Source: Diphasiastrum complanatum (Eukaryota; Streptophyta; Lycopodiopsida; Lycopodiales; Lycopodiaceae). Taken from it: DNA of 64,000 nucleotides. The stretch spans positions 11,407,634-11,471,633 of the forward strand of contig CM055114.1 of the NCBI GenBank assembly GCA_029204225.1, written 5' to 3'. Both the position numbers and the translations under genes were made by a program. This document shows positions 1 to 64,000 of this stretch, piece after piece (position 1 is the first letter of the stretch; each line of letters starts with the position of its first letter). The notes under the pieces were generated by a model. It had not been told where the DNA came from. It did no database searches and was given only the letters and a program-made list of their open reading frames with translations.

Positions 1-1750
1 GGCATCACTACATCTAGCGTCATTGATACATCTTAGCGTCATTGATAAGTTCCCGATGGATTCTCAAAGTAATGCTGGTCTTATCGCAGACAAGCTGAAT
101 GGATTCAATTATCATTTGTGAAAATTTAAAATGAAGACCTTGTTAATCGCCAACGAGTTAAGGGATGTTGTTACAGGTATCGAAGTGAAACCTGAAGACG
201 ACACAGAAGACTCAAAATGGAAATTGAAGGATGGTAAAGCTTTCGCACTTATTATTTTCAATATATCAGATACTCAAATTGGCCACATAGATGAAGCTAA
301 AAGTTCGAAAAAAGTTTGGGACATCCTGAGCTCACTATATGATGTGAGAGACGTAACTACTAAGTTACATCTTTGAAGAAAATTCTTCACACTAAAGATA
401 TCAAATGGTGATTCTCTTCAGAATCATGTTAGCCAGTCTAGGAATCTCTTGCAACAGATGGTCGCTGTCGGATCAGTCATAGACGATCAAGACGCAATAA
501 TGACAATGCTTTCAAGCATGCCCTCTACATATGAGAACTGGGTGATGATCATCACGACACACTCAGATTTAACTCTTACTAGAGTTATCACTATGTTGCT
601 CCAAGAAGATAATCGAAGAAGTCAAGACACTTCGTCTATCTCTTCGTCTCATGCTCTATATGTCAACAAGGGCTCAAAACGACAGAAGCAGAAAAGCTCC
701 AAGCAGTCTACATCGAATCAAAAATAGACTCAAAGTCAAGAACAATCATCAAATTTATCAAAGAAGAAGATATTTTGCAGGTATTGCACATGCAATAACC
801 ATGAGATCCAGGATTGCCGAATTCTCAAAGCGAAGAATGCATCCAAGCAACCTGATCAACAAGCAAATACAATTATAGCATCTCCTCAAGTTGAAATGGA
901 CGAAGACGCTTTTATAGTCAAAGACAAATCCACGAATTCGGATGATTCGTGGTTTCTGGATTTTGGAGCTACTCAACATATGACCAATCATCATGAGATT
1001 TTCCAATCCTATATGCCTTACAACACAAAGAAGTATGTTCATCTTGGTGACGATAGTACTCACACTATCGAAGGTGAAAGTATTGTAAGATTGAGATTCC
1101 AACATGATCCATTCAAACTACTGTAAAAAATTTTATATGTTCCTAAACTCTCTACAAATCTGTTATCAGTAACTAGAATTATAGATTTAGGTCATGGTGG
1201 AGTTTGAGTCTGATCAATGCAGAATTATCGATAAGAGTAATAAGATCCTTGCACTTGGCAAGAGGCATGGATACTTATATAGATTGGCACATTGTTTTTC
1301 TGATTCTAGTCAAGCCTTGAAAACCTTTGTTCTTGTCAGTAAAGCATTACTATGGCATCATCGCTTAGGACACTTGAATTATGCATATGTTTCGAACATG
1401 TCCAAACAATCCATGGCTCTTGATCTAGACTATCCTTTTGGTAAAGTTGATATCCCTGTCTGCCATAGCTGCATCCTTGGAAAACAGCCTAGGATTTCTT
1501 TTAAGTCATAGGCATGCAGCAAAAGGTCTGTTAGATGTTGTTCATACAGATATATGTGGACCTATGCAAACTCCTTCATTGCTAGATGCAAAGTATTTCA
1601 CTACCTTTATTGATGAATTCTCCAGAAGAACAACTGTTTATTTCATTAAACAGAAACTAGAAGCTTTCATCAAGTTCAGACAATTCAAAGAGCATGTAGA
1701 AAATCAAACTGGCAAACGAATCAAAGCATTGAGGTCAGATAACGGGGGTG
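1..1750 (+). mobile_element. Ty1/copia element A, truncated at both ends
   Basis: The fragment runs gag, zinc knuckle, protease, GAG-pre-integrase and the start of the integrase core, which is the copia order. It lacks its LTR and primer-binding site because the window starts inside the leader. It stops at the integrase motif SDNGG, where a second copia fragment of opposite orientation begins. The leader and coding region are closely similar to element D at 60.35-62.97 kb, so A and D are copies of one family. Confidence 0.9.
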
Positions 1751-1757
1751 CAAAAGC
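131..1757 (+). pseudogene. copia gag-protease-integrase remnant (element A)
   Basis: Gag (UBN2/gag-polypeptide type) reads from 131 and is broken by a stop near 376, then continues at 449-727. A CCHC zinc knuckle (C-x2-C-x4-H-x4-C) is intact at about 776-817 in a shifted frame. Protease follows at 896-1126 with DFGATQHMT, where copia proteases normally have DSG[AT]; the catalytic Asp is present but Ser is replaced by Phe. GAG-pre-integrase (LLWHHRLGHLN) lies at 1194-1511, and an integrase core with HTDICGP and RSDNGG ends at about 1750. Several stops and frameshifts separate these pieces, so no polyprotein can be made. Confidence 0.88.
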
Positions 1758-3690
1758 TATACAATCGAAAGTTTGAAGATGCCTTACCGAACGTTTTGGA
1801 CATGTCCACACCTCTTCAGGTGTTTTGTCAACTAAGGCTTTTGTAAGTCGATTATGAAGATATGCAGCTGTTGATTTTGCTTTTGCCCAAAAGTTCTTTG
1901 ATAATCCTGCATGTAGAATCATATTTTTTGTACTTTTGACAAGTGTATGATTTTTACATTCAACCACTCCATTCAAATGTGGAAAATAGCTGGTGGTATA
2001 CCACATAAAAATGCCATGAGTTCTACAATAGTCTTTGAATTAAGTATAAATGAATTCGCGTCCACCATCAGTCTGAATTGCTTTGATTTTCTTGGAAGTT
2101 TGATTCTCAATTTCATGCTTGAATTGTTGAAAATACTTAAAGGCTTCTTATTTTTTTTTTCAAAAAATAGACTATTGTCCTCCTCGAATAAATCATCGAT
2201 GAAGGCCATAAAGTATTTTGCTCCCCCTATCAAGAGAGTCTGCAGGTTCACATGTGTCGATGTGCACAATATCTAACACATCTTTGGATGTGTGTTGCGA
2301 ATCAGACTTGAAAGGAGTTCTAGCATGCTTAGCTAGAATACAACTATGACAAACTGTATGGTCTAAAATATTGCTGCAATTGAGATCTTGAACAATTTGT
2401 TTCGTTGACATATTTTGAAGACAAGTAAAATTAACATGACCCATTATGTAATGCCATAGTAAATCTCTGTCTTCCAAAGTGTAGAAGTAGATAGAACTTG
2501 AACAATCGAAGCATTGCAATGAGTAAGCTATCAAAAATTACCTTGCCTCTTTACAGGTGCAAGGACCTTTCTGCTTTTGTCTAATATCAAACAAGTATTA
2601 GAATCGAATTCGACTTTATGGCCCAAATCATCGATTCTACTAATAGAAAGTAGATTTTTGGTAAGATTCAAAACATGAAGAACATTTGGAAAGACAGTAG
2701 TACCAACCTGAAATTGCAATTTGACAGTGTCAGTACCATCAATACTGTGAGTACTACCATTGCCCGATGAGACACACTTTTGAGTCGTAGCTTGATTGTA
2801 TTCGTGAAACCAATTTCACGGGCTTGTCATGTACTGCGTAGCATTTGAGCCCAAATACCAAAAAGCGACATCTTGTCGGTCTTCATTGTTCATAAATGTT
2901 GCTTCATTAGCTTCTTTGTCGAAGTCTTTTGAAGCTTTTGTTGAATTAGCATATTGCTGTTGCGATTGCTCCTGCTGTTGCTTTTTGATTTGAGAATTCA
3001 GAAAAATGTTGAGCTCGTTTGCAATATCACACAAAACAATTTTGATTTCGATGAAGCTGAAGTCGAATTTGTGTCTTGTTTTGAATTCAAATTATTATTT
3101 GACTTTCGTACTTTTTTCGGCTTCTTCTTCTTATCAAATTTCTTCGTATAAAGAGCTTCTGATTCTGGTGCCGAATGATAGAATGAAGATTCATTTATCT
3201 AGTAGCATAGATGAAACTCGTGTTAATGTAAGCCTTGTTGAGTAGAAATAATGATTACCCAATTTTTGTAGGTGTTAGGAAGGCTCGACATGAGAGTCAT
3301 GACGACATCTACATCGTTGATTTATGTGCCATTTGCAGACATCTTCTCAAGAAGATTTTTGAAGTTGTTCAAGTGATTCGTAATCGAATCTGCCTCAACC
3401 ATTTTCAATGAGAAAAACTTTTTTCTTAGATGAAGTTTGGTAGTCACGTCTCTAATGTCATAGAGAGTGCTTAGAATATTCCAAGCTTCTAATGAAGTTC
3501 GAGCGCTTCGAATATGACTAATATGATTATCTTTGATATTGAGAGTGATAAAGGCGAAGGCCTTCCCATCTTTAGTAATGGCCGTCAGATTTGCAATAGG
3601 CTTAACCTCAGTACCTTTGACAACTTTGTGATAGTTGTTGCCATCTAACTTTTCGATAGAATTCAAAGATGACGCATCCATAGTAGACAA
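1752..3690 (-). pseudogene. copia gag-protease-integrase remnant (element B)
   Basis: Minus-strand pieces in order are gag (3690-3322, with the typical DGKAFAFITLNI and YDIRDVTTKLHLRKKFF block), a degenerate protease (3034-2816, LGSNATQYMT, lacking the Asp of DSG), a GAG-pre-integrase segment with LWHYIMGHVNF and CHSCILAKHART (2534-2193), an integrase core (2269-1973) and an integrase C-terminal part with HLNGVVECKNHT and FWAKAKSTAAYLHNR (2006-1752). Stops and frameshifts separate all pieces. The last residues before the junction (FDCIAFAPP) line up with FGCTTFAQIP in element D, so the break falls inside the integrase C-terminal region. Confidence 0.85.
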
Positions 3691-3755
3691 ATATGATATA
3701 GAAAGTCTGGCAATAAAGATGAACGCTTTGAATTAGTTACCAGCACTATGATCTA

Positions 3756-3767
3756 GCTTTGATACCA
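3756..3767 (-). promoter_or_regulatory. tRNA-Met primer-binding site of element B
   Basis: The minus strand reads TGGTATCAAAGC, one base from the usual plant copia initiator-Met PBS (TGGTATCAGAGC). It directly follows the LTR terminus ...CCAACA. Confidence 0.8.
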
Positions 3768-4214
3768 TGTTGGAAAAAAATAAGCTACCTATGAGCAATT
3801 ATGTGAGCAATAATTGGAAGTAGAAGAACTAGAAAACAATCCTACTGTATTTTATTTTTTTAGTCGACATAGAAGGAAATCACATATCACTCTCATAGAG
3901 GTAATTTGTGAGAAGAAATAGTAGATTGGTGTGCAAGTTGCTAGCAACATTGATAGATACATGCCACATAAGTTTTTTTTTTTTTTTTTGGTTTTTTTAA
4001 GCAAGCCTATGAGCACATATACAAGTGTTAGCACTTTTATCCACAAATTTAGAATATGTTTAACCTAGCTTGGGAGCACATATGCAAGTGCTACAACTTT
4101 TATCCACAAATTCAGAATAGGTCGAACTTAAGCTTGGGAGCAGTGGGATCCAAGATGTTGAAAATTCGTTGAGCATGCTTTGTGTCTACCTACATTAATT
4201 TGGGAAGTGGGAGG
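3768..4214 (-). repeat. partial 5' LTR of element B
   Basis: On the plus strand the LTR begins TGTTGGAAAA immediately beside the PBS. It contains a T-tract near 3972-3990 and a tandem duplication near 4005-4140. The outer end is not reached before element C starts at 4215. A matching inverted terminus TTCCAACA occurs at 10197-10204, beyond element C, so C may be nested in this LTR. Confidence 0.55.
4005..4140. repeat. ~64-bp tandem duplication in LTR B
   Basis: Two adjacent units start at about 4011 and 4074. They share GAGCACATAT, CAAGTG, ACTTTTATCCACAAATT and CTTGGGAG, and differ by point changes. Confidence 0.8.
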
Positions 4215-4865
4215 TGTGAAGGATTTCAGATCATTCAAGATCTAATCCATGTCCCTGATCTTTGGTTACAATAAGGAGCAAACCAACAATCCTGCCAACG
4301 TAGAAAAATCAGCATCTACATACAAATGAGACGCAAACTCTAAGAAATACTGATCAAACATGAAACAAAACATAAAATATGTTTGTTGTCCATAAAATTA
4401 CAGTACCCTACTATATGTCACATGTGTGAAACCGAAAATAGCAAAATATGAGTATTCTACACACAAGATTGCAAGATATCACCAAGATAGTGCACCAATG
4501 AGTAGTAGAACCCAAAGAGAACCATGTATAATGATGAAGAGAGATAGAAGAGAGACGATGTGTCTCTCCACGAGTTACATCCTTTTATAGAGTTTTCAAA
4601 TCCTATTTGGCCACTTGGCTTTCCCTCCAAAATGTAAACCTTACTATTCTTGGGTCTAGATTCAATGTACCCAAAGTTCAAATTTGAATCTCTCTCAAAC
4701 TCGACTACCAACTTTCCCACACTTTCAAAAAGTGTTTATTGAATGTATTTTAAACTAATATAACTTCAAATAGTTTATTTCTAAGTCTAAAATGAGTTTT
4801 GGCCTCTTATTGACAATCTACCAAAATATGACTAAACTAGACTAAACTAGTTGAAATCTCTCACA
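4215..4865 (-). repeat. 3' LTR of element C (651 bp)
   Basis: It aligns end to end with 8996-9613 and has 5-bp inverted termini TGTGA/TCACA. It carries about 33 bp near its inner end (about 4798-4835) that the other LTR lacks. An 87-codon minus-strand reading frame inside it recurs in the other LTR and is probably not a gene. Confidence 0.93.
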
Positions 4866-4875
4866 CTCCCTCTTC
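4866..4875 (-). promoter_or_regulatory. polypurine tract of element C
   Basis: The minus strand reads GAAGAGGGAG immediately before the TGTGAGAG start of the 3' LTR, as expected for the plus-strand primer of an LTR retrotransposon. Confidence 0.8.
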
Positions 4876-5097
4876 AACTAGTTTTGGCATAGTTTTGACA
4901 ATAGAACTTTGATCCAACTTTAGAATGATCTCCATCCTAAGTATAGATCTCCTTTATAAGGTTCTAAAGTATCTTTCATAATTGATATAAAGAATAGTGT
5001 CCAAATTGGATGCTTCACTATTTCTTACATCAATTTTACACATCAAGATATAACTAGAACATGAAAAACCAAATAGAATGTGAATGAAATGATTCCT

Positions 5098-5964
5098 CTA
5101 TGTTTCAAACTTTGAAATCTCTGGAAAATTACAGCAACCAAACAATAAATGTGAATGATGACCATTTGCCTGCTTGTCTCCTCCAACTTTGTCCTTTCTT
5201 GATATGTCTCCACCATAAAACTCCATGAATGAGCCTCCATCTCCATCTTGCCACAAGAAATCATCAAACCTTGGAAATCCATGAGTAGGTGAGTACATAA
5301 ATGATGCAAATCCAGCACCACATGACTCCATAAACCAAGTAGGTTGCAGTAGTTCATCTTCAAGATCTACTTGACACAAGAAAATGACCATGAATTCACC
5401 AGAAATTGACAATCTCCAAACATTGGCACCAAGTAGCTCAACACTTGAGAGCTTGATCATGAATGAGTGATATAATGAAACTCCAATAGCTTCATTTCCA
5501 TCAGCAAAACCAGCCAAGAATTCTAGTACAACTCCAACGATAAGATATTGCAAGACAATGTAGCTAGTTTGTCCATATCTTAACAATTTGCACACATCCA
5601 TATGAAATAGCTCAAACATGAGATAGAACAAGTAAAGTAAACTTGAAAAACACTTCCTTGCTGCTCCTTTGACCTTACTTGACTCTTCAAACACCTGTAA
5701 AAATAGATCCATAACATCTTTGCCAATCGACCTTCCTTTGATGCTCTTGACTAGCTCCAAATTGCCACCTTTCCTTTTGTGTTGAAGCCCTTTGAGACCA
5801 ACCTCTTGATCCTCCTCTTGACCATCAAAGTCATTGAACAAACTTTGTTTTCCAAATCCATTATTTGCTTTTCCAGTATGAGAACCAATATCCACTTGCA
5901 TAGCATCATCTACACAAGAAGATTCTCCAAAACATGTGAGTAAAGCAAAGTGAGTCATTTCCAC
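5098..5964 (-). CDS. unrecognised 288-residue ORF in the RNase H position of element C
   Basis: It is an uninterrupted minus-strand frame between the RT-like ORF and the 3' LTR, where a copia element would carry RNase H. The middle of the protein (about residues 165-205) has an FADGNEAIG stretch followed by KLSS, faintly like the DSDWAGD...W-S-KKQ signature of copia RNase H, but the catalytic pattern is not convincing. The N-terminal third is charged and has no family I recognise. It may be a degraded RNase H or sequence acquired by the element. The long open frame is unusual for random decay. Confidence 0.4.
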   Translation of the reverse strand: MEMTHFALLTCFGESSCVDDAMQVDIGSHTGKANNGFGKQSLFNDFDGQEEDQEVGLKGLQHKRKGGNLELVKSIKGRSIGKDVMDLFLQVFEESSKVKGAARKCFSSLLYLFYLMFELFHMDVCKLLRYGQTSYIVLQYLIVGVVLEFLAGFADGNEAIGVSLYHSFMIKLSSVELLGANVWRLSISGEFMVIFLCQVDLEDELLQPTWFMESCGAGFASFMYSPTHGFPRFDDFLWQDGDGGSFMEFYGGDISRKDKVGGDKQANGHHSHLLFGCCNFPEISKFET

Positions 5965-6020
5965 TTGCTTACCTTTATCTTGAAGACATCAAAGATATGA
6001 ATATCTTCAGACCTAAACCT

Positions 6021-6893
6021 CTAGAAATACTCCCTCTCAAACATATAATCTAGATCCAACAAGATCTCATCAACGCTTGATCTTGATCTTCCATAAAGAT
6101 TAGTGAAAGCAATGTCATCAATGTCACCATCATAAATCAAAAGATAGATTCCAAACTTTCCATCCAACATGAAGTAGAGTAGGTGAAGATGAGTATCAAA
6201 CCTAATAAATCCAGCCTTATTGAGTCCATAACAAACCTCAATAAGCTCACCAATAAGATTTCCCTTGCCTTGAAGAAATTGCCTCTTGATTTGTTCCATG
6301 TAGTCTTCTCCAACCAACCTTTTGCCATCTTGATCATGAGTGATCAATTCACAATCATAGAATCCTTTGAATTGATGAAGAGATGTGAGATCCATGCCTT
6401 GGATCTTCCCAAAAACCAATCTTCCATTGCTCTTTCCTCCATAAGACTCCCTCTTAATGATTGCATCATAAGAAGTAGAAATCTCAAAAACATTAGAAGC
6501 CATGAAAAAAATGATTACTACCTTCAACATAAGGATGATTGAAGTACTCTCTTTTTTCAAACAAAAACTTCTACTCAATGATTTAGGTAATGACTCATAT
6601 GATAATGATTCTTCCTCACTATCATTCACAATGGCATTATTCAAAGTACATCCTACTTTGAACTCTTCACATACTTCTCTTCTTCTTGACTTGTGACTGT
6701 CTCCCTCACCAAGTCTCTTGATAGAACCATTTGATCTACTCTCTTTATGAAGACATGTGACTCCACTTGTTGCAAAAATGACTTTCTTGGACTCATCACA
6801 AAACAATGTAGAAGAACCATCTCCTTCATGAATGCACCTAGCAACATCTTTTGACATATGATTAAAGAAGTCATTAACAACAATCTTTTTCAA
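6021..6893 (-). CDS. diverged copia reverse-transcriptase-like ORF (290 aa)
   Basis: This minus-strand frame is open for 290 codons. In its C-terminal third it has EVCYGLNKAG, matching the copia RT block SLYGLKQAPR, then after about 30 residues YDGDIDDIAFT in the place of the catalytic YVDDLLITG box, then DEILLDLDYMFE, matching the helix after it. The YVDD aspartates are displaced, so an active polymerase is unlikely. The N-terminal part (to about residue 150) does not look like integrase or RT. I read it as a heavily diverged RT or a non-autonomous derivative. Confidence 0.5.
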   Translation of the reverse strand: MKKIVVNDFFNHMSKDVARCIHEGDGSSTLFCDESKKVIFATSGVTCLHKESRSNGSIKRLGEGDSHKSRRREVCEEFKVGCTLNNAIVNDSEEESLSYESLPKSLSRSFCLKKESTSIILMLKVVIIFFMASNVFEISTSYDAIIKRESYGGKSNGRLVFGKIQGMDLTSLHQFKGFYDCELITHDQDGKRLVGEDYMEQIKRQFLQGKGNLIGELIEVCYGLNKAGFIRFDTHLHLLYFMLDGKFGIYLLIYDGDIDDIAFTNLYGRSRSSVDEILLDLDYMFEREYF

Positions 6894-6950
6894 GGGAGAA
6901 CCTTCACCTCGATTGATGAAGTTAGCCCTTTCCTTACCTTTTTCATGCTT

Positions 6951-8394
6951 TCACTGGCCATGAAGAATCATTGAAACACCATCATTATCCTCAAGACTAG
7001 CCAAGTTAGCACAAAGATGAACATGTCCAAGAAACATATTAGATCTTGATCTAGATCTAGCATAAGAAAGCTTTTTAGACTTTGCATAAGATCCACCAAT
7101 CTTATTGACGCTAAAAGGTAACTTTGGAAAGTTAAGACCAATCTCCTTTTCCATTCCATCCTTTTTGTTAGCCATAACAAAAGCATCAAGCCTGAAAATT
7201 CTACCTTGTCTATTGCCCCTAGCAGCCAAGATTTCTTCCTTTGTAATGAAGCAAGCATCACCACCAAAATTTACCATGTATCCTTTCTCTATCATTTGAC
7301 CAACACTTAGCAGATTCTTTGAAAGTGAAGGAATGTAAAGAACACCATCAAGTCTTGCTTTCCTATTAGTAGAAAGACAAATAGGAATTGAACCAATACC
7401 TTCAATCACACACTCACCACCATTGGCCATGTGAATTGCTTTCTTGGCTCCATCATAAGTGACCAAAGAAGTAAAGAACTCCTTGTGACTAGTCATGTGT
7501 GAACTAGCTCCACTATCAATCCAGCATGAATCTTTGTCACCTTCACTTGATATTGGACTTGAAGAACACATCAAAAGAGAATCACCACCACCTAGATCCT
7601 CATCATTAGTAGTAAAGTTGATTTGCTTGCTACCTTCATCTCTTTGCTTCTTCAAACATTCATTTGCAAAATGCCCTTTGATTTCACAATAAAAGCATTT
7701 CAGCTTAGACTTATCTTTCTTTTTGCCAAAAGAGGAAGTCTCATGTTGATCTTGCCCTTTAGACCACTTGCCTTTGCCTTTGTCTTTGATGAACATAGCA
7801 CCCTCTTCGTAATGAGATGTCGATGTAGATCCACCTCCTCTTGATTGAAGCCTATATTCCTCATTCACCAAGATCTCTTGCAAATCCACAATACTTGGCA
7901 AAGTATTTTGAATAGCAAAACTTTGAATAAGATTAACATGATCATCCACAAGCCATTAAGTATAACTTGAATAAGTTCTACCTCCTTAATGCTTTCATCA
8001 ATATATGCTAACTCATCATTGAATGCTTTTAGTCTCTAAACAAAAGCATGAGTACTCTCTTCCTTCTTTTGCAAACTTTGAAAGATTTGCCTCCTAAGAG
8101 TAAGCACTCTTGATGTAGACTTGGATTCATAAAGCTTCTTCAAAGCTTCCCAAGCCTCCAAAGATGATGTGCACTTACCAACTTCCTTGAGAGTTCATTG
8201 GTAACATTCATCTTAATCATGTGTAGAGCACTTTTAGCTCTCTTGTCATACCTCATTTGATCTTGAGGTGATTGAGGCCTCCCCTCCACACCTGCAACAA
8301 TCTCCATCAACTCATTCATCTCCAATAAGGACTCCATCCTCACCTTCCAAGTAGAATAGTTGATTTCCAACATAAATCCACCACTTGTAGCCAT
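6951..8394 (-). pseudogene. gag-protease region of element C
   Basis: The gag start lies at 8394 (INYSTWKVRMESLL, the UBN2/gag pre-domain). The frame shifts near 8165 and continues as gag (TSRVLTLRRQIFQSL) with one stop before an open 332-codon frame at 7949-6951. That frame holds a zinc knuckle CFYCEIKGHFANEC, a protease with the canonical CWIDSGASSHMT site, the downstream block LYIPSLSKNLLSVGQM, and a GAG-pre-integrase hint (FLGHVHLCANL). The protease motif is intact, unlike that of elements A and D. Integrase should follow but the element passes straight to an unrelated-looking ORF. Confidence 0.85.
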
Positions 8395-8983
8395 GTTGAA
8401 GTGACCTGATCTTCTCTTTCAACATGTTCCAATGCACAAAGCACTCTCTTGAATGTCAACAAATGAACTCAAGAAGAAATCACAAAGATATGGAACCTCT
8501 CAAATCTCTTCTAGCACTTCTAACTAGAAAATCAACACATAGAATAGTGAAATCTTGATCAACCTATGATCTATCCTCAATCTAATGATTCTTGCCACTT
8601 CCTAAGACTGAAACACAGTCAAATGAAGTTCAGTAACCTCACAAACTAGAGATCCAATCAGAATTAGGGTTTTGACAAAATCACAAAAAATTGAATATCT
8701 CAAATTCTACATGCAATTTCTAGAAACTTGATATATCATCTTGTAGCCTCCAATGAGACCTTCCTAATCCACCAAAAATCATCTAAATCCAGTAAGCCAA
8801 GTGTGAAATTGGAATTGATCAAGTATATAACCCTATATTGAGTTTTGACCTACAAAAGATCAATTCTACACATGCACAAATGCTGATTTCTGAGTAGAAA
8901 TCAATCTAGCATGCTCTAGCATTGGTAACTCCTTCAAATCCTTGCTAAAGATGGATGATCCTTTCATAACCTGAAATACAAGA

Positions 8984-8995
8984 GCTCTGATACCA
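8984..8995 (-). promoter_or_regulatory. tRNA-Met primer-binding site of element C
   Basis: The minus strand reads TGGTATCAGAGC, the standard plant copia PBS, with no spacer between it and the LTR terminus. Confidence 0.92.
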
Positions 8996-9613
8996 TGTGA
9001 AGGATTTCAGATCATTCAAGATCCAATCCATGTCCCTGATCTTTGGTTACAATAAGGAGCAAACCAACAATCCTGCCAACGTAGAAAAATCAGCATCTAC
9101 ATACAAATGAGATGCAAACTCTAAGAGATACTGATCAAACATGAAACAAAACATAAAATATGTTTGTTGTCCATAAAATTACAGTACCCTACTGTATTTC
9201 ACATGTGTGGAACCAAAAATAGCAAAATATGAGCATTTTACACACAAGATTGCAAGATATCATCAAGAGAGTGCACCAATGAGTAGTAGAACCCAAGGAG
9301 AACCATGTATAATGATGAAATGAGAGAGAGAAGAGAGAAGATGTGTCTCTCCACGAGTTACATCCTTTTATAGAGTTTTCAAATCCTATTTGGCCACTTG
9401 GCTTTCCCTCCAAAATGTAAACCTTACTATTCTTGGGTCTAGATTCAATGTACCCAAAGTTCAAATTTGAATCTCTCTCAAACTCGACTACCAACTTTCC
9501 CACACTTTCAAAAAGTGTTTATTGAATGTATTTTAAACTAATATAACTTCAAAAAGTTTATCTCTAAGTCTAAAATGAGCTAAACTAGACTAAACTAGTT
9601 GAAATATCTCACA
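8996..9613 (-). repeat. 5' LTR of element C (618 bp)
   Basis: This is the pair of 4215-4865. Scattered substitutions separate the two, plus a 33-bp deletion near 9578. Confidence 0.93.
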
Positions 9614-10079
9614 GGAAGTTGGTAGTGCTTGAAGCGTCTTTGGTTTTTAACATCACACCTTCCATTCAAATGAAAGGGCTTCATTTACTTTTAACTTTGA
9701 AATGCTTTCAAGAGTTGGCTTTTGAGCCTAGAATAGTATGAGGATTTCAAACTCTATGTAGTCCTCCACTTCTTTAATTTTGATAAGGCGAATTTTGAAA
9801 TTGAAATGTTAGAGCAAGGTCCCATGGCTTGGAATTAGAACTCTATCCATCCATCCATCTATCCTTGTGCAAAAGATGACAACTCTCCTCCTGTGAAGAA
9901 TGGCTTAAGGGCCTCTACCCTTGACGTCAAGAATGGGTTGGGCTGCTCCATTTTCAATAGTGCATGCCAGCCTTTTTGATAGAACTGGCTGTCCGTTGAT
10001 CGGTATGGCCACGCACCTCCTTAGGGCGGGTTTTCGGGCTCCGCGGGTCGGCCTGCCATCAATGTTACGCTCCTGAGTA

Positions 10080-10176
10080 CAACAAATCAGCAGTAAACGA
10101 GCACCTGGCAGCAACAAATTTGCACCTGGCTGCAACAAATTGGCACTTGGCTACAACAAATCTGCACCTGGCAGAG
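10080..10176. repeat. 21-bp tandem array
   Basis: Three full units start at 10101, 10122 and 10143, with a partial one at 10164 and a diverged one before. The consensus is GCACCTGGCWGCAACAAATT plus one variable base. Confidence 0.88.
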
Positions 10177-10658
10177 CAGGATCACGGGATGACTGATTCC
10201 AACATGAAACGATCAATCCTGACCCAGCCTGGCAGAGGCCCGCCGTCCCACTGCTTGCGTCATTCACAAGGCCGAGCACCTCATGTGAAGAGGCCCTAAG
10301 AGGGCCGTTCTAACCGCCCTCTTAAGAGCCTTGGCTCCAAAATAAGGAATTGACTATGTGCTCAGGTTTCTATCTGTGGGACAAGCTTTAATGCCTTGGC
10401 CCTTGATCTCTAATGGCTTTAAAAGAAAGGGGCCCTTGACATGCTTTCCAACTTGCACATGGCAGGCCTGCTCGCCCAACGCTTGTTGCTCCGATGTCAG
10501 CAGTCCTGCACCACAGCTGGACTCGGGGGACGGCTCTCTCATCCCAACAGTCGCTAAACGCTGCAAATCTCTCTGCCGTTGGATCTCATCAGCAACACTC
10601 AGATCCTGCCACGTTTCTATCATTTGATCATTAGAAAGTCTCCAAGTGTCAAGTGGAC

Positions 10659-10664
10659 CACGTG
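10659..10664. promoter_or_regulatory. G-box (CACGTG)
   Basis: The context is GACCACGTGTAACC. It lies about 970 bp upstream of the BSL start codon. G-boxes bind bZIP and bHLH factors; its use here is inferred from position only. Confidence 0.4.
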
Positions 10665-10764
10665 TAACCATCCAAATGGTAGACCGTAAAGTATAAGGGC
10701 ACAGTAAGCCTATCCACGGGTCACCATGGCACCGCACGTTCTACGCCATACCACTCGGATTACT

Positions 10765-10774
10765 GACACGTGTC
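10765..10774. promoter_or_regulatory. palindromic G-box/ABRE (GACACGTGTC)
   Basis: A perfect 10-bp palindrome with a CACGTG core lies 108 bp from the previous G-box. Two G-boxes this close upstream of a plant gene suggest a bZIP/bHLH-responsive module, but there is no direct proof. Confidence 0.45.
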
Positions 10775-10998
10775 CGAGTTGCCACTTGGACACTTTTCAA
10801 TGGCTAGTCTGGAGAACGTGGCAGAATTTGAAGGTTTATGGTGGGATCCAACGGTGGGGGGCTTTATGTTCTGGTGTCATGAAGATTTGAACCTCCCCTG
10901 CCTCGCTCGTAAGCAGAAAACAAAGACGAAAGAAAGAGAGAAACAAAAAGTATACTCTAGTTTTGCAGATGCGGATGACATAACGAGGATTTTGTGTT

Positions 10999-11024
10999 GG
11001 CGATGGCGATGGCGATGGCGATGG
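10999..11024. repeat. (GGCGAT)n short array
   Basis: Four consecutive GGCGAT units sit in the upstream region of the BSL gene. Confidence 0.9.
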
Positions 11025-11037
11025 AGGTGTAGATCCA

Positions 11038-11580
11038 GACCGAATAATCATTATTGTGAGCTTGAATGTATCTTGCAAGTGAATGGATGCAACAATAGAG
11101 CGACTAGAAGCAAAGAATCTCTCCGAATGATCATTATTGTGAGCTTCAATATATCTGACAAGTGAATGGATGCAACAATAGAGCGACTAGGAGCAAGAAT
11201 CCGTCGCAGGAAGACTGAATGATCAGTATTGTGAGTTTGAATGTATCTTGCAAGTGAATGGATGCAACAACAGAGCGACTAGAAGCAAAGAATCTCTCAA
11301 AGGAAGACCGAATGATCATTATTGTGAGCTTCAATATATCTGACAAGTGAATGGATGCAAAAATAGAGCGACTAGAAGCAAAGAATCCCTCGCAGGAAGA
11401 CTGAATGATCAGTATTGTGAGTTTAAATGTATCTGACACGTGAATGGATGCGACAATAGAGCCACTAGAAGCAAAGAATCCCTCGCAGGACGACCGAATG
11501 ATCATTATTGTGAGCTTGAATGTATCTGACACGTGAATGGATGCAACAATAGAGCGACTAGAAGCAAGGAATCCCTCGAA
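11038..11580. repeat. ~92-bp minisatellite, six copies, directly upstream of the BSL coding region
   Basis: The core ATTGTGAGCTTGAATGTATC followed by GTGAATGGATGCAACAATAG recurs at about 11048, 11130, 11224, 11316, 11409 and 11503, a spacing of 82-93 bp. Copies 2 and 4 (CTTCAATATATCTGACAAG) and copies 3 and 5 (CAGTATTGTGAGTTT) resemble each other most, so the array grew by a two-unit (~185-bp) step. Each unit contains an ATG followed by a short open frame. The array ends about 45 bp before the first plausible start codon, so it may lie in the promoter or the 5'UTR. Confidence 0.93.
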
Positions 11581-11627
11581 GGGGATGCAGGAGAAGGCAA
11601 GAGCAAAGTCTGAGATAGATGCTGTGA

Positions 11628-14600
11628 ATGGCAAGGGCAAGGGCAATGGAAGCAGCAGATGATACCACCATGCTGCCAGATTCCGAGCAACAGTCCTCAA
11701 CATTATCTTCACCTTCATTTTCACGTTCATCATCCCCACCTTCACTTTCACCTTCACCTTCACCTTCCTTGGAAAAGAACGAAAATGAGCAGGCAAGGGG
11801 CGAGCAGATTAACCAAGTGCTGCAAGAACATGATCAGACACAGATACCAGCACAGGCAGAGGCACAGGGTGAGGGTCAGGTTCCTGCGGGGCCTGTACCA
11901 GCTCCAGCATTCAGAGTAGCTAACGTGATCATAGAGAAAAAGGAGGACGGTCCAGGTTCGCGTTGCGGTCACACTTTGACAGCCGTGGTTGGAGAGGAGG
12001 GAAGCCCTGGTTATGCTGGCCCTCGTTTGATTTTATTTGGTGGTGCCACTGCTCTGGAAGGAAATTCGGCCACTCCTACCAGTCCACAATCACCCTCCGG
12101 GACTGCTGCTGGCATAAGTAGGTTCACATCGTTTTTTTCAGTATTGAAATTCTTTCCCTCTGATTGAGCATTGTATAAGGAGTTGTTTTTCTGCTGATTG
12201 CAAATTCGTTATTTCCTGCTGCCTGCAGGATTAGCAGGAGCCACTGCCGATATTCATTGCTTTGACGTTTTGTCGAACAAATGGACAAGGTAACTTGTAT
12301 GGTTGCACATGTGCAATTGCAGATTTTTTTCACGTGTCAGTTTGGCCTAACTCTTACCAAGGTGAATAGAATGAAAGATTGAACTTAACTTACTGACTCT
12401 CCCATGTCAACTGTGGAGGCCTTCTGAGACGAGTTTGGATCTTATGCTATCCAGATAATCTCCCCTGCAGGGCATTTCTTGAATGTGAACTGTTAGGTCT
12501 TCTGCTTTATGCTTGTGTGCATATGTTTTCAACTGGAAAGTAGCAAAATCTCGAGTTTAGATCTGTGAAAATGTTTTTTGCATGTAAGTCATATACTTGG
12601 TTCTGGTGAGATCAATTTTTTTTAAGGAAGTGTTGACTGTTACTAGTTAGTGCAGTTTTCTCAATTTTCATAGTCAGAGATCGTAGTCCTTGCAAGTTAT
12701 AACATTAATGGATCTATGTGCCATGATATGATTGGCATTTAATCTCTAGGAGAGTGTTGTTGCAAATTTTTTGGCTGCATTGATCTAGATGTCTTTGTTT
12801 TGCTTCATGCCATCTAAGATACATTACTTATATGAGAAACTGAATGTGAGTTTGATTCTTTTGGAAGTTCTAGCTTGTATGCCACATCATTGACTCACTT
12901 TGTAATGCTACATGATCCATTGTACCTTGTAGACTATCTGTAGTTCTTTCTAGGTGCATTGCATTCAATCCCATTGGAATCAGAGATTGACCCAATCGCC
13001 TTCTTGAAAAACTCGAGTCATTTGAGGTTTGCATAATGTTTGGCTTGATGTTCAGCACTCTGGTCATTCTCCATATAAGCTCTGACATCTTTTACTTATT
13101 TTGCAAAAGCCCAGCCACCTTTTGAATTCTAATCCCTCTCATTTTTATAGCACCAGTGGTATTGGTTGAAATTCATACTTTACCATAGGGAGCGTTGTCC
13201 AGTAGCATTCTACGACAATGCAAACTGTATAAGTGGAAGGTACCTATTCCATTTGTTACAAGGTACATGACATATTTTGCATACTCGTTGGTTTTCTAGT
13301 AGTTTTTTATCTTTGAAGTTTGAAGTACCAAAGCCAAGATATGTCCTGCAAATTGACCCTCATGGCCACATCACTCGTACCAGTGACTGGCCCTGTCAGG
13401 ATGGAATCAATCATGCAAAAGAAGATCCAAACAAGCAAATGTTTAGGACATTTTCCAAACCCTAAACATCTGCAGATGCATAATTCCACATCAAATTGGT
13501 TGTAGAACAGCCCTCAGAACTTGTGGCAACATGACATCCAAGAAAAACCCTAAAATTTACTTTTCAGCAATGGGTTTAAGTTGGAAACATTGCATAGCTT
13601 CTTACTCGTCAGAATAAACATTTCAGGCATTCTTGTAAGCATGAAGAAACATAGTGTAGCATCAAGCCATACCTCATTCGAATGCCTACAAATCAGTTCA
13701 CAGTGAGGGCCAAAAAACATATGATTAGAGCATGGCATTGACAACTATCATTGCGGATGATAACGGGCAAAACTAATAGCGTAGGAGTCTCTCTAGGCAC
13801 AAAGAAACACGGTGTGGCATCAAACGACACCTCGGTCACCTACAGGTAAGTTCACAAAGGGGGGCAAAAAACTACATGTATTTTGGGCGATACATTCACA
13901 TCCTTCATTATGCCTGGTAATGGCTAAAAATAACGTTGTAGGAATGTCCGTGGCCCCAAAGAAAGTTGGTTTGGTACAAACACCCACCCGAATCCATTGC
14001 CTATAGCTCAATCTATTCGTTTGCAAAAAGACAAGCCTAAACTCACCAAAAAGCTTCTTTTGCCGATTTCTCGCCCCGTGCAACTCAAACTCCGTTGCCA
14101 CCATGCACAGTGCCTCCGAATCGCCGAGTAGATGCTCGTCGGATGTTCAACCGCTGCAATCCGCCAACTACCAAGAAATCTGGCTCCCAATGCTATGATG
14201 TGATCTATTAGGAAGTCCCTTTTTTGTATGCCACCTTAGCTTGGTATTAACATAATTACTCATGCTTCTGGCCATATTATTTCTTTCTTACCAGCTTTAA
14301 GTGCACTGTGCAGGAGGGTCAAAACATAACTTTTAGACGTATATAGCGGAACAGGCGAGAACCCCTAGTGATTTATTGTTCTTGTTTGAAAGTGTCTTTT
14401 TCTGCATGATTCTCACAGAAATATTTTCATTATGCACTGGAGTTGAATTTTCTGTTCTGAAATGTGATCTGGGGAATCCCATTAGATTTCCTGGAACGTG
14501 CACTAATTTTTATTTGATTTTTTTTTCAAAAAAACAGAATTTATGCTACTTTTGGTTTTTGTTTTGTGTAAAATTTTTAGGCAGTCTGTAAATATTTTCT

Positions 14601-17600
14601 CTGCTTCTATCTAGGTTATTTTTTTACAATGTATCAAGTAATTTTTTCAATTTTTATGAAAAATTATTAGAAGTGATCTGGAACAATGTTGCAGTGTTGC
14701 AACTATGATATTATATTCTATAGCTAGCTAAACAGGAAGGCCGATCAGTTTTAGAATAACTAGGTCTTCATTTTCTAATTGTTTGTTGCTTTTGGTGCTG
14801 CAGACTTAATGCTGTTGGAGATCCTCCATCTCCACGTGCTGCACATGCTGCAACTGCAGTCGGATCCATGGTAGTTATCCAGGTAGGTATGTGATAGTTG
14901 GCAAATAGTCATGCAATTTTGCATTTATTTTAGTGCCCTGTAGAAAGTGTTTTTAGACTTTCAGTGCTGACATAGACATTTGCTTCTTATTAGGGTGGCA
15001 TAGGTCCTGCTGGACTCTCGTCGGAAGATCTACATGTCCTTGATCTAACACAGCCAAGGCCAAGGTGGCATAGGTATGACACGAGACTGAGCAGAATAAG
15101 TTACACCTTTTGAAGTCATGAGGCAGACATTAACCAGTTATTTGATCCTTTGCAGAGTAGTTGTGCAAGGCCCAGGTCCTGGTCCTCGATATGGTCATGT
15201 AATGTCACTTGTTGGACAAAGGTTCTTATTGTCGATTGGTGGCAATGATGGTATTTCACCTTATGATTTTGAGAACTTTACCACTTTCTGTATGCATAGA
15301 TTATGCTAAGAATACAATTACTTTCAGTATACAAAAGTTATACTATTTATTTTTTGGAGAGTTTAGACTGCCTTTCAGTAGATTTTCTTTTCCTACAGGA
15401 AAGCGAGCACTTGCAGATGTATGGGCATTAGATACTGCTGCCAAACCTTATGAATGGCGGAAGCTGGAACCAGAGGGAGATGGACCACCACCATGCATGT
15501 AAGCTTTTATATTCAGCAGTCAAAAGGTGCAAGATGTAAGGATCTTTTGTACTGCTCAGTCTAGGACTGCATAAGCATTCCACTACATTCTAATGAGACA
15601 TTAATTTTTTTTAGTGCTTTGGTTGAAAGGCCATTATTGTGGACCTAAACAATGCTTATCAATTGTTTCCAGCTGGCAAGGAAGCTTGCAATAAGTGTAA
15701 GGAGTCATGCTTGTTTTGGTTGAGTCAATATTGGATACAGACCTTTGTTTGTTTATTTTGTATGACTGCGACTTCTTTAAGTTTAGTGTGTGGGAATCTC
15801 TGTAGACAACCGTGAAAACATAATTGACTCTTTACTGACGTTCCACAGGTATGCGACAGCAAGTGCTCGTGCTGACGGTTTACTTTTGCTTTGTGGTGGG
15901 AGAGATGCCAACAGTGTGGTAAAGTTTAGCTCCATCAGAAATCTATCCAGTTGCATGGCAATAAGTATAGGAGGGTTTTAAGGCCCATAAAAAGAGTGCT
16001 TACAGTTTTTTTGCTCAGAATGTATATTCAATCTGGTATGCTTTCAAGTTTGAGCTTGAGATTGTTGCAATTTGCTGAAAAGCTGTTTATGGCTTTTTAA
16101 CAAATTTATTTCTGAATGTCCTTTCTATCGTTCCTCTTTTTTGTGAGTGGACCTCTTAGTTGCACATATATCTTGTATTGGAAACATTTTGTAGCAAGTA
16201 ATATTTTTATCTCTGCTTGAAGGTCTAATGTTTTTCAGGGCATGACAAAATTGAATATTTTTGATGTAGCCCTTGGCCAGTGCTTATGGTCTTGCAAAGC
16301 ATAGGGATGGTCGATGGGAATGGGCTATTGCGCCTGGTATCTCTCCTTCTCCAAGATATCAACATGCAGCAGTACGTGAGACCTTTCAATTTTTTTCCTT
16401 GTGCTATATTTAGTTTGAAAAGGTATCTCATATCGAATATGGTTTAACTTACGTTCACACAAGATTGCCAAGTATCAGTTGTCAGTCATCTGCGGACTAT
16501 ACATCTGGCATATCTCAAAACATCAAATATTGTTATTTGTCAGTACACAATGTGCTTTGGCCTCTTGGTTCTTATTAGCATTGGGATTAGCTTTTCATGT
16601 CTTATCTACAATAGGATAAGGTTAGTTAGTCTTATAAGTTATCATCAGTGACTAAGCATTTGGATAAGCTTGCTCAGTCTTATCGAGCTCCTACCCCTAA
16701 CTCACTTGAGTTAGCTGTACCTCCTCATTTGGTTTTATAATTGATCACTCTATCTCATATAGTACGTGCTGTTTTGTCGATAACTTGAGCTCGGGCCTCT
16801 TCTTGGGCTGCTGGGTAGATTTACACCAATTTAGTGCAGAGGAAGGACATTCTACAACAGGTTCAATTCTTTGTTTCGTGGTAGTTTGTCTCTAATGAGC
16901 CCTCGTAACACTTCTTTTTCCAGCAAGGCTGGAGTCTCAAGCTGAAGCAGGCATAGGCTGGCTGGTGGTGGAACCTTCAGAAGCAGTCATCTCATGGTCA
17001 GGTGTCTATCTTTCGACACCAGAGATATGCAACGTGTATTCTACCATTTGCTACGAAGGATTGGAGATTTGTACATGAGCGTTAGACATAACTAGCCGAA
17101 GCCTATAGTGTGATATTGAGAGACATTTCTACGTGAGACAACATTATTTAGAGCTTCAATGATGGATATTAAGCCCTTCTATCTTTGGTTCGGGCTCCCA
17201 GGTTCATACATGCCAGTGCAGCGGATCATGATCCGCTGAATCTGTGTTCCAGGAGGCTGTCCGGATCGCTAAAAAAATTTGCAATTTTTATAAAACTTTT
17301 TGCAAACTCTTTTGAATTTCTTCGAGTCGATGAAACTAAGGTGTAGAATAGATACCTATTCCATACGTTCAGAACAATTTTTTTCATTTCTTTTTGCAAA
17401 AAAACCTAAATTTCCTATATACAGAAAATGCGCCCTCATTTTCGTAGAGAGCCACCAATGAGGAGGAGAGTGTGGATACATATTCTTATTGTGATCAGAT
17501 TTGAGCCAAACATGTTTGCTATCAATGTTTAGTCATTGTGCAGAGTATCATTATAGGTTCACCCAACTCCATAGCGGTATGTTCGGTTTTTTTTCCTTTT

Positions 17601-20600
17601 TTTTATATGGTGATTTTTTGAAAAGATCTAAATTTTTTCCCAAAAATCTTCGATGTCCATAGGATGTTTAGAGTTCTTCTCTGTTAATACATGTCATTTG
17701 TCATATCCCCATCAGTGATATTGCTTCCCATACAGGTTTAGGGTCCTTATTTGCTTTTCTTCGGTCACCTCTCAGTCATGAGTTTTTTTAGTGTTTTAGG
17801 CCATGGGGCATGTTAGGCCATGTTTTAGTGTTTGGCATCGATTATGCTCGATTCAGCCACCCAGGCTTTACATTACATGTACATCTAGGATTTAGGGAGT
17901 TGTTTTCCATTGGTAAAGCTTGTTGATTAGGGTTTATTTAGGTCCTCCTATCAAGCAGCGTTGGCGACCATGCCAAGAGAGAGATTCACCATGTGTGATA
18001 GGAGGTAGAGTTGATTGACACCGAGGCGAGCTGCTATGGCAGCTCGGGTGCTCATGCATATGCCACTCCATAGGAGATTTAGATTGACAACGCTTTATCG
18101 ACACCATTGGAGGTGGCAGGGGCCAGCCAACAGCGGTTTCCAAGGCTCTGCTAGCTTTGACCTCTACAGCTTCCAGAGCCTCTGTGACATCAGGACCTTA
18201 CAATGCATTCGTAGCAGTGGCAACGACAGTAGTAGCAACAGCAATAGTGCCTGATGCTCAAGTAGCAGGCACATCACTCTGCAGCATTCGCCAAGGACTA
18301 GCAGGGCAGGGCCCCTTCTCCACTACACGACCACCCACATCTACTGCTGCACGCTCTAGTCGACCATCTACCTGTACTGCTGCACTACCCTCTAGATGAC
18401 TATTCACCTCTGCCACAGCCCCAACCATGCTGTCTTCCAGCGGTAGTGCTGAATGAGCTTGCAGATCCCGCCCCCATCCACTACTACTGCTGATGTCCCT
18501 TCCAGGGACACCAGGCAGTCCTTTGATGTTCGTGATTGAACCTACCCCGTTGCCCCCCCCCCCCTTTGAGCTCCATCACGACAACCACTGAGGCATCCTC
18601 GGACACCATAGACCTTGGGTGAGTCCATGAGGAGGGCCAACTGTGGCAAATATGTTTTATGGCCCTAGTACTGAGCTCTTGTGCACCACACACTTCAGGG
18701 ATGTTGTAGCATATGGTTTGTGCTATGAATGATGGAGTTGATGGTTTAAGACTGCAATTTGTTGTACTTTTTTCTCTTCTATGTCCCTATTTGTGTTGGA
18801 GATGAGTCAAACTTCTGACTCAAGCTGAGGATAGGAAGTCCTCACTCACTCACCATTATTGAGGGATGTGATTTGGCCTCTTGGGCCATATTAACCATAA
18901 GCTTCACGGGTCTTATATAAGGTCACCGAGTCTTATTATCAGTAACTTGGCATTTGCAGAAATTGCTGTCTTATCGGCTTTTAGTGCTAACCGGCTAGGT
19001 ATAATAAGCATGATGCCTCCTCCTCATTGGGTATGCTGATTGTTTAGATGATAGCTCTCAGCTTAGCTTAACAAAATCTTAGCTTTTCTAATATCATCAT
19101 TCTTATGGAGATTATAATATTGCTACTGTTTTTCAATTGTTACTCACTTCCTATTTCTATGTGCTAAGTACCATATTTGCAGTAACTGTATCTTTTGCCC
19201 TATTCTCATTCACTTTTAAGTGTTCTTCATATCTCTGAGATGCAGGTCTTTGTGAATGCAAGATTGCATGTTTCTGGTGGAGCACTTGGAGGTGGTCGTA
19301 TGGTAGAGGATGCCTCTAGTATCGCAGGTTGGTTATGGAAATGTTAAAGCACTTTTTGTTGCTGAAGCAAGCTGATGTGAGGTTATGTATCAGTTTTTTT
19401 GATAAATCTATTCTGATTAGGAAGTAGGAACTTCATTTGTTTAGTTATGCTCTATAAGACTATCTTTTATCATGGCTAAGCCTGCCTTGCACACCTGAGG
19501 GACATGTGAAAGTATACCACAATGGTCTCTGCTTACTATATGTAAGTCCTGTTGCGTAGATTTAGTGCAGGTATATGCATCTGCACCTGCTCTGGAATGT
19601 TGATGAGATGATTAGGGATGTTGTGGAGTATGTGCTTTATTGAACCAAGACAATGACCGACTGCTCTGAAGCAAGTTCAAATAACTCCTTGTAATAAAAA
19701 AGAAAAGGCTTTTCTTAGGGTAAGCCTGAATGAAGTTAGGTTACTAGGCACTGGAACTAGCTCCAGCAATTTTACTAATAGTCCATTGGAGGAGGGACAC
19801 ACTGCCCCTACAATTTTTTGGTAATTTTCTCGTGCCTTGAAAGCAAAGCTCTTGAAGGGAGGTCTTTAAGCCTTTTGAAGGCTGTATTTGCAACTTGCAA
19901 AGTTCTGCTGATCTTCTCTAGTAGTACTCAATGCCACGTTCCTATCTGGGAATGGTAGCAATAGCAATGTTTGTTTCAAGTGTGGTGTTTGGTTTTCTAA
20001 TTGAGGTCATGACAAGGGACTTGCTAGAAAAGTTGTGTGTCGACCAGATAATGGAATGGAACTGAACTTTGAAGTATGAGCCTGATAGACTCATAGAAAG
20101 ATATATGGCAAAATGGCCTACTAGGGCATGCATGTAATCCAACAATGTAAAGAGTGTTAGACAATTTGCATAGAGATGAGTAAGCTTTCTTTTCACACCT
20201 ATATATTTCATTCAGTCACTCTCCATAGTCTGTTAGCTTTTGTTTTTCTGAAATCTGTGAGCTTTTTTTGAGGTAATGAAAGAGTTACCCAGGTACTTTT
20301 GTGAAAGCTTTGAGAGGCATGTCTTTGAGAGTATGAACCATATTGTGAATAACAAAAAGTCATTTTCACCCCTGTAGGTATGGATAGGTGTGCATGTGTT
20401 GAAAGTGTAGCCCACTTATGAGAAGTATTTACTTTCATCAAGCTCCTCAAAATGTCCTAAGCTATTTGAGGACAAAATGTTGGTCCCTTTTCTGTATCAT
20501 CTTGTGAAGTCCAAGAGAGTTAGTTCCTGGAGAATGGTTCCAATGTACTTGGTTGGTTTGGCATTATGTGGGGAGCAAAGAGAAAACTACAGAAGAAGAA

Positions 20601-23600
20601 GAATGGGACGCTTGGGATCAGGATTCAGGATGAAAGTGGCAATAGAGTTGAGGAGGAAGTATGTGCAAAAGTTGAAGGAAAAGTGGGTGACAAGAATCAA
20701 GATGGGCTCCAAACAGTGCCCGAGGCTGTGCAACACAAGATAGCAGGAAGATGGGCACATAGTTTTAGAAGAATGGACCAGCCTTAACGTCTTCCAGAGG
20801 ACCATTTCACAAGAATTTTGTAGCTGATTTGATTCATGACGGCAGGTTTTTGTTTGTGACCTGAATGGGTCTTTCTGTCAAAAAACTGTCCGGTGGATTT
20901 AAAGGGTGAAGGTAGAAAGATGATTCCACATACCTTTTCCGTATGTTATCTTGTAGTCGTTTCCCTTTTATGAGCTAGTTCCAGGATGAGTTTGGAAGCT
21001 TTTGTCAATAACCTGTAATGCAATTCTGGTTTTCTGCTGCACTTAATGGAATTAGAAAGTGTAGGAAGTGATATATTTGAAAGCATGTGGTGATTTTGTA
21101 TCTGTTTTATTTTATAAAATGAATTGCTTGTGTCTGTCAATGATAAAGGGAAGTGTTCCAAGTCGATGCTGATGTGGACATAACCAAAATTGTACCAAAA
21201 TATGTAGTTTGCTTGCTTTGGCTATTCAAGCGTTTTATTTTGGTAGGATGACATTCCTAGCTTCTGTAAAATAGCTGGAAGCCTGAAGTTCTCCTGGCTC
21301 CATCTTTCAATCCTCTTTTTACAAGTAGTATGTAGCACTACTAGCTTGAGGATCTCCTGGGCATTTTGTTGGTTTCACCTCAGAGTAAGGCTGCAGCATA
21401 TGTAGCACAAATAGTTTTGTGATGTCTCTGCACCCTTATGTTATCTCTTTTATTATTCCAGTGGTTATCATGACAGGTTAGGTACGACAAGTATCACCAT
21501 GATATCTCCTTTGTTCCCCTGTAAAACCGAAACGTACAGACATGCGTTTGTATGTGCTCTGTATCTCTTGTAATGCCTTACAATGTTCAAGCGCAGAGGC
21601 TCTCTTTCTGAACGAATATGAAGTGCTATAAATATTAATTGGTGTTTGGGGTAGGACGAAGTCTGAAGATCATCTCATTTATGTTTCTCCAAGTTCCAGT
21701 TGTGTGTTGCATCGTGTGAATTGCATTCTCTTTATGTTCGTGCCTTCCTTGGTTTCTTCTCATAATTGCTTTCATACTGTGCTACTGGAAGTTCTTACCT
21801 TATTTTTGATATGCAGTTGTTTGTTGCCAAATGAATTTGGTGTTTATACAGCACAAGTTGGAATCTCATTGAGCTCATTTTTGCTGACATGTCTATTACT
21901 TTTGCATCCTGAAAAGTCATGTTTTCCTATGTCTTTTGGGTTACATAGGCTGTTCATAGTGCCAGAAAGGTTAATCTTTCAGATCATGTATCTTTTACGG
22001 TGTTTTTTCCTTGTCTGTGTTTTTCCTATTTCTTATGCAATTATTTAAAGGTTTTCCTGTTTGATCTTTAGGATGAGGTTCTCCTTGACTTTTTGCTTGT
22101 TTTATATCGTTTGATAAGCCATAGTCTATGAATGTACTCCAAATGACATAATAATAGCTTTCCAATTCTTCTTTAAAGTGAAATTTTCTCCAGTGCTAGA
22201 TACTGCTGCTGGAGTCTGGTGTGATGGTAAAGCAGTAGTGACAAGTCCTCGCACGGGCAGGTTCAGTGTAGATGCTGCTGGTGGAGACGCATTAGTGGAG
22301 ATGACTAGGCGATGTCGCCATGCTGCAGCTGCTGTTGGTGACCTCATTTTTTTATATGGTGGTCTTAGAGGAGGTAAAATCTTGTGCGACTCTAGTCGTT
22401 TTTTTTAATCTTTACTTGGGCAAAGATATGAAAATTGCGTCCTAGAAAATCAATTAGTGTTCGAACACTCGTAACTAAGTTGGATAGAGAATGATATAGG
22501 ACATTGAGTTAGGATGCATTCAATGCTATTTTTCCTTATGGGTTGATAGACTGTGCATGTTCATGCTAAGTAACTCCTCGTACAAAACTGTCTCAAGTTC
22601 CATTGTTCTAATTTGATAAACATCCTCTATATCCTTTGTTACATGTGTACATGCTGATGGGTAAGAGCATTTTTGAATGATTCAAATTATTTCCATATAC
22701 AAAAGTTAAATTTTGCTGATTGTTTTCAATTTGTGATCTTTCTAGGTTGGGCTTAAAGGAGAAAGTCCTATATGATGTGAGCTCTTGAAAGCAAGTTGAA
22801 TTAGCCATCATATTGTTGCTTCTAATACTTTGTGGTTAGACTCCGTCGGGTTGAAGATTGCACATCAACGTGTTACAGTATAGATACCCTATCTTGGTTG
22901 ACTAGACGTATCGATGATGCATGGTATATTGATAGTATAATCTATGTAAATGAATCCCATTGGCCGAGGTATTGTGAGGAGATCCGTCAAGTTATTCTAG
23001 TTTTACTGCTCCGTTGGGTTGTACCTCAACTACGCAATATGGGCCTTTGCCTTGAAAGTTGCCCTTATGCTTTTGTCCTATTTTTCTTAGCTATCATTGC
23101 TTATACGGATATAAATTTCGTCTCGTGGAGTTTGGAGCCATTTTTTTGGTTAAGCATCTTTATCCAGTGTATGCGTGATGACTAGTCTGAGGCTCGGGAT
23201 TACAAACTCGATAGGCATTACGGCCTCCTGCCCATTTCTCTCATAAACGTTTGTATCTTTGCAAAACCTGATGAACAAGGTTTGTGGTAGCTAAATGGGC
23301 TAACAGTCACAGAATTAGAGTAGATTAGCTGAAAGGAATCTGAATGTCACCTTTATGTTTGTTGTTGGGCAAAACATTTCTCTGTCGCTTTTCTCTGCAT
23401 AGTGCAACTTTCTTAGACAGGGGTTTGAGTATCCTGGCTCCCTCTTTGCTCAACCCTAATATTGCATTGCTGGTCATAGATTGTCTACCTTATTAAGGTC
23501 TAGAAACCATGTTCTGCAACCTACTTATTCTCCTAGTCCTTTAACAAATCATAACATAAGTGCTTGTTTCTTTTCATTTAGCTGGGTATGTTCATGTTCT

Positions 23601-26600
23601 GAGGAGCATAGAGTGTCACGTGAGTTTGAAGCCCGAACCCACCTTCAGAGTGCAGGCAGTTTGGTTTGATTCAACCTGTTATGAAGTTTACTTCATAAAT
23701 TGTAGTGGAATCGTTAACTGATTTTTGATCCTTAAGCTTGTTCTGATGGCCATTATGTTATAATTTATGATGCAGGTATCCTTCTTGATGACCTGTTAGT
23801 AGCTGAAGATAAGACAGTGGCAGACACAAATGCGGTGTCCATGCGGTCAGTAATAGGAGTTTCTTCTAGTCGAACTACGTCGCCAACACGAAAAAAACAT
23901 GGCCCTGATGATGTGCACCTGAAGAATAACCAGGTGCAAGTATCAAATGGGTCAGTTCATCCTCCTGTAGCAATACGAGATGGGAATATGTCGATGGATG
24001 TTGGTATGGAGAGTGCAGCTGGACGTCGGTAGGTTACCAAGAATTCTTGCTTCTGCAGTGTTTCAAATTGTTCTTTACCACGGTGACAAAAGATAGAGTT
24101 TGCTTCTATTTATAAGGATACTGTTTTTCTCGGTAAGCGAATTCATAAGAAGGGGCTTGATTTGCTCACTCTTTTGGTGATTTGTACCTACATCAAAGTG
24201 GATCATCTTCTTGTAGGGTTCACCTTTTAGGGGGTATAACTGTATATTTGCTAGTTGCCATGTGCTAAACTTTACCACATTCACCTGGTGAAGCAATATT
24301 AACAATTGACCAGTCCTATTGTTGGATATGACAGCAGTGTATCAAAGGGTGTGGAATCACTTGTGGAGGCCTCAGCTGCAGAAGCTGAAGCAATCAGCGC
24401 AGCGCTTGCCAAAGCTGTAGCTCGTAGGCAGATGAATGGAAAACTTGATGGGCATAGCTCTGACTTGGAAGATGGAACGGAAGTGATGCCAAAAGCGAAA
24501 TCTTCTGATGAATCGTCCTCCTCTTTGATGTCATTGAATAGGGCACAAGCTGGTGGTGCTTCAATGGATGTTCGTCTTCATGACAGTGCGGTACTCAATT
24601 TTAACATTTTGCGCAAATCAGCATACTTTTGGCAGAATGTTGAGAGCATTGGCATCACCAATTTTTTTTTCGTGTCAAGAAGATGTTCTCTTAACCGAAT
24701 GTTTTCCATGTTAAGTTACTCTATTTACAAGTGGGAAAAGGAATGCAGGTTGTTGTGGCGGCAGAGACTGGAGGAGCTTTGGGGGGTTTGGTGCGACAAC
24801 TTTCAATAGATCAGTTCGAAAATGAAGGGCGCCGGGTCAGTAATCTTACTGATAGCAGCAATGCAGCGAGAAGGCTCTCAGACCGACAAATTTCAACTAC
24901 TGGTTTACAGAAGAGGGTGAGTTAGTCGTTTACATAGCTATGTGCATATTTGAAAGTATATATGCTGGTTTTGTGTATGGGGTGGCGAAAAATTTATTCA
25001 TTATTTGTGACTTGATTTTTCGTAACTTCCAGGTCCTTTCTTACCTACTTAAACCCCGTGGATGGAAGCCACCTGTGAGAAGACAATTTTTTTTGGATTT
25101 CAATGAAATTTCAGAGCTTTGTGACTCTGTTGAACGGTTATTTGCCCATGAATCAAGCGTATTGAGGATCAAAGCTCCCGTAAAGATTTTTGGCGACCTT
25201 CATGGTCAGTTTGGTGACCTCATGCGTCTTTTTGATGAGTATGGATTCCCATCCACGGCAGGAGATATAACGTAAGTTGGAGGTATTTAAGTTTTTATGT
25301 TATTAGATAGTGTTTCATAGGAATTGACTAGCTCATGGCATGCACACTGTCTCCTGAGTTCTACACCACAATCTAACGTTGATACCTCTAATATCCACTT
25401 CAGAGAAATTCATTTTTAACTGCAGTTCAGATCAATGGAACACATGTACTTTATCTAACACGTCATGAAAATGGTCATGTAATGCACGCTGGGGAAAATC
25501 CCCCTTTCCCTTCCTTTCTTCAAGAGATTTATTCATGCTGGAACTAAGTTAAACTAATTTCTAGTACAAACATCCTCTATTACTAGTCAGATTGATTCTG
25601 GACACTTAGAATGTATTTGGACTATTTTTGAGAATCAGTATCAACATGATTCTACTTATAATCAATGCAGTAAGTCAAGGTAGAGTACAGACCCTTGGAA
25701 TAATGCTATGGAACCCAAGTTGAGCTATAGGAGGAGGTCCCAGGTGTGCAGAACCTTTATTCTCCTCTTCCTGGATCTTGCTAAAACTAGTAGAATCTCA
25801 CTTAGAAGTTCGTCGCTGCCCTTGCTCATGGTTAAGGCATGCTTCTTGATTGAAGAATCGTGGTAAGGCTGCACTGCTCGGGCTGTCTATAGTTCTTTCT
25901 TTCTTGTAGATCCCGTTTGATGGAGGATACATGCAGAGTTTTAGAGTGGGCTAGCCATGCTCTGTAGGGGGAGAAGCTATCAATCTTTACTCCTTGTTGA
26001 AACAGTGTTAAATGAAATAAGAGAGCAGAAAAGTAGGAACCAATTTGATTCGCCTCTGCCTTGGTAGATATATATTAATAAAAAATCTGAATAAATACAA
26101 GTCTTTGCAATTTCTAACAGGCATGCCTGAGAATCATGTGCATGCCTAATCTAAATCAATTATCTAGCAAATTAAAGAAAATCAAACAATTTATGTATCA
26201 AAAACTTGTTTTGACATCTTCACACTTCACATCTGGTCGTTGGAGACTGCTGCCCTCCTTCGCAACTCAAGGAACCTTGCAAAATCTTAGCGGCCTACTT
26301 GATAGGAAGCTTGTTATGGCAGATGAGTGAACATTGACGTGCACCTCTGGTCAGCCACTTGGTTCATGCCTGGATGAGATTAGACAATGCCTCTTCTTCT
26401 TTCTTTATGGCATCTGCCCGGTACTAGTGTAGAAAATTTGGTGTTTCAATTGCGCTGATCTTTCAAGTAGTAATTAATTGTAAGCCTCCATATGGTTTGA
26501 TTTGATGCAGTAATGGAAAATCCAAATTCTTATTTTTCTTCTCTAAAGTGTAGGCTCTTTGCAGGGCTCTTTTTTGTGAGGATTTTACAAAGATTCAAGC

Positions 26601-29600
26601 AATTAGCTTGCAGCTGTTATACTCAATTCTTGATCCATGATTATCTCTTTTGTTTACTACTATGTCGGATTTCTGTTATTTTTATGCAGGAAACTTATGT
26701 CATTGTTTCTCCTATGGAGCCTCTTCGTGTTGTATCACATGTTCTATTGTGGCAGATGTTAAACTTCTTCACATCGCTCTCTTCATTTCTGCTCGTTGGA
26801 AATCTTGAAATGAACCTCCTAGACAATGCCTTGCATAGATCTTGGACATAATCGTTTCTCCTTTCTGTTCTCTATGTATATAGCCTAGCTTTGAATAGGA
26901 CTGCTGGTCAAACTTTAAGCTAACTTACTTGCACTTAACCTTATACTACAGTTGATCTTTTCCAAGTAATTGTTAATTGTCATGCTTATAGGTACATTGA
27001 TTATCTATTTCTAGGAGATTATGTTGACCGTGGACAACACAGCTTGGAAACAATAATGCTGCTTTTAGCTTTGAAGGTACATAAGAGTGCCGATGTTTTT
27101 TTCTGTTTTGTTTGATGAATACTAGTTTTTGGTACAAATGTGATATTTGGTCCTTTGAACATTTTGGAAACCTTTGGCTTTTATGAAACTCGGATGTTGT
27201 GACCTACATCTGCGATATCTCATCTTTTGAGCCTTGTTTTATTACAGAAGAACTTAATTGTGATAATTAGTTTCTCCACGTCAAGTAACATTAATTGATC
27301 AATGATTATTGTTAAAACTTAAAATGTTTTAGCAACCTGTTAAAAAAAGCAATGTAATGTACCAAATCCAAATAACTTGATGATTGAAAGGTATGAAGGC
27401 TGCAAGCCTGGAGATGTGTATGTATTAGAGTATGAGAGCAAATGAGATATTTGACATTTGGCACTCAAAATTATACTCTACAGTCTTCTTAAAATTGTTC
27501 ACGCACATATCGGCCCAGCGGAAGTAACCATTGTTTGTCTTAAAACTGTACTCTACAGTTTTCTTAAAATTGAAAGTAGAGGAGATGTTGCAGAAAACCA
27601 TATGCTGAAGATACTTCAGGATGGAAAAACTGTAAGTAGTTGTAAAATGCATATGGAGTGTAAACTGCAAAATAGAGAACAGTTATGGCTAACTATCTTC
27701 TAAAGAACTTGTATAGACAGAGCTCCTCACTCGATGATCATGGGGATTATACAAACTGGGATCTTTGTTCCATCATGTATACTTGACCTTTTATTGATTA
27801 TTTGGCTGTTTTGGGGCCCTAAAATAGGGCATGGTAGACCAGAAAGGCGTATAACCCCTACAAACAGGTCAGTGAGCCTCATCATTGGCGGATGACTGAT
27901 TGGAGTTTTAGGGCAGCTTAGATCAGCTTAACATAGCTAAGACTGCATACGATGTAGCTAGATCAGATTACTAGTGGTGATTATGAGCTTGTTAGTGCTC
28001 TACATCTGATTGATTTTACATTTGCAAGGTACATTATGGGAATCTTTTGGTCATAAGTAGGTATGAGAACCCTTTTTCTGATGAAGTTAATTTTAGATCC
28101 TCTTTCTATAGTCATTAGATCTTCTGATTCAATGGATGCTAGACTGGATTGGAATTAGATCGTGGGAATTTAGAGAAATTTCTTTTCTTGTGACTCTAAT
28201 ATTTCTCTCTAGTGATCAGAATTTTAATATTACTAGGTCTTTGACTCTCTCCTCAACCTGTCAAAGGTAATTTAAAATTTGTTCAAACCAGTGTGAGTGT
28301 ATTCATGAAAAAAATTACTTTTCTTTTCAGTTTTTGCAATTATTCATTTCAATAGTTTTGATGTTACTTTTTAGGAGATTTTATGTCAGTTTCCTGTGCA
28401 ATAGGTTGCTTCTTATGCACTTTATGGATCATTTGGATCTGAAGCTGAGTTACTAGGTTTTCAAATTTTTCGGAGCTCATATTCATCATAATGTTTGGCG
28501 TTCTGGTCCATACGACTATCATGGAATCCTAGGTACACTGGATTAACACTTGTGCAAAGTCTCTTAGGTCGTAGTTTTATTCAGAGGTGTCCTATTCTTC
28601 ACAACCATGCTTCACCACAATTGCTTTGTTGATGCTATTGTTAAATGTTCTGTTGGGATGCTCTACATATGCCTCTATGGTTCGTCATGCCCTTCTACTT
28701 ATAATGTATTTCACTAATCAGAGTTTTATTGTTCATTGCACAGAGCAGTTTTGCTTCAAACAAATTCATGTGGGATCTACGTTACAGGCCATTTACTATG
28801 CCTTCTACATGCTATTGGTTCATACAATGTACTCTGGATATATTTGTATGTTTCAATTGGCTTATTGCTGCTAGTGTTTGCAACTTTTGATCTATCAGGT
28901 TGACTTGGAGTGCTTTTGTTTCTACTGTGCCGTCTGCTGCTATATTCATATTGATGCCCTTAATGTGGAATTCCTGGATCCTTTGTATGACATATGTCTT
29001 TCTTTACTTGGCTGCAACATTCCTATGGCCACAACAGTTGGTATTTGAGTGTAGAGTTCTTGTGGCACACTCATGTATCTATGACAAATCAGTTGTTTTC
29101 ACGTGTCTCTATATCGACTCCTCGTAGCAGCACCGTCTATACCCTGAATGTTATATTTCTCGTTGTATCCAAGTTATTATGGTCACTTTTTGTCATGATA
29201 TATCACATATTCATTTGTGGTTGATGTGGCTGAGTCAGTCTTTGCTTGTAGATGATAGCCCTGCTATGCATTCTTTGGCTGTGCTGTACTAGTAAAAGTA
29301 CAAGTACAACTATGTGCTAATTCCATACCATCATCTCTTGTCTTATTGTTCTTGCTACAATTTTCATCATTGCCTCATGCTTGCGTATTGTTTCAACAAT
29401 TATACTCGAGGATTATGTCCGAGGAGAGTGTCCCATGGTGAGCTTGCAGTTGGTGATCTCTTCTTATGTACAATTGTTGTCATTGATGAATGCTAGATGA
29501 ATTGTTCTATGTGTGAGACAGATCCATGGTATAGCACTCTGATTTGCAACAAGTAGCATGCACCTCATGTGAATAGGAGAAACATGATCTGCTACAAATC

Positions 29601-30846
29601 AATCCACACAAATGTCTCCATAAGAATCCGGACAGACTGGTATTTGATGTTGTGATGTAGAGACCAATCTCAAGTAGTACTGGCAACAAGGTGGTAATAC
29701 TCTGCAGTATAGAAGTCAGTGATGACTTGAAAGTACAGTTGTATGTAAAAAATTCTGTAAGTCTGTAAAAACTTCTGTTTTTTTTCAATAGAATGGAAAA
29801 AAACAAAATAAAAGCAAGTAAAGCAATAATGTTTTGACAATCCGGAAAATAATCAGTTTTTTTTCTCAAGTAGAAAATGAAGAATCAAGTAAGTGATACT
29901 ATTTGGACAATATTTGTGGATGGCCGCAGATTTCACTGGGTTCTCTCTCTCACCAAGTACGCACAGAGTAAATTAAAGAATTGAATGCCTAACAAAAAAC
30001 TAAATTGACGATTTTTTTATCTGCACTAGAAAAATTGCTTTTATGAACTCAAATATATTACGGGCCGTCTTTTTTTCTCACTTAGGCTAGTGTTGTCAAG
30101 ATATTCTGCCCCTGCCTAATTTTTAGAATCCAGATGCTAAACCCTTTGTATATGTGATTTTTTTTTTTAATGTCATCTGATGGATCATCCAGAAAAGGAT
30201 TGCAGATATTGCCATGGACTGTGGTATGTGCAACTAGGTCCCATATGGCAAAATAATTTCTTGACATGATGCAGGCTCCTATTCGTATTTTTGCTAAGTG
30301 ATTTACTAATTTGATGATTTGAAGGAAATAAAAATGAGTTGGCTAAATTTTTATTTTTATTTTTGGTTTCTTTGATCATGATGACTCTTACACTCTTAGT
30401 TAGTACATGGACTGGAAAATTTCTCTTATCATGATAATTCTTAACACTCTTAGTTAGTACATGGACTCTGGAATACTTCCCTTATCATAGTGACTCTTAC
30501 ACTCTTACGTGGACTGAAACATGGGGAACAAACTATAGCATATGTAATTATCTCAAACTTGGGCTGTGCACCAGAATTGTCAATATTATAGAGTCTCTCT
30601 CTATGCTAGGCAAGTGCTGCCTCCTGTGGATATTTGACATTTTTTTTGTACTCGGTGAGCGAGTTGCATTGAGGGCAGGGATTTGTCTGGTGGTTGGGTT
30701 GTTTGTTGGGAAATGTAACTTGTGGAACTAGTAGTTCTTATGTACTTTTTGTACCTGAGTTTCTGCACTGCTTGTAGCTGCACTGATCCTTTCTAGTGAA
30801 GAATGACTAGATGTACCACTTTGATGGTATGGAGTCCCCCCTTGCA

Positions 30847-30905
<59 letters not shown>

Positions 30906-32748
30906 GACTGGGCATGTTGTTTATGAGTAGTCAGTCATGCTGAGCATTAATCATAGAGATTTATTACTTTCTTTCTCAAATTTCTTTTGGCTGCACTGTG
31001 GCGCTGCAGTATCTTCCATTTGTAGCTTTGTGCATCAACTCTTTCTGGTTCTTATTTTCTTGTCTACAATTCATTTCCAATCTCAGCAATTTTCTTTATT
31101 TAACAGATTGAGCACCCAAATAACATCCATTTGATTCGGGGCAATCATGAGGCTGCAGACATCAATGCTCTTTTTGGATTCCGAATTGAGTGCATCGAGA
31201 GAATGGTATATGCTGAATTGATAATATGCATCTCAAAGACATCTGTAGTTTTCCTTTGCAACTTACTGAGTAATTTGAAGCATGTATGACTCATCTTATA
31301 TAAGTGCTAGCATAATGCTGTTGACAGGGTGAAAGACAGGGAATATGGGCATGGCAAAGGATCAATCAACTGTTTAACTGGCTGCCTTTGGCTGCTCTGA
31401 TAGAGAACAAAATTATTTGCATGCATGGTGGAATTGGGAGATCCATTAATTATGTGGAGCAAATAGAGAGTTTGCAGCGTCCTATTACGATGGAGACTGG
31501 ATCTGTTGTATTGATGGACCTCCTATGGTATCCCGTGTTTACTTAAACTTGTTCCAACAATAACATTCCATCTTCAAATATTGTTAAAAGAACACTACTT
31601 ACCTATGAGATTATTTACTCATAAGGATATTGTGCCACTTAATGTTGCTTATTCAGTGTGGCTTAGTAGTTGCTCAAATTCCTGTTTCCTGTCTCTTTTG
31701 AGTTATTACTAACATCAGTGAGGATGGATTTGAAGGTCTGACCCAACAGAGAATGATAGTGTAGAAGGTTTACGGCCAAATGCCCGGGGGCCAGGCTTGG
31801 TAACATTTGGGGTGAGTGGTAGGAACTTCTTGCATAGTTTCATGTGCTCACAAGTTCTGTGTACTATAACATATCAATCACACTTTGTATCTAGCAGCAA
31901 AGGCTTGAATGTTGTGCTGTCTTGTGCTTAAATTTTTATTGCACTGCTGTTCTTTTGATGTTTATGAGGTCCATGGTACTGGGTTGTTGATTGTAAGCCT
32001 TGTGTTATTGAAAAAAATATTCATTTGAAGGCTAACTTTTATTGTACAGCCAGATCGTGTCATGGAGTTCTGTAAGAACAATGACCTGCAGCTGATTGTC
32101 AGAGCCCACGAATGTGTCATGGATGGGTTCGAACGTTTTGCACAAGGCCACTTGATCACTCTTTTCTCTGCCACCAACTATTGTGGTTGGTCTTGTTTTC
32201 TTCCAACATTTTACTGTAATTTTGTCTTTTCTAATTGGTCCCGTTTGTGGTTTCATTTCAATGTATAGCTGTTTAACTGGAGAGCAATTTATTGCAAAAT
32301 TGTTTTATGAATTTCATTTTTATGCAAATCAGTTTAACCCCTTTAATTCGAACAGTAAAACTTTGGGGTGGTATTCCAGGTACTGCAAATAATGCTGGGG
32401 CTATTTTAGTGCTGGGAAGGGACCTTGTTGTGGTACCTAAGCTTATCCACCCGCTTCCTCCAGCCATGACATCTCCGGAGTCATCCCCTGATCATCATTT
32501 AGATGGCACATGGATGCAGGTGGGAATACTTGCATATGTGGTGATGATCAAATCTTTCTCTAGTGACTTTTCCTGTACATTGCTGACACAATGTTGACCA
32601 TTGTAAGTGTTGAGAAATCTTTGAAACTCGTGACTTACTCTTGGTTTTAAAAAAATTATAACAGGAGCTTAATGTTCAAAGACCTCCGACTCCCACACGA
32701 GGTCGCCCTCAGACAGCAAATGACCGTGGGTCGTTGGCGTGGATCTGA
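11628..32748 (+). CDS. BSL2/BSL3: BSU1-like kelch-repeat Ser/Thr protein phosphatase (BSL2/BSL3 type), 21 exons
   Basis: Exons: 11628-12117, 12229-12289, 14804-14882, 14994-15073, 15156-15250, 15399-15498, 15849-15918, 16270-16371, 19246-19327, 22194-22373, 23776-24028, 24314-24590, 24749-24916, 25033-25271, 26992-27076, 31107-31205, 31328-31527, 31736-31811, 32050-32185, 32380-32519, 32665-32748. All introns are GT-AG; the total is 3096 nt, 1031 residues, no stop. Residues 1-105 are Ser/Pro-rich; about 107-446 form kelch repeats ([38 protein letters not shown]); 447-679 are a linker; 680-1004 are a PPP phosphatase with GDLHG (733), GDYVDRG (767), RGNHE (798), HGG (853) and RAHE (930), so all metal ligands are present. 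It ends SLAWI, as BSL2/BSL3 do (BSL1 ends SLAYI). Arabidopsis relatives dephosphorylate BIN2 in brassinosteroid signalling and act in stomatal-lineage polarity. A second in-frame ATG at 11646 is an alternative start. Introns 6 and 7 (about 350 nt each) hold nothing notable. Confidence 0.96.
12290..14803 (+). other. BSL intron 2 (2.5 kb)
   Basis: It is T-rich, with donor AG|GTAACT and acceptor CTGCAG|A. Around 13630-14000 it holds two to three diverged copies of a ~155-bp unit; compare 13641-13720 with 13800-13880, sharing GAAACAC-GTGT-GCATCAA, CAGTTCACA and GGGGCAAAAAACTA-ATG. No coding family is recognisable. The repeat looks like an old tandem duplication or transposon relic. Confidence 0.6.
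16372..19245 (+). other. BSL intron 8 (2.9 kb) with a degraded repeat-flanked insertion
   Basis: Two diverged direct repeats of ~190 bp, at about 16553-16745 and 18868-19050, share TTTGGCCTCTTGG, GTCTTAT-TA, TATCATCAGT-ACT, AGCATTTG and AGTCTTATCG blocks in the same order. They enclose ~2.1 kb with a GC-richer Ser/Thr/Ala-coding-like patch (18000-18600) and a C-tract near 18550. This layout suits a decayed LTR or large retrotransposon derivative (LARD/TRIM-like), but I find no PBS or coding domain. A perfect 20-bp palindrome lies at 17219-17238. Confidence 0.5.
17219..17238. repeat. perfect 20-bp palindrome
   Basis: The half-site CAGCGGATCA is followed directly by its reverse complement TGATCCGCTG, with no spacer. 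It lies inside intron 8. Confidence 0.95.
19328..22193 (+). other. BSL intron 9 (2.9 kb)
   Basis: The donor is GCAG|GTTGGT, a weak but valid GT site, and the acceptor is CTCCAG|T. It is AT-rich with scattered short open frames on both strands, none resembling a known family. I see no transposon terminus. Confidence 0.6.
22374..23775 (+). other. BSL intron 10 (1.4 kb)
   Basis: It splits a Gly codon between the last kelch exon and the linker exon. No repeat or coding domain is recognised. Confidence 0.6.
25272..26991 (+). other. BSL intron 14 (1.7 kb)
   Basis: It separates the GDLHG and GDYVDRG exons of the phosphatase. A 112-codon open frame at 26513-26851 is hydrophobic, has no recognisable domain and is probably chance. 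Confidence 0.6.
30382..30512. repeat. three-copy ~55-bp tandem repeat in intron 15
   Basis: Units begin ATCATGATGACTCTTACACT, ATCATGATAATTCTTAACAC and ATCATAGTGACTCTTACACT, and each continues to a GGACT block. Confidence 0.85.
30849..30900. repeat. (TC)n microsatellite in intron 15
   Basis: It is an uninterrupted dinucleotide tract of about 26 units, 200 bp upstream of the GNHE exon. Confidence 0.97.
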
Positions 32749-34243
32749 TAACAGAAAAGAATCTAGGTTGAAACAGCAGCATGTGAAGGACGATGGCATA
32801 ACTATTGGACCGTGTGCCAAGTTTACTCAAATTTGAGGTTGGAGGTTATTCTACAGGTCCACTAGGCGAGGTATGCCACCCGGGTCGTGCCAGTCTAGTG
32901 CATATAATATTAGCAAGTTGATGTGTGTTTAAGGCCTGGTCTTCACTTTCAGCAACAGCCGTGAGAAATGTAGCTCAACCACCAGGGTATGTAGATGACT
33001 TGGCCCTCATATTGAGAGTTCAAGAATTACCCTTGAGCAGGTGATTTATGAATGTAAAAGCTGGTTCTTTGTATACTACGGTGTGATGGCAAAAGTGGAA
33101 AACGTGAAAGCTGAAAAGTTAATAATAGTGCAATTGCCAGATTGGCAGAATGAGCCTTATAGTAGCAGATCAATAGGTCAGGCTCGGTTTTATTTCCGCT
33201 GACAAGGCTACCAGAAGTACTATGTAATAACATATCTGATGTTAGTGCTGAAGGTCAAGAATAATCATTGCTTCCCTTCGTAAATATATCCTGCATTTGG
33301 CTGGTTTTGAGAAACATCAGTGAGGTACTAGAGTTATGGAGTTACTCTAGTGGCTTAGAGATGTTAACCAGCCCATTTTGGACTCTTTCATTGATTGATG
33401 CCCGGTAATTTTTTGTTTCTTTGAGCAGGGCATCCAAAGGCTTACCATCCTGTTTTGCCTTGAACTTGTTGGAGATATTGGCAGGTGTTGTAAGCCATGT
33501 ACAGATGCTTTTGCTTATTAAAGATGGTCCGGAGGTCCACATATTTGAATATAAGGTTGTTTTTTTTGTGCCTTTTTTTTTTGGTTTTTAAGGCAATTTG
33601 TTTCGTTAATTATTCGTACATACTTTGCTATATACTCTGTGAGTGGCCAATGCATCTGACAGAATTGTGTCTAGAGTGGCCAATGAATAACATGTGCCTT
33701 TTTGATTGATTTTTTTGCATTCAAGCCTTAAAGAACTCATGAGACTTTACTGAAATTGCCTTTATGATTACATTTGCTGAGCTCAAACAGTTGCATGACC
33801 TCTTATTTTATTATCCATTAATGGCCAAAGGTTCACTTACGAGTCAACTTCCTTCTGAGAGGCACCAGTTCAATAGTTTAGGAAGGATGAAATTTGTATT
33901 TGTTCAATACAAGGGAAAAAGAATTATTTTTTGTTTGATATATGCTTTCATCGATCATTTCACTCCATCTAAGATTGTTCACTCCCAAGGAAACTCCCAA
34001 ATTGCAAGGCACTTGGTCTAGTCTCGTACCTAATGCCACGTAAATTTCTTTTTTTTAAGCAGCAGTGTAGACCAGCAGCTAAGATATTTAGTGGAAAGTA
34101 GTGGTAAGTCGTCTAAGTGTTCTAGGCTGGATATAGTCTGAAGCTCTACCAGCTTCATAGGCCAGTCATGAACAAGTTTGCTCCAATGCCACGTTAATTA
34201 ATTGAGCCATTTCACCTGGTTTTTCTGCTCTTACGTGTATTGG

Positions 34244-34303
<60 letters not shown>

Positions 34304-34960
34304 ATGTCTTATTTCCAGTACGTCATACACCTTTTGTGCAAAAGTCAACTTGTTGGATGACCATCCTAAGCAGCAAATTGAACTCCGCGCGAGGAGAAAG
34401 CCAAAAACTATGGAAAACTATATCTTCTTGTGTTGATATGATTTTTTTTGAAGGTAGTGAGCTCTTTGATGATTTTTGTGATTGTTGCTGGCATCGTTGT
34501 GTCTAGCATGACAAGTAAATGCTCGGATATCTACATATTGTCTTTTGTATGCCAAGAGAGGAGAGCAGAAATTTAGTTTTTGAATAATGCTAGGTACTGC
34601 AAAAGCTTAGTTTCTATCAAACTCTAGATATTATAATGTTTGTGTCGTTATCATTCTTTTAATTCCCGACTCACTTAATGAAATATTTTAAATTTTTGAA
34701 TACTTTGTATTAATTTTGTCTGTAGGATTGATAAATGATGTGTACAATTTGGAATGTTGAGCTAATCTAGAACTAATGGTGGTGCTGAAGTTTCCATCTG
34801 TACTTTGAATTCCCAATTTATGAATCTGTTTGTAATCAAAAAATAGTTCTGTTATTTTTTGGGAGAAAAGAGATATTTCACTTTACTTGCGATCGTTTAT
34901 TGGCATAGGAGAAGCGTGTTTTGATGGTGTGGTTACTGACTGGAGAAGGTTGTTCTATGC
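32749..34960. other. BSL 3' flank, no gene seen
   Basis: It contains the BSL 3'UTR and AT-rich intergenic sequence. Open frames up to 88 codons on both strands have no recognisable domain. A GA microsatellite sits at 34245-34297. The right edge is where the GTGGATAATCCAC-type repeats of the CACTA region start. Confidence 0.6.
34245..34297. repeat. (GA)n microsatellite
   Basis: It is an uninterrupted GA tract of about 26 units. Confidence 0.97.
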
Positions 34961-34965
34961 AAGGT

Positions 34966-35252
34966 TGTTATCCACGCCAAGTCCAACTACTGGCAGCCGG
35001 GCAAACCTCCGACACCCGGAGCCGGAAATAGGAATTCTAATTTCACGTGGTTAATCCACGCCATAGTAAAAATTAAATAAAAAAGGCTCGGCTTTTGCGT
35101 GGATACTGCGTGGATAATTATCCACGCAAAATCCAGAGAGTTGAGGCCGTGGATACCGCGTGGATAAATTTTTTTTTTATATCCACGTGGTATCCAAGCG
35201 AAAAAGTTTTCGGAATTTGCGTGGATTATTCACGCGTGGATAATCCATGCAA
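34966..35252. repeat. left cluster of subterminal palindromic repeats
   Basis: At least eight hits to a GCGTGGATAATCCACGC-like motif, in both orientations and often fused tail to tail, occur within 290 bp. Examples are near 34969 (TTATCCACGCC), 35049, 35097, 35116, 35155, 35178 and 35217-35252. TNPA-type proteins of En/Spm bind multiple subterminal copies of a short motif, and this arrangement is consistent. Confidence 0.8.
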
Positions 35253-36033
35253 AATTTTGTCCAAAAAAAAAAAAATTTGGCGCGAACCAAAATGTGGTTC
35301 GCTCCAAAAATAGAGGTGACTTTCTATTTTTGTGTTGTGTGAGAGAGAAAAAGAGAGTATAAATGGGAGTGAGAATGAGATGAGGATGAATGTGAGTGAG
35401 AAGATTGATAGTGTTTATAGGATTTTTAGTTCGTTGATGGATGTTAATAGTCTGTGTTTTGTGATCATAAGTTTTAAGATCTTTTTTGTTTGTGATGTAG
35501 GTTTGGATATGAAAAATGAGCTTTCATTGCAAAGGATTCAAAGATCAAGTGCATGCAATAGGAAAAGCAAAGATTGCAAAACAATGGAGATACAATAGTA
35601 AAGGCAAATTCACATTTATTTTGATTCATTTGATATTTAGTTGATAACTTAATGTGTTATCTATTTCCATTACTTTTCATTGTGCTTTCCATTACTTTTT
35701 ATTGTGCATTCTAACATGCAAATCATGTGCTAAAATAGATACATTGCATTGAATTCATCAATGAATACATTCGCATTGCATAGATGTGCATTAAATAGAC
35801 TATACATTGCATTGAATACATCAATAGATACATTTGCAATCAATAGATGTGCATTCAATAGACTATACATTTGCATTCTTGGATTAAAAATATATGCATT
35901 CAAAAATTTTGCAAGAATGATGTGATGCCAAAACATTATATTGATTGATTTAAAAACAAGTACTTTGATGAGAGAATCAATTCTCTCTTCCTACATTGCC
36001 TTCTACAAGGCCTTACATTTAGTTTAAGAACCT

Positions 36034-37150
36034 CTACTCATCATCACTTCTTCCCTCCTCGCCTCCTTCATCTTGTAGGTGTACGTTGGTGTCCACATCT
36101 TCAAACTCCTCTTTGCTTTCATTCACGTACTCTTCCACGTTCTCTTTCACATTTTCTTCTACATCACGAACACTTGAAGTTGTAGAGCCTCTCTACAAAA
36201 TAGAATCAAAGATTTAATTAAATTGAGATTAAATTTACTTGTAAACCACAAAGTAAACAATCACAAAACAATAAAGGTTAAGAGTTTACGATTGGAAACA
36301 ATCCATGGGATTCCATAAAAGCCTTAAGGCCGGCATATCCATGATCGTAACCTTGCTTGTACTCCGCGGCGGTCTTGTGTCTTCCAAAATCACTAAGCTA
36401 CATTCAACAAAAAAACATAGTTTAGCAATAAAAAACATTAACAATCTCACTACAAAAATAGAATCATATTAAGAAATATTGCACTTACAAATTGGGCCTC
36501 TAGATTGCCCTTTCCTCCCGATCCCAAGTGACTTTGGCCATGTTTTAAAAGCTTCTCCGCGGCGGCACTACATTGTTGTTCATACTTTTGGGGATTGTTT
36601 TGCAAGAATTCCTCTTTCACCTTCCTCCAATCCCTTTTGGAGCACCATCCAGGCTTCGTGGGATTCTTGGGATTCCTCATGACTCTTGTCATCAATTGCC
36701 TTTTGTTTCGAATCCAAAGGCACATTGTATTCAAGGCCCAAGTCCTACTAAAAGCATTGGATTGAGGGAATTTAGAATACAAAGTCTCTATTATTTTATT
36801 TTTGTCTTCAAGCGATTGGGAGGACCAATCGATCATGTAATCTTTACCAAAATATAAAGCAACTAAATCACGCAAACGAGCATGAACTACATTGCCACGC
36901 GTATTTTTTATAACTCCACCACGTGGATTAAGATCATAATACACACTACACGATTCTTGAGAAGGGGCATCTTCGAAAGCTCTTCTCTCGGATGATTCAC
37001 CTGAAGAAGATAACACAAGATTTTTGATTCTATCTCTTTGTTTAGGAGATAGATTCTCTACTCTTGATTATATTCTTCGGGCTCCTCACGAGCTCTTCTC
37101 TTAGATGGTCTCCCACTTGACCTTCCACTTGACCTAACACTTGAAGACAT
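36034..37150 (-). CDS. Transposase_24-like (Ptta/En/Spm) CACTA accessory protein, 4 exons, intact
   Basis: Exons on the minus strand are 37150-37090, 37000-36489, 36397-36290 and 36192-36034. Introns are GT-AG, and the joined frame is 840 nt (279 residues plus stop) without interruption. The N-terminus is Ser/Arg-rich (PSKRRA). Residues about 60-190 match the plant Ptta/En/Spm transposase family: a W-rich helical block, then WRKVKEEFLQNNPQKYEQQC, a Ser/Ala/Lys stretch and HGQSHLGSGG. Next comes a conserved-looking segment with HKTAAEYKQGYDHGYAGLKA, and a strongly acidic Glu/Asp tail. Relatives are thought to be the TNPA-like DNA-binding partner of TNP2. The first splice (GCTC|GTGAGG to TTCAG|GTGAAT) restores the frame across what otherwise looks like a frameshift. 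The start at 37150 gives the longest spliced frame. Confidence 0.78.
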
Positions 37151-37446
37151 TGTATCAAAGAAAAACTTTAAAAGTTAGAAAGTAGTGGAGAATGAGAGTG
37201 AAAGATTATTGAAGACTTAGAAAGCAATAGATTAATAGTAAGCAAGAACAAAGAAGATCAATAGAGCAAGCAAAAGCAAGAGCAAGATCACTAGCAATGA
37301 AGAGCAACCAAAAGCAAGCAAGCAAGATCTATAGAGCTTAGAAGAGCAATAACTAGCAAGAGCACTAAACACTAGATTAGAAAACCTATAAAACTTGAAA
37401 GCAAAAGAAGAAGAGCAAGAATGCTCGCGGAAATGCCATTTTACTG

Positions 37447-37512
37447 GCATTCAAGTTTCGCGTGGATTATCCACGCAGAAGTTAGCCACGCGTGGATGTT
37501 TCACACGTTTTT
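37447..37512. repeat. middle cluster of palindromic repeats
   Basis: GCGTGGATTATCCACGC is followed by GCCACGCGTGGATG, 300 bp upstream of the Transposase_24-like start codon. It may be a promoter-side binding cluster or one end of a smaller element. Confidence 0.75.
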
Positions 37513-38625
37513 TTTTCCCTCTCTGGATCCCCCACATGGGCTTGCATGCTTCAAATGTCATTCAATATTCTCATAATCTTTTCTAGATTTTATGAGAATA
37601 TTTTATTGTAGGATTTTACATAAAATATATTTTTTAATATGATGGAATGTAAAAAAATCAATTCAAAGATTTTGACAAGTTTTTTAAGATTTTATGACAT
37701 AATATTATGTCAAATCGGTGATGTCATAAAACATTTAGTTTATTAATAATCTAGGTGTCATAGATTTGATATAATTTGATGACATAATTACATGGTCAAA
37801 TAATTTTTTTTTGCTTTTGTCATGTGGCCTCTTAAATGGTTGCATGAGGTCATTTAGATTCATGATTAAAAGCATTTATGTTATATTGAGGACCTTAGTG
37901 ATATGTGACCTATATGATAAATCTTTTTGATTGTTGGTGTGTGACCTCTATAACCTTATATGAAATCATAGTAATTAGTTGAAATATCATTTAGCATTGT
38001 AATAAAGATGTTGATCAATGGTGTGATTTCTTGCATACAAAACAACCATAGATAGAAAGGGCGAATGCATATTGCTCGTCATGAGATACCATGGCACACT
38101 AGGCCAATCCAAAGAAATTTACCTTGAGATCATCACTCATCTTAGACAAGAGTTTGAACTGAGAGCTTCGAACATTGACTGCTATGTGGTCTTTAAATTA
38201 GTTGAGATAGGCCTGCACGCACTATGTACTGATGTCTAACATTTGTCAGTATGAACCTCATTTTGATTGCTCGTCATGTGTTGCCCCACCCAAGCAATTT
38301 TCTTGATAGCAATGTTACTAGAATATTAGATTTACATTAAGCCTAAGTAGAATATACATGGATTAGATGTTGGCATGTCTTTAACAAATTTTAATAAATT
38401 TGTTCAGAACATATGGTCTCATAATGATTACTTATGATGTGATATAGAGTAGCTGGCTACAGTGTGTATATGTCATCGACGATGTCATCATTATCAGATA
38501 GCGATTCATCTCACGATCGCAACAGCAGGTATATATTGTTAATGATATCGACATCAACTGCACTTTATTTGTTATTTGAATATGAGTGTATAATTTCTCT
38601 TGCAAATTTATTCTTACAATAACAT
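37513..38625. other. non-coding stretch inside the CACTA region
   Basis: It is AT-rich, with no frame or repeat I can assign. It lies between the two divergent gene sets, so it may hold their promoters. Confidence 0.4.
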
Positions 38626-39293
38626 TTGATTGGAATTATGAATTCTAGGGAAATTATCGTACCTCCACGTGATTTAGAGAAAGAAAAAAGAATTGAGCTC
38701 TATCACAGAAAAAAGGAGCAATCAAGACGAAAGTACAATGAACAACTATTGACCGGTTCATCTTCAAGCTCTTCCATCAGTCGACGTAGACCGCCTATTG
38801 ATCCATCACATGTATGTATATTGATTTATGTCATAATTTTTTAATTTGTAATAGTGATATAATCCGATTTGCTCTTTGGATATAGTATATTGCTCTTTGG
38901 AAGGCCAAGACACCACTCCATCACAAATGAAGGTTGAAAATGCACTAAATGTACAAAGACTATTTTGTCAATTTTTGTCACATGTTATAATACGTCACAT
39001 GTTAGAATTTGTCAATTTTCACTTGAATGACACTGAAAGAATTTGTGCAATTTGCAATTGGATTATTGGACCAGTTTCAACAAGAATATGATGAGAGGAT
39101 ACCATGTACATGCACACAATGCAAAGGCCTTAGGATTCGGACAAGGAGGATTGTCAACAATCATATTTGGGCCAATGGCAGAAAATCCAAGAGTACGAAA
39201 GGTAAACTCTTTAAAGTGTTTTTCAAAAATGTTTTAATCTTTGACCCTTATGACACTTCAAGTGTAGTTTGGCTAATAAATATTGAGCGATAG
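38626..39293 (+). pseudogene. TNP2 N-terminal region with Transpos_assoc domain
   Basis: A first basic, Ser-rich segment (38626-38844) is followed at 39027-39200 by EFVQFAIGLLDQFQQEYDER, then PCTCTQCKG, RRIVNNHIW. This is the pattern of the Transpos_assoc domain of CACTA TNP2 proteins (acidic helix, CPC-x-C-x2-C-like cysteines, then V-x2-H). The usual CPC is CTC here. The pieces are in different frames, so unrecognised introns or frameshifts separate them. No intact start is assigned. Confidence 0.6.
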
Positions 39294-39453
39294 GATGAGT
39301 GCCACGATACTTTGAAGTTAATCTCTCACTTGCTTCTAAAAAGAAAAATCCATATAGAATATTTAGATGAAGTTAATCTCTCACTTGCTTCTAAAAGAAA
39401 AAATCCAAATAGCTTGATTTCCATAGTCAATCACCCATAATAGACTCATTCAC

Positions 39454-39455
<2 letters not shown>

Positions 39456-39519
<64 letters not shown>
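39456..39519. repeat. (GA)n microsatellite
   Basis: An uninterrupted GA tract of about 32 units lies between the Transpos_assoc and SET-like segments. Confidence 0.97.
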
Positions 39520-39521
<2 letters not shown>

Positions 39522-39860
39522 ATGAAAGAGTTAAAGGTAACTAACACTCCCAATTCTAGGAAGGTGTGTAGCCCTTGTTTTTTTCCATTAAAGGTGTGGT
39601 TCAAATGTTTTTTGTTGGAAGATGAGTTCCACAAAAAAGCCCAAACGCCGTAAGGAGGGAGCATGTGGTGACATTCTGGAGTAAGATGTAATCGTGTGGT
39701 TCGGGAATTTTGATTAGCACTCTATAATGTTCTCTCTGTTTTTTTCTTCATGTGTGTTTAGGGTCGGTGTGAGTGGGTGTGTGTGTGCGTGCATGTGTTT
39801 GTGTGTGTGTTTCATGCTACTGGTTTACGGTTTGTGTTATATATTAATTTATGTTTCATG

Positions 39861-39863
<3 letters not shown>

Positions 39864-39895
<32 letters not shown>
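39864..39895. repeat. (GA)n microsatellite
   Basis: About 16 GA units lie 30 bp upstream of the acceptor-like site of the SET-like exon. Confidence 0.97.
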
Positions 39896-39899
<4 letters not shown>

Positions 39900-39926
39900 T
39901 ACATCTAACATTTTCAACTTTTGTAG

Positions 39927-40944
39927 AAGAAGGACCATAAGTTGGTTTCAAGAAAAAGAGTTGCAAGAGAGATTGAGAATATTATTGATAGGATAAATCA
40001 CATGAATATTGATTTTGGATCATCATTGGCCCTAGATGATGCTCTTGTTGATGATGACCCCTTGTATGATATAATTAGTTCATCAATGCCTTGTGATTCA
40101 ATCCATGTCTCCAAATTTCTAGAACGTTCTTATCACCCAACCACACCTATCCTAGATGTTGCACATGAGTCCTCCACGATACTCCACGTGGATTCCACAA
40201 ACTTGACCACCCCTTTAAAAAAAAGAACACGTCTTAGACGTATTATGACTAGTTTGAAAGATAATTGCAAATTACTACGCACTGTTGATGTGTCAAAAGA
40301 CATTCTAGGTTCTTTGTGTGACCTTCCTCTTCCACCTAGCTTGCAACCATTAGTAAAAACTCTTATTAGAAGTAGATATTCGTGTTGGCCACTCCAATCA
40401 CCATTACCATTAAATGGGACACCATTTACGTATTGGGGTCGAATGTACATGATCATGCCTAGTGAACACTTTCCTGAGGCTAGTTTGGGCCTTTTTACTT
40501 TGAGTAGTATTGAGGTCCCTTTAAATAGTGTTGTGACATTGATGCCATATGTAGGACCTCAATACAATTGGGGTGATTGGCATGCTTTGTGTCGTCACCA
40601 ATGGAGAATGCAACTTGAATTCAAATGCTTGTTCTTTAGAGGAGCAACGCATGCAAGGAGGCAACATCTCAAGGGCAAATTGTACATACATTGATGGACG
40701 TCCAAATGTGCATGGAAACATTGCTGCATATATAAATAGTTCCATTGGCCACCCTCTATTGACGAATTGTGATTTTGAAGAACACACCAATGGAAAAGAA
40801 GAATATTTTACTAGGAATGTAAAGGGCACTTATGTAATGGTTTGTGCCACTAGATCTATCAGGTTTGGGGAGGAATTATTCATCAAGTATAGTTTCAACC
40901 GTCCTCTACCCAAATGTTTGCAAAAGACAATAAGTCAAATGTGA
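39927..40944 (+). pseudogene. SET-domain (histone methyltransferase-like) sequence within the CACTA gene series
   Basis: An exon-like frame opens after TTTTGTAG at 39927, with a basic helical start (KKDHKLVSRKRVAREIE). The SET start is seen at about 40480-40570 (LGLFTLSSIEV...VTLMPYVG, as in G-x-GLF...I...G-x-x-V...Y-x-G). After a frameshift between about 40573 and 40670 the second half follows: YIDGRPNVHGNIAAYINSS, then TNCDFEE, then KGTYVMVCATRSIRFGEELF and IKY. These are the GN-x-A-x-[FY]INHS, NC and GEEL...Y elements of SET domains. The canonical NHS is NSS, so cofactor and substrate binding may be altered. With the frameshift, the copy is probably inactive unless an unseen intron repairs it. 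I cannot assign the methyltransferase subfamily. Confidence 0.62.
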
Positions 40945-41142
40945 AGATTTAAATTTTGTTGATATGTAGAGATGTATAATCCATGCATCTTGATTGTATT
41001 TGGTTTGTGTCATTAATTATGTCAAATGTTAAGAGCATTATTCGTCATTTGTCTAGATTAAATGTTAGGAGCATTATTCGTCTTTGAGCTAATTGAATGT
41101 TAACAAGTTGAAAAGACAAATCTGTCTAATAGATACATTGGT

Positions 41143-41262
41143 ATGTTCATACTTTTTAAACTAAGAGGTAATTTATATTCATATGCAACATTTAGATCTA
41201 TCAAGTATTGGGAGGAAATATTTATCAAGCATTGTTTCAACCTACTTCTTGTTATTTTGATA
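41143..41262 (+). pseudogene. second, degenerate copy of the SET C-terminal segment
   Basis: LYSYATFRSIKYWEEIFIKH aligns with TYVMVCATRSIRFGEELFIKY of the upstream SET segment. At DNA level AGATCTATCA, GGGAGGAAAT and TCAAGCATTGTTTCAACC match with scattered changes. The spacing is about 315 bp, so a piece of the captured domain was duplicated in tandem and then decayed. Confidence 0.65.
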
Positions 41263-41267
41263 TATAG

Positions 41268-42311
41268 GATTCTTCATCCTCATTTAGTGTTGGAGACAAT
41301 AATCTTCGTAATGGTCGACGTAGACGACGAATGCAATACAACGGTCCACATATAAAGCAATTACCTCGTCGTCTACGTCAAGGCTTAAAAGAGATGATGA
41401 AAATTGATGAGCGCATTAATCAAGAGACTAATACATCTGAATCTAGCTCATCTAGATCTACTTCTTCGCAAACAGGTTCCAACGATGAAAATGAGCTTCC
41501 AATGAATGATGAATTTGAAGTCATGGGAGACATTTTGGATGATATGTACGAGAACAATATTGCAGCTAGACACAATGAACAAGATGAGGAGGCACTTTTG
41601 TCTAAAGAAGAAAGAAAATTGCGAGAAGAATCAAAGACCGCACTGTATCCTGGAGCAAAGACATCTCGTTTGGCGACTTCTCTACTTCTATTAAATCTTC
41701 AAGCCAAATATAGATGGAGTGACCAAAGCCTCACATCATTATTTGAGTAATTTTTTTTTCATTTACTTGTCATTTTTGCTTTGAAACAAAATTTACAATT
41801 TGGACATCGAGTAATATTTTTTTTACAATGACTTCTTTTGTCATGTACAAACTATTGAAAAACAAAATTCTCCCAGAAAGGGAATGTCATGCTTGACTCC
41901 AAGAGATGAGGCACAAAAGATGTTGACTAACATCGGGATGGACTACAAGCAATATCATGCATGTCCAAAAGATTGTATTTTATATCGAGGAAGGTACGAA
42001 TCACTCAAGAAATGTTCCATTTGTGATACTCCTCGATATAGAGATGATTTGCAAGGGCAACCATTCCGTGCAAAGTTTTACGACATTTTTCAATAATTCC
42101 ACAATTGCAACGTTTATTTCGTTGTAAATTTCTTGCACAACTTATGGACTGGCATGCACACCATACCTCTACGGATGGGATGATGAGGGTACCTTCAGCT
42201 CCAGCTGCATGGAAACACATCAACAAAGAGTATCCAAGCTTTGCCAATGAGTCAAGAAATGTGAGATTTGGTCTTGCAATAGATGGTGTGAATCCCTTTG
42301 ATTATTTATGA
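41268..42311 (+). pseudogene. CACTA TNP2 transposase, N-terminal half
   Basis: The first exon-like frame (41268-41746) has a basic start (RRRRR), an acidic Ser-rich stretch, then LLSKEERKLREESKTALYPG and a LLNLQAKYRWSDQSLTSLFE block, as in TNP2. An intron 41747-41876 (GA|GTAATT to CTCCCAG|A) joins it in frame to KMLTNIGMDYKQYHACPKDC and ILYRGRYESLKKCSICDTPR. A one-base shift near 42080 precedes LQRLFRCKFLAQLMDWHAHH, DGMMRVPSAPAAWKH and NVRFGLAIDGVNPFDYL, where a stop ends it. These are the conserved N-terminal TNP2 blocks. The central catalytic part and DUF4218 that should follow are deleted. Confidence 0.85.
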
Positions 42312-42340
42312 GATTCATGTTTGTCATGTGGTAGTGCAAA

Positions 42341-42995
42341 ATGTATAATGCTACAGCTTTTGGTTTTCACTTTCGTGTTGAAAGGATTGATGACAAGAGA
42401 CGCACATACAATTGTGATGTAATAGCATCTTTCCAACAAGAAAGTCAAAGCAGTGCACGAGATCAGAATCCCATCTCAGGAGATATAGAATACATAGGAA
42501 CTATACAAAATATTTATGATGTGTCATTTGGTGAAAGTGGACACTATTTTTTATTTGATGTGAAATGCTTCAAGGTAGTTTGTAGAGTGCCAAATGCAAC
42601 CGTAAAATCGGATCCAAGTGGATTTTTTGCTATTGATTCATCAAAAACATTGAGCATGGAGTCCTTTGACACATTGGTGTTGCCTCGTCACTGTGAGCAG
42701 GTGCACATGCTATGCTATAATGTTTTTCATTTTATTGCAAATGACTTCAGTATTTGAGTTTTAGATATGTTCTAAAATAGTGATTTTTGCAGGTGTTTTT
42801 TCAACCAGATCGACTAAACAAGATATGGTGGTTTGTAGCTCAAGTTGAACCATGTTCACGACGAGTATTTGGGGTGCAAATGTTGAGAATGAAATGGAAA
42901 ACCTTCATTTTAACTATGAGATTGAGCTACCTAGAGATGTAATAAATCGTCAAACCATATTTGAAGCACCCACTTCCATAGATGTTGAGAATTGA
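42341..42995 (+). pseudogene. DUF4216 domain, C-terminal part of the CACTA transposase gene
   Basis: The segment starts NATAFGFHFRVERIDDKRRT, then DQNPISGDIEYIGTIQNIYD and HYFLFDVKCFKV, matching the DUF4216 module found at the end of many TNP2 genes. A GT-AG intron (42701-42792) joins LPRHCEQ to VFFQPDRLNKIWWFVAQVEP. A frameshift near 42870 shifts into ENLHFNYEIELPRDV, ending at a stop at 42993. The domain directly abuts the truncated TNP2 N-terminal half, so an internal deletion joined them. Confidence 0.8.
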
Positions 42996-43279
42996 AATTC
43001 TAATAGTCGGGATGATGAAATAATTTCTGAAAGTGAGAGTGATGATGAAAATCATCTAAGAGGAGATGAATTGCAAGATGCTGTCACTGATGAAATTGAT
43101 TCTTGTAATTCTGAATAGAAATTGATTATTGCAATTCTGAATGAAATTGATTCTTGCAATGCTTTCAAATGATTGTTATTTAGCCAAAATAGAGTCTCAT
43201 TTATGGTCAAGTAAGTGAAAAGAATAGACATCGTTTGACTTCAATCCCATTTTTTTGGAGATAATGTCGGTGAAGATAG

Positions 43280-43765
43280 ATGTACGGCTTCATGTTCCAA
43301 GAAAATTCTCATTTTTTAACAAATGCTGCAAAGGCAATAAATCACTAAAAGCATGTGAGTTAATGAAATCACCACCACAAACTTTGACAAAATCAAGTGT
43401 TTCATCATAGTTAATCCCCTTGAATTGAGCATATCCCTTGGCAACTAGTCTTGTTTTATAATTGTTCACACTACCATCTTGATTAAGCTTGATCTTAAAG
43501 ACCCATTTGCAAATAGTAACATTTTGTATCTTTGATGGAGGATCGATAATTTTACAAGTATCTCAAACAATGCATCATGTACTCATCTCACTTTTCATTA
43601 CATCAAATCACTCTTTTGTTGCTACAGTTTCATTCACACTTGAAGGAACATCATCAAACTTAAGGTAGTAATAAGGGCAATAAAAATTAAACAATCATCA
43701 ACTTGTAATTGCTTTTCTCTTCCTTGTATTTGAGCCTTGATGGTTGCATTTGGGCTTTGATACCA
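43280..43765 (-). pseudogene. deleted copia element F: RT N-terminus and primer-binding site
   Basis: On the minus strand, after the PBS, the sequence reads DDVPSSVNETVATKE, then CKWVFKIKLNQDGSVNNYKT and RLVAKGYAQFKGINYDETL. This is the N-terminal RT block of copia pol, followed by a decayed stretch. Because the RT starts only about 100 bp from the PBS, gag, protease and integrase were deleted. The fragment interrupts the CACTA region between DUF4216 and its right repeat cluster. Confidence 0.85.
43754..43765 (-). promoter_or_regulatory. primer-binding site of element F
   Basis: The minus strand reads TGGTATCAAAGC, directly after an LTR terminus TTTTAACA. The LTR itself extends from 43766 to an undefined point near 44.2 kb. 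Confidence 0.75.
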
Positions 43766-44269
43766 TGTTAAAATCAAAGGTTATGAACCTCAATTGGATA
43801 CTGAAACCTTGGAAAAGCATCAAAGATTTCACTTATATCTAATAGATAGAAAACTAGCACACAATTCAACCTATTTTGCATTTAATTGGCAAAGGCTTTT
43901 GAACACCACAATAAAACTAGAAATGATTGATCTTCACATCCTGTCACACACGTGGAAAGCATCATACTTTGTTCGGATTTAGATCTATACATAAGACACA
44001 AAAATATCACATTCATCAATTCCTCATTAAAAAGAAAACTTGCCAAAATCACCATCTCTTGATAATCTCTCGAAGTATGTACAAAATGAGCTCTCAATCC
44101 ATATCAAATGATCTCGGATATGAGATTAGGAAGAGTGCCATTAGGGTAGACCCTAAACCCCTGGCTCTCAAAGCCTTAGATCATGCATAATTACCCTCTT
44201 GGTAGCTCGAGTCAACTGTCTTATAAAAGTAGGTGGCCACCCTCATCAAAAATCCCAATCATCTAGGAA

Positions 44270-44375
44270 CACCATGATATAATTCACTTTAGAAAAATAT
44301 TTATTTAACTAATTCAATTTCATTATGAACATGCAAAAAAAAAAAAAAACCTCATCATAATATAATTCACTTTAG

Positions 44376-44461
<86 letters not shown>

Positions 44462-44540
44462 CCTAATTATAATATAATTCACTTTAAAAACATATTTATT
44501 TAACTAATTTCATGTCATTATCAACATGCAAAAAAAAAAA
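44270..44540. repeat. AT-rich tandem repeat with (TA)n core
   Basis: A unit of about 75 bp (ATAATTCACTTTAGAAA...TTATTTAACTAATT...CATTAT-AACATGCAAAAAAA) occurs twice in full, at about 44278-44350 and 44473-44540. A third partial copy lies between them and runs into a (TA)n tract of about 40 units (44379-44461). Confidence 0.9.
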
Positions 44541-44893
44541 TGCGTGGATAATCCACGCAGAAGATATTCACGTGTGGATATCTTTAAGTCCGGTGAACAA
44601 ACTGAAACTTACATGGATCATCCACGCGTGGATTATCCACGTCAAAACTGCTTTTCGACATCACCAACTTTTCCTCCCAAACAGTTGCCGGAATTTTCTA
44701 AATTCAATTTTGCGTGGATTATCTACGCGCATAAATTTTTCGGCGCCGTGTCAGAAAAACACTGGTAACTGGCCGGAGGCGTGTTCAAAATTTTTTTGGC
44801 ATGGATAATCCACGCGTGGATGTTCCACGCAAACAAAATTTTGGAAAATCGACTAAATGTCGAGTCTCGTGTGGATACTTTGCATGGATAAAC
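44541..44893. repeat. right cluster of subterminal palindromic repeats
   Basis: About ten GTGGATAATCCACG-like hits lie in both orientations: near 44541 (GCGTGGATAATCCACGC), 44569, 44611-44642, 44711, 44800-44830 and 44871-44890. It mirrors the left cluster at 34966-35252, and both ends show a TTATCCAYGC-AAGT segment in inverted orientation. Confidence 0.8.
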
Positions 44894-44905
44894 ACAGAGT
44901 TTTCT

Positions 44906-45741
44906 AGTTGTGCATACACACAACATCGAGTGCTTTCTAAACAAGATGAGAAGAATTGCTTTAAACATCAACTGTGTCTTCACATTAATTTTAAAGTAAA
45001 ACAAAAATGTACATAAGTAGTGGCTGCGAGCTCAAAGAAGATTCGCCCAACTATTTAAAATTTAGAGAGAGAGTGATCGTAAAAGAGATGGTAAGTAATT
45101 GTGAAAGAAACGGTTAATTATTGCTTTTTTAACTCTCTCCCTCAATAATTAAGGTTTACAAAACTATGAACAAGAACCTATTCATGGAACTTGCCTCCAT
45201 TATAGCATAGTTACTTGCAATTTAATTTTTTTGAAATATCCGACTTCCACGTGAACGATCCACGACCCCGGTTGTTTGACATTTGTTCCTTTTGACAGGG
45301 ATCCAATGGATAAATTATCTGTCATACTTCGACAACGTTTTCGTTTTCCACTCTCATGCAGCCATTTTTCTACATACTTTTGGTTGCAGGATAGAGCGCA
45401 ACCTGAGAGCATTTTGTGAAGAATTGCCAAAAATTGGCAAATCTAGCTTGATCAAAAACCATGTAGAACTTTGTAAATATTGTGTATAATTGGGTTCCAC
45501 ACATGTTAGCATTTAATTATGTTCGAGACATGGTTTTCCAATCTGAAAAAGCAATATTATAACCGAAATATAGATTACAAATTGCATAATAACTTTTGTC
45601 AGAGTGCGCTTTGAAATGTTGTATCGTCGTCTTGTTCGTCTTGATCAAATCCGGGATCGGAATAGAAAATAGTTTATGAAAGTGTTTCAAAAATCCTGCA
45701 AATTTGAAATATGTTATAAAAATAATATGATTTTCATATGT
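44906..45741. other. non-coding stretch
   Basis: It holds short open frames on both strands without recognisable domains. A single isolated CACGTGAACGATCCACG segment near 45250 recalls the CACTA motif but is not part of a cluster. Confidence 0.4.
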
Positions 45742-46113
45742 TTAATGTAATAAAGTAGAAGAACAGAATGGAAAATAAATAAATAAAAATAGAGATGATT
45801 TGTTACCTTCTATAGGATCTCCGTGATGTTCATGCACATAGGTTTCTCTCGCACGTTTATGTGTTGTGATATACGTGCTCATAGTGTAACTATTTTGAAA
45901 CTCGTCTTTGTATTGTTCCGAATCGATTCCGCAAGCATTGAATAGGAACATTTGTCGCGTCGTAGGATAAATTCGCAATTCTTCAAGATCCTCAGACGTC
46001 GAAACTTGCAGTTGTTGAGTTTCTTCTTTTAATTTTCGGAAAAGCTTGTGGAAGTTTTCACCAGAAAAGTCGTTATTAGAATTAAATAACGAATTCCGAA
46101 TAGTTAAAAGCAT
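45742..46113 (-). CDS. hypothetical 123-residue ORF downstream of the Helitron helicase
   Basis: It is an open minus-strand frame starting 340 bp beyond the helicase stop, with a charged helical N-terminal half (LFRKLKEETQQLQVS). It matches no family I know. It could be part of the Helitron or a chance frame. Confidence 0.25.
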   Translation of the reverse strand: MLLTIRNSLFNSNNDFSGENFHKLFRKLKEETQQLQVSTSEDLEELRIYPTTRQMFLFNACGIDSEQYKDEFQNSYTMSTYITTHKRARETYVHEHHGDPIEGNKSSLFLFIYFPFCSSTLLH

Positions 46114-46456
46114 TCTTTTGTTTAGGTATTTTATTCGAGTTTAAAAAATGATTCACGATATTAATAACAATATACCTTTTGAGCCTTTGTAAGTTCCTGT
46201 AATGCCATATCGGATCTCTGCTTTCAAGTACAATTGGAAAATTAGAAATGATATATTTTGAATATGATATTTCTAAAACAATAAATAATCAAGTAATGTG
46301 TCACAAAGATTCAAATGTCATGGAATCAGATCATATTGTCAATGTTAATTACTTGTTTGATTTATAATGGCTGGTTTGGATCAAAATCTGCAGGTGTTAG
46401 TTTGTGTGTGAGAAATATGTGTTCTCATCTTGTCAATCAAGATAACATAACATGAG

Positions 46457-48645
46457 TTAATCCTGGACAAAAAAACTGTTTTGAATATCAATTATTGCAG
46501 TGTTGCTGATTGTTATGCCTTGTGATTTATGAGCTGTAATAGCGTATGCTAATGTTAAAGGGAGAGTGCATTTGTAGTATATTTTAGAATCGTATCTCAA
46601 TTTCCTAATAGTTGATGGCGTAATTTTCATTTTTTTGTCAGATCCATCGATTGTTATCGTGATAGAATCGATTTCATTCATTTGATTTGAATGCGCATAG
46701 TCTTGAATCATTCCGGTTGTTCCATTAACTATTCCGTTTGTTATGTCTAGATTCGTAAGGACCATGATCTTTGCATTCTTTGCAATTTGGTCTAGTTGAT
46801 AAAATGACGAGTCCTCAGGCCATGATTTTAATTCTGGATTGTCTGGTGCATATATTTTGACTGGTACGTTTATGATATTTTTCTCTTCGAAGAGTTTTTG
46901 TAATGCACATTTGTTATATCTTTTGACATTTTCTTTGTGCGTGCATATTATTGTCACGTTAGAGCTAATCATTTTCAAAACTTCTTCTTCTGAAATTATT
47001 TGTTGATTCAATGTATCGTTGATTTCTTCTAATGTTGGCTTTCTAAATCTTATCATGTTTAAAAATGAAAGATATAAAGCCTCTGATGTGTGTCGAATTG
47101 AATAAGTCAGGTGGATCTGAATCGCCATTTTCCAATATAAAGATGTCGAGATGTGGCATATCGAACATAAACTATCAGTTTTATGTTTACATATTGCTGG
47201 CAATTGTGCATGATCGCCTACTAACAACAGGATGAAATTCTAGAAAGACAAACGATATGGATTTGATTTTACTTGATTTATTTGGTGTATGACAAGTTGT
47301 GACGTTTGAGCAGTCATCATAGACATTTTGTCGATACTAATGATATCAGTACTAAAGGTTTTTTTGTAACGCACATCAGAAGGCATTAGATTTCGTATAT
47401 AGAGAGCATTAACAGGGATTGAAAATAAATTGTGCACTGTCAATGCACGATTACTAAGCCTACACGCAGCTGCACCTGTTGTGGCGCATAACAAAACAAA
47501 TTTGTTTGTTTTTTCGAGCGCGAATGTTAAATATTTTATTAGATGCGTTTTTCCACTTCCTTGGTGTACCTGACAGTACAAAAATAAGTTAAAAAAAAAA
47601 CAATTTAAACACCCGACCGGATCAATCACCTTAGCACAACATCAAGTGCAACAAGACAAGACAACAGAATAGCTCACCTCAAACTATATATTCAACTGAT
47701 AAGTAAGTACAATGGATTTGTTTTCATACGACTAATTCATATATTTGTTTTCTGACTGGATCTAATGGAATTTGGAATTTTTTTGTTTCTTGATTTTGAA
47801 AGTCGTATCGTAACATGTAGTGTTTAATTCGTCCTAAAATTGCTCTTTTTAAAAGAATGAACTCTTTCATGAATAATTCCAACTTCTTGACAAACATCAA
47901 TGAACATTCAATCGGACAATTTCTCCAATCGAAATTCCTATTATAATTTTTCACTATTTCTTCTATTTGTCGGAATTCTGACCATCATAATTCAGTTGTT
48001 TCATCGTTTGTCAATGTCAAAAAAAAACCCGGTAATCCCCAATATGTCACCATCGTTAAAATTCTGTCTATGCCATGATGGAGTGCCTGGCATTTCGCGT
48101 GGCAAAGTGAATTTCAAAACATTTCTAAAAATCTATTCTTCGTTTGCATTTGGATGTTTATTAACGAATTCGATAATGTCTTTTTGCAAGACAACAAACG
48201 ACACCTTTGTTGTTATCAAGATTGCTTGTCGTATTTGATACATTATAAGTAAATATGGTGGATATAGTGTAAATGGCAAAAACAATGAAGAAACTCTCAT
48301 TTTTATGTAATCGATATAACGTATTTTTCCATCGTAATAACCGTGACCAAATGGGAACAGAAATGGGAAAATTGCATTTTCTAATGTGATGAATTGTTTT
48401 TGTTCAGTCATTAACGGCAATCCAGAAACTTTTGCTCTAAACATCGTTGTTTCTTTTCGTTCATGCGTTCTTGTTCTAATCCGTAAATTCGAATACGTAT
48501 ATATGTCATCTTTTTGGATATTTTGTCTTCTGCTGCAGGGCGTTACGTCTTGTAGTAATATATATAGTTGTGAATGGATCGATTTCCATGTTTTCAAATG
48601 CATGTACTTCAGTTTTGAACATTTCTTGAAACGAAGCTAATGATA
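46457..48645 (-). pseudogene. Helitron Rep/helicase (Helitron_like_N plus PIF1-type helicase), inactivated
   Basis: On the minus strand, 48603-48133 holds the start of Helitron_like_N (FPFLFPFGHGYYDGKIRYID and YIKMRV). After frameshifts, LTLTNDETTEL and FDWRNCPIECSLMFVKKLEL continue it to 47724. The HUH nuclease core (H-x-H and the paired tyrosines) is missing: the sequence passes within about 100 bp to the helicase. The helicase has GSGKTHL (Walker A), ATTGAAA, SIDKMSMM (Walker B, normally IDEISM, so the Glu is replaced by Lys), an in-frame TAG at about 47238, then GDHAQLPAI, ITNGIVNGTTGMI and LTLAYAITAHKSQGITI. The helicase C-terminal half is open for 256 codons. Related proteins drive rolling-circle transposition; this copy cannot. 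Confidence 0.88.
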
Positions 48646-48659
48646 TAAACGGTAACACT

Positions 48660-50210
48660 TGAGTTTCAGTACTATGCTCCAGCAGATCCCATCTTACTAG
48701 TGACTTCTAGAAACAAGAAATAGATTTGATTGAACTTGAAACTCACAAAGGTCTCACACTTGCAGTGTTTCACTCAAATTTGATTTCTAATCCAACAAAT
48801 GGACTTATAATCATAGTTTTATCACTCCCTCACAAAGCTGGAATGAAGATAGTGAAAACTACTTTCAAACAAATCTTGCCAAGAAATGGATTTGATTGTC
48901 TCTAGAAACTCACCAAGGTCTCTCTCTTGTAGTGTTTCACTCAAATTAGATTTCCAATCCAACAAATGGACTTATAATCTCAGTTCTAGCACTTCCTCAC
49001 AAAGTTGGAATGAAGATAAGATGATGTGAAATCTACTTACAATCAAATCTTGCCAATTTTGGCTATTGTTGGACAAAAAAATGACTTAATCTCTTTCACA
49101 CTTTTTGATGTACTTTCAAGAACTGTAAAACAAGTTTAGAGGACCTGATTTCAGCCTAGATTAATTAGATATCATGACCCTATGTCAAATCTAATCAATG
49201 GCACTCAATCTTGGTAGCTTATCCTAAGATTTCCACCAAAAATTACATCAAAAACTCACAAATTGAATTTCTTTGGATCAAATGAATACCATGCATTAAA
49301 TGCAAGTTCAGAGGTGCCCACACATGTGGATAGTACGGATTTGGATCCCTACCAAGTTTGGGATCAAATCTTCTCACAAAAATCAAGATTCTAGCTTGCC
49401 CTCTCAATACTAGTTTTTAGCACCAAAACTTGCTAAAAATGGATTTGCATTAGATCAATGGCTTATGCTCTTGTACTTGGATCTGATACCATGTGAAAGT
49501 ACTGTACTTTAGGACCATAAATGGATCTACAAAATATCCACAAGAGTGATTGGATGCTTGCTTAACAATCTATCAAAAAACTAGACACAAAAAAGTTGAT
49601 CTAGATTGGCAATTTGACAAACAACAAGCATTAACAATCAAAAGACTTGATCAACATTGAAATCTAAGCCCAAAAGTGTGTAATACAGACTGTAGTACGG
49701 CCTTCAACCTGAGAAACAAGTAGAAAATGATTTGGTTTCATTTGGATCACAAAAACTCAATGTACATAGTGAACTAGCTTGAGATTGCCAATGAGCTCCA
49801 AAAATTTTCTATCTTCTCAATATGGGAGCTTGGAATACATAGCAAAGTCGACCTCCTTCTTGAAGTTAGGTGGATTTCTAGCATGTAATAAGGAAGTTAA
49901 CTCACACTTCTTGTCCTAAAATGAAACCCTAGCCTAGATCCTAGAGTTATGCTTGGTAGGTAGCTAGTTGGTCAAATTTTCACCTTAAACTTAGGTGTAG
50001 GTCCTATAAAGTAGGGATGACCACCAAATAGACATGACCAACTCTCTTGACTTGACCTAACCTATATTAGGAGTGGGTTGCCACGTGTCATCTAAACACA
50101 GATTTAGGGAGACTTCTTGGCCATCTCTCAGACATTGGAGTTTGACTGACAGACGGTCCTATCACGATTGAAAACGTTCTGAAAATCTTAGAACAAGAAA
50201 CTACCAACAC
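48660..50210 (-). mobile_element. LTR retroelement fragment G (LTR, PBS and leader only)
   Basis: The minus strand reads an LTR terminus CTTTCACA at 49499-49492, then a Met-tRNA-like PBS (TGGTATCAGATCC, 49491-49479), then an ~800-nt leader with the tandem duplication. No gag or pol follows; the Helitron sequence starts at about 48650. The LTR starts at 49492 on the plus strand; its outer end was not found. Confidence 0.6.
48720..49065. repeat. ~165-bp tandem duplication in a retroelement leader
   Basis: Two adjacent copies (about 48725-48885 and 48890-49062) share GATTTGATTG, GAAACTCAC-AAGGTCTC, GTGTTTCACTCAAATT, CCAACAAATGGACTTATAAT and TCACAAAG-TGGAATGAAGATA. Confidence 0.85.
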
Positions 50211-50468
50211 GTCAATTACAACGACAACTGACACGCATCAGGTTCATGTCTTTTACTGATTTTACTACTCAATTTGTTTACAATGCATTTTATACACAAA
50301 TGTAAATACAACCTTGCAAGTAACAAATAACTCTCGAATCTCCACAACCGATATCACAACGATCTTCTTCTAGCAAAGAGGTATGCCAAATTAATGCTAT
50401 TTTTCTGCTCTAAATAGATCTTATATCATTTAAACAAACCCTATTAATTCTCACTATTCTTCGTAGGA

Positions 50469-50815
50469 TCTGACGCCGCCACCGCCACCAAAACGCCTAC
50501 GAGGCAGTTCTTCACAATCTACAAAATAGTTTCGCGAATAGGCAAATCAATTTATGTCGGTCAAACAACAGATTTTGATAGACACATGCGACAACATGCT
50601 CGTAGACCACCGAAAGGAATGACCTACGACAAAGCTCGCAATGAATTTTTGATCATTATGAAGCTCAAATATTAGAAATGGTTACTGACTCTTCAATTGC
50701 AGATAGATTAGAAAAAGTCTATATCAAAATGTTTAGATCTCAGAAAATGCGAGTTTGTAATAACTTAAGTAGTCGTCCATCGCTCTTGCGTAAATATTGG
50801 TATTTGAAATGTTGA
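50469..50815 (+). pseudogene. orphan GIY-YIG endonuclease domain with one frameshift
   Basis: After an acceptor-like TTCGTAG the frame reads QFFTIYKIVSRIGKSIYVGQ, TTDFDRHMRQH, then KARNEF. This is the GIY-YIG signature (TIY...SIYVG), the nuclease Arg (DRH-x-RQH) and a following helix. A one-base shift near 50650 leads to YEAQILEMVTDSS, RLEKVYIKMFRS and VCNNLSSR, which supply the catalytic Glu region (LEK-YI) and the terminal Asn (NNL). The domain is about 110 residues, a normal length. There is no ATG in frame at its start and no partner domain (no Penelope reverse transcriptase, no SLX1-type sequence) nearby. Its origin is unclear: Penelope-like element, virus, organelle intron nuclease or other element. 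Confidence 0.68.
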
Positions 50816-51359
50816 TCTTATATTTGAAAATTTTTGGCACATTTTGTTAATTTCCAATTTTAATATAAATTCATATCTTCAGTTCAGTTACGTATGCATT
50901 GTTCTGCGATATTTTGAATAACTTTCTATTTTTCCTTTCAAACTCAATTGAACAACATTGCCATTCCCACTAAAAATCATCTACAAAATATAATCAGCCA
51001 CTAATTGTTTCAAATCCAACATTGTTTTTCATCGGCTTCCATTTGAAAGGTTTCCATTTTTCTAAAAAAATTGCAAAACACAATTTCTTAATTACTAACT
51101 ATGTAATTACAGATACATTCTTGAAAATTACATTCCTATGTTTACTAAACACATAAATAATGCTTTTCTGGTTCGTTATTTCATGTCCCTTTTCAAAATG
51201 CAAGTTTTTTTTAACTTACAAAATAACGATATGAAACATCCATAGATCGAATACGAAAACCAGATAAATCGAATACAAAATTCAATCATAATTACAACAT
51301 GCGCTTCGCTTTTTACAATGGTTGTTTGATTCGAATCGGGACAAAATTGCGTAGCTAGT

Positions 51360-51466
<107 letters not shown>

Positions 51467-51765
51467 GGCCATTTTCTACCTCAAAACCCTAAATTCACCA
51501 AAACTCTAGCTTTTCAGGCTTTTCATTTTATTCAAATATTTTACAACAAGCCCAAACATCCATGATATATATTGACTTTGTGCTCTGGCATATATTGAAA
51601 CACGAGTGTCCATCCATAAAATATTGATCCATAAAGTATTAATGATTTTCTGAAGTTGCACTTGGCCCAATCAAAATGTAGAGAACTTGTTTTGTAATCT
51701 CTCCTCTTTCCCTCTTAACTCACATTATTGCTATTTTATCCCTCCAAAGCCTAAAGCTCTAACCG

Positions 51766-51865
<100 letters not shown>

Positions 51866-52189
51866 CTCACATTATTGCTATTTTCCTGTGAAACCTAAAA
51901 GAAACCCTTAAAAATTAACAAAACCCTAAAAAATAAAAAAATGCCTCTCTCTCTATCGTGATGCATGCCTATCCTTCTCCTCTTGCCCTGTTATACATTT
52001 GTCTCTTTCTAGAAACGTCTCTTTCTGTGAATTTCTAAAGTCAAATGTTCTCTCTAAAAATTTCTAAATGCACATGTCTTTTCAAGCCATGTCAAATGCA
52101 CTTTAATTCAAATAAGTTTAGGGCAAACTTGGACCAATGAAAATAGACAAAACCCTTTTTTTTTTTTTGTGTATATTGCTCACTCACTC

Positions 52190-52193
<4 letters not shown>

Positions 52194-52220
<27 letters not shown>

Positions 52221-52237
52221 CTCTCTCTCTCTCTCTA
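52194..52237. repeat. compound (GT)n-(CT)n microsatellite
   Basis: About 13 GT units are followed by 8 CT units. Confidence 0.96.
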
Positions 52238-52946
52238 TTGAGCCAATTTGTGAGAATGTAAGCGGAACAAACGTTTCCGTTTAATAATCAGAATTTAGTT
52301 TCATGCACAATAAGAAAAGTGTGGTCAAAACGGACATATCCCAGACTCCAGTCTGTACTAATCGTTATTCTGAAAAAGACCCAATTAACTCTTAAAATTT
52401 TCAGTCATGAAGAGGCTTTCTACCACAAATCAACAACCTGTCATATAATTGTGTGAATAATGAAAGTTTCTAGCAAATTCTAACTACGGAAAGCATTGTT
52501 CTCTGATATGGCTGAGAGTCGGAAAAACTGGTTCTTGAAAACATTAATCAATGTTGAGTATACCATCGGTTTCTTATAATGGACTAGCTAGGAATCAGAC
52601 TTTCAAAAAATTGCTCCGCATTTCAGGAGCTTGCAATCTAGCAGAAAATATTTTGATGTTTTGAATCTCTGTTCACTCTTGAAGGTATACAAAATCTGAA
52701 ATATTGTATTCCCATGCCATGCGGTGATTGCACTCAAAATGTGCATATAGGAAAAGAATTCAAAAGCTCTTTGTCCTTCAAGCAAAGAGAGAAGCAATCC
52801 GTTTTACTTGTATCGTACAGTCCATAAGTATCATAGAAATATTGCTTATTTAGGCACACTGGGGGCATTATCTTAAGCATTTAGCAGTACGTTTTGATCG
52901 TTTCATAAAACAAGTCGATTCTCGGCCCACAATGCTCTCAGTAGGA

Positions 52947-54587
52947 TCACAAAATCAGCCAATCATCTAGCAGCTCATCTGTAGCTTTTGATTTCAGTAC
53001 TGCTCGGTTGCCAGAGAATTCATCGTGAATGGTTTCTTCCACCTGGACTCCGATCTCTGTGTTTAAGCTCCAGTCGCGGCTTGTGATATAATCTTCAATG
53101 ACTACGAGCTCCTCTCGTTCACCAGCTGGTAGCAAATATGTGGGCGCACAGTCTACGTTTCGCAGTTCTACCCCACTTGACTGCTGCGACTGATGAGCAC
53201 AGCTGGATATTGTTTCACTGCACTGCATTGTACTCTCTTTAGTAACCTTCGTGAATTTTTCGTTCCACCGCTCAGAGACTGATGATTCGCACTGCAATTT
53301 ATCACGCATTCCATTCAGATTCTCAATAAGATTAGTTCTTCTGAAGACTGCAGGCTGAGACCGGAAGTAAAAAGGAGATGTTTTAGCTGAACCGTCTACG
53401 TCATCATTATTTCGCTTTTGCTGCTTGTCAAAAACAGTGTATTGATCTAAACACGAGTAGCAAGAAGATGCTACCTGGGTACTCGATGATCCAAGCTGGG
53501 TTCTGGAGCACTTATTCAAAGATAAATTTTCGAAATGTGAATATAATTCAGATTTGCTGCCTTTCTCAGAACTGCTGCAGCCAGAAGTTTCAGCATTAAT
53601 TAACAGGCTCGATAAGAGTAAAGAGGGATCATTGCTTTGACAAATGTCTTTCGCGTGCTGGATTGAAGCCGAATCTTCCTTAGAACTGTTGCAGCCAGGA
53701 CTTCCCTCTTGTAACCGGTCTGACAAGAGTAAAGAGGGATCATTGCTTGGACAAATCTCTTCCGCGTACAGATTTGAAGCGGAATCTTCCTTAAAACTGT
53801 TGCACCAAGGACTTTCCTCATGTAACAGGCGTGATAAGGGTAAAGATGGATCATTGATTCCACAAAGCTCTCTTGCGTACTGGGTTGAAGCTGAATCGTC
53901 CTTGAAACTGCAGGCAGGACTTTCCTCATGTAACAGGCGTGATAAGAGTAAAGATGGATCATAATTGCTTGCACAAATCTCTCTTGCGTACTGGGTTGAA
54001 GCTGAATTTTCGTTAAGACTGTTTCGCCCAGGAATTTCCTCATGTAACAAGCGTGATATTAGTAAAGAGGGATCATTGCCTGGACGAATCTCTTTCGCGT
54101 ACTGGCTTGAGGCTGACTCTTCTTTGGAACTATTGTAGGCAGGACTTTTCTCATGTAACAAACGTGATACGAGTGAATATGGATCATTGCTTGCAGAAAT
54201 CCCTCTAACATACTGGCCAGAACATTGAGCATGCTTTAGAGAACGAAAAGCCGTCTTGTGAGCCTTTCGGGCCGCTCGTTCTTCAAGGAAAGTATTTCGT
54301 TTCCGTGAGCACAGCCGATCTTTCCAAGCTCCTCCATCTACTTTCGATAAGATTTTCCCTGTAAAAACTGATTGCTGCCATCTTCGTTCATCAAGATTGT
54401 GAAGAGGTGACGAATACGTCACTGCCGGCATGGCCGGATCTTCAAACATGCATGAATCAACTTGATTTGGCTCTTCAACTGCATGCATCGCAATTAATGG
54501 CCCGAACGAATGTGCATCCCAACCAGCTGTAGCTCTCTGGTAAAGATCCTCCGACGCAGCATAGCTTGTAATATCCGACGGCATCAT
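52947..54587 (-). CDS. unknown 546-residue protein with six ~36-residue tandem repeats
   Basis: It is an uninterrupted minus-strand frame ending in TGA at 52949-52947. The frame stays open upstream to 54641, but only with a GTG; the first ATG pair is at 54587/54584, just after an acceptor (TTTGTGCAG|CTTG) at 54635, so I start at 54587. Residues 1-125 are unrecognised, with a basic Arg/Lys/Ala-rich helix near 95-115 (SRKRN, ERAARKAHK), a possible nuclear signal. Residues about 130-350 hold six repeats of NDPSLLLSRLLHEESP followed by a Ser/Glu-rich spacer and QYAREIC. The C-terminal third is Ser/Gln-rich and ends with the acidic, aromatic tail DELLDDWLIL. No signal peptide or membrane segment is seen. 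Length, openness, 5'UTR intron and TATA box argue for a real host gene. No function is proposed. Confidence 0.75.
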   Translation of the reverse strand: MMPSDITSYAASEDLYQRATAGWDAHSFGPLIAMHAVEEPNQVDSCMFEDPAMPAVTYSSPLHNLDERRWQQSVFTGKILSKVDGGAWKDRLCSRKRNTFLEERAARKAHKTAFRSLKHAQCSGQYVRGISASNDPYSLVSRLLHEKSPAYNSSKEESASSQYAKEIRPGNDPSLLISRLLHEEIPGRNSLNENSASTQYAREICASNYDPSLLLSRLLHEESPACSFKDDSASTQYARELCGINDPSLPLSRLLHEESPWCNSFKEDSASNLYAEEICPSNDPSLLLSDRLQEGSPGCNSSKEDSASIQHAKDICQSNDPSLLLSSLLINAETSGCSSSEKGSKSELYSHFENLSLNKCSRTQLGSSSTQVASSCYSCLDQYTVFDKQQKRNNDDVDGSAKTSPFYFRSQPAVFRRTNLIENLNGMRDKLQCESSVSERWNEKFTKVTKESTMQCSETISSCAHQSQQSSGVELRNVDCAPTYLLPAGEREELVVIEDYITSRDWSLNTEIGVQVEETIHDEFSGNRAVLKSKATDELLDDWLIL

Positions 54588-55035
54588 TCTCAAATTGATC
54601 CGCTGACCGCTCAGATGCTTCCAGCAACCTGCAAGCTGCACAAAGCTAGTAAAAACGAAGCACTTCCAATAAAATAGAACATGTCAGCAAAAGCTTCAAG
54701 CATAATTGAAACGATACGTACAGCATGGATTAAATTAAACAAGAATAAGATACCAGGAGCAGCTTACTGTCAAGATCAAGTCGCTCAAAAGATGATTAAG
54801 TTTTGCATCAACTCAAGAGTAGCGATTAGTTGAGGAAGAAAAGGTGGGTCGATCATGCGTAGTTGCTTTTGAAAATTGGCCTGCGGTTGAATACGGAAGA
54901 AGGAAGAATTCAGCGATTGTAAAGGCCAACGAAGAACTGACAGAGAGATGAAGTTGCGGACAGATCACACAAAAAAGAAGAAGAAGAATGAGATGAGAGG
55001 AAGCTGCTGGCCTGATCGCTAAAGATAGTAGCAGT
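54588..55035 (-). other. 5'UTR exon and intron of the 52947-54587 gene
   Basis: The non-coding first exon runs from about 55035 (inferred from the TATA box) to 54768, with donor GACA|GTAAGC. The intron is 54767-54636, with acceptor TGTGCAG. The first exon contains a short upstream ATG near 54815. A second acceptor-like CTTGCAG|GTTGC lies 7 nt into exon 2. Confidence 0.55.
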
Positions 55036-55061
55036 GCCGACGAGCATGGATGTAGTAAAAG

Positions 55062-55070
55062 TTTATATAT
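55062..55070 (-). promoter_or_regulatory. TATA box of the 52947-54587 gene
   Basis: The minus strand reads TATATAAAC, about 480 nt upstream of the start codon and about 290 nt upstream of the 5'UTR donor site. A start of transcription about 30 nt downstream would give the first exon proposed. Confidence 0.5.
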
Positions 55071-55138
55071 TTAGGGTAGTTGAGGGAGGTTTAGAATGTG
55101 AGCATTGCAATAGGGAGGTTTAACGGTTCCAACTCTCT

Positions 55139-55310
55139 AAAAGTTGATGCCCTATTATACCACAAAGGCCTTCTTGAGATGCTGGCATTATACATTATCA
55201 GTTTTGGTTTGGGCCATGTACTATTAAAAGTTGAATGCCCTAATATACCACAAAGGCCTTCTTGAGATGGTGGCATTATACATGATCATTTTTGGGGCCA
55301 CTAATTACAC
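55139..55310. repeat. 87-bp tandem duplication in the upstream region of the repeat-protein gene
   Basis: Two copies start at 55139 and 55226. They share AAAAGTTGATGCCCTA, ATACCACAAAGGCCTTCTTG, GGCATTATACAT and a TTTTTGG segment. They begin about 70 bp upstream of the TATA box. Confidence 0.9.
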
Positions 55311-56708
55311 AAAATCATTATTTTCATAGGCTACTTCCATGTAAGGTATTTCTTTCCTTAATACTCCCGGGCTCCATTGAAATTCCCCTTAGCTTGCTAA
55401 ATGAAAACCAATCTAGAGCATACATCTAATCCAAATGCAAGAAATAGAAAACTAATTGGACATCATTACAAATGTCCAAAAATCAAGAAACACACATTTC
55501 TTAAATTTTTGGACATTCCAAGAACATCAAGAACTAGGATGTTAGTGAATTTGCAAAGTCTCAACCACAAACCTAGCCTATGTAGTTTGCTTGAATGCTT
55601 GAATCCTACACTAATCCACAAGAACAAAAAATAAAATGCAAGCACTAGTCCACAATTATTCTATTCTACATTAACAAGAAATCTAAATCTATTCCATAAC
55701 CACATATGAAAGATGGAAGGGCAAGATCATAAGTACATCACTCAAGAAAACAATCATGATCAAGGAGCTTAATGAACCAAACTCGTGGAGGCTGTTCACA
55801 TTGTTGGATTTCTCCTCTACTCTCCTAAATCCTATTTTTGTCTACCTCCATTCATGCTGCTGTATTTTACTTGTGTTGTCGCACAATCTGCATATTCACA
55901 TGTAAAATAAGACAGGCGAAAAACGCGACTGTCTGCATAGATACAAGTGAATTTCCACAGGCGAAAAAGGCAAAAAAGATGACACTGTGTTTTTACATGT
56001 GATTTGTGACAGGCGAAAAAGGCGACACTGTCCTAAAATGCCAGAGGTGCCCTTATAGAAAAGCGAAGGTACCCTGTAAATCAATTTTTAAGGCATTTGT
56101 CAGTGTTGCATTTTTCGCAATTTCATCAACGCTAATTTTAGCGAAGGCTGATGTCGCGGCCTTCTCACGCTCATCCCATGCACTGTGCAATCATATTTGA
56201 CAACGATAGCAGTCACCCACGATCTCCCACAGACAACACATCCACTTTTGTACTTTCTTCATCTGTGCACGAACACTTTCCATTCGAGTTCGCTTCTTTC
56301 GTGTTCATTTTTCTTTTCGAGCTATCTTCCGCTTCACACCCCTCTTTCCCAACACACATTAGAAACACGGAGCAAATACATTACATAGAAAGCATCCTCA
56401 TAGAAGAGGAGACCTCTTAAATAAGCAAGAGAGCTACCTAGGTGGCAATTCCACAATAAAACACATTACAAGTGGAATTATCATCTCCACTAGAGGTCAC
56501 CATCAAAAGGTGGCTCACTCTACTTTTCAAAGAGGGGTCTACTTAAATTAGTTTCAAGTGCCCAAAAATACTAGCTCCTACATAGTCATTCCATCTTTTG
56601 GGATTCACCATGAGGCTCACATAATTATTTCGGTCTATCATTCTTAACTAGAATTTCTCGGCTCTCATTTTTCATTCATCCTTTTTTTTTTTCAGAGACC
56701 TCTTTGGT
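55311..56708. other. intergenic stretch between the repeat-protein gene and the gypsy element
   Basis: No gene is recognised. A three-copy dispersed motif lies at 55911-56032 (separate entry). Open frames at 56006-56420 are Ser/Phe-rich and without a known domain. Confidence 0.5.
55911..56032. repeat. three copies of an ACAGGCGAAAAAGGCGACACTGT motif
   Basis: Copies lie at about 55911-55933, 55957-55988 and 56008-56032, about 50 bp apart. Each has GACAGGCGAAAAA near its start and ACTGT at its end, so ACAG...CTGT forms a short inverted pair around a GCGAAAAAGGCG core. The first two copies are less perfect. Confidence 0.75.
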
Positions 56709-59480
56709 CTAAGGTGAGATGTGCTCTTGGATAGCTCTGGCCCAATATCTTAGGGGATTTTTGTAGTCCACACATATTTTAATTTTTCCATTTTTCTTAG
56801 GTACTACCATGATAGGCGATACCCAGTCCGTGTGTTCCATCTCGTAAATGAATCCTACATCGAGAAGCTTTTTCAATTCTTCATGGACTAGCTGGGCGTA
56901 GTGCGGATTAGACTTGTCAGGCCTACTAACGACAGGTCTTGCTCCATCAACCAGTGGAATGGTGTGAACTACTACATCTGGCGATATGCCCTTCAACTCA
57001 ACATAATTCCAAGCAAGACAGTCATGGTATTTGCAAAGAAGGGCTTTAAGATCTTGTAGTTCCTCTTCTTCTATGTCTTCTCCAACAGATACCATATGAC
57101 TTTCCTCTCCCTTCTTAGCTAGATCTATCTCTTTCATGCGGGTAGGGCCTTCGTAAACGTTGACCCCTAGGGAGGTGTCTTCTACTGGCTCTCTCTTGGC
57201 TATGGACATGACCACTACCACTTCATCCACCTCATAATCCTTGAAGTATCGTGGCACATCATGCGCAATATTGGGTTCTTCTATGGAGTCTTGTCTGATT
57301 TTCTCGTGTAATTTTTGGTTGGTCATCAACTGTCATCAACTCGGTCTTGATCCCTCGTTTATCACTCTTGGCCTTCCACTCAACGGTTTTAGCCTTATAA
57401 AGGGGCTTACGTTCTCGGGGCGGGCTAGTGGTTGGCTTATTGTCAATTCTCATTCTTTTCAAGGCTCAATCAAGTTTCTTGACACTCTTAGATGGCTTCA
57501 AACCTAGCTGTGCGAAGGTGATGGGGAAATTTTTTTTTGGAGAGCCTCCAAATGGGGGATCCAGAGTAATCGGCTCTTTTCCCTTGACGTGCATTGATGA
57601 CTCGGTTCGATTGTCAGCTTTGGGATCTTTTACCATCGTAATGCTATTGTCCCACAGTGAGACTTCTAGCTTGTAAAGAGCTTTGTCCTTAGCTAGGTCC
57701 CAAGCTATGCATTCTCGCAAGAGATCGTTCACGGTTATTGGGACACTAGTCATGGATCCATCGATTACTGTATCCATTCGACCAACTATAGCATTGCCTT
57801 GTGGGGTTCTGTTGTTTCTATGGGATCTTAGTTCGCTAGTGGTTTTCATGGATCTAGTATGTCACGATTTTGGCACAATCTTGAAACGATGAGAATCTAC
57901 ATATCTAAGAAAATCTTCATCCTCGTATTCTCGACCTTCTTCTAGGGTGAACATCTGAAGAACTTCTATTTCTTTCTCACTACAGACTCTTTGAAGTGGC
58001 TCTTGGGGTATAGCCTCTAGGCTCATTATAAAAAGTGACATAGAGTCTTGATGGCCTTTGTTGGATTTCTTCGTTGGTTTCACTACTCTCTTGATCAAAA
58101 TATCATCATCATCAGAGAACGTGTCTATGGCAGACCTTCGTTTTGGCGATCGCTCAACTGATGCAACATCAAACTGAAGACAATCCACCGTAGCTAAGGC
58201 TTTGGTCCATTTTACTACATCGGTTTGCGAAACTTTACATATGACAACTCTCCTCCAACAACATCCATCATCTGACTCCTCGTCAGAATGAATTTTAGTG
58301 GTAGAGCTTACAACCATGGATCTTTGGTCAGTGGGTTTCGTGATCCAGGTATCAGGATCGATCTTAACTGTAGAATCATGATTCTACATGACGATATGAT
58401 ACTGTCTCCAGTCGTGGAGTGCTTGTGATGTTCTGAGCCACGGTCTACCTAGTAGGACACTATAGGATTGGGGGGATTCAGGCAAGTCCAAGACTATGAA
58501 ATTTAGCACGAAATGAATTCCAGCTACTTTGGTTGTACTTTCTTGGCTATGCCTAACGATTTCACACTGGATTGGTCAGCTAGCCGGATCATTAAAAAAG
58601 CACTATAACTTGGAGGAGATGTATTCACTCCTGATCCTCCGTCGACTATGGCTAATTCTCGTGGAAACCCCCAGTGCGTGATAGGGATGGTTACACGTTT
58701 GGCATCTTTTTCTCATCTTACACCTACTTGGTGGACTGGTTGTGATCCCTCTACTTCCACATCCGGCACCAGATTGGTAGGGTGTGCTTCAGGTCTATTG
58801 CTTCCCGGTCCATCTATGTAAGTCTTCAATCCTTCCCAAAGGGTCGGATGCATTTTGAGTAGGGTGCCAAAGAGTATTTGGACATCGCCTCTTAGTAGAT
58901 TGACTAGGACAACAATATGGTCCATTTCCACCTCCTTTCTATGGAAATTCAAACCAGAATGCTCATGTGCATTCTGTCCGGTTTTACGGATGAATTGCAA
59001 TAATCTTGGATTTACGAGGGAGCGGGGGGAACCGTTCAGCCGTTGATCGCGGCCGTTGATCGTTTTTACCCTCGGACTGACGTTTGTCTTGCTCTTGGGC
59101 TACCTCTCTAACTTGATCTAGGGCTTGGGCTTCTTTCTCCCACTCCTTCATACGTTTAAAATTCCCTTGTTCAACTGTGGAATTTGGGTATTCACCTACA
59201 TATAGAGAACCAGATGATCCACTAGCAGCACTAGTAGTGGCGGATCTGGTTGGTTCCTTCTCTTTTTGTTTTCGGGATTTGGTCTGGATGAATACCCCCA
59301 CACTCATTAGGTGTAGTGGGGCAGAGACCTCTCCTTGCTTCTTCTTTCTCGTTGGACACGTTAGGTATAGGTGTCTGTACCCACAATCAAGGGCGGTACA
59401 AAATTGCCTTGTGGTTTGTTAGGACACTTGACAATCCTATGGTTCTCTCCACATCCATAACATTTTATGGGAGCTCTGAA
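56709..59480 (-). pseudogene. gypsy gag(zinc knuckle)-protease-RT remnant (element E)
   Basis: A CCHC knuckle CYGCGENHRIVKC lies at about 59462-59424. A charged spacer follows (59307-58984). The retropepsin site reads AIVDGGSGVN at about 58660-58628, with the flap partner block YSVLLGRPWLR at about 58470-58440. A long polyprotein spacer follows (58317-57862, 57849-57466). The RT N-terminus (57329-56709) has AQLVHEELKKLLDVGFIYE, WVSPIMVVPKKNGKIK and ICVDYKNPL, then leaves the family abruptly. Stops and frameshifts divide the frame. The knuckle is only about 500 nt from the PBS, so most of the gag body is missing. Confidence 0.82.
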
Positions 59481-59885
59481 TCTTGTACCACAAAGTTGGT
59501 TTGTGTTGATCGGTATTAGATCACCATTCGTTCAGTCTATGAAATGCACTGGAACTGAATCCGGTGCTTCATCCTTGGGATAGTAGGGTTCATCGGTCAC
59601 CTCAACCATGTTCAACTGCTAAGCAACTGGTTGCAGGTTCCTCACTACTAATCCTTGGGTTTTGGGAGAAATAGGTGGTAACACCAATCTAGGTGGTGGT
59701 TGGGATAAGGCACCTTCTCATTGTGCCAATGGGGTGGGATTGGTCGGACTGGTTGATTTCTGAGGTTGTATCAGTAGTTTGTGGTATCATGATTGCTCAT
59801 ATTACAGATATGGCAATAACGTACGGGCCACTCTAATCTCTGTCATAGCTGTGGGCATTTGTTTCTGGTATGGTTGCTGTCAGAA

Positions 59886-59967
59886 GTCTGAGAGACACTT
59901 TTGCCACTCTGATACCACTATTGGAAGTCTGAGAGACACTTTTGCTGCTCTGATACCACTGTTGGAA
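59886..59967. repeat. 41-bp tandem duplication spanning the gypsy PBS/LTR junction
   Basis: Two copies (59886-59926 and 59927-59967) carry TCTGAGAGACACTTTTGC, then CTCTGATACCACT-TTGGAA. Only the second has the intact PBS complement GCTCTGATACCA. Confidence 0.9.
59947..59958 (-). promoter_or_regulatory. primer-binding site of element E
   Basis: The minus strand reads TGGTATCAGAGC, one base inside the LTR terminus TTCCAACA. Confidence 0.85.
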
Positions 59968-60351
59968 ATGTTCTGTAGTTCCCAACGGGGGCACTCAGAT
60001 AGAGTGGATCTGAGTAGTTGTAGCTACTGCTTCATACTACGACCAAATTTGGGAGCCTTGAATACATGTAATGATGCCCAACTTGGGCTTTCATTTATTG
60101 TATGAAAGAGCCTATACACAGATTTTACTAAACTGTATTTTAAGCTATTGCTCTTCCACAATGGTGATTGTTGTAGGTAAATCTTTGCAGCACGTTATTA
60201 GCTCCTGTCTTTTTCGCAACTGTGACAAGACAAATATTAGTGAATGTGCCATTGCAAATTATGTCATTTTTCTTTAGTGTGTACTATTCTAAAATGGCAA
60301 TAAACATAGAGTACTTACGACTCTTTCGTTGATGATGAATCTGAAATAAGT

Positions 60352-60734
60352 TGTTAGAATGGTTTGTAATAGCATGAGCTTTGCTTTGATAAAATCAAGC
60401 ATCCAATACTCTTCCACCTCAATCATAGTAAGAAATTATTCGTTGTGTCTGATGCTTATCTCCTTTCGGTTTGTGTGACCATTTAGTTGGAAGTCTTGAT
60501 CTAGTGGTAGCCATGTACCATTAGTTTTCTTGAATCTCTGATAGCTAAATGTGCAACTGAGAATTCAATACTTCATATTTGGCTACGTAATCACTTAGTA
60601 TCTAGCGATTTTAAAGATAGTTGCTAAAGATTGAACATGATTTCCATCACTACTGCTTTGTTCAATTTTGATAGGCGTAGTCATGCATTGGAAGTAGGAA
60701 GTTTCCGCTACTATTATGTAACCTACTTCTGACA
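60352..60734 (+). repeat. 5' LTR of element D
   Basis: It begins TGTTAGAATGG, ends ACTTCTGACA, and is followed without spacer by the PBS. Confidence 0.72.
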
Positions 60735-60746
60735 TGGTATCAGAGC
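60735..60746 (+). promoter_or_regulatory. primer-binding site of element D
   Basis: It reads TGGTATCAGAGC. A near copy, TGATATCAGAGC, follows about 40 bp downstream within a short duplication of CCTACTTCTGACATGG-like sequence. Confidence 0.9.
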
Positions 60747-61004
60747 AATTTCACTACTTCTTTATCTGATTCCTACATGATATCAGAGCGAAAGCTCTAA
60801 TAGTTGATATCTTCTGCGATATCAAATTCTTCAGTTCTTTCCAACCTTTCAGTATCAGAGAATTGGTTTCCTATTGTTGGAATTACTACATCTTAGTGTC
60901 ATCGATACAATCGACAGACTAAGTTCCAGATGGATTCTCAAAGTAAAGTCGGTCTCATCGCAGAAATGCTGAATGGATCCATTTATCATTTGTGAAAATA
61001 TAAG

Positions 61005-62967
61005 ATGAAGACCTTGTTAATCGCCAGTGAATTATGGGATGTTGTCACAGGTATAGAAGTAAAACCTGAAGACGACGCCTCAAAGTGGAAATCGAAGGAC
61101 GGTAAAGATTTCGCGCTTATTATCCTCAATATATCATATACACAGATTGGACACATAGCTGAAGCAAAAATGTCAAGAGACCTTTGGGACATCCTAAACT
61201 CACTATATGACGTGAGGGACGTAACTACTAGGTTACATCTTCACATTCAAGATGTCTATTGGTGATTCACTTCAGAGTCACATTAACCAGTTTAAGAATC
61301 TCTTGCAATAGATGGTCGCTGTCGGATCAATCATAGATGATCAAGACGCAATCCTGACATTGCTTTCAAGCTTGCCCTCTACATATGAGAACTGGGTGAT
61401 GATCATATTGACCCACACAGACTTAACTATTACTAGAGTTATCACTATGTTGCTGCAAGAAGACAATAGAAGAAGTCAAGAAACATCGTCTGCTTCCTCC
61501 TCTCAGGCTCTATATGTCAACAAAAGCTCTAAGCGATAGAGCAAAAAAACTTCAAGAAGGCTGCGACAAATCAGAAGCGACTTAAAGTCAAGAACAATCA
61601 TCAAATCCACAGTTGAAAAAGAAGATGTTTTGCACGTATTGTAAGCGCAATAACCATGAGATCAAGGATTGCCAAATTCTCCAAGCAAAGAATGCAGCCA
61701 AGCAACCTGATCAACAAGCAAACACAGTCTCATCATCTCCCCAGGTCAAAGTGGATGAAGGCGCATTTATGGTCAAAGATCAAAGTGCATTTTTGGATGA
61801 TTCATGGTTTCTGGATTTTGGAGCAACTCAACATATGACCAATCAACATGATATCTTCAACTCCTACATGCCTTACAGCACGAAGAAATTTGTTCATCTT
61901 GGTGACAATAGTACTCACACTATTGAAGGTGAAGGTACTGTAAGATTGTGATTCTAGTATGATCAATTCAAATTACTATCAGAAGTCTTCTATGTTCCTA
62001 AACCCTCTACAAATCTTTTATCAGTAATTAGAATTACAGATTTAGGTCATAAGGTAGAATTTGAATATGATCAATGCAAAATTATTGATAGGAGTAATAA
62101 GATCCTTGCACTCGGCAAGAGACAGGGTCACTTATATAGATTGGCACACTGTTATTCTGAGCCTAGTCAAGTCTTGAAAACCTCTGTTCTAGTCAATAAA
62201 ACATTACTATGGCATCATCGCTTAGGACACATGAATCATGCATCTATTTTGAACATGTCCAAACAATTCTTGATCTCAACTATCCTTCTGGTGAGGTCGA
62301 TCTCCTTGTCTGTCATAGATGCATTTTTGGAAAGCAGGCTAGGATTTCTTTTAGATCAAACCATATGCATGTGGCAAAAGGTCTGCTAGATGTTGTTCAC
62401 ACAGATATATGTGGACCTATGCAAACTCCTTCATTGGAGATGCAAAGTATTTCATTACCTTTATTGACGAATTTCCCAGAAGAACAGCTGTTTATTTTAT
62501 TAAAGAGAAATCAGAGGCTTTCATACAGACAATTTAAAGAGCATGCTAAGAATCAAACTGGCAAACGAATCAAAACACTGAGGTCAGATAACGGGGGAGA
62601 ATACATCTCCAACGAATAAAAAGAGTACTGTCTCAACAACGACATTGAGCAAGAATATATCACCTCCTATTCACCTCAGTCAAATGGTCTTGTTGAGAGA
62701 AAGAACAGAACCTTAGTCGAATCGGCAAAGTGCATGTTATTACATGCGACACTTCCGAAGTCCTTCTGGGCTGCAGCTGTTTTAACAACAACCTATATTC
62801 AGAACAGATGTCCTACTAAAGGCCTCTCAGACAATACACCATTCGAAGTTTGGACAAGTACCAAACCTTCTTTATCAAACTTACGAGTTTTTGGATGTAC
62901 TACTTTCGCGCAGATACCTCGTGATCTCAGGAAGAAGCTCGACTTCCAGAGTATCAAATGTTGTTAG
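61005..62967 (+). pseudogene. copia gag-protease-integrase remnant (element D)
   Basis: Gag begins at 61005 (MKTLLIASELWDVVTGIEV). A CAA-to-TAG type nonsense change is at about 61309. The zinc knuckle CTYCKRNNHEIKDC is at 61631. The protease (61741-61951) has DFGATQHMT. GAG-pre-integrase has LLWHHRLGHMNH and a frameshift near 62270. The integrase keeps all three catalytic acids: HTDICGP, RSDNGGEYISN and NGLVERKNRT, with a TAA between the second and third. It ends with LRVFGCTTFAQIPRDLRKKL. Compared with A it extends about 350 nt further into the integrase. Confidence 0.9.
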
Positions 62968-63951
62968 CATCTGTGCTAACACAGAAAAAATAAAAAAGAG
63001 AGAAATAAAACTCCGTGGCATGTGTTTGTAAGCCCATGAGTAGAAGCTTAAAAATAATAATAAAATAGTTTAAACCTAGATTTAGAACTTAGACTAGGAA
63101 ACTTAAGATTAGCAATATTTTGTCTTAAGTTTTCCTAAGTTAAAGAACTTTTGAAGTTCTAAATCCTATGTTAGAAGTTCTAAAAGACTAGAAATAGATT
63201 AGTCCCATAAGTTAGTGGATACTTATGGAACACTTTTGAGATTAAGCTACCTTGCTCTCTATTTTGGGATTATCTCTCTATTTCATTGATATTCCCTTTG
63301 GGAAGGTGCATAGCTTGAGAGAAGGTGCTCGGGCCTCCTCTTGCCTCCTTCTCATTGGTTTATTTGTGGCATGCCTTATTTGTTTATTATTAGTTAGCCG
63401 CAATTTATTTCCAATCCCTTTTGGGTGTTAATCTAGGATTTACTTTAATCACCTTGCTAGTTGGGTAAGCCTTAGTAAGGTTTTGTATTTTGTTATCTTA
63501 GTTAGTTCATTTCTATTTCGAGCACTAGTTGGGTAAGCCTTAGTGCTTTCATCATTGTTTTCTATTTTTGCGCTCTGTTTGAAGCTTGGTAGAAACTTAG
63601 AGAGAGGACGATCCTCTCTTTACTACACCACATCGTGAGTAGATCTAGCCAAACATTCGCTAATTAGATTTACTTTCAACATTTTAAAGCATTTTTTACC
63701 TAGCTTCTTTTTCTTTTGTTTTTTTTCGCTTCCGTGTTGTGTGTTTGCTTGTTTGCCTGTATTATCTCTTCCAACCATAGCACGAGTCTTCTCTCCAAGT
63801 CCTACACGAGCTGTGGAGCAACTTATCAAGCCGGGAGGAAGCAACAAAAGAGTCAATTTGGGCATTTTCTTTGAAAAGAAATGACCCAAGTGACTTTTTT
63901 CCAAACTAAACAGGTATATCAGAATTTGCCAGTCTGTCTGCAGCCCTAACA
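62962..63951. repeat. candidate 990-bp LTR
   Basis: It begins TGTTAGC and ends CCTAACA (inverted termini) where element D is cut. Inside are two copies of CTAGTTGGGTAAGCCTTAGT, at about 63450 and 63527. The flanks (AATGT and GATCC) do not match and no PBS follows, so it may instead be ordinary repeat sequence. An 8-bp stem (TGTTAGCA/TGCTAACA) lies at its start. Confidence 0.3.
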
Positions 63952-64000
63952 GATCCCTTTCATTTTATCACCTCCACGAATTCTGACCATTGTCAGATTC
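62968..64000. other. non-coding right edge
   Basis: It is AT- and T-rich, with no gene recognised. A 93-codon minus-strand frame (63904-63623) is Lys-rich and probably chance. Confidence 0.45.

Follow-up and report, generated by a model that had tools for sequence, protein, structure and literature searches.

Does the SET domain that lies between the transposase modules of a CACTA element in the genome of Diphasiastrum complanatum belong to that element, and what would it do there? SET domains are enzymes of a type that places chemical marks on proteins, for example on histones; CACTA elements capture host fragments, and plants silence transposons largely via histone and DNA methylation. The stretch that raises the question, called the window here, comprises 64,000 nucleotides of contig CM055114.1, from position 11,407,634 to 11,471,633, and a first-pass annotation made from its sequence had proposed that a CACTA lineage captured or fused a SET domain. 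Our best explanation, to which as a whole we give a probability of roughly 70%, is that the window contains a CACTA (EnSpm) element in decay, from a group in which SET is a long-retained accessory gene.

The annotation had placed a frameshifted SET domain at 39927-40944 on the plus strand, between Transpos_assoc and TNP2, and this is confirmed. When both reading frames were searched against profiles in a Pfam scan of the window, the second matched PF00856 with 29 bits (E 1.5e-6, profile positions 46-104), where the curated cut-off is 22.4 bits, and the first, which holds the N-terminal half, gave no Pfam SET score alone. That half (GLF...PYVGP) was recognised by alignment with two further lineages described below (D and E), whose SET matches cover nearly the full length of the profile. 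The frameshift corresponds to an 8-base gap relative to the intact copy L019, and bridging it gave 28 bits over profile positions 43-104. The window copy also has Ser in place of the first Gly of the GxG motif. No Pfam match to Pre-SET or post-SET was obtained in the SET ORFs scanned; these segments are dispensable in some SET classes. A sequence search of the PDB returned no match for the window SET fragment or for a profile of 14 copies, and a single-sequence structure prediction of the window SET domain (mean pLDDT 28.9) was set aside. In 18 of the 21 lineage-A copies (the lineage of the window copy), the last part of the SET coding sequence recurs as a 50-bp duplicate past the SET stop, ahead of the next exon. 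Directly before the SET exon acceptor the window has GA-repeat tracts (39456-39519 and 39864-39895); long GA tracts precede this acceptor in other copies as well, e.g., L019, and the lineage E copy (L056) has a CT tract downstream of SET.

The features of the element in the window are listed in Table 1. Its Transpos_assoc domain (PF13963) scored 25.5 bits against a cut-off of 27.7, which the same domain in L019 just exceeds. The Pfam order in L019, all on one strand, is Transpos_assoc (27.8 bits), SET (28.4 bits), Transposase_21 (82.1, 69.6 and 27.3 bits in successive ORFs, the last just below the cut-off of 28.6) and DUF4218 (46.6 bits). The first-pass annotation was right that the TNP2 blocks lie on the strand of SET, but the sequence at 41.3 kb, where it had put them, is the preceding exon, and the TNP2 match starts near 42174. 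The L019 copy of that preceding exon, used as a query, gave at least 150 scored matches and 3381 first-look candidates in the genome. Relative to L009, L010, L015 and L019, the window lacks 2.0-2.1 kb at 42299/42300, and this deletion is why its TNP2 match is confined to the first 43 profile positions. The last exon beyond the deletion presumably resembles DUF4216, a label that found no support in Pfam.

The right end of the element was located through the shared ends of similarity among copies: similarity stops at, or no more than 3 bases from, CACAACTAGAAAAC in the window, L015, L018 and L019, and in inverted orientation in L011, with flanks that differ, and L026 has the terminus with two mismatches. 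This single terminus is of the CAC...GTG type and reads CACAA, not CACTA. A scan of the window for CACTA/TAGTG pairing yielded no convincing pair of terminal repeats, and a left terminus was not found in the window or in four extended loci, nor was a target-site duplication, for which both ends are needed; in the window, resemblance to an inverted L015 segment breaks off near 34968. Subterminal repeats of a CACTA-like kind are present, in the form of GCGTGGATTATCCACGC-type repeats at 35.0-35.3, 37.5 and 44.5-44.9 kb. The window copy is broken in both SET and TNP2, and it may be without its left end. The minus-strand ORF at 36450-37067, which matched no Pfam family above cut-off, could encode a second element protein. 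Inside the element, 43290-43562 on the minus strand is a fragment of a copia-type reverse transcriptase (RVT_2, 37 bits) with a matching ORF in L019, so that an old nested insertion may have amplified with the element. A stretch of 595 bp (49489-50082) shares 95% identity with L032 sequence, upstream of L022, which assigns that stretch to a different repeat family.

Table 1. Features of the CACTA copy in the window (positions of the window; a slash marks the predicted splice junction)
Feature	Position	Strand	Remarks
Left subterminal-type repeats	34968..35271		GCGTGGATTATCCACGC-type
Minus-strand ORF, 205 aa	36450..37067	-	Common to other copies (L015, L019), near left end
Transpos_assoc ORF	39027..39293	+	Profile match 39033-39185; splice-donor-like GTAAAC at 39202
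SET exon start	TTTTGTAG/AAGAAG	+	Acceptor-like; SET ORF, first frame
SET ORF, first frame	39927..40694	+	N-terminal SET half, upstream of frameshift
SET ORF, second frame	40555..40944	+	C-terminal SET half, match 40675-40890; terminates in stop codon
50-bp duplicate of SET coding end (40851-40900)	41193..41242	+	86% identical
First transposase-gene exon past SET	41268..41750	+	ORF; no significant Pfam match of its own
TNP2 (Transposase_21) start	42048..42311	+	PF02992, 49.7 bits, profile positions 1-43
C-terminal transposase-gene exon beyond deletion	42335..42757	+	No Pfam match
Right subterminal region	44542..44898		GCGTGGATTATCCACGC-type repeats
Right terminus	44899..44912	+	14-mer CACAACTAGAAAAC on minus strand

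A search of the genome (1.74 Gb in 5176 contigs) with the first SET frame gave at least 149 scored matches, including the window, at 84-100% identity, and 3075 loose first-look candidates; many of the scored matches lie in an open SET exon of about 347 aa, and some are on short contigs that possibly duplicate chromosome copies. We compared 20 lineage-A loci of 9-10 kb each, a non-random sample picked mostly for long open frames, and all 20 align with the window around SET. On the strand of SET, 17 of the 20 have Transpos_assoc upstream; downstream, 17 have the next transposase exon and 16 have TNP2. Across all 41 SET-positive loci, the window included, the corresponding counts are 21, 33 and 21, many of these loci being only 1.5-3 kb long and too short to reach TNP2. 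Starting from the transposase, at least 24 of the 150 TNP2 matches listed have a listed SET match on their own strand 0.5-8 kb upstream (within 3 kb for 22 of them), whereas the controls gave 1 upstream when the strand was opposite and, downstream, 1 for the same and 3 for the opposite strand; because the match lists behind this count held 146, 149, 150, and 150 of 180 matches, 24 of 150 is a lower bound and no measure of how many TNP2 copies are SET-less. Thus, many other CACTA copies carry SET at the same place, and the suspicion of an independent insertion is not borne out. Chance resemblance, or a separate insertion of SET into the CACTA copy of the window, is refuted, since SET and its flanks are common to genome copies as one unit and the Pfam scores exceed the cut-off. 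SET and TNP2 matches are clustered in large numbers at C1:48.5-50.3 Mb, where the four loci examined (L041, L047, L048 and L054) belong to lineage C; the cluster may be a nest of SET-bearing elements or pericentromere.

Beyond lineage A, 20 further PF00856 matches were examined, and 18 of them match the SET exon; the other two (L035 and L038) do not and may be host genes. Identity to the SET exon is 51-74% over the longest alignments for lineages B and C and 30-32% for lineage D. There are six CACTA lineages, A to F, with a SET ORF upstream of the transposase exons and SET identities of 34-83%, lineages E and F being represented by one copy each. The PF00856 scores are 28.4 bits for A, 33.9 and 30.7 for B, 33.9 for C, 37.2 for D and 21.5 for E, the last just below the cut-off, and the matches of A, B and C fall for the most part in the profile's second half. 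In lineages D (L036 with its extension L055) and E (L056), transposase exons come after SET and share its strand; lineage D gave 23.9 bits for Transpos_assoc (below the cut-off of 27.7), 37.2 for SET and 107.1 for TNP2. Lineage F was found at L057, upstream of the TNP2 match C10:40830790, with 44% SET identity over 286 aa, in a region that had been chosen blind, as a TNP2 match without a listed SET, to seek a SET-less element. Three such regions upstream of TNP2 matches were inspected: L057 has SET, L058 was uninformative, and L059 shows no SET match between its Transpos_assoc-like and transposase-exon sequence. At least one CACTA copy, be it a lineage of its own or a single deleted copy, is thus SET-less, and SET is not universal among CACTA elements.

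In a comparison of few sequences and short alignments, lineages D and E are 49% identical in SET and 63% in the exons before TNP2, compared with 34-36% in SET against A, B, C and F and 39-41% before TNP2 against A and F; for A against F the values are 64% in SET and 44% in the exon before TNP2. Both regions pair D with E, a pattern that fits inheritance of SET along with the transposase. A profile of lineages A to E matched six host SET domains, which we take to be SUVH-like, with an E value of 8.7e-5 and a probability of 60% over 60 columns in the C-terminal half.

If SET were a piece of a host gene picked up by a CACTA element and hitch-hiking without function, its sequence should bear no trace of selection, and within lineages this is what is seen. 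Across the SET exon of 21 lineage-A copies, the ratio of nonsynonymous to synonymous changes is 247/86 = 2.9, against a neutral expectation of 2.9, suggesting that copies decay freely after insertion, and dN/dS within lineages is 0.76-1.80 (nine pairs). Between lineages the picture differs: in comparisons of some 190-229 codons, dN/dS falls to 0.17-0.23 for A-B, where dS is near saturation, to 0.19-0.29 for A-C, and to 0.20-0.34 for B-C, where dS is unsaturated at 0.43-0.57. For L019 and L046 (A-B), the pN/pS of 0.30 lies below every one of 300 neutral simulations (mean 0.82, minimum 0.51). The adjacent transposase exon has an A-B dN/dS of 0.40-0.47 (three pairs), higher than that of SET. Comparisons with lineage D (0.36-0.66) have high dS and uncertain alignment and were not relied on. 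Nucleotide similarity between A and C spans the SET ORF, breaks off some 17 bases short of its stop codon and reappears close to the next exon; for A-B and B-C it continues beyond the stop and is there not confined to the ORF, so that this comparison gives a mixed picture.

The SET ORF was thus a selected gene in the lines leading to A, B and C, the three lineages for which purifying selection is seen. Although host-fragment capture by CACTA elements is known and the changes within lineage A are neutral, the values among A, B and C, the lower A-B ratio of SET than of the neighbouring exon and the occurrence of SET in six lineages strongly disfavour a hitch-hiking fragment, which we regard as very improbable. 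SET is almost certainly a retained gene of the element, and that a CACTA lineage captured SET, as first proposed, is supported by its same place in many copies, by the six lineages and by the selection among A, B and C. A gene that evolution has kept working suggests that the transposons use it.

As for what that use might be, the SET protein is most likely a lysine methyltransferase that would act on chromatin or on transposition proteins. SET enzymes with non-histone targets exist, and SET is encoded here together with the transposase; an active methylase directed at the transposase or another non-histone protein, and not at chromatin, seems quite unlikely, although nothing specific speaks against it.

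The reading frames bear on whether SET is a protein in its own right or a domain within the transposase. In 19 of the 21 lineage-A copies the acceptor region of the SET exon could be located (AG kept in 17 of the 19), in 17 of the 21, the window among them, the donor region of Transpos_assoc (GT retained by 16 of the 17), and in 18 of the 21 the acceptor of the next transposase exon, ATATAG/GATTCT (AG kept in 17 of the 18); lineages B, C and E have AG sites at the start of the SET exon too. Judged from the ORFs, all three junctions are in phase 0 in L019. The SET ORF closes with an in-frame stop in lineages A to E, and by eye no good donor precedes that stop. With an acceptor-like start and a stop at its end, the ORF reads as an alternative last exon. 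En/Spm yields two proteins through alternative splicing, so that such an exon for SET would be in character, and the gene model makes SET probably a separate product of an alternative last exon.

A single fused Transpos_assoc-SET-TNP2 transposase, with SET as an internal domain, would account for the common strand and order, for a GT that adjoins the SET stop codon in lineages A, B and C, and for the A-B and B-C similarity that runs on past the stop. That GT, however, is in phase 2, which would put the next exon of L019 out of its coding frame, and it is absent from lineages D and E; the in-frame stop in A to E and the break in A-C similarity around the stop also argue against fusion, which we consider unlikely. 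Of the first proposal, capture stands, and SET as a domain inside the transposase gives way to a separate product as the more likely reading of the ORFs.

The catalytic site bears on a further alternative. The first-pass annotation had listed NSS in place of the N-H-S motif among the defects of the window copy; NSS is indeed present there, but intact copies share it. All 14 intact lineage-A copies have the two Ser residues and 13 of the 14 the motif Asn; the ORFs of lineages B, C and D read NSS in 17 of 18 and TSS in 1 of 18, with NHS in none; lineages E and F read NSS. The His of the motif was in no copy examined from any lineage seen. Judged across these copies, NSS is a conserved trait of the family and not decay of the window copy. 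In an alignment of nine sequences from lineages A to E, GxGL, the Asn, the two Ser, a T-N pair and the final Tyr are invariant. GxG is the cofactor motif and the final Tyr is catalytic; the NHS His is important to many SET enzymes, and SET domains of the PR type do without it, at least one of them being active. A nonenzymatic binding or decoy module would be consistent with the lack of the His in the 18 ORFs of lineages B to D and the 14 intact copies of A, but a pure binding module need not keep the other cofactor and catalytic positions, which are invariant, and the active PR-type example points the same way. We regard such a module as somewhat unlikely, and the odds lean slightly towards a catalytically active SET protein.

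A retained and separately encoded SET protein could operate as follows. The transcript would begin at or before the Transpos_assoc exon. Joining of the phase-0 Transpos_assoc donor to the phase-0 SET acceptor would give a Transpos_assoc-SET protein terminated by the SET stop codon, and joining of the same donor to the phase-0 acceptor of the transposase exon would skip SET and give the transposase. The SET protein would be an active lysine methyltransferase, with GxG, the motif Asn and the final Tyr kept and Ser in place of His. It would probably work on the chromatin of the element, recruited through the shared N-terminal module or the transposase, and could serve to resist silencing or to ready the ends for transposition. 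That it acts on the chromatin of its own element is a tentative proposal. The scheme in full, in which an ancient plant CACTA group would encode a chromatin writer, a spliced Transpos_assoc-SET protein with an N-S-S site that marks its own chromatin to escape silencing and has been retained by selection (seen in lineages A to C) through at least six lineages, one of them with at least 149 scored copies, is possible but rather doubtful as a whole.

The elements resemble known CACTA/EnSpm (Transposase_21/TNP2) transposons in the order of Transpos_assoc, TNP2 and DUF4218 on one strand, in their subterminal repeats and in a terminus of the CAC...GTG type; unlike those, they have a SET gene between Transpos_assoc and TNP2, and the terminus reads CACAA. 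We found no prior report of a SET gene in CACTA elements in the literature, judged mostly by titles and the openings of abstracts, and an earlier description is possible. Transposon-borne SET genes as such are already known, and what is new here is their presence in CACTA elements, in many copies and under measured selection. Phytophthora infestans is the host of one such element, proto-Helentron-Pi. A passage of the report on it describes a separate SET ORF, as here, in what is, unlike CACTA, a rolling-circle element whose SET is Clr4-like (PMC4067079). HarbingerS and MuDR elements of Phytophthora are stated, in a section of another report, to contain SET histone methyltransferase genes (PMC12730594); they too are DNA transposons with a SET gene, but of other superfamilies and in oomycete hosts, and the acquisition of SET in CACTA is presumed to have been independent of theirs. 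SETMAR, in which SET likewise adjoins a transposase, is described in part of a further source as a host gene that arose by fusion of a SET gene with a mariner transposase, and is not carried by mobile elements (PMC8616336). In plants, Vandal elements, which belong to the MuDR group, code for anti-silencing proteins according to passages of two of these reports (PMC12730594, PMC8616336). VANC21 of VANDAL21 is, in the section concerned, a gene of a plant DNA transposon directed against its own silencing, as is proposed for the CACTA SET, and differs in promoting DNA hypomethylation (PMC8616336). The existence of the Vandal proteins makes an anti-silencing role of the CACTA SET plausible. To our knowledge, VANC21 is not a SET protein.

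A CACTA group in which purifying selection has preserved SET is a direct candidate for a self-interested writer of chromatin marks. It offers a testable system for conflict between transposon and host at the level of chromatin, with natural intact, decayed and SET-less copies to compare. Counts of plant SET genes may take in genes of transposons. The elements may use SET to sway the very chromatin that normally silences them.
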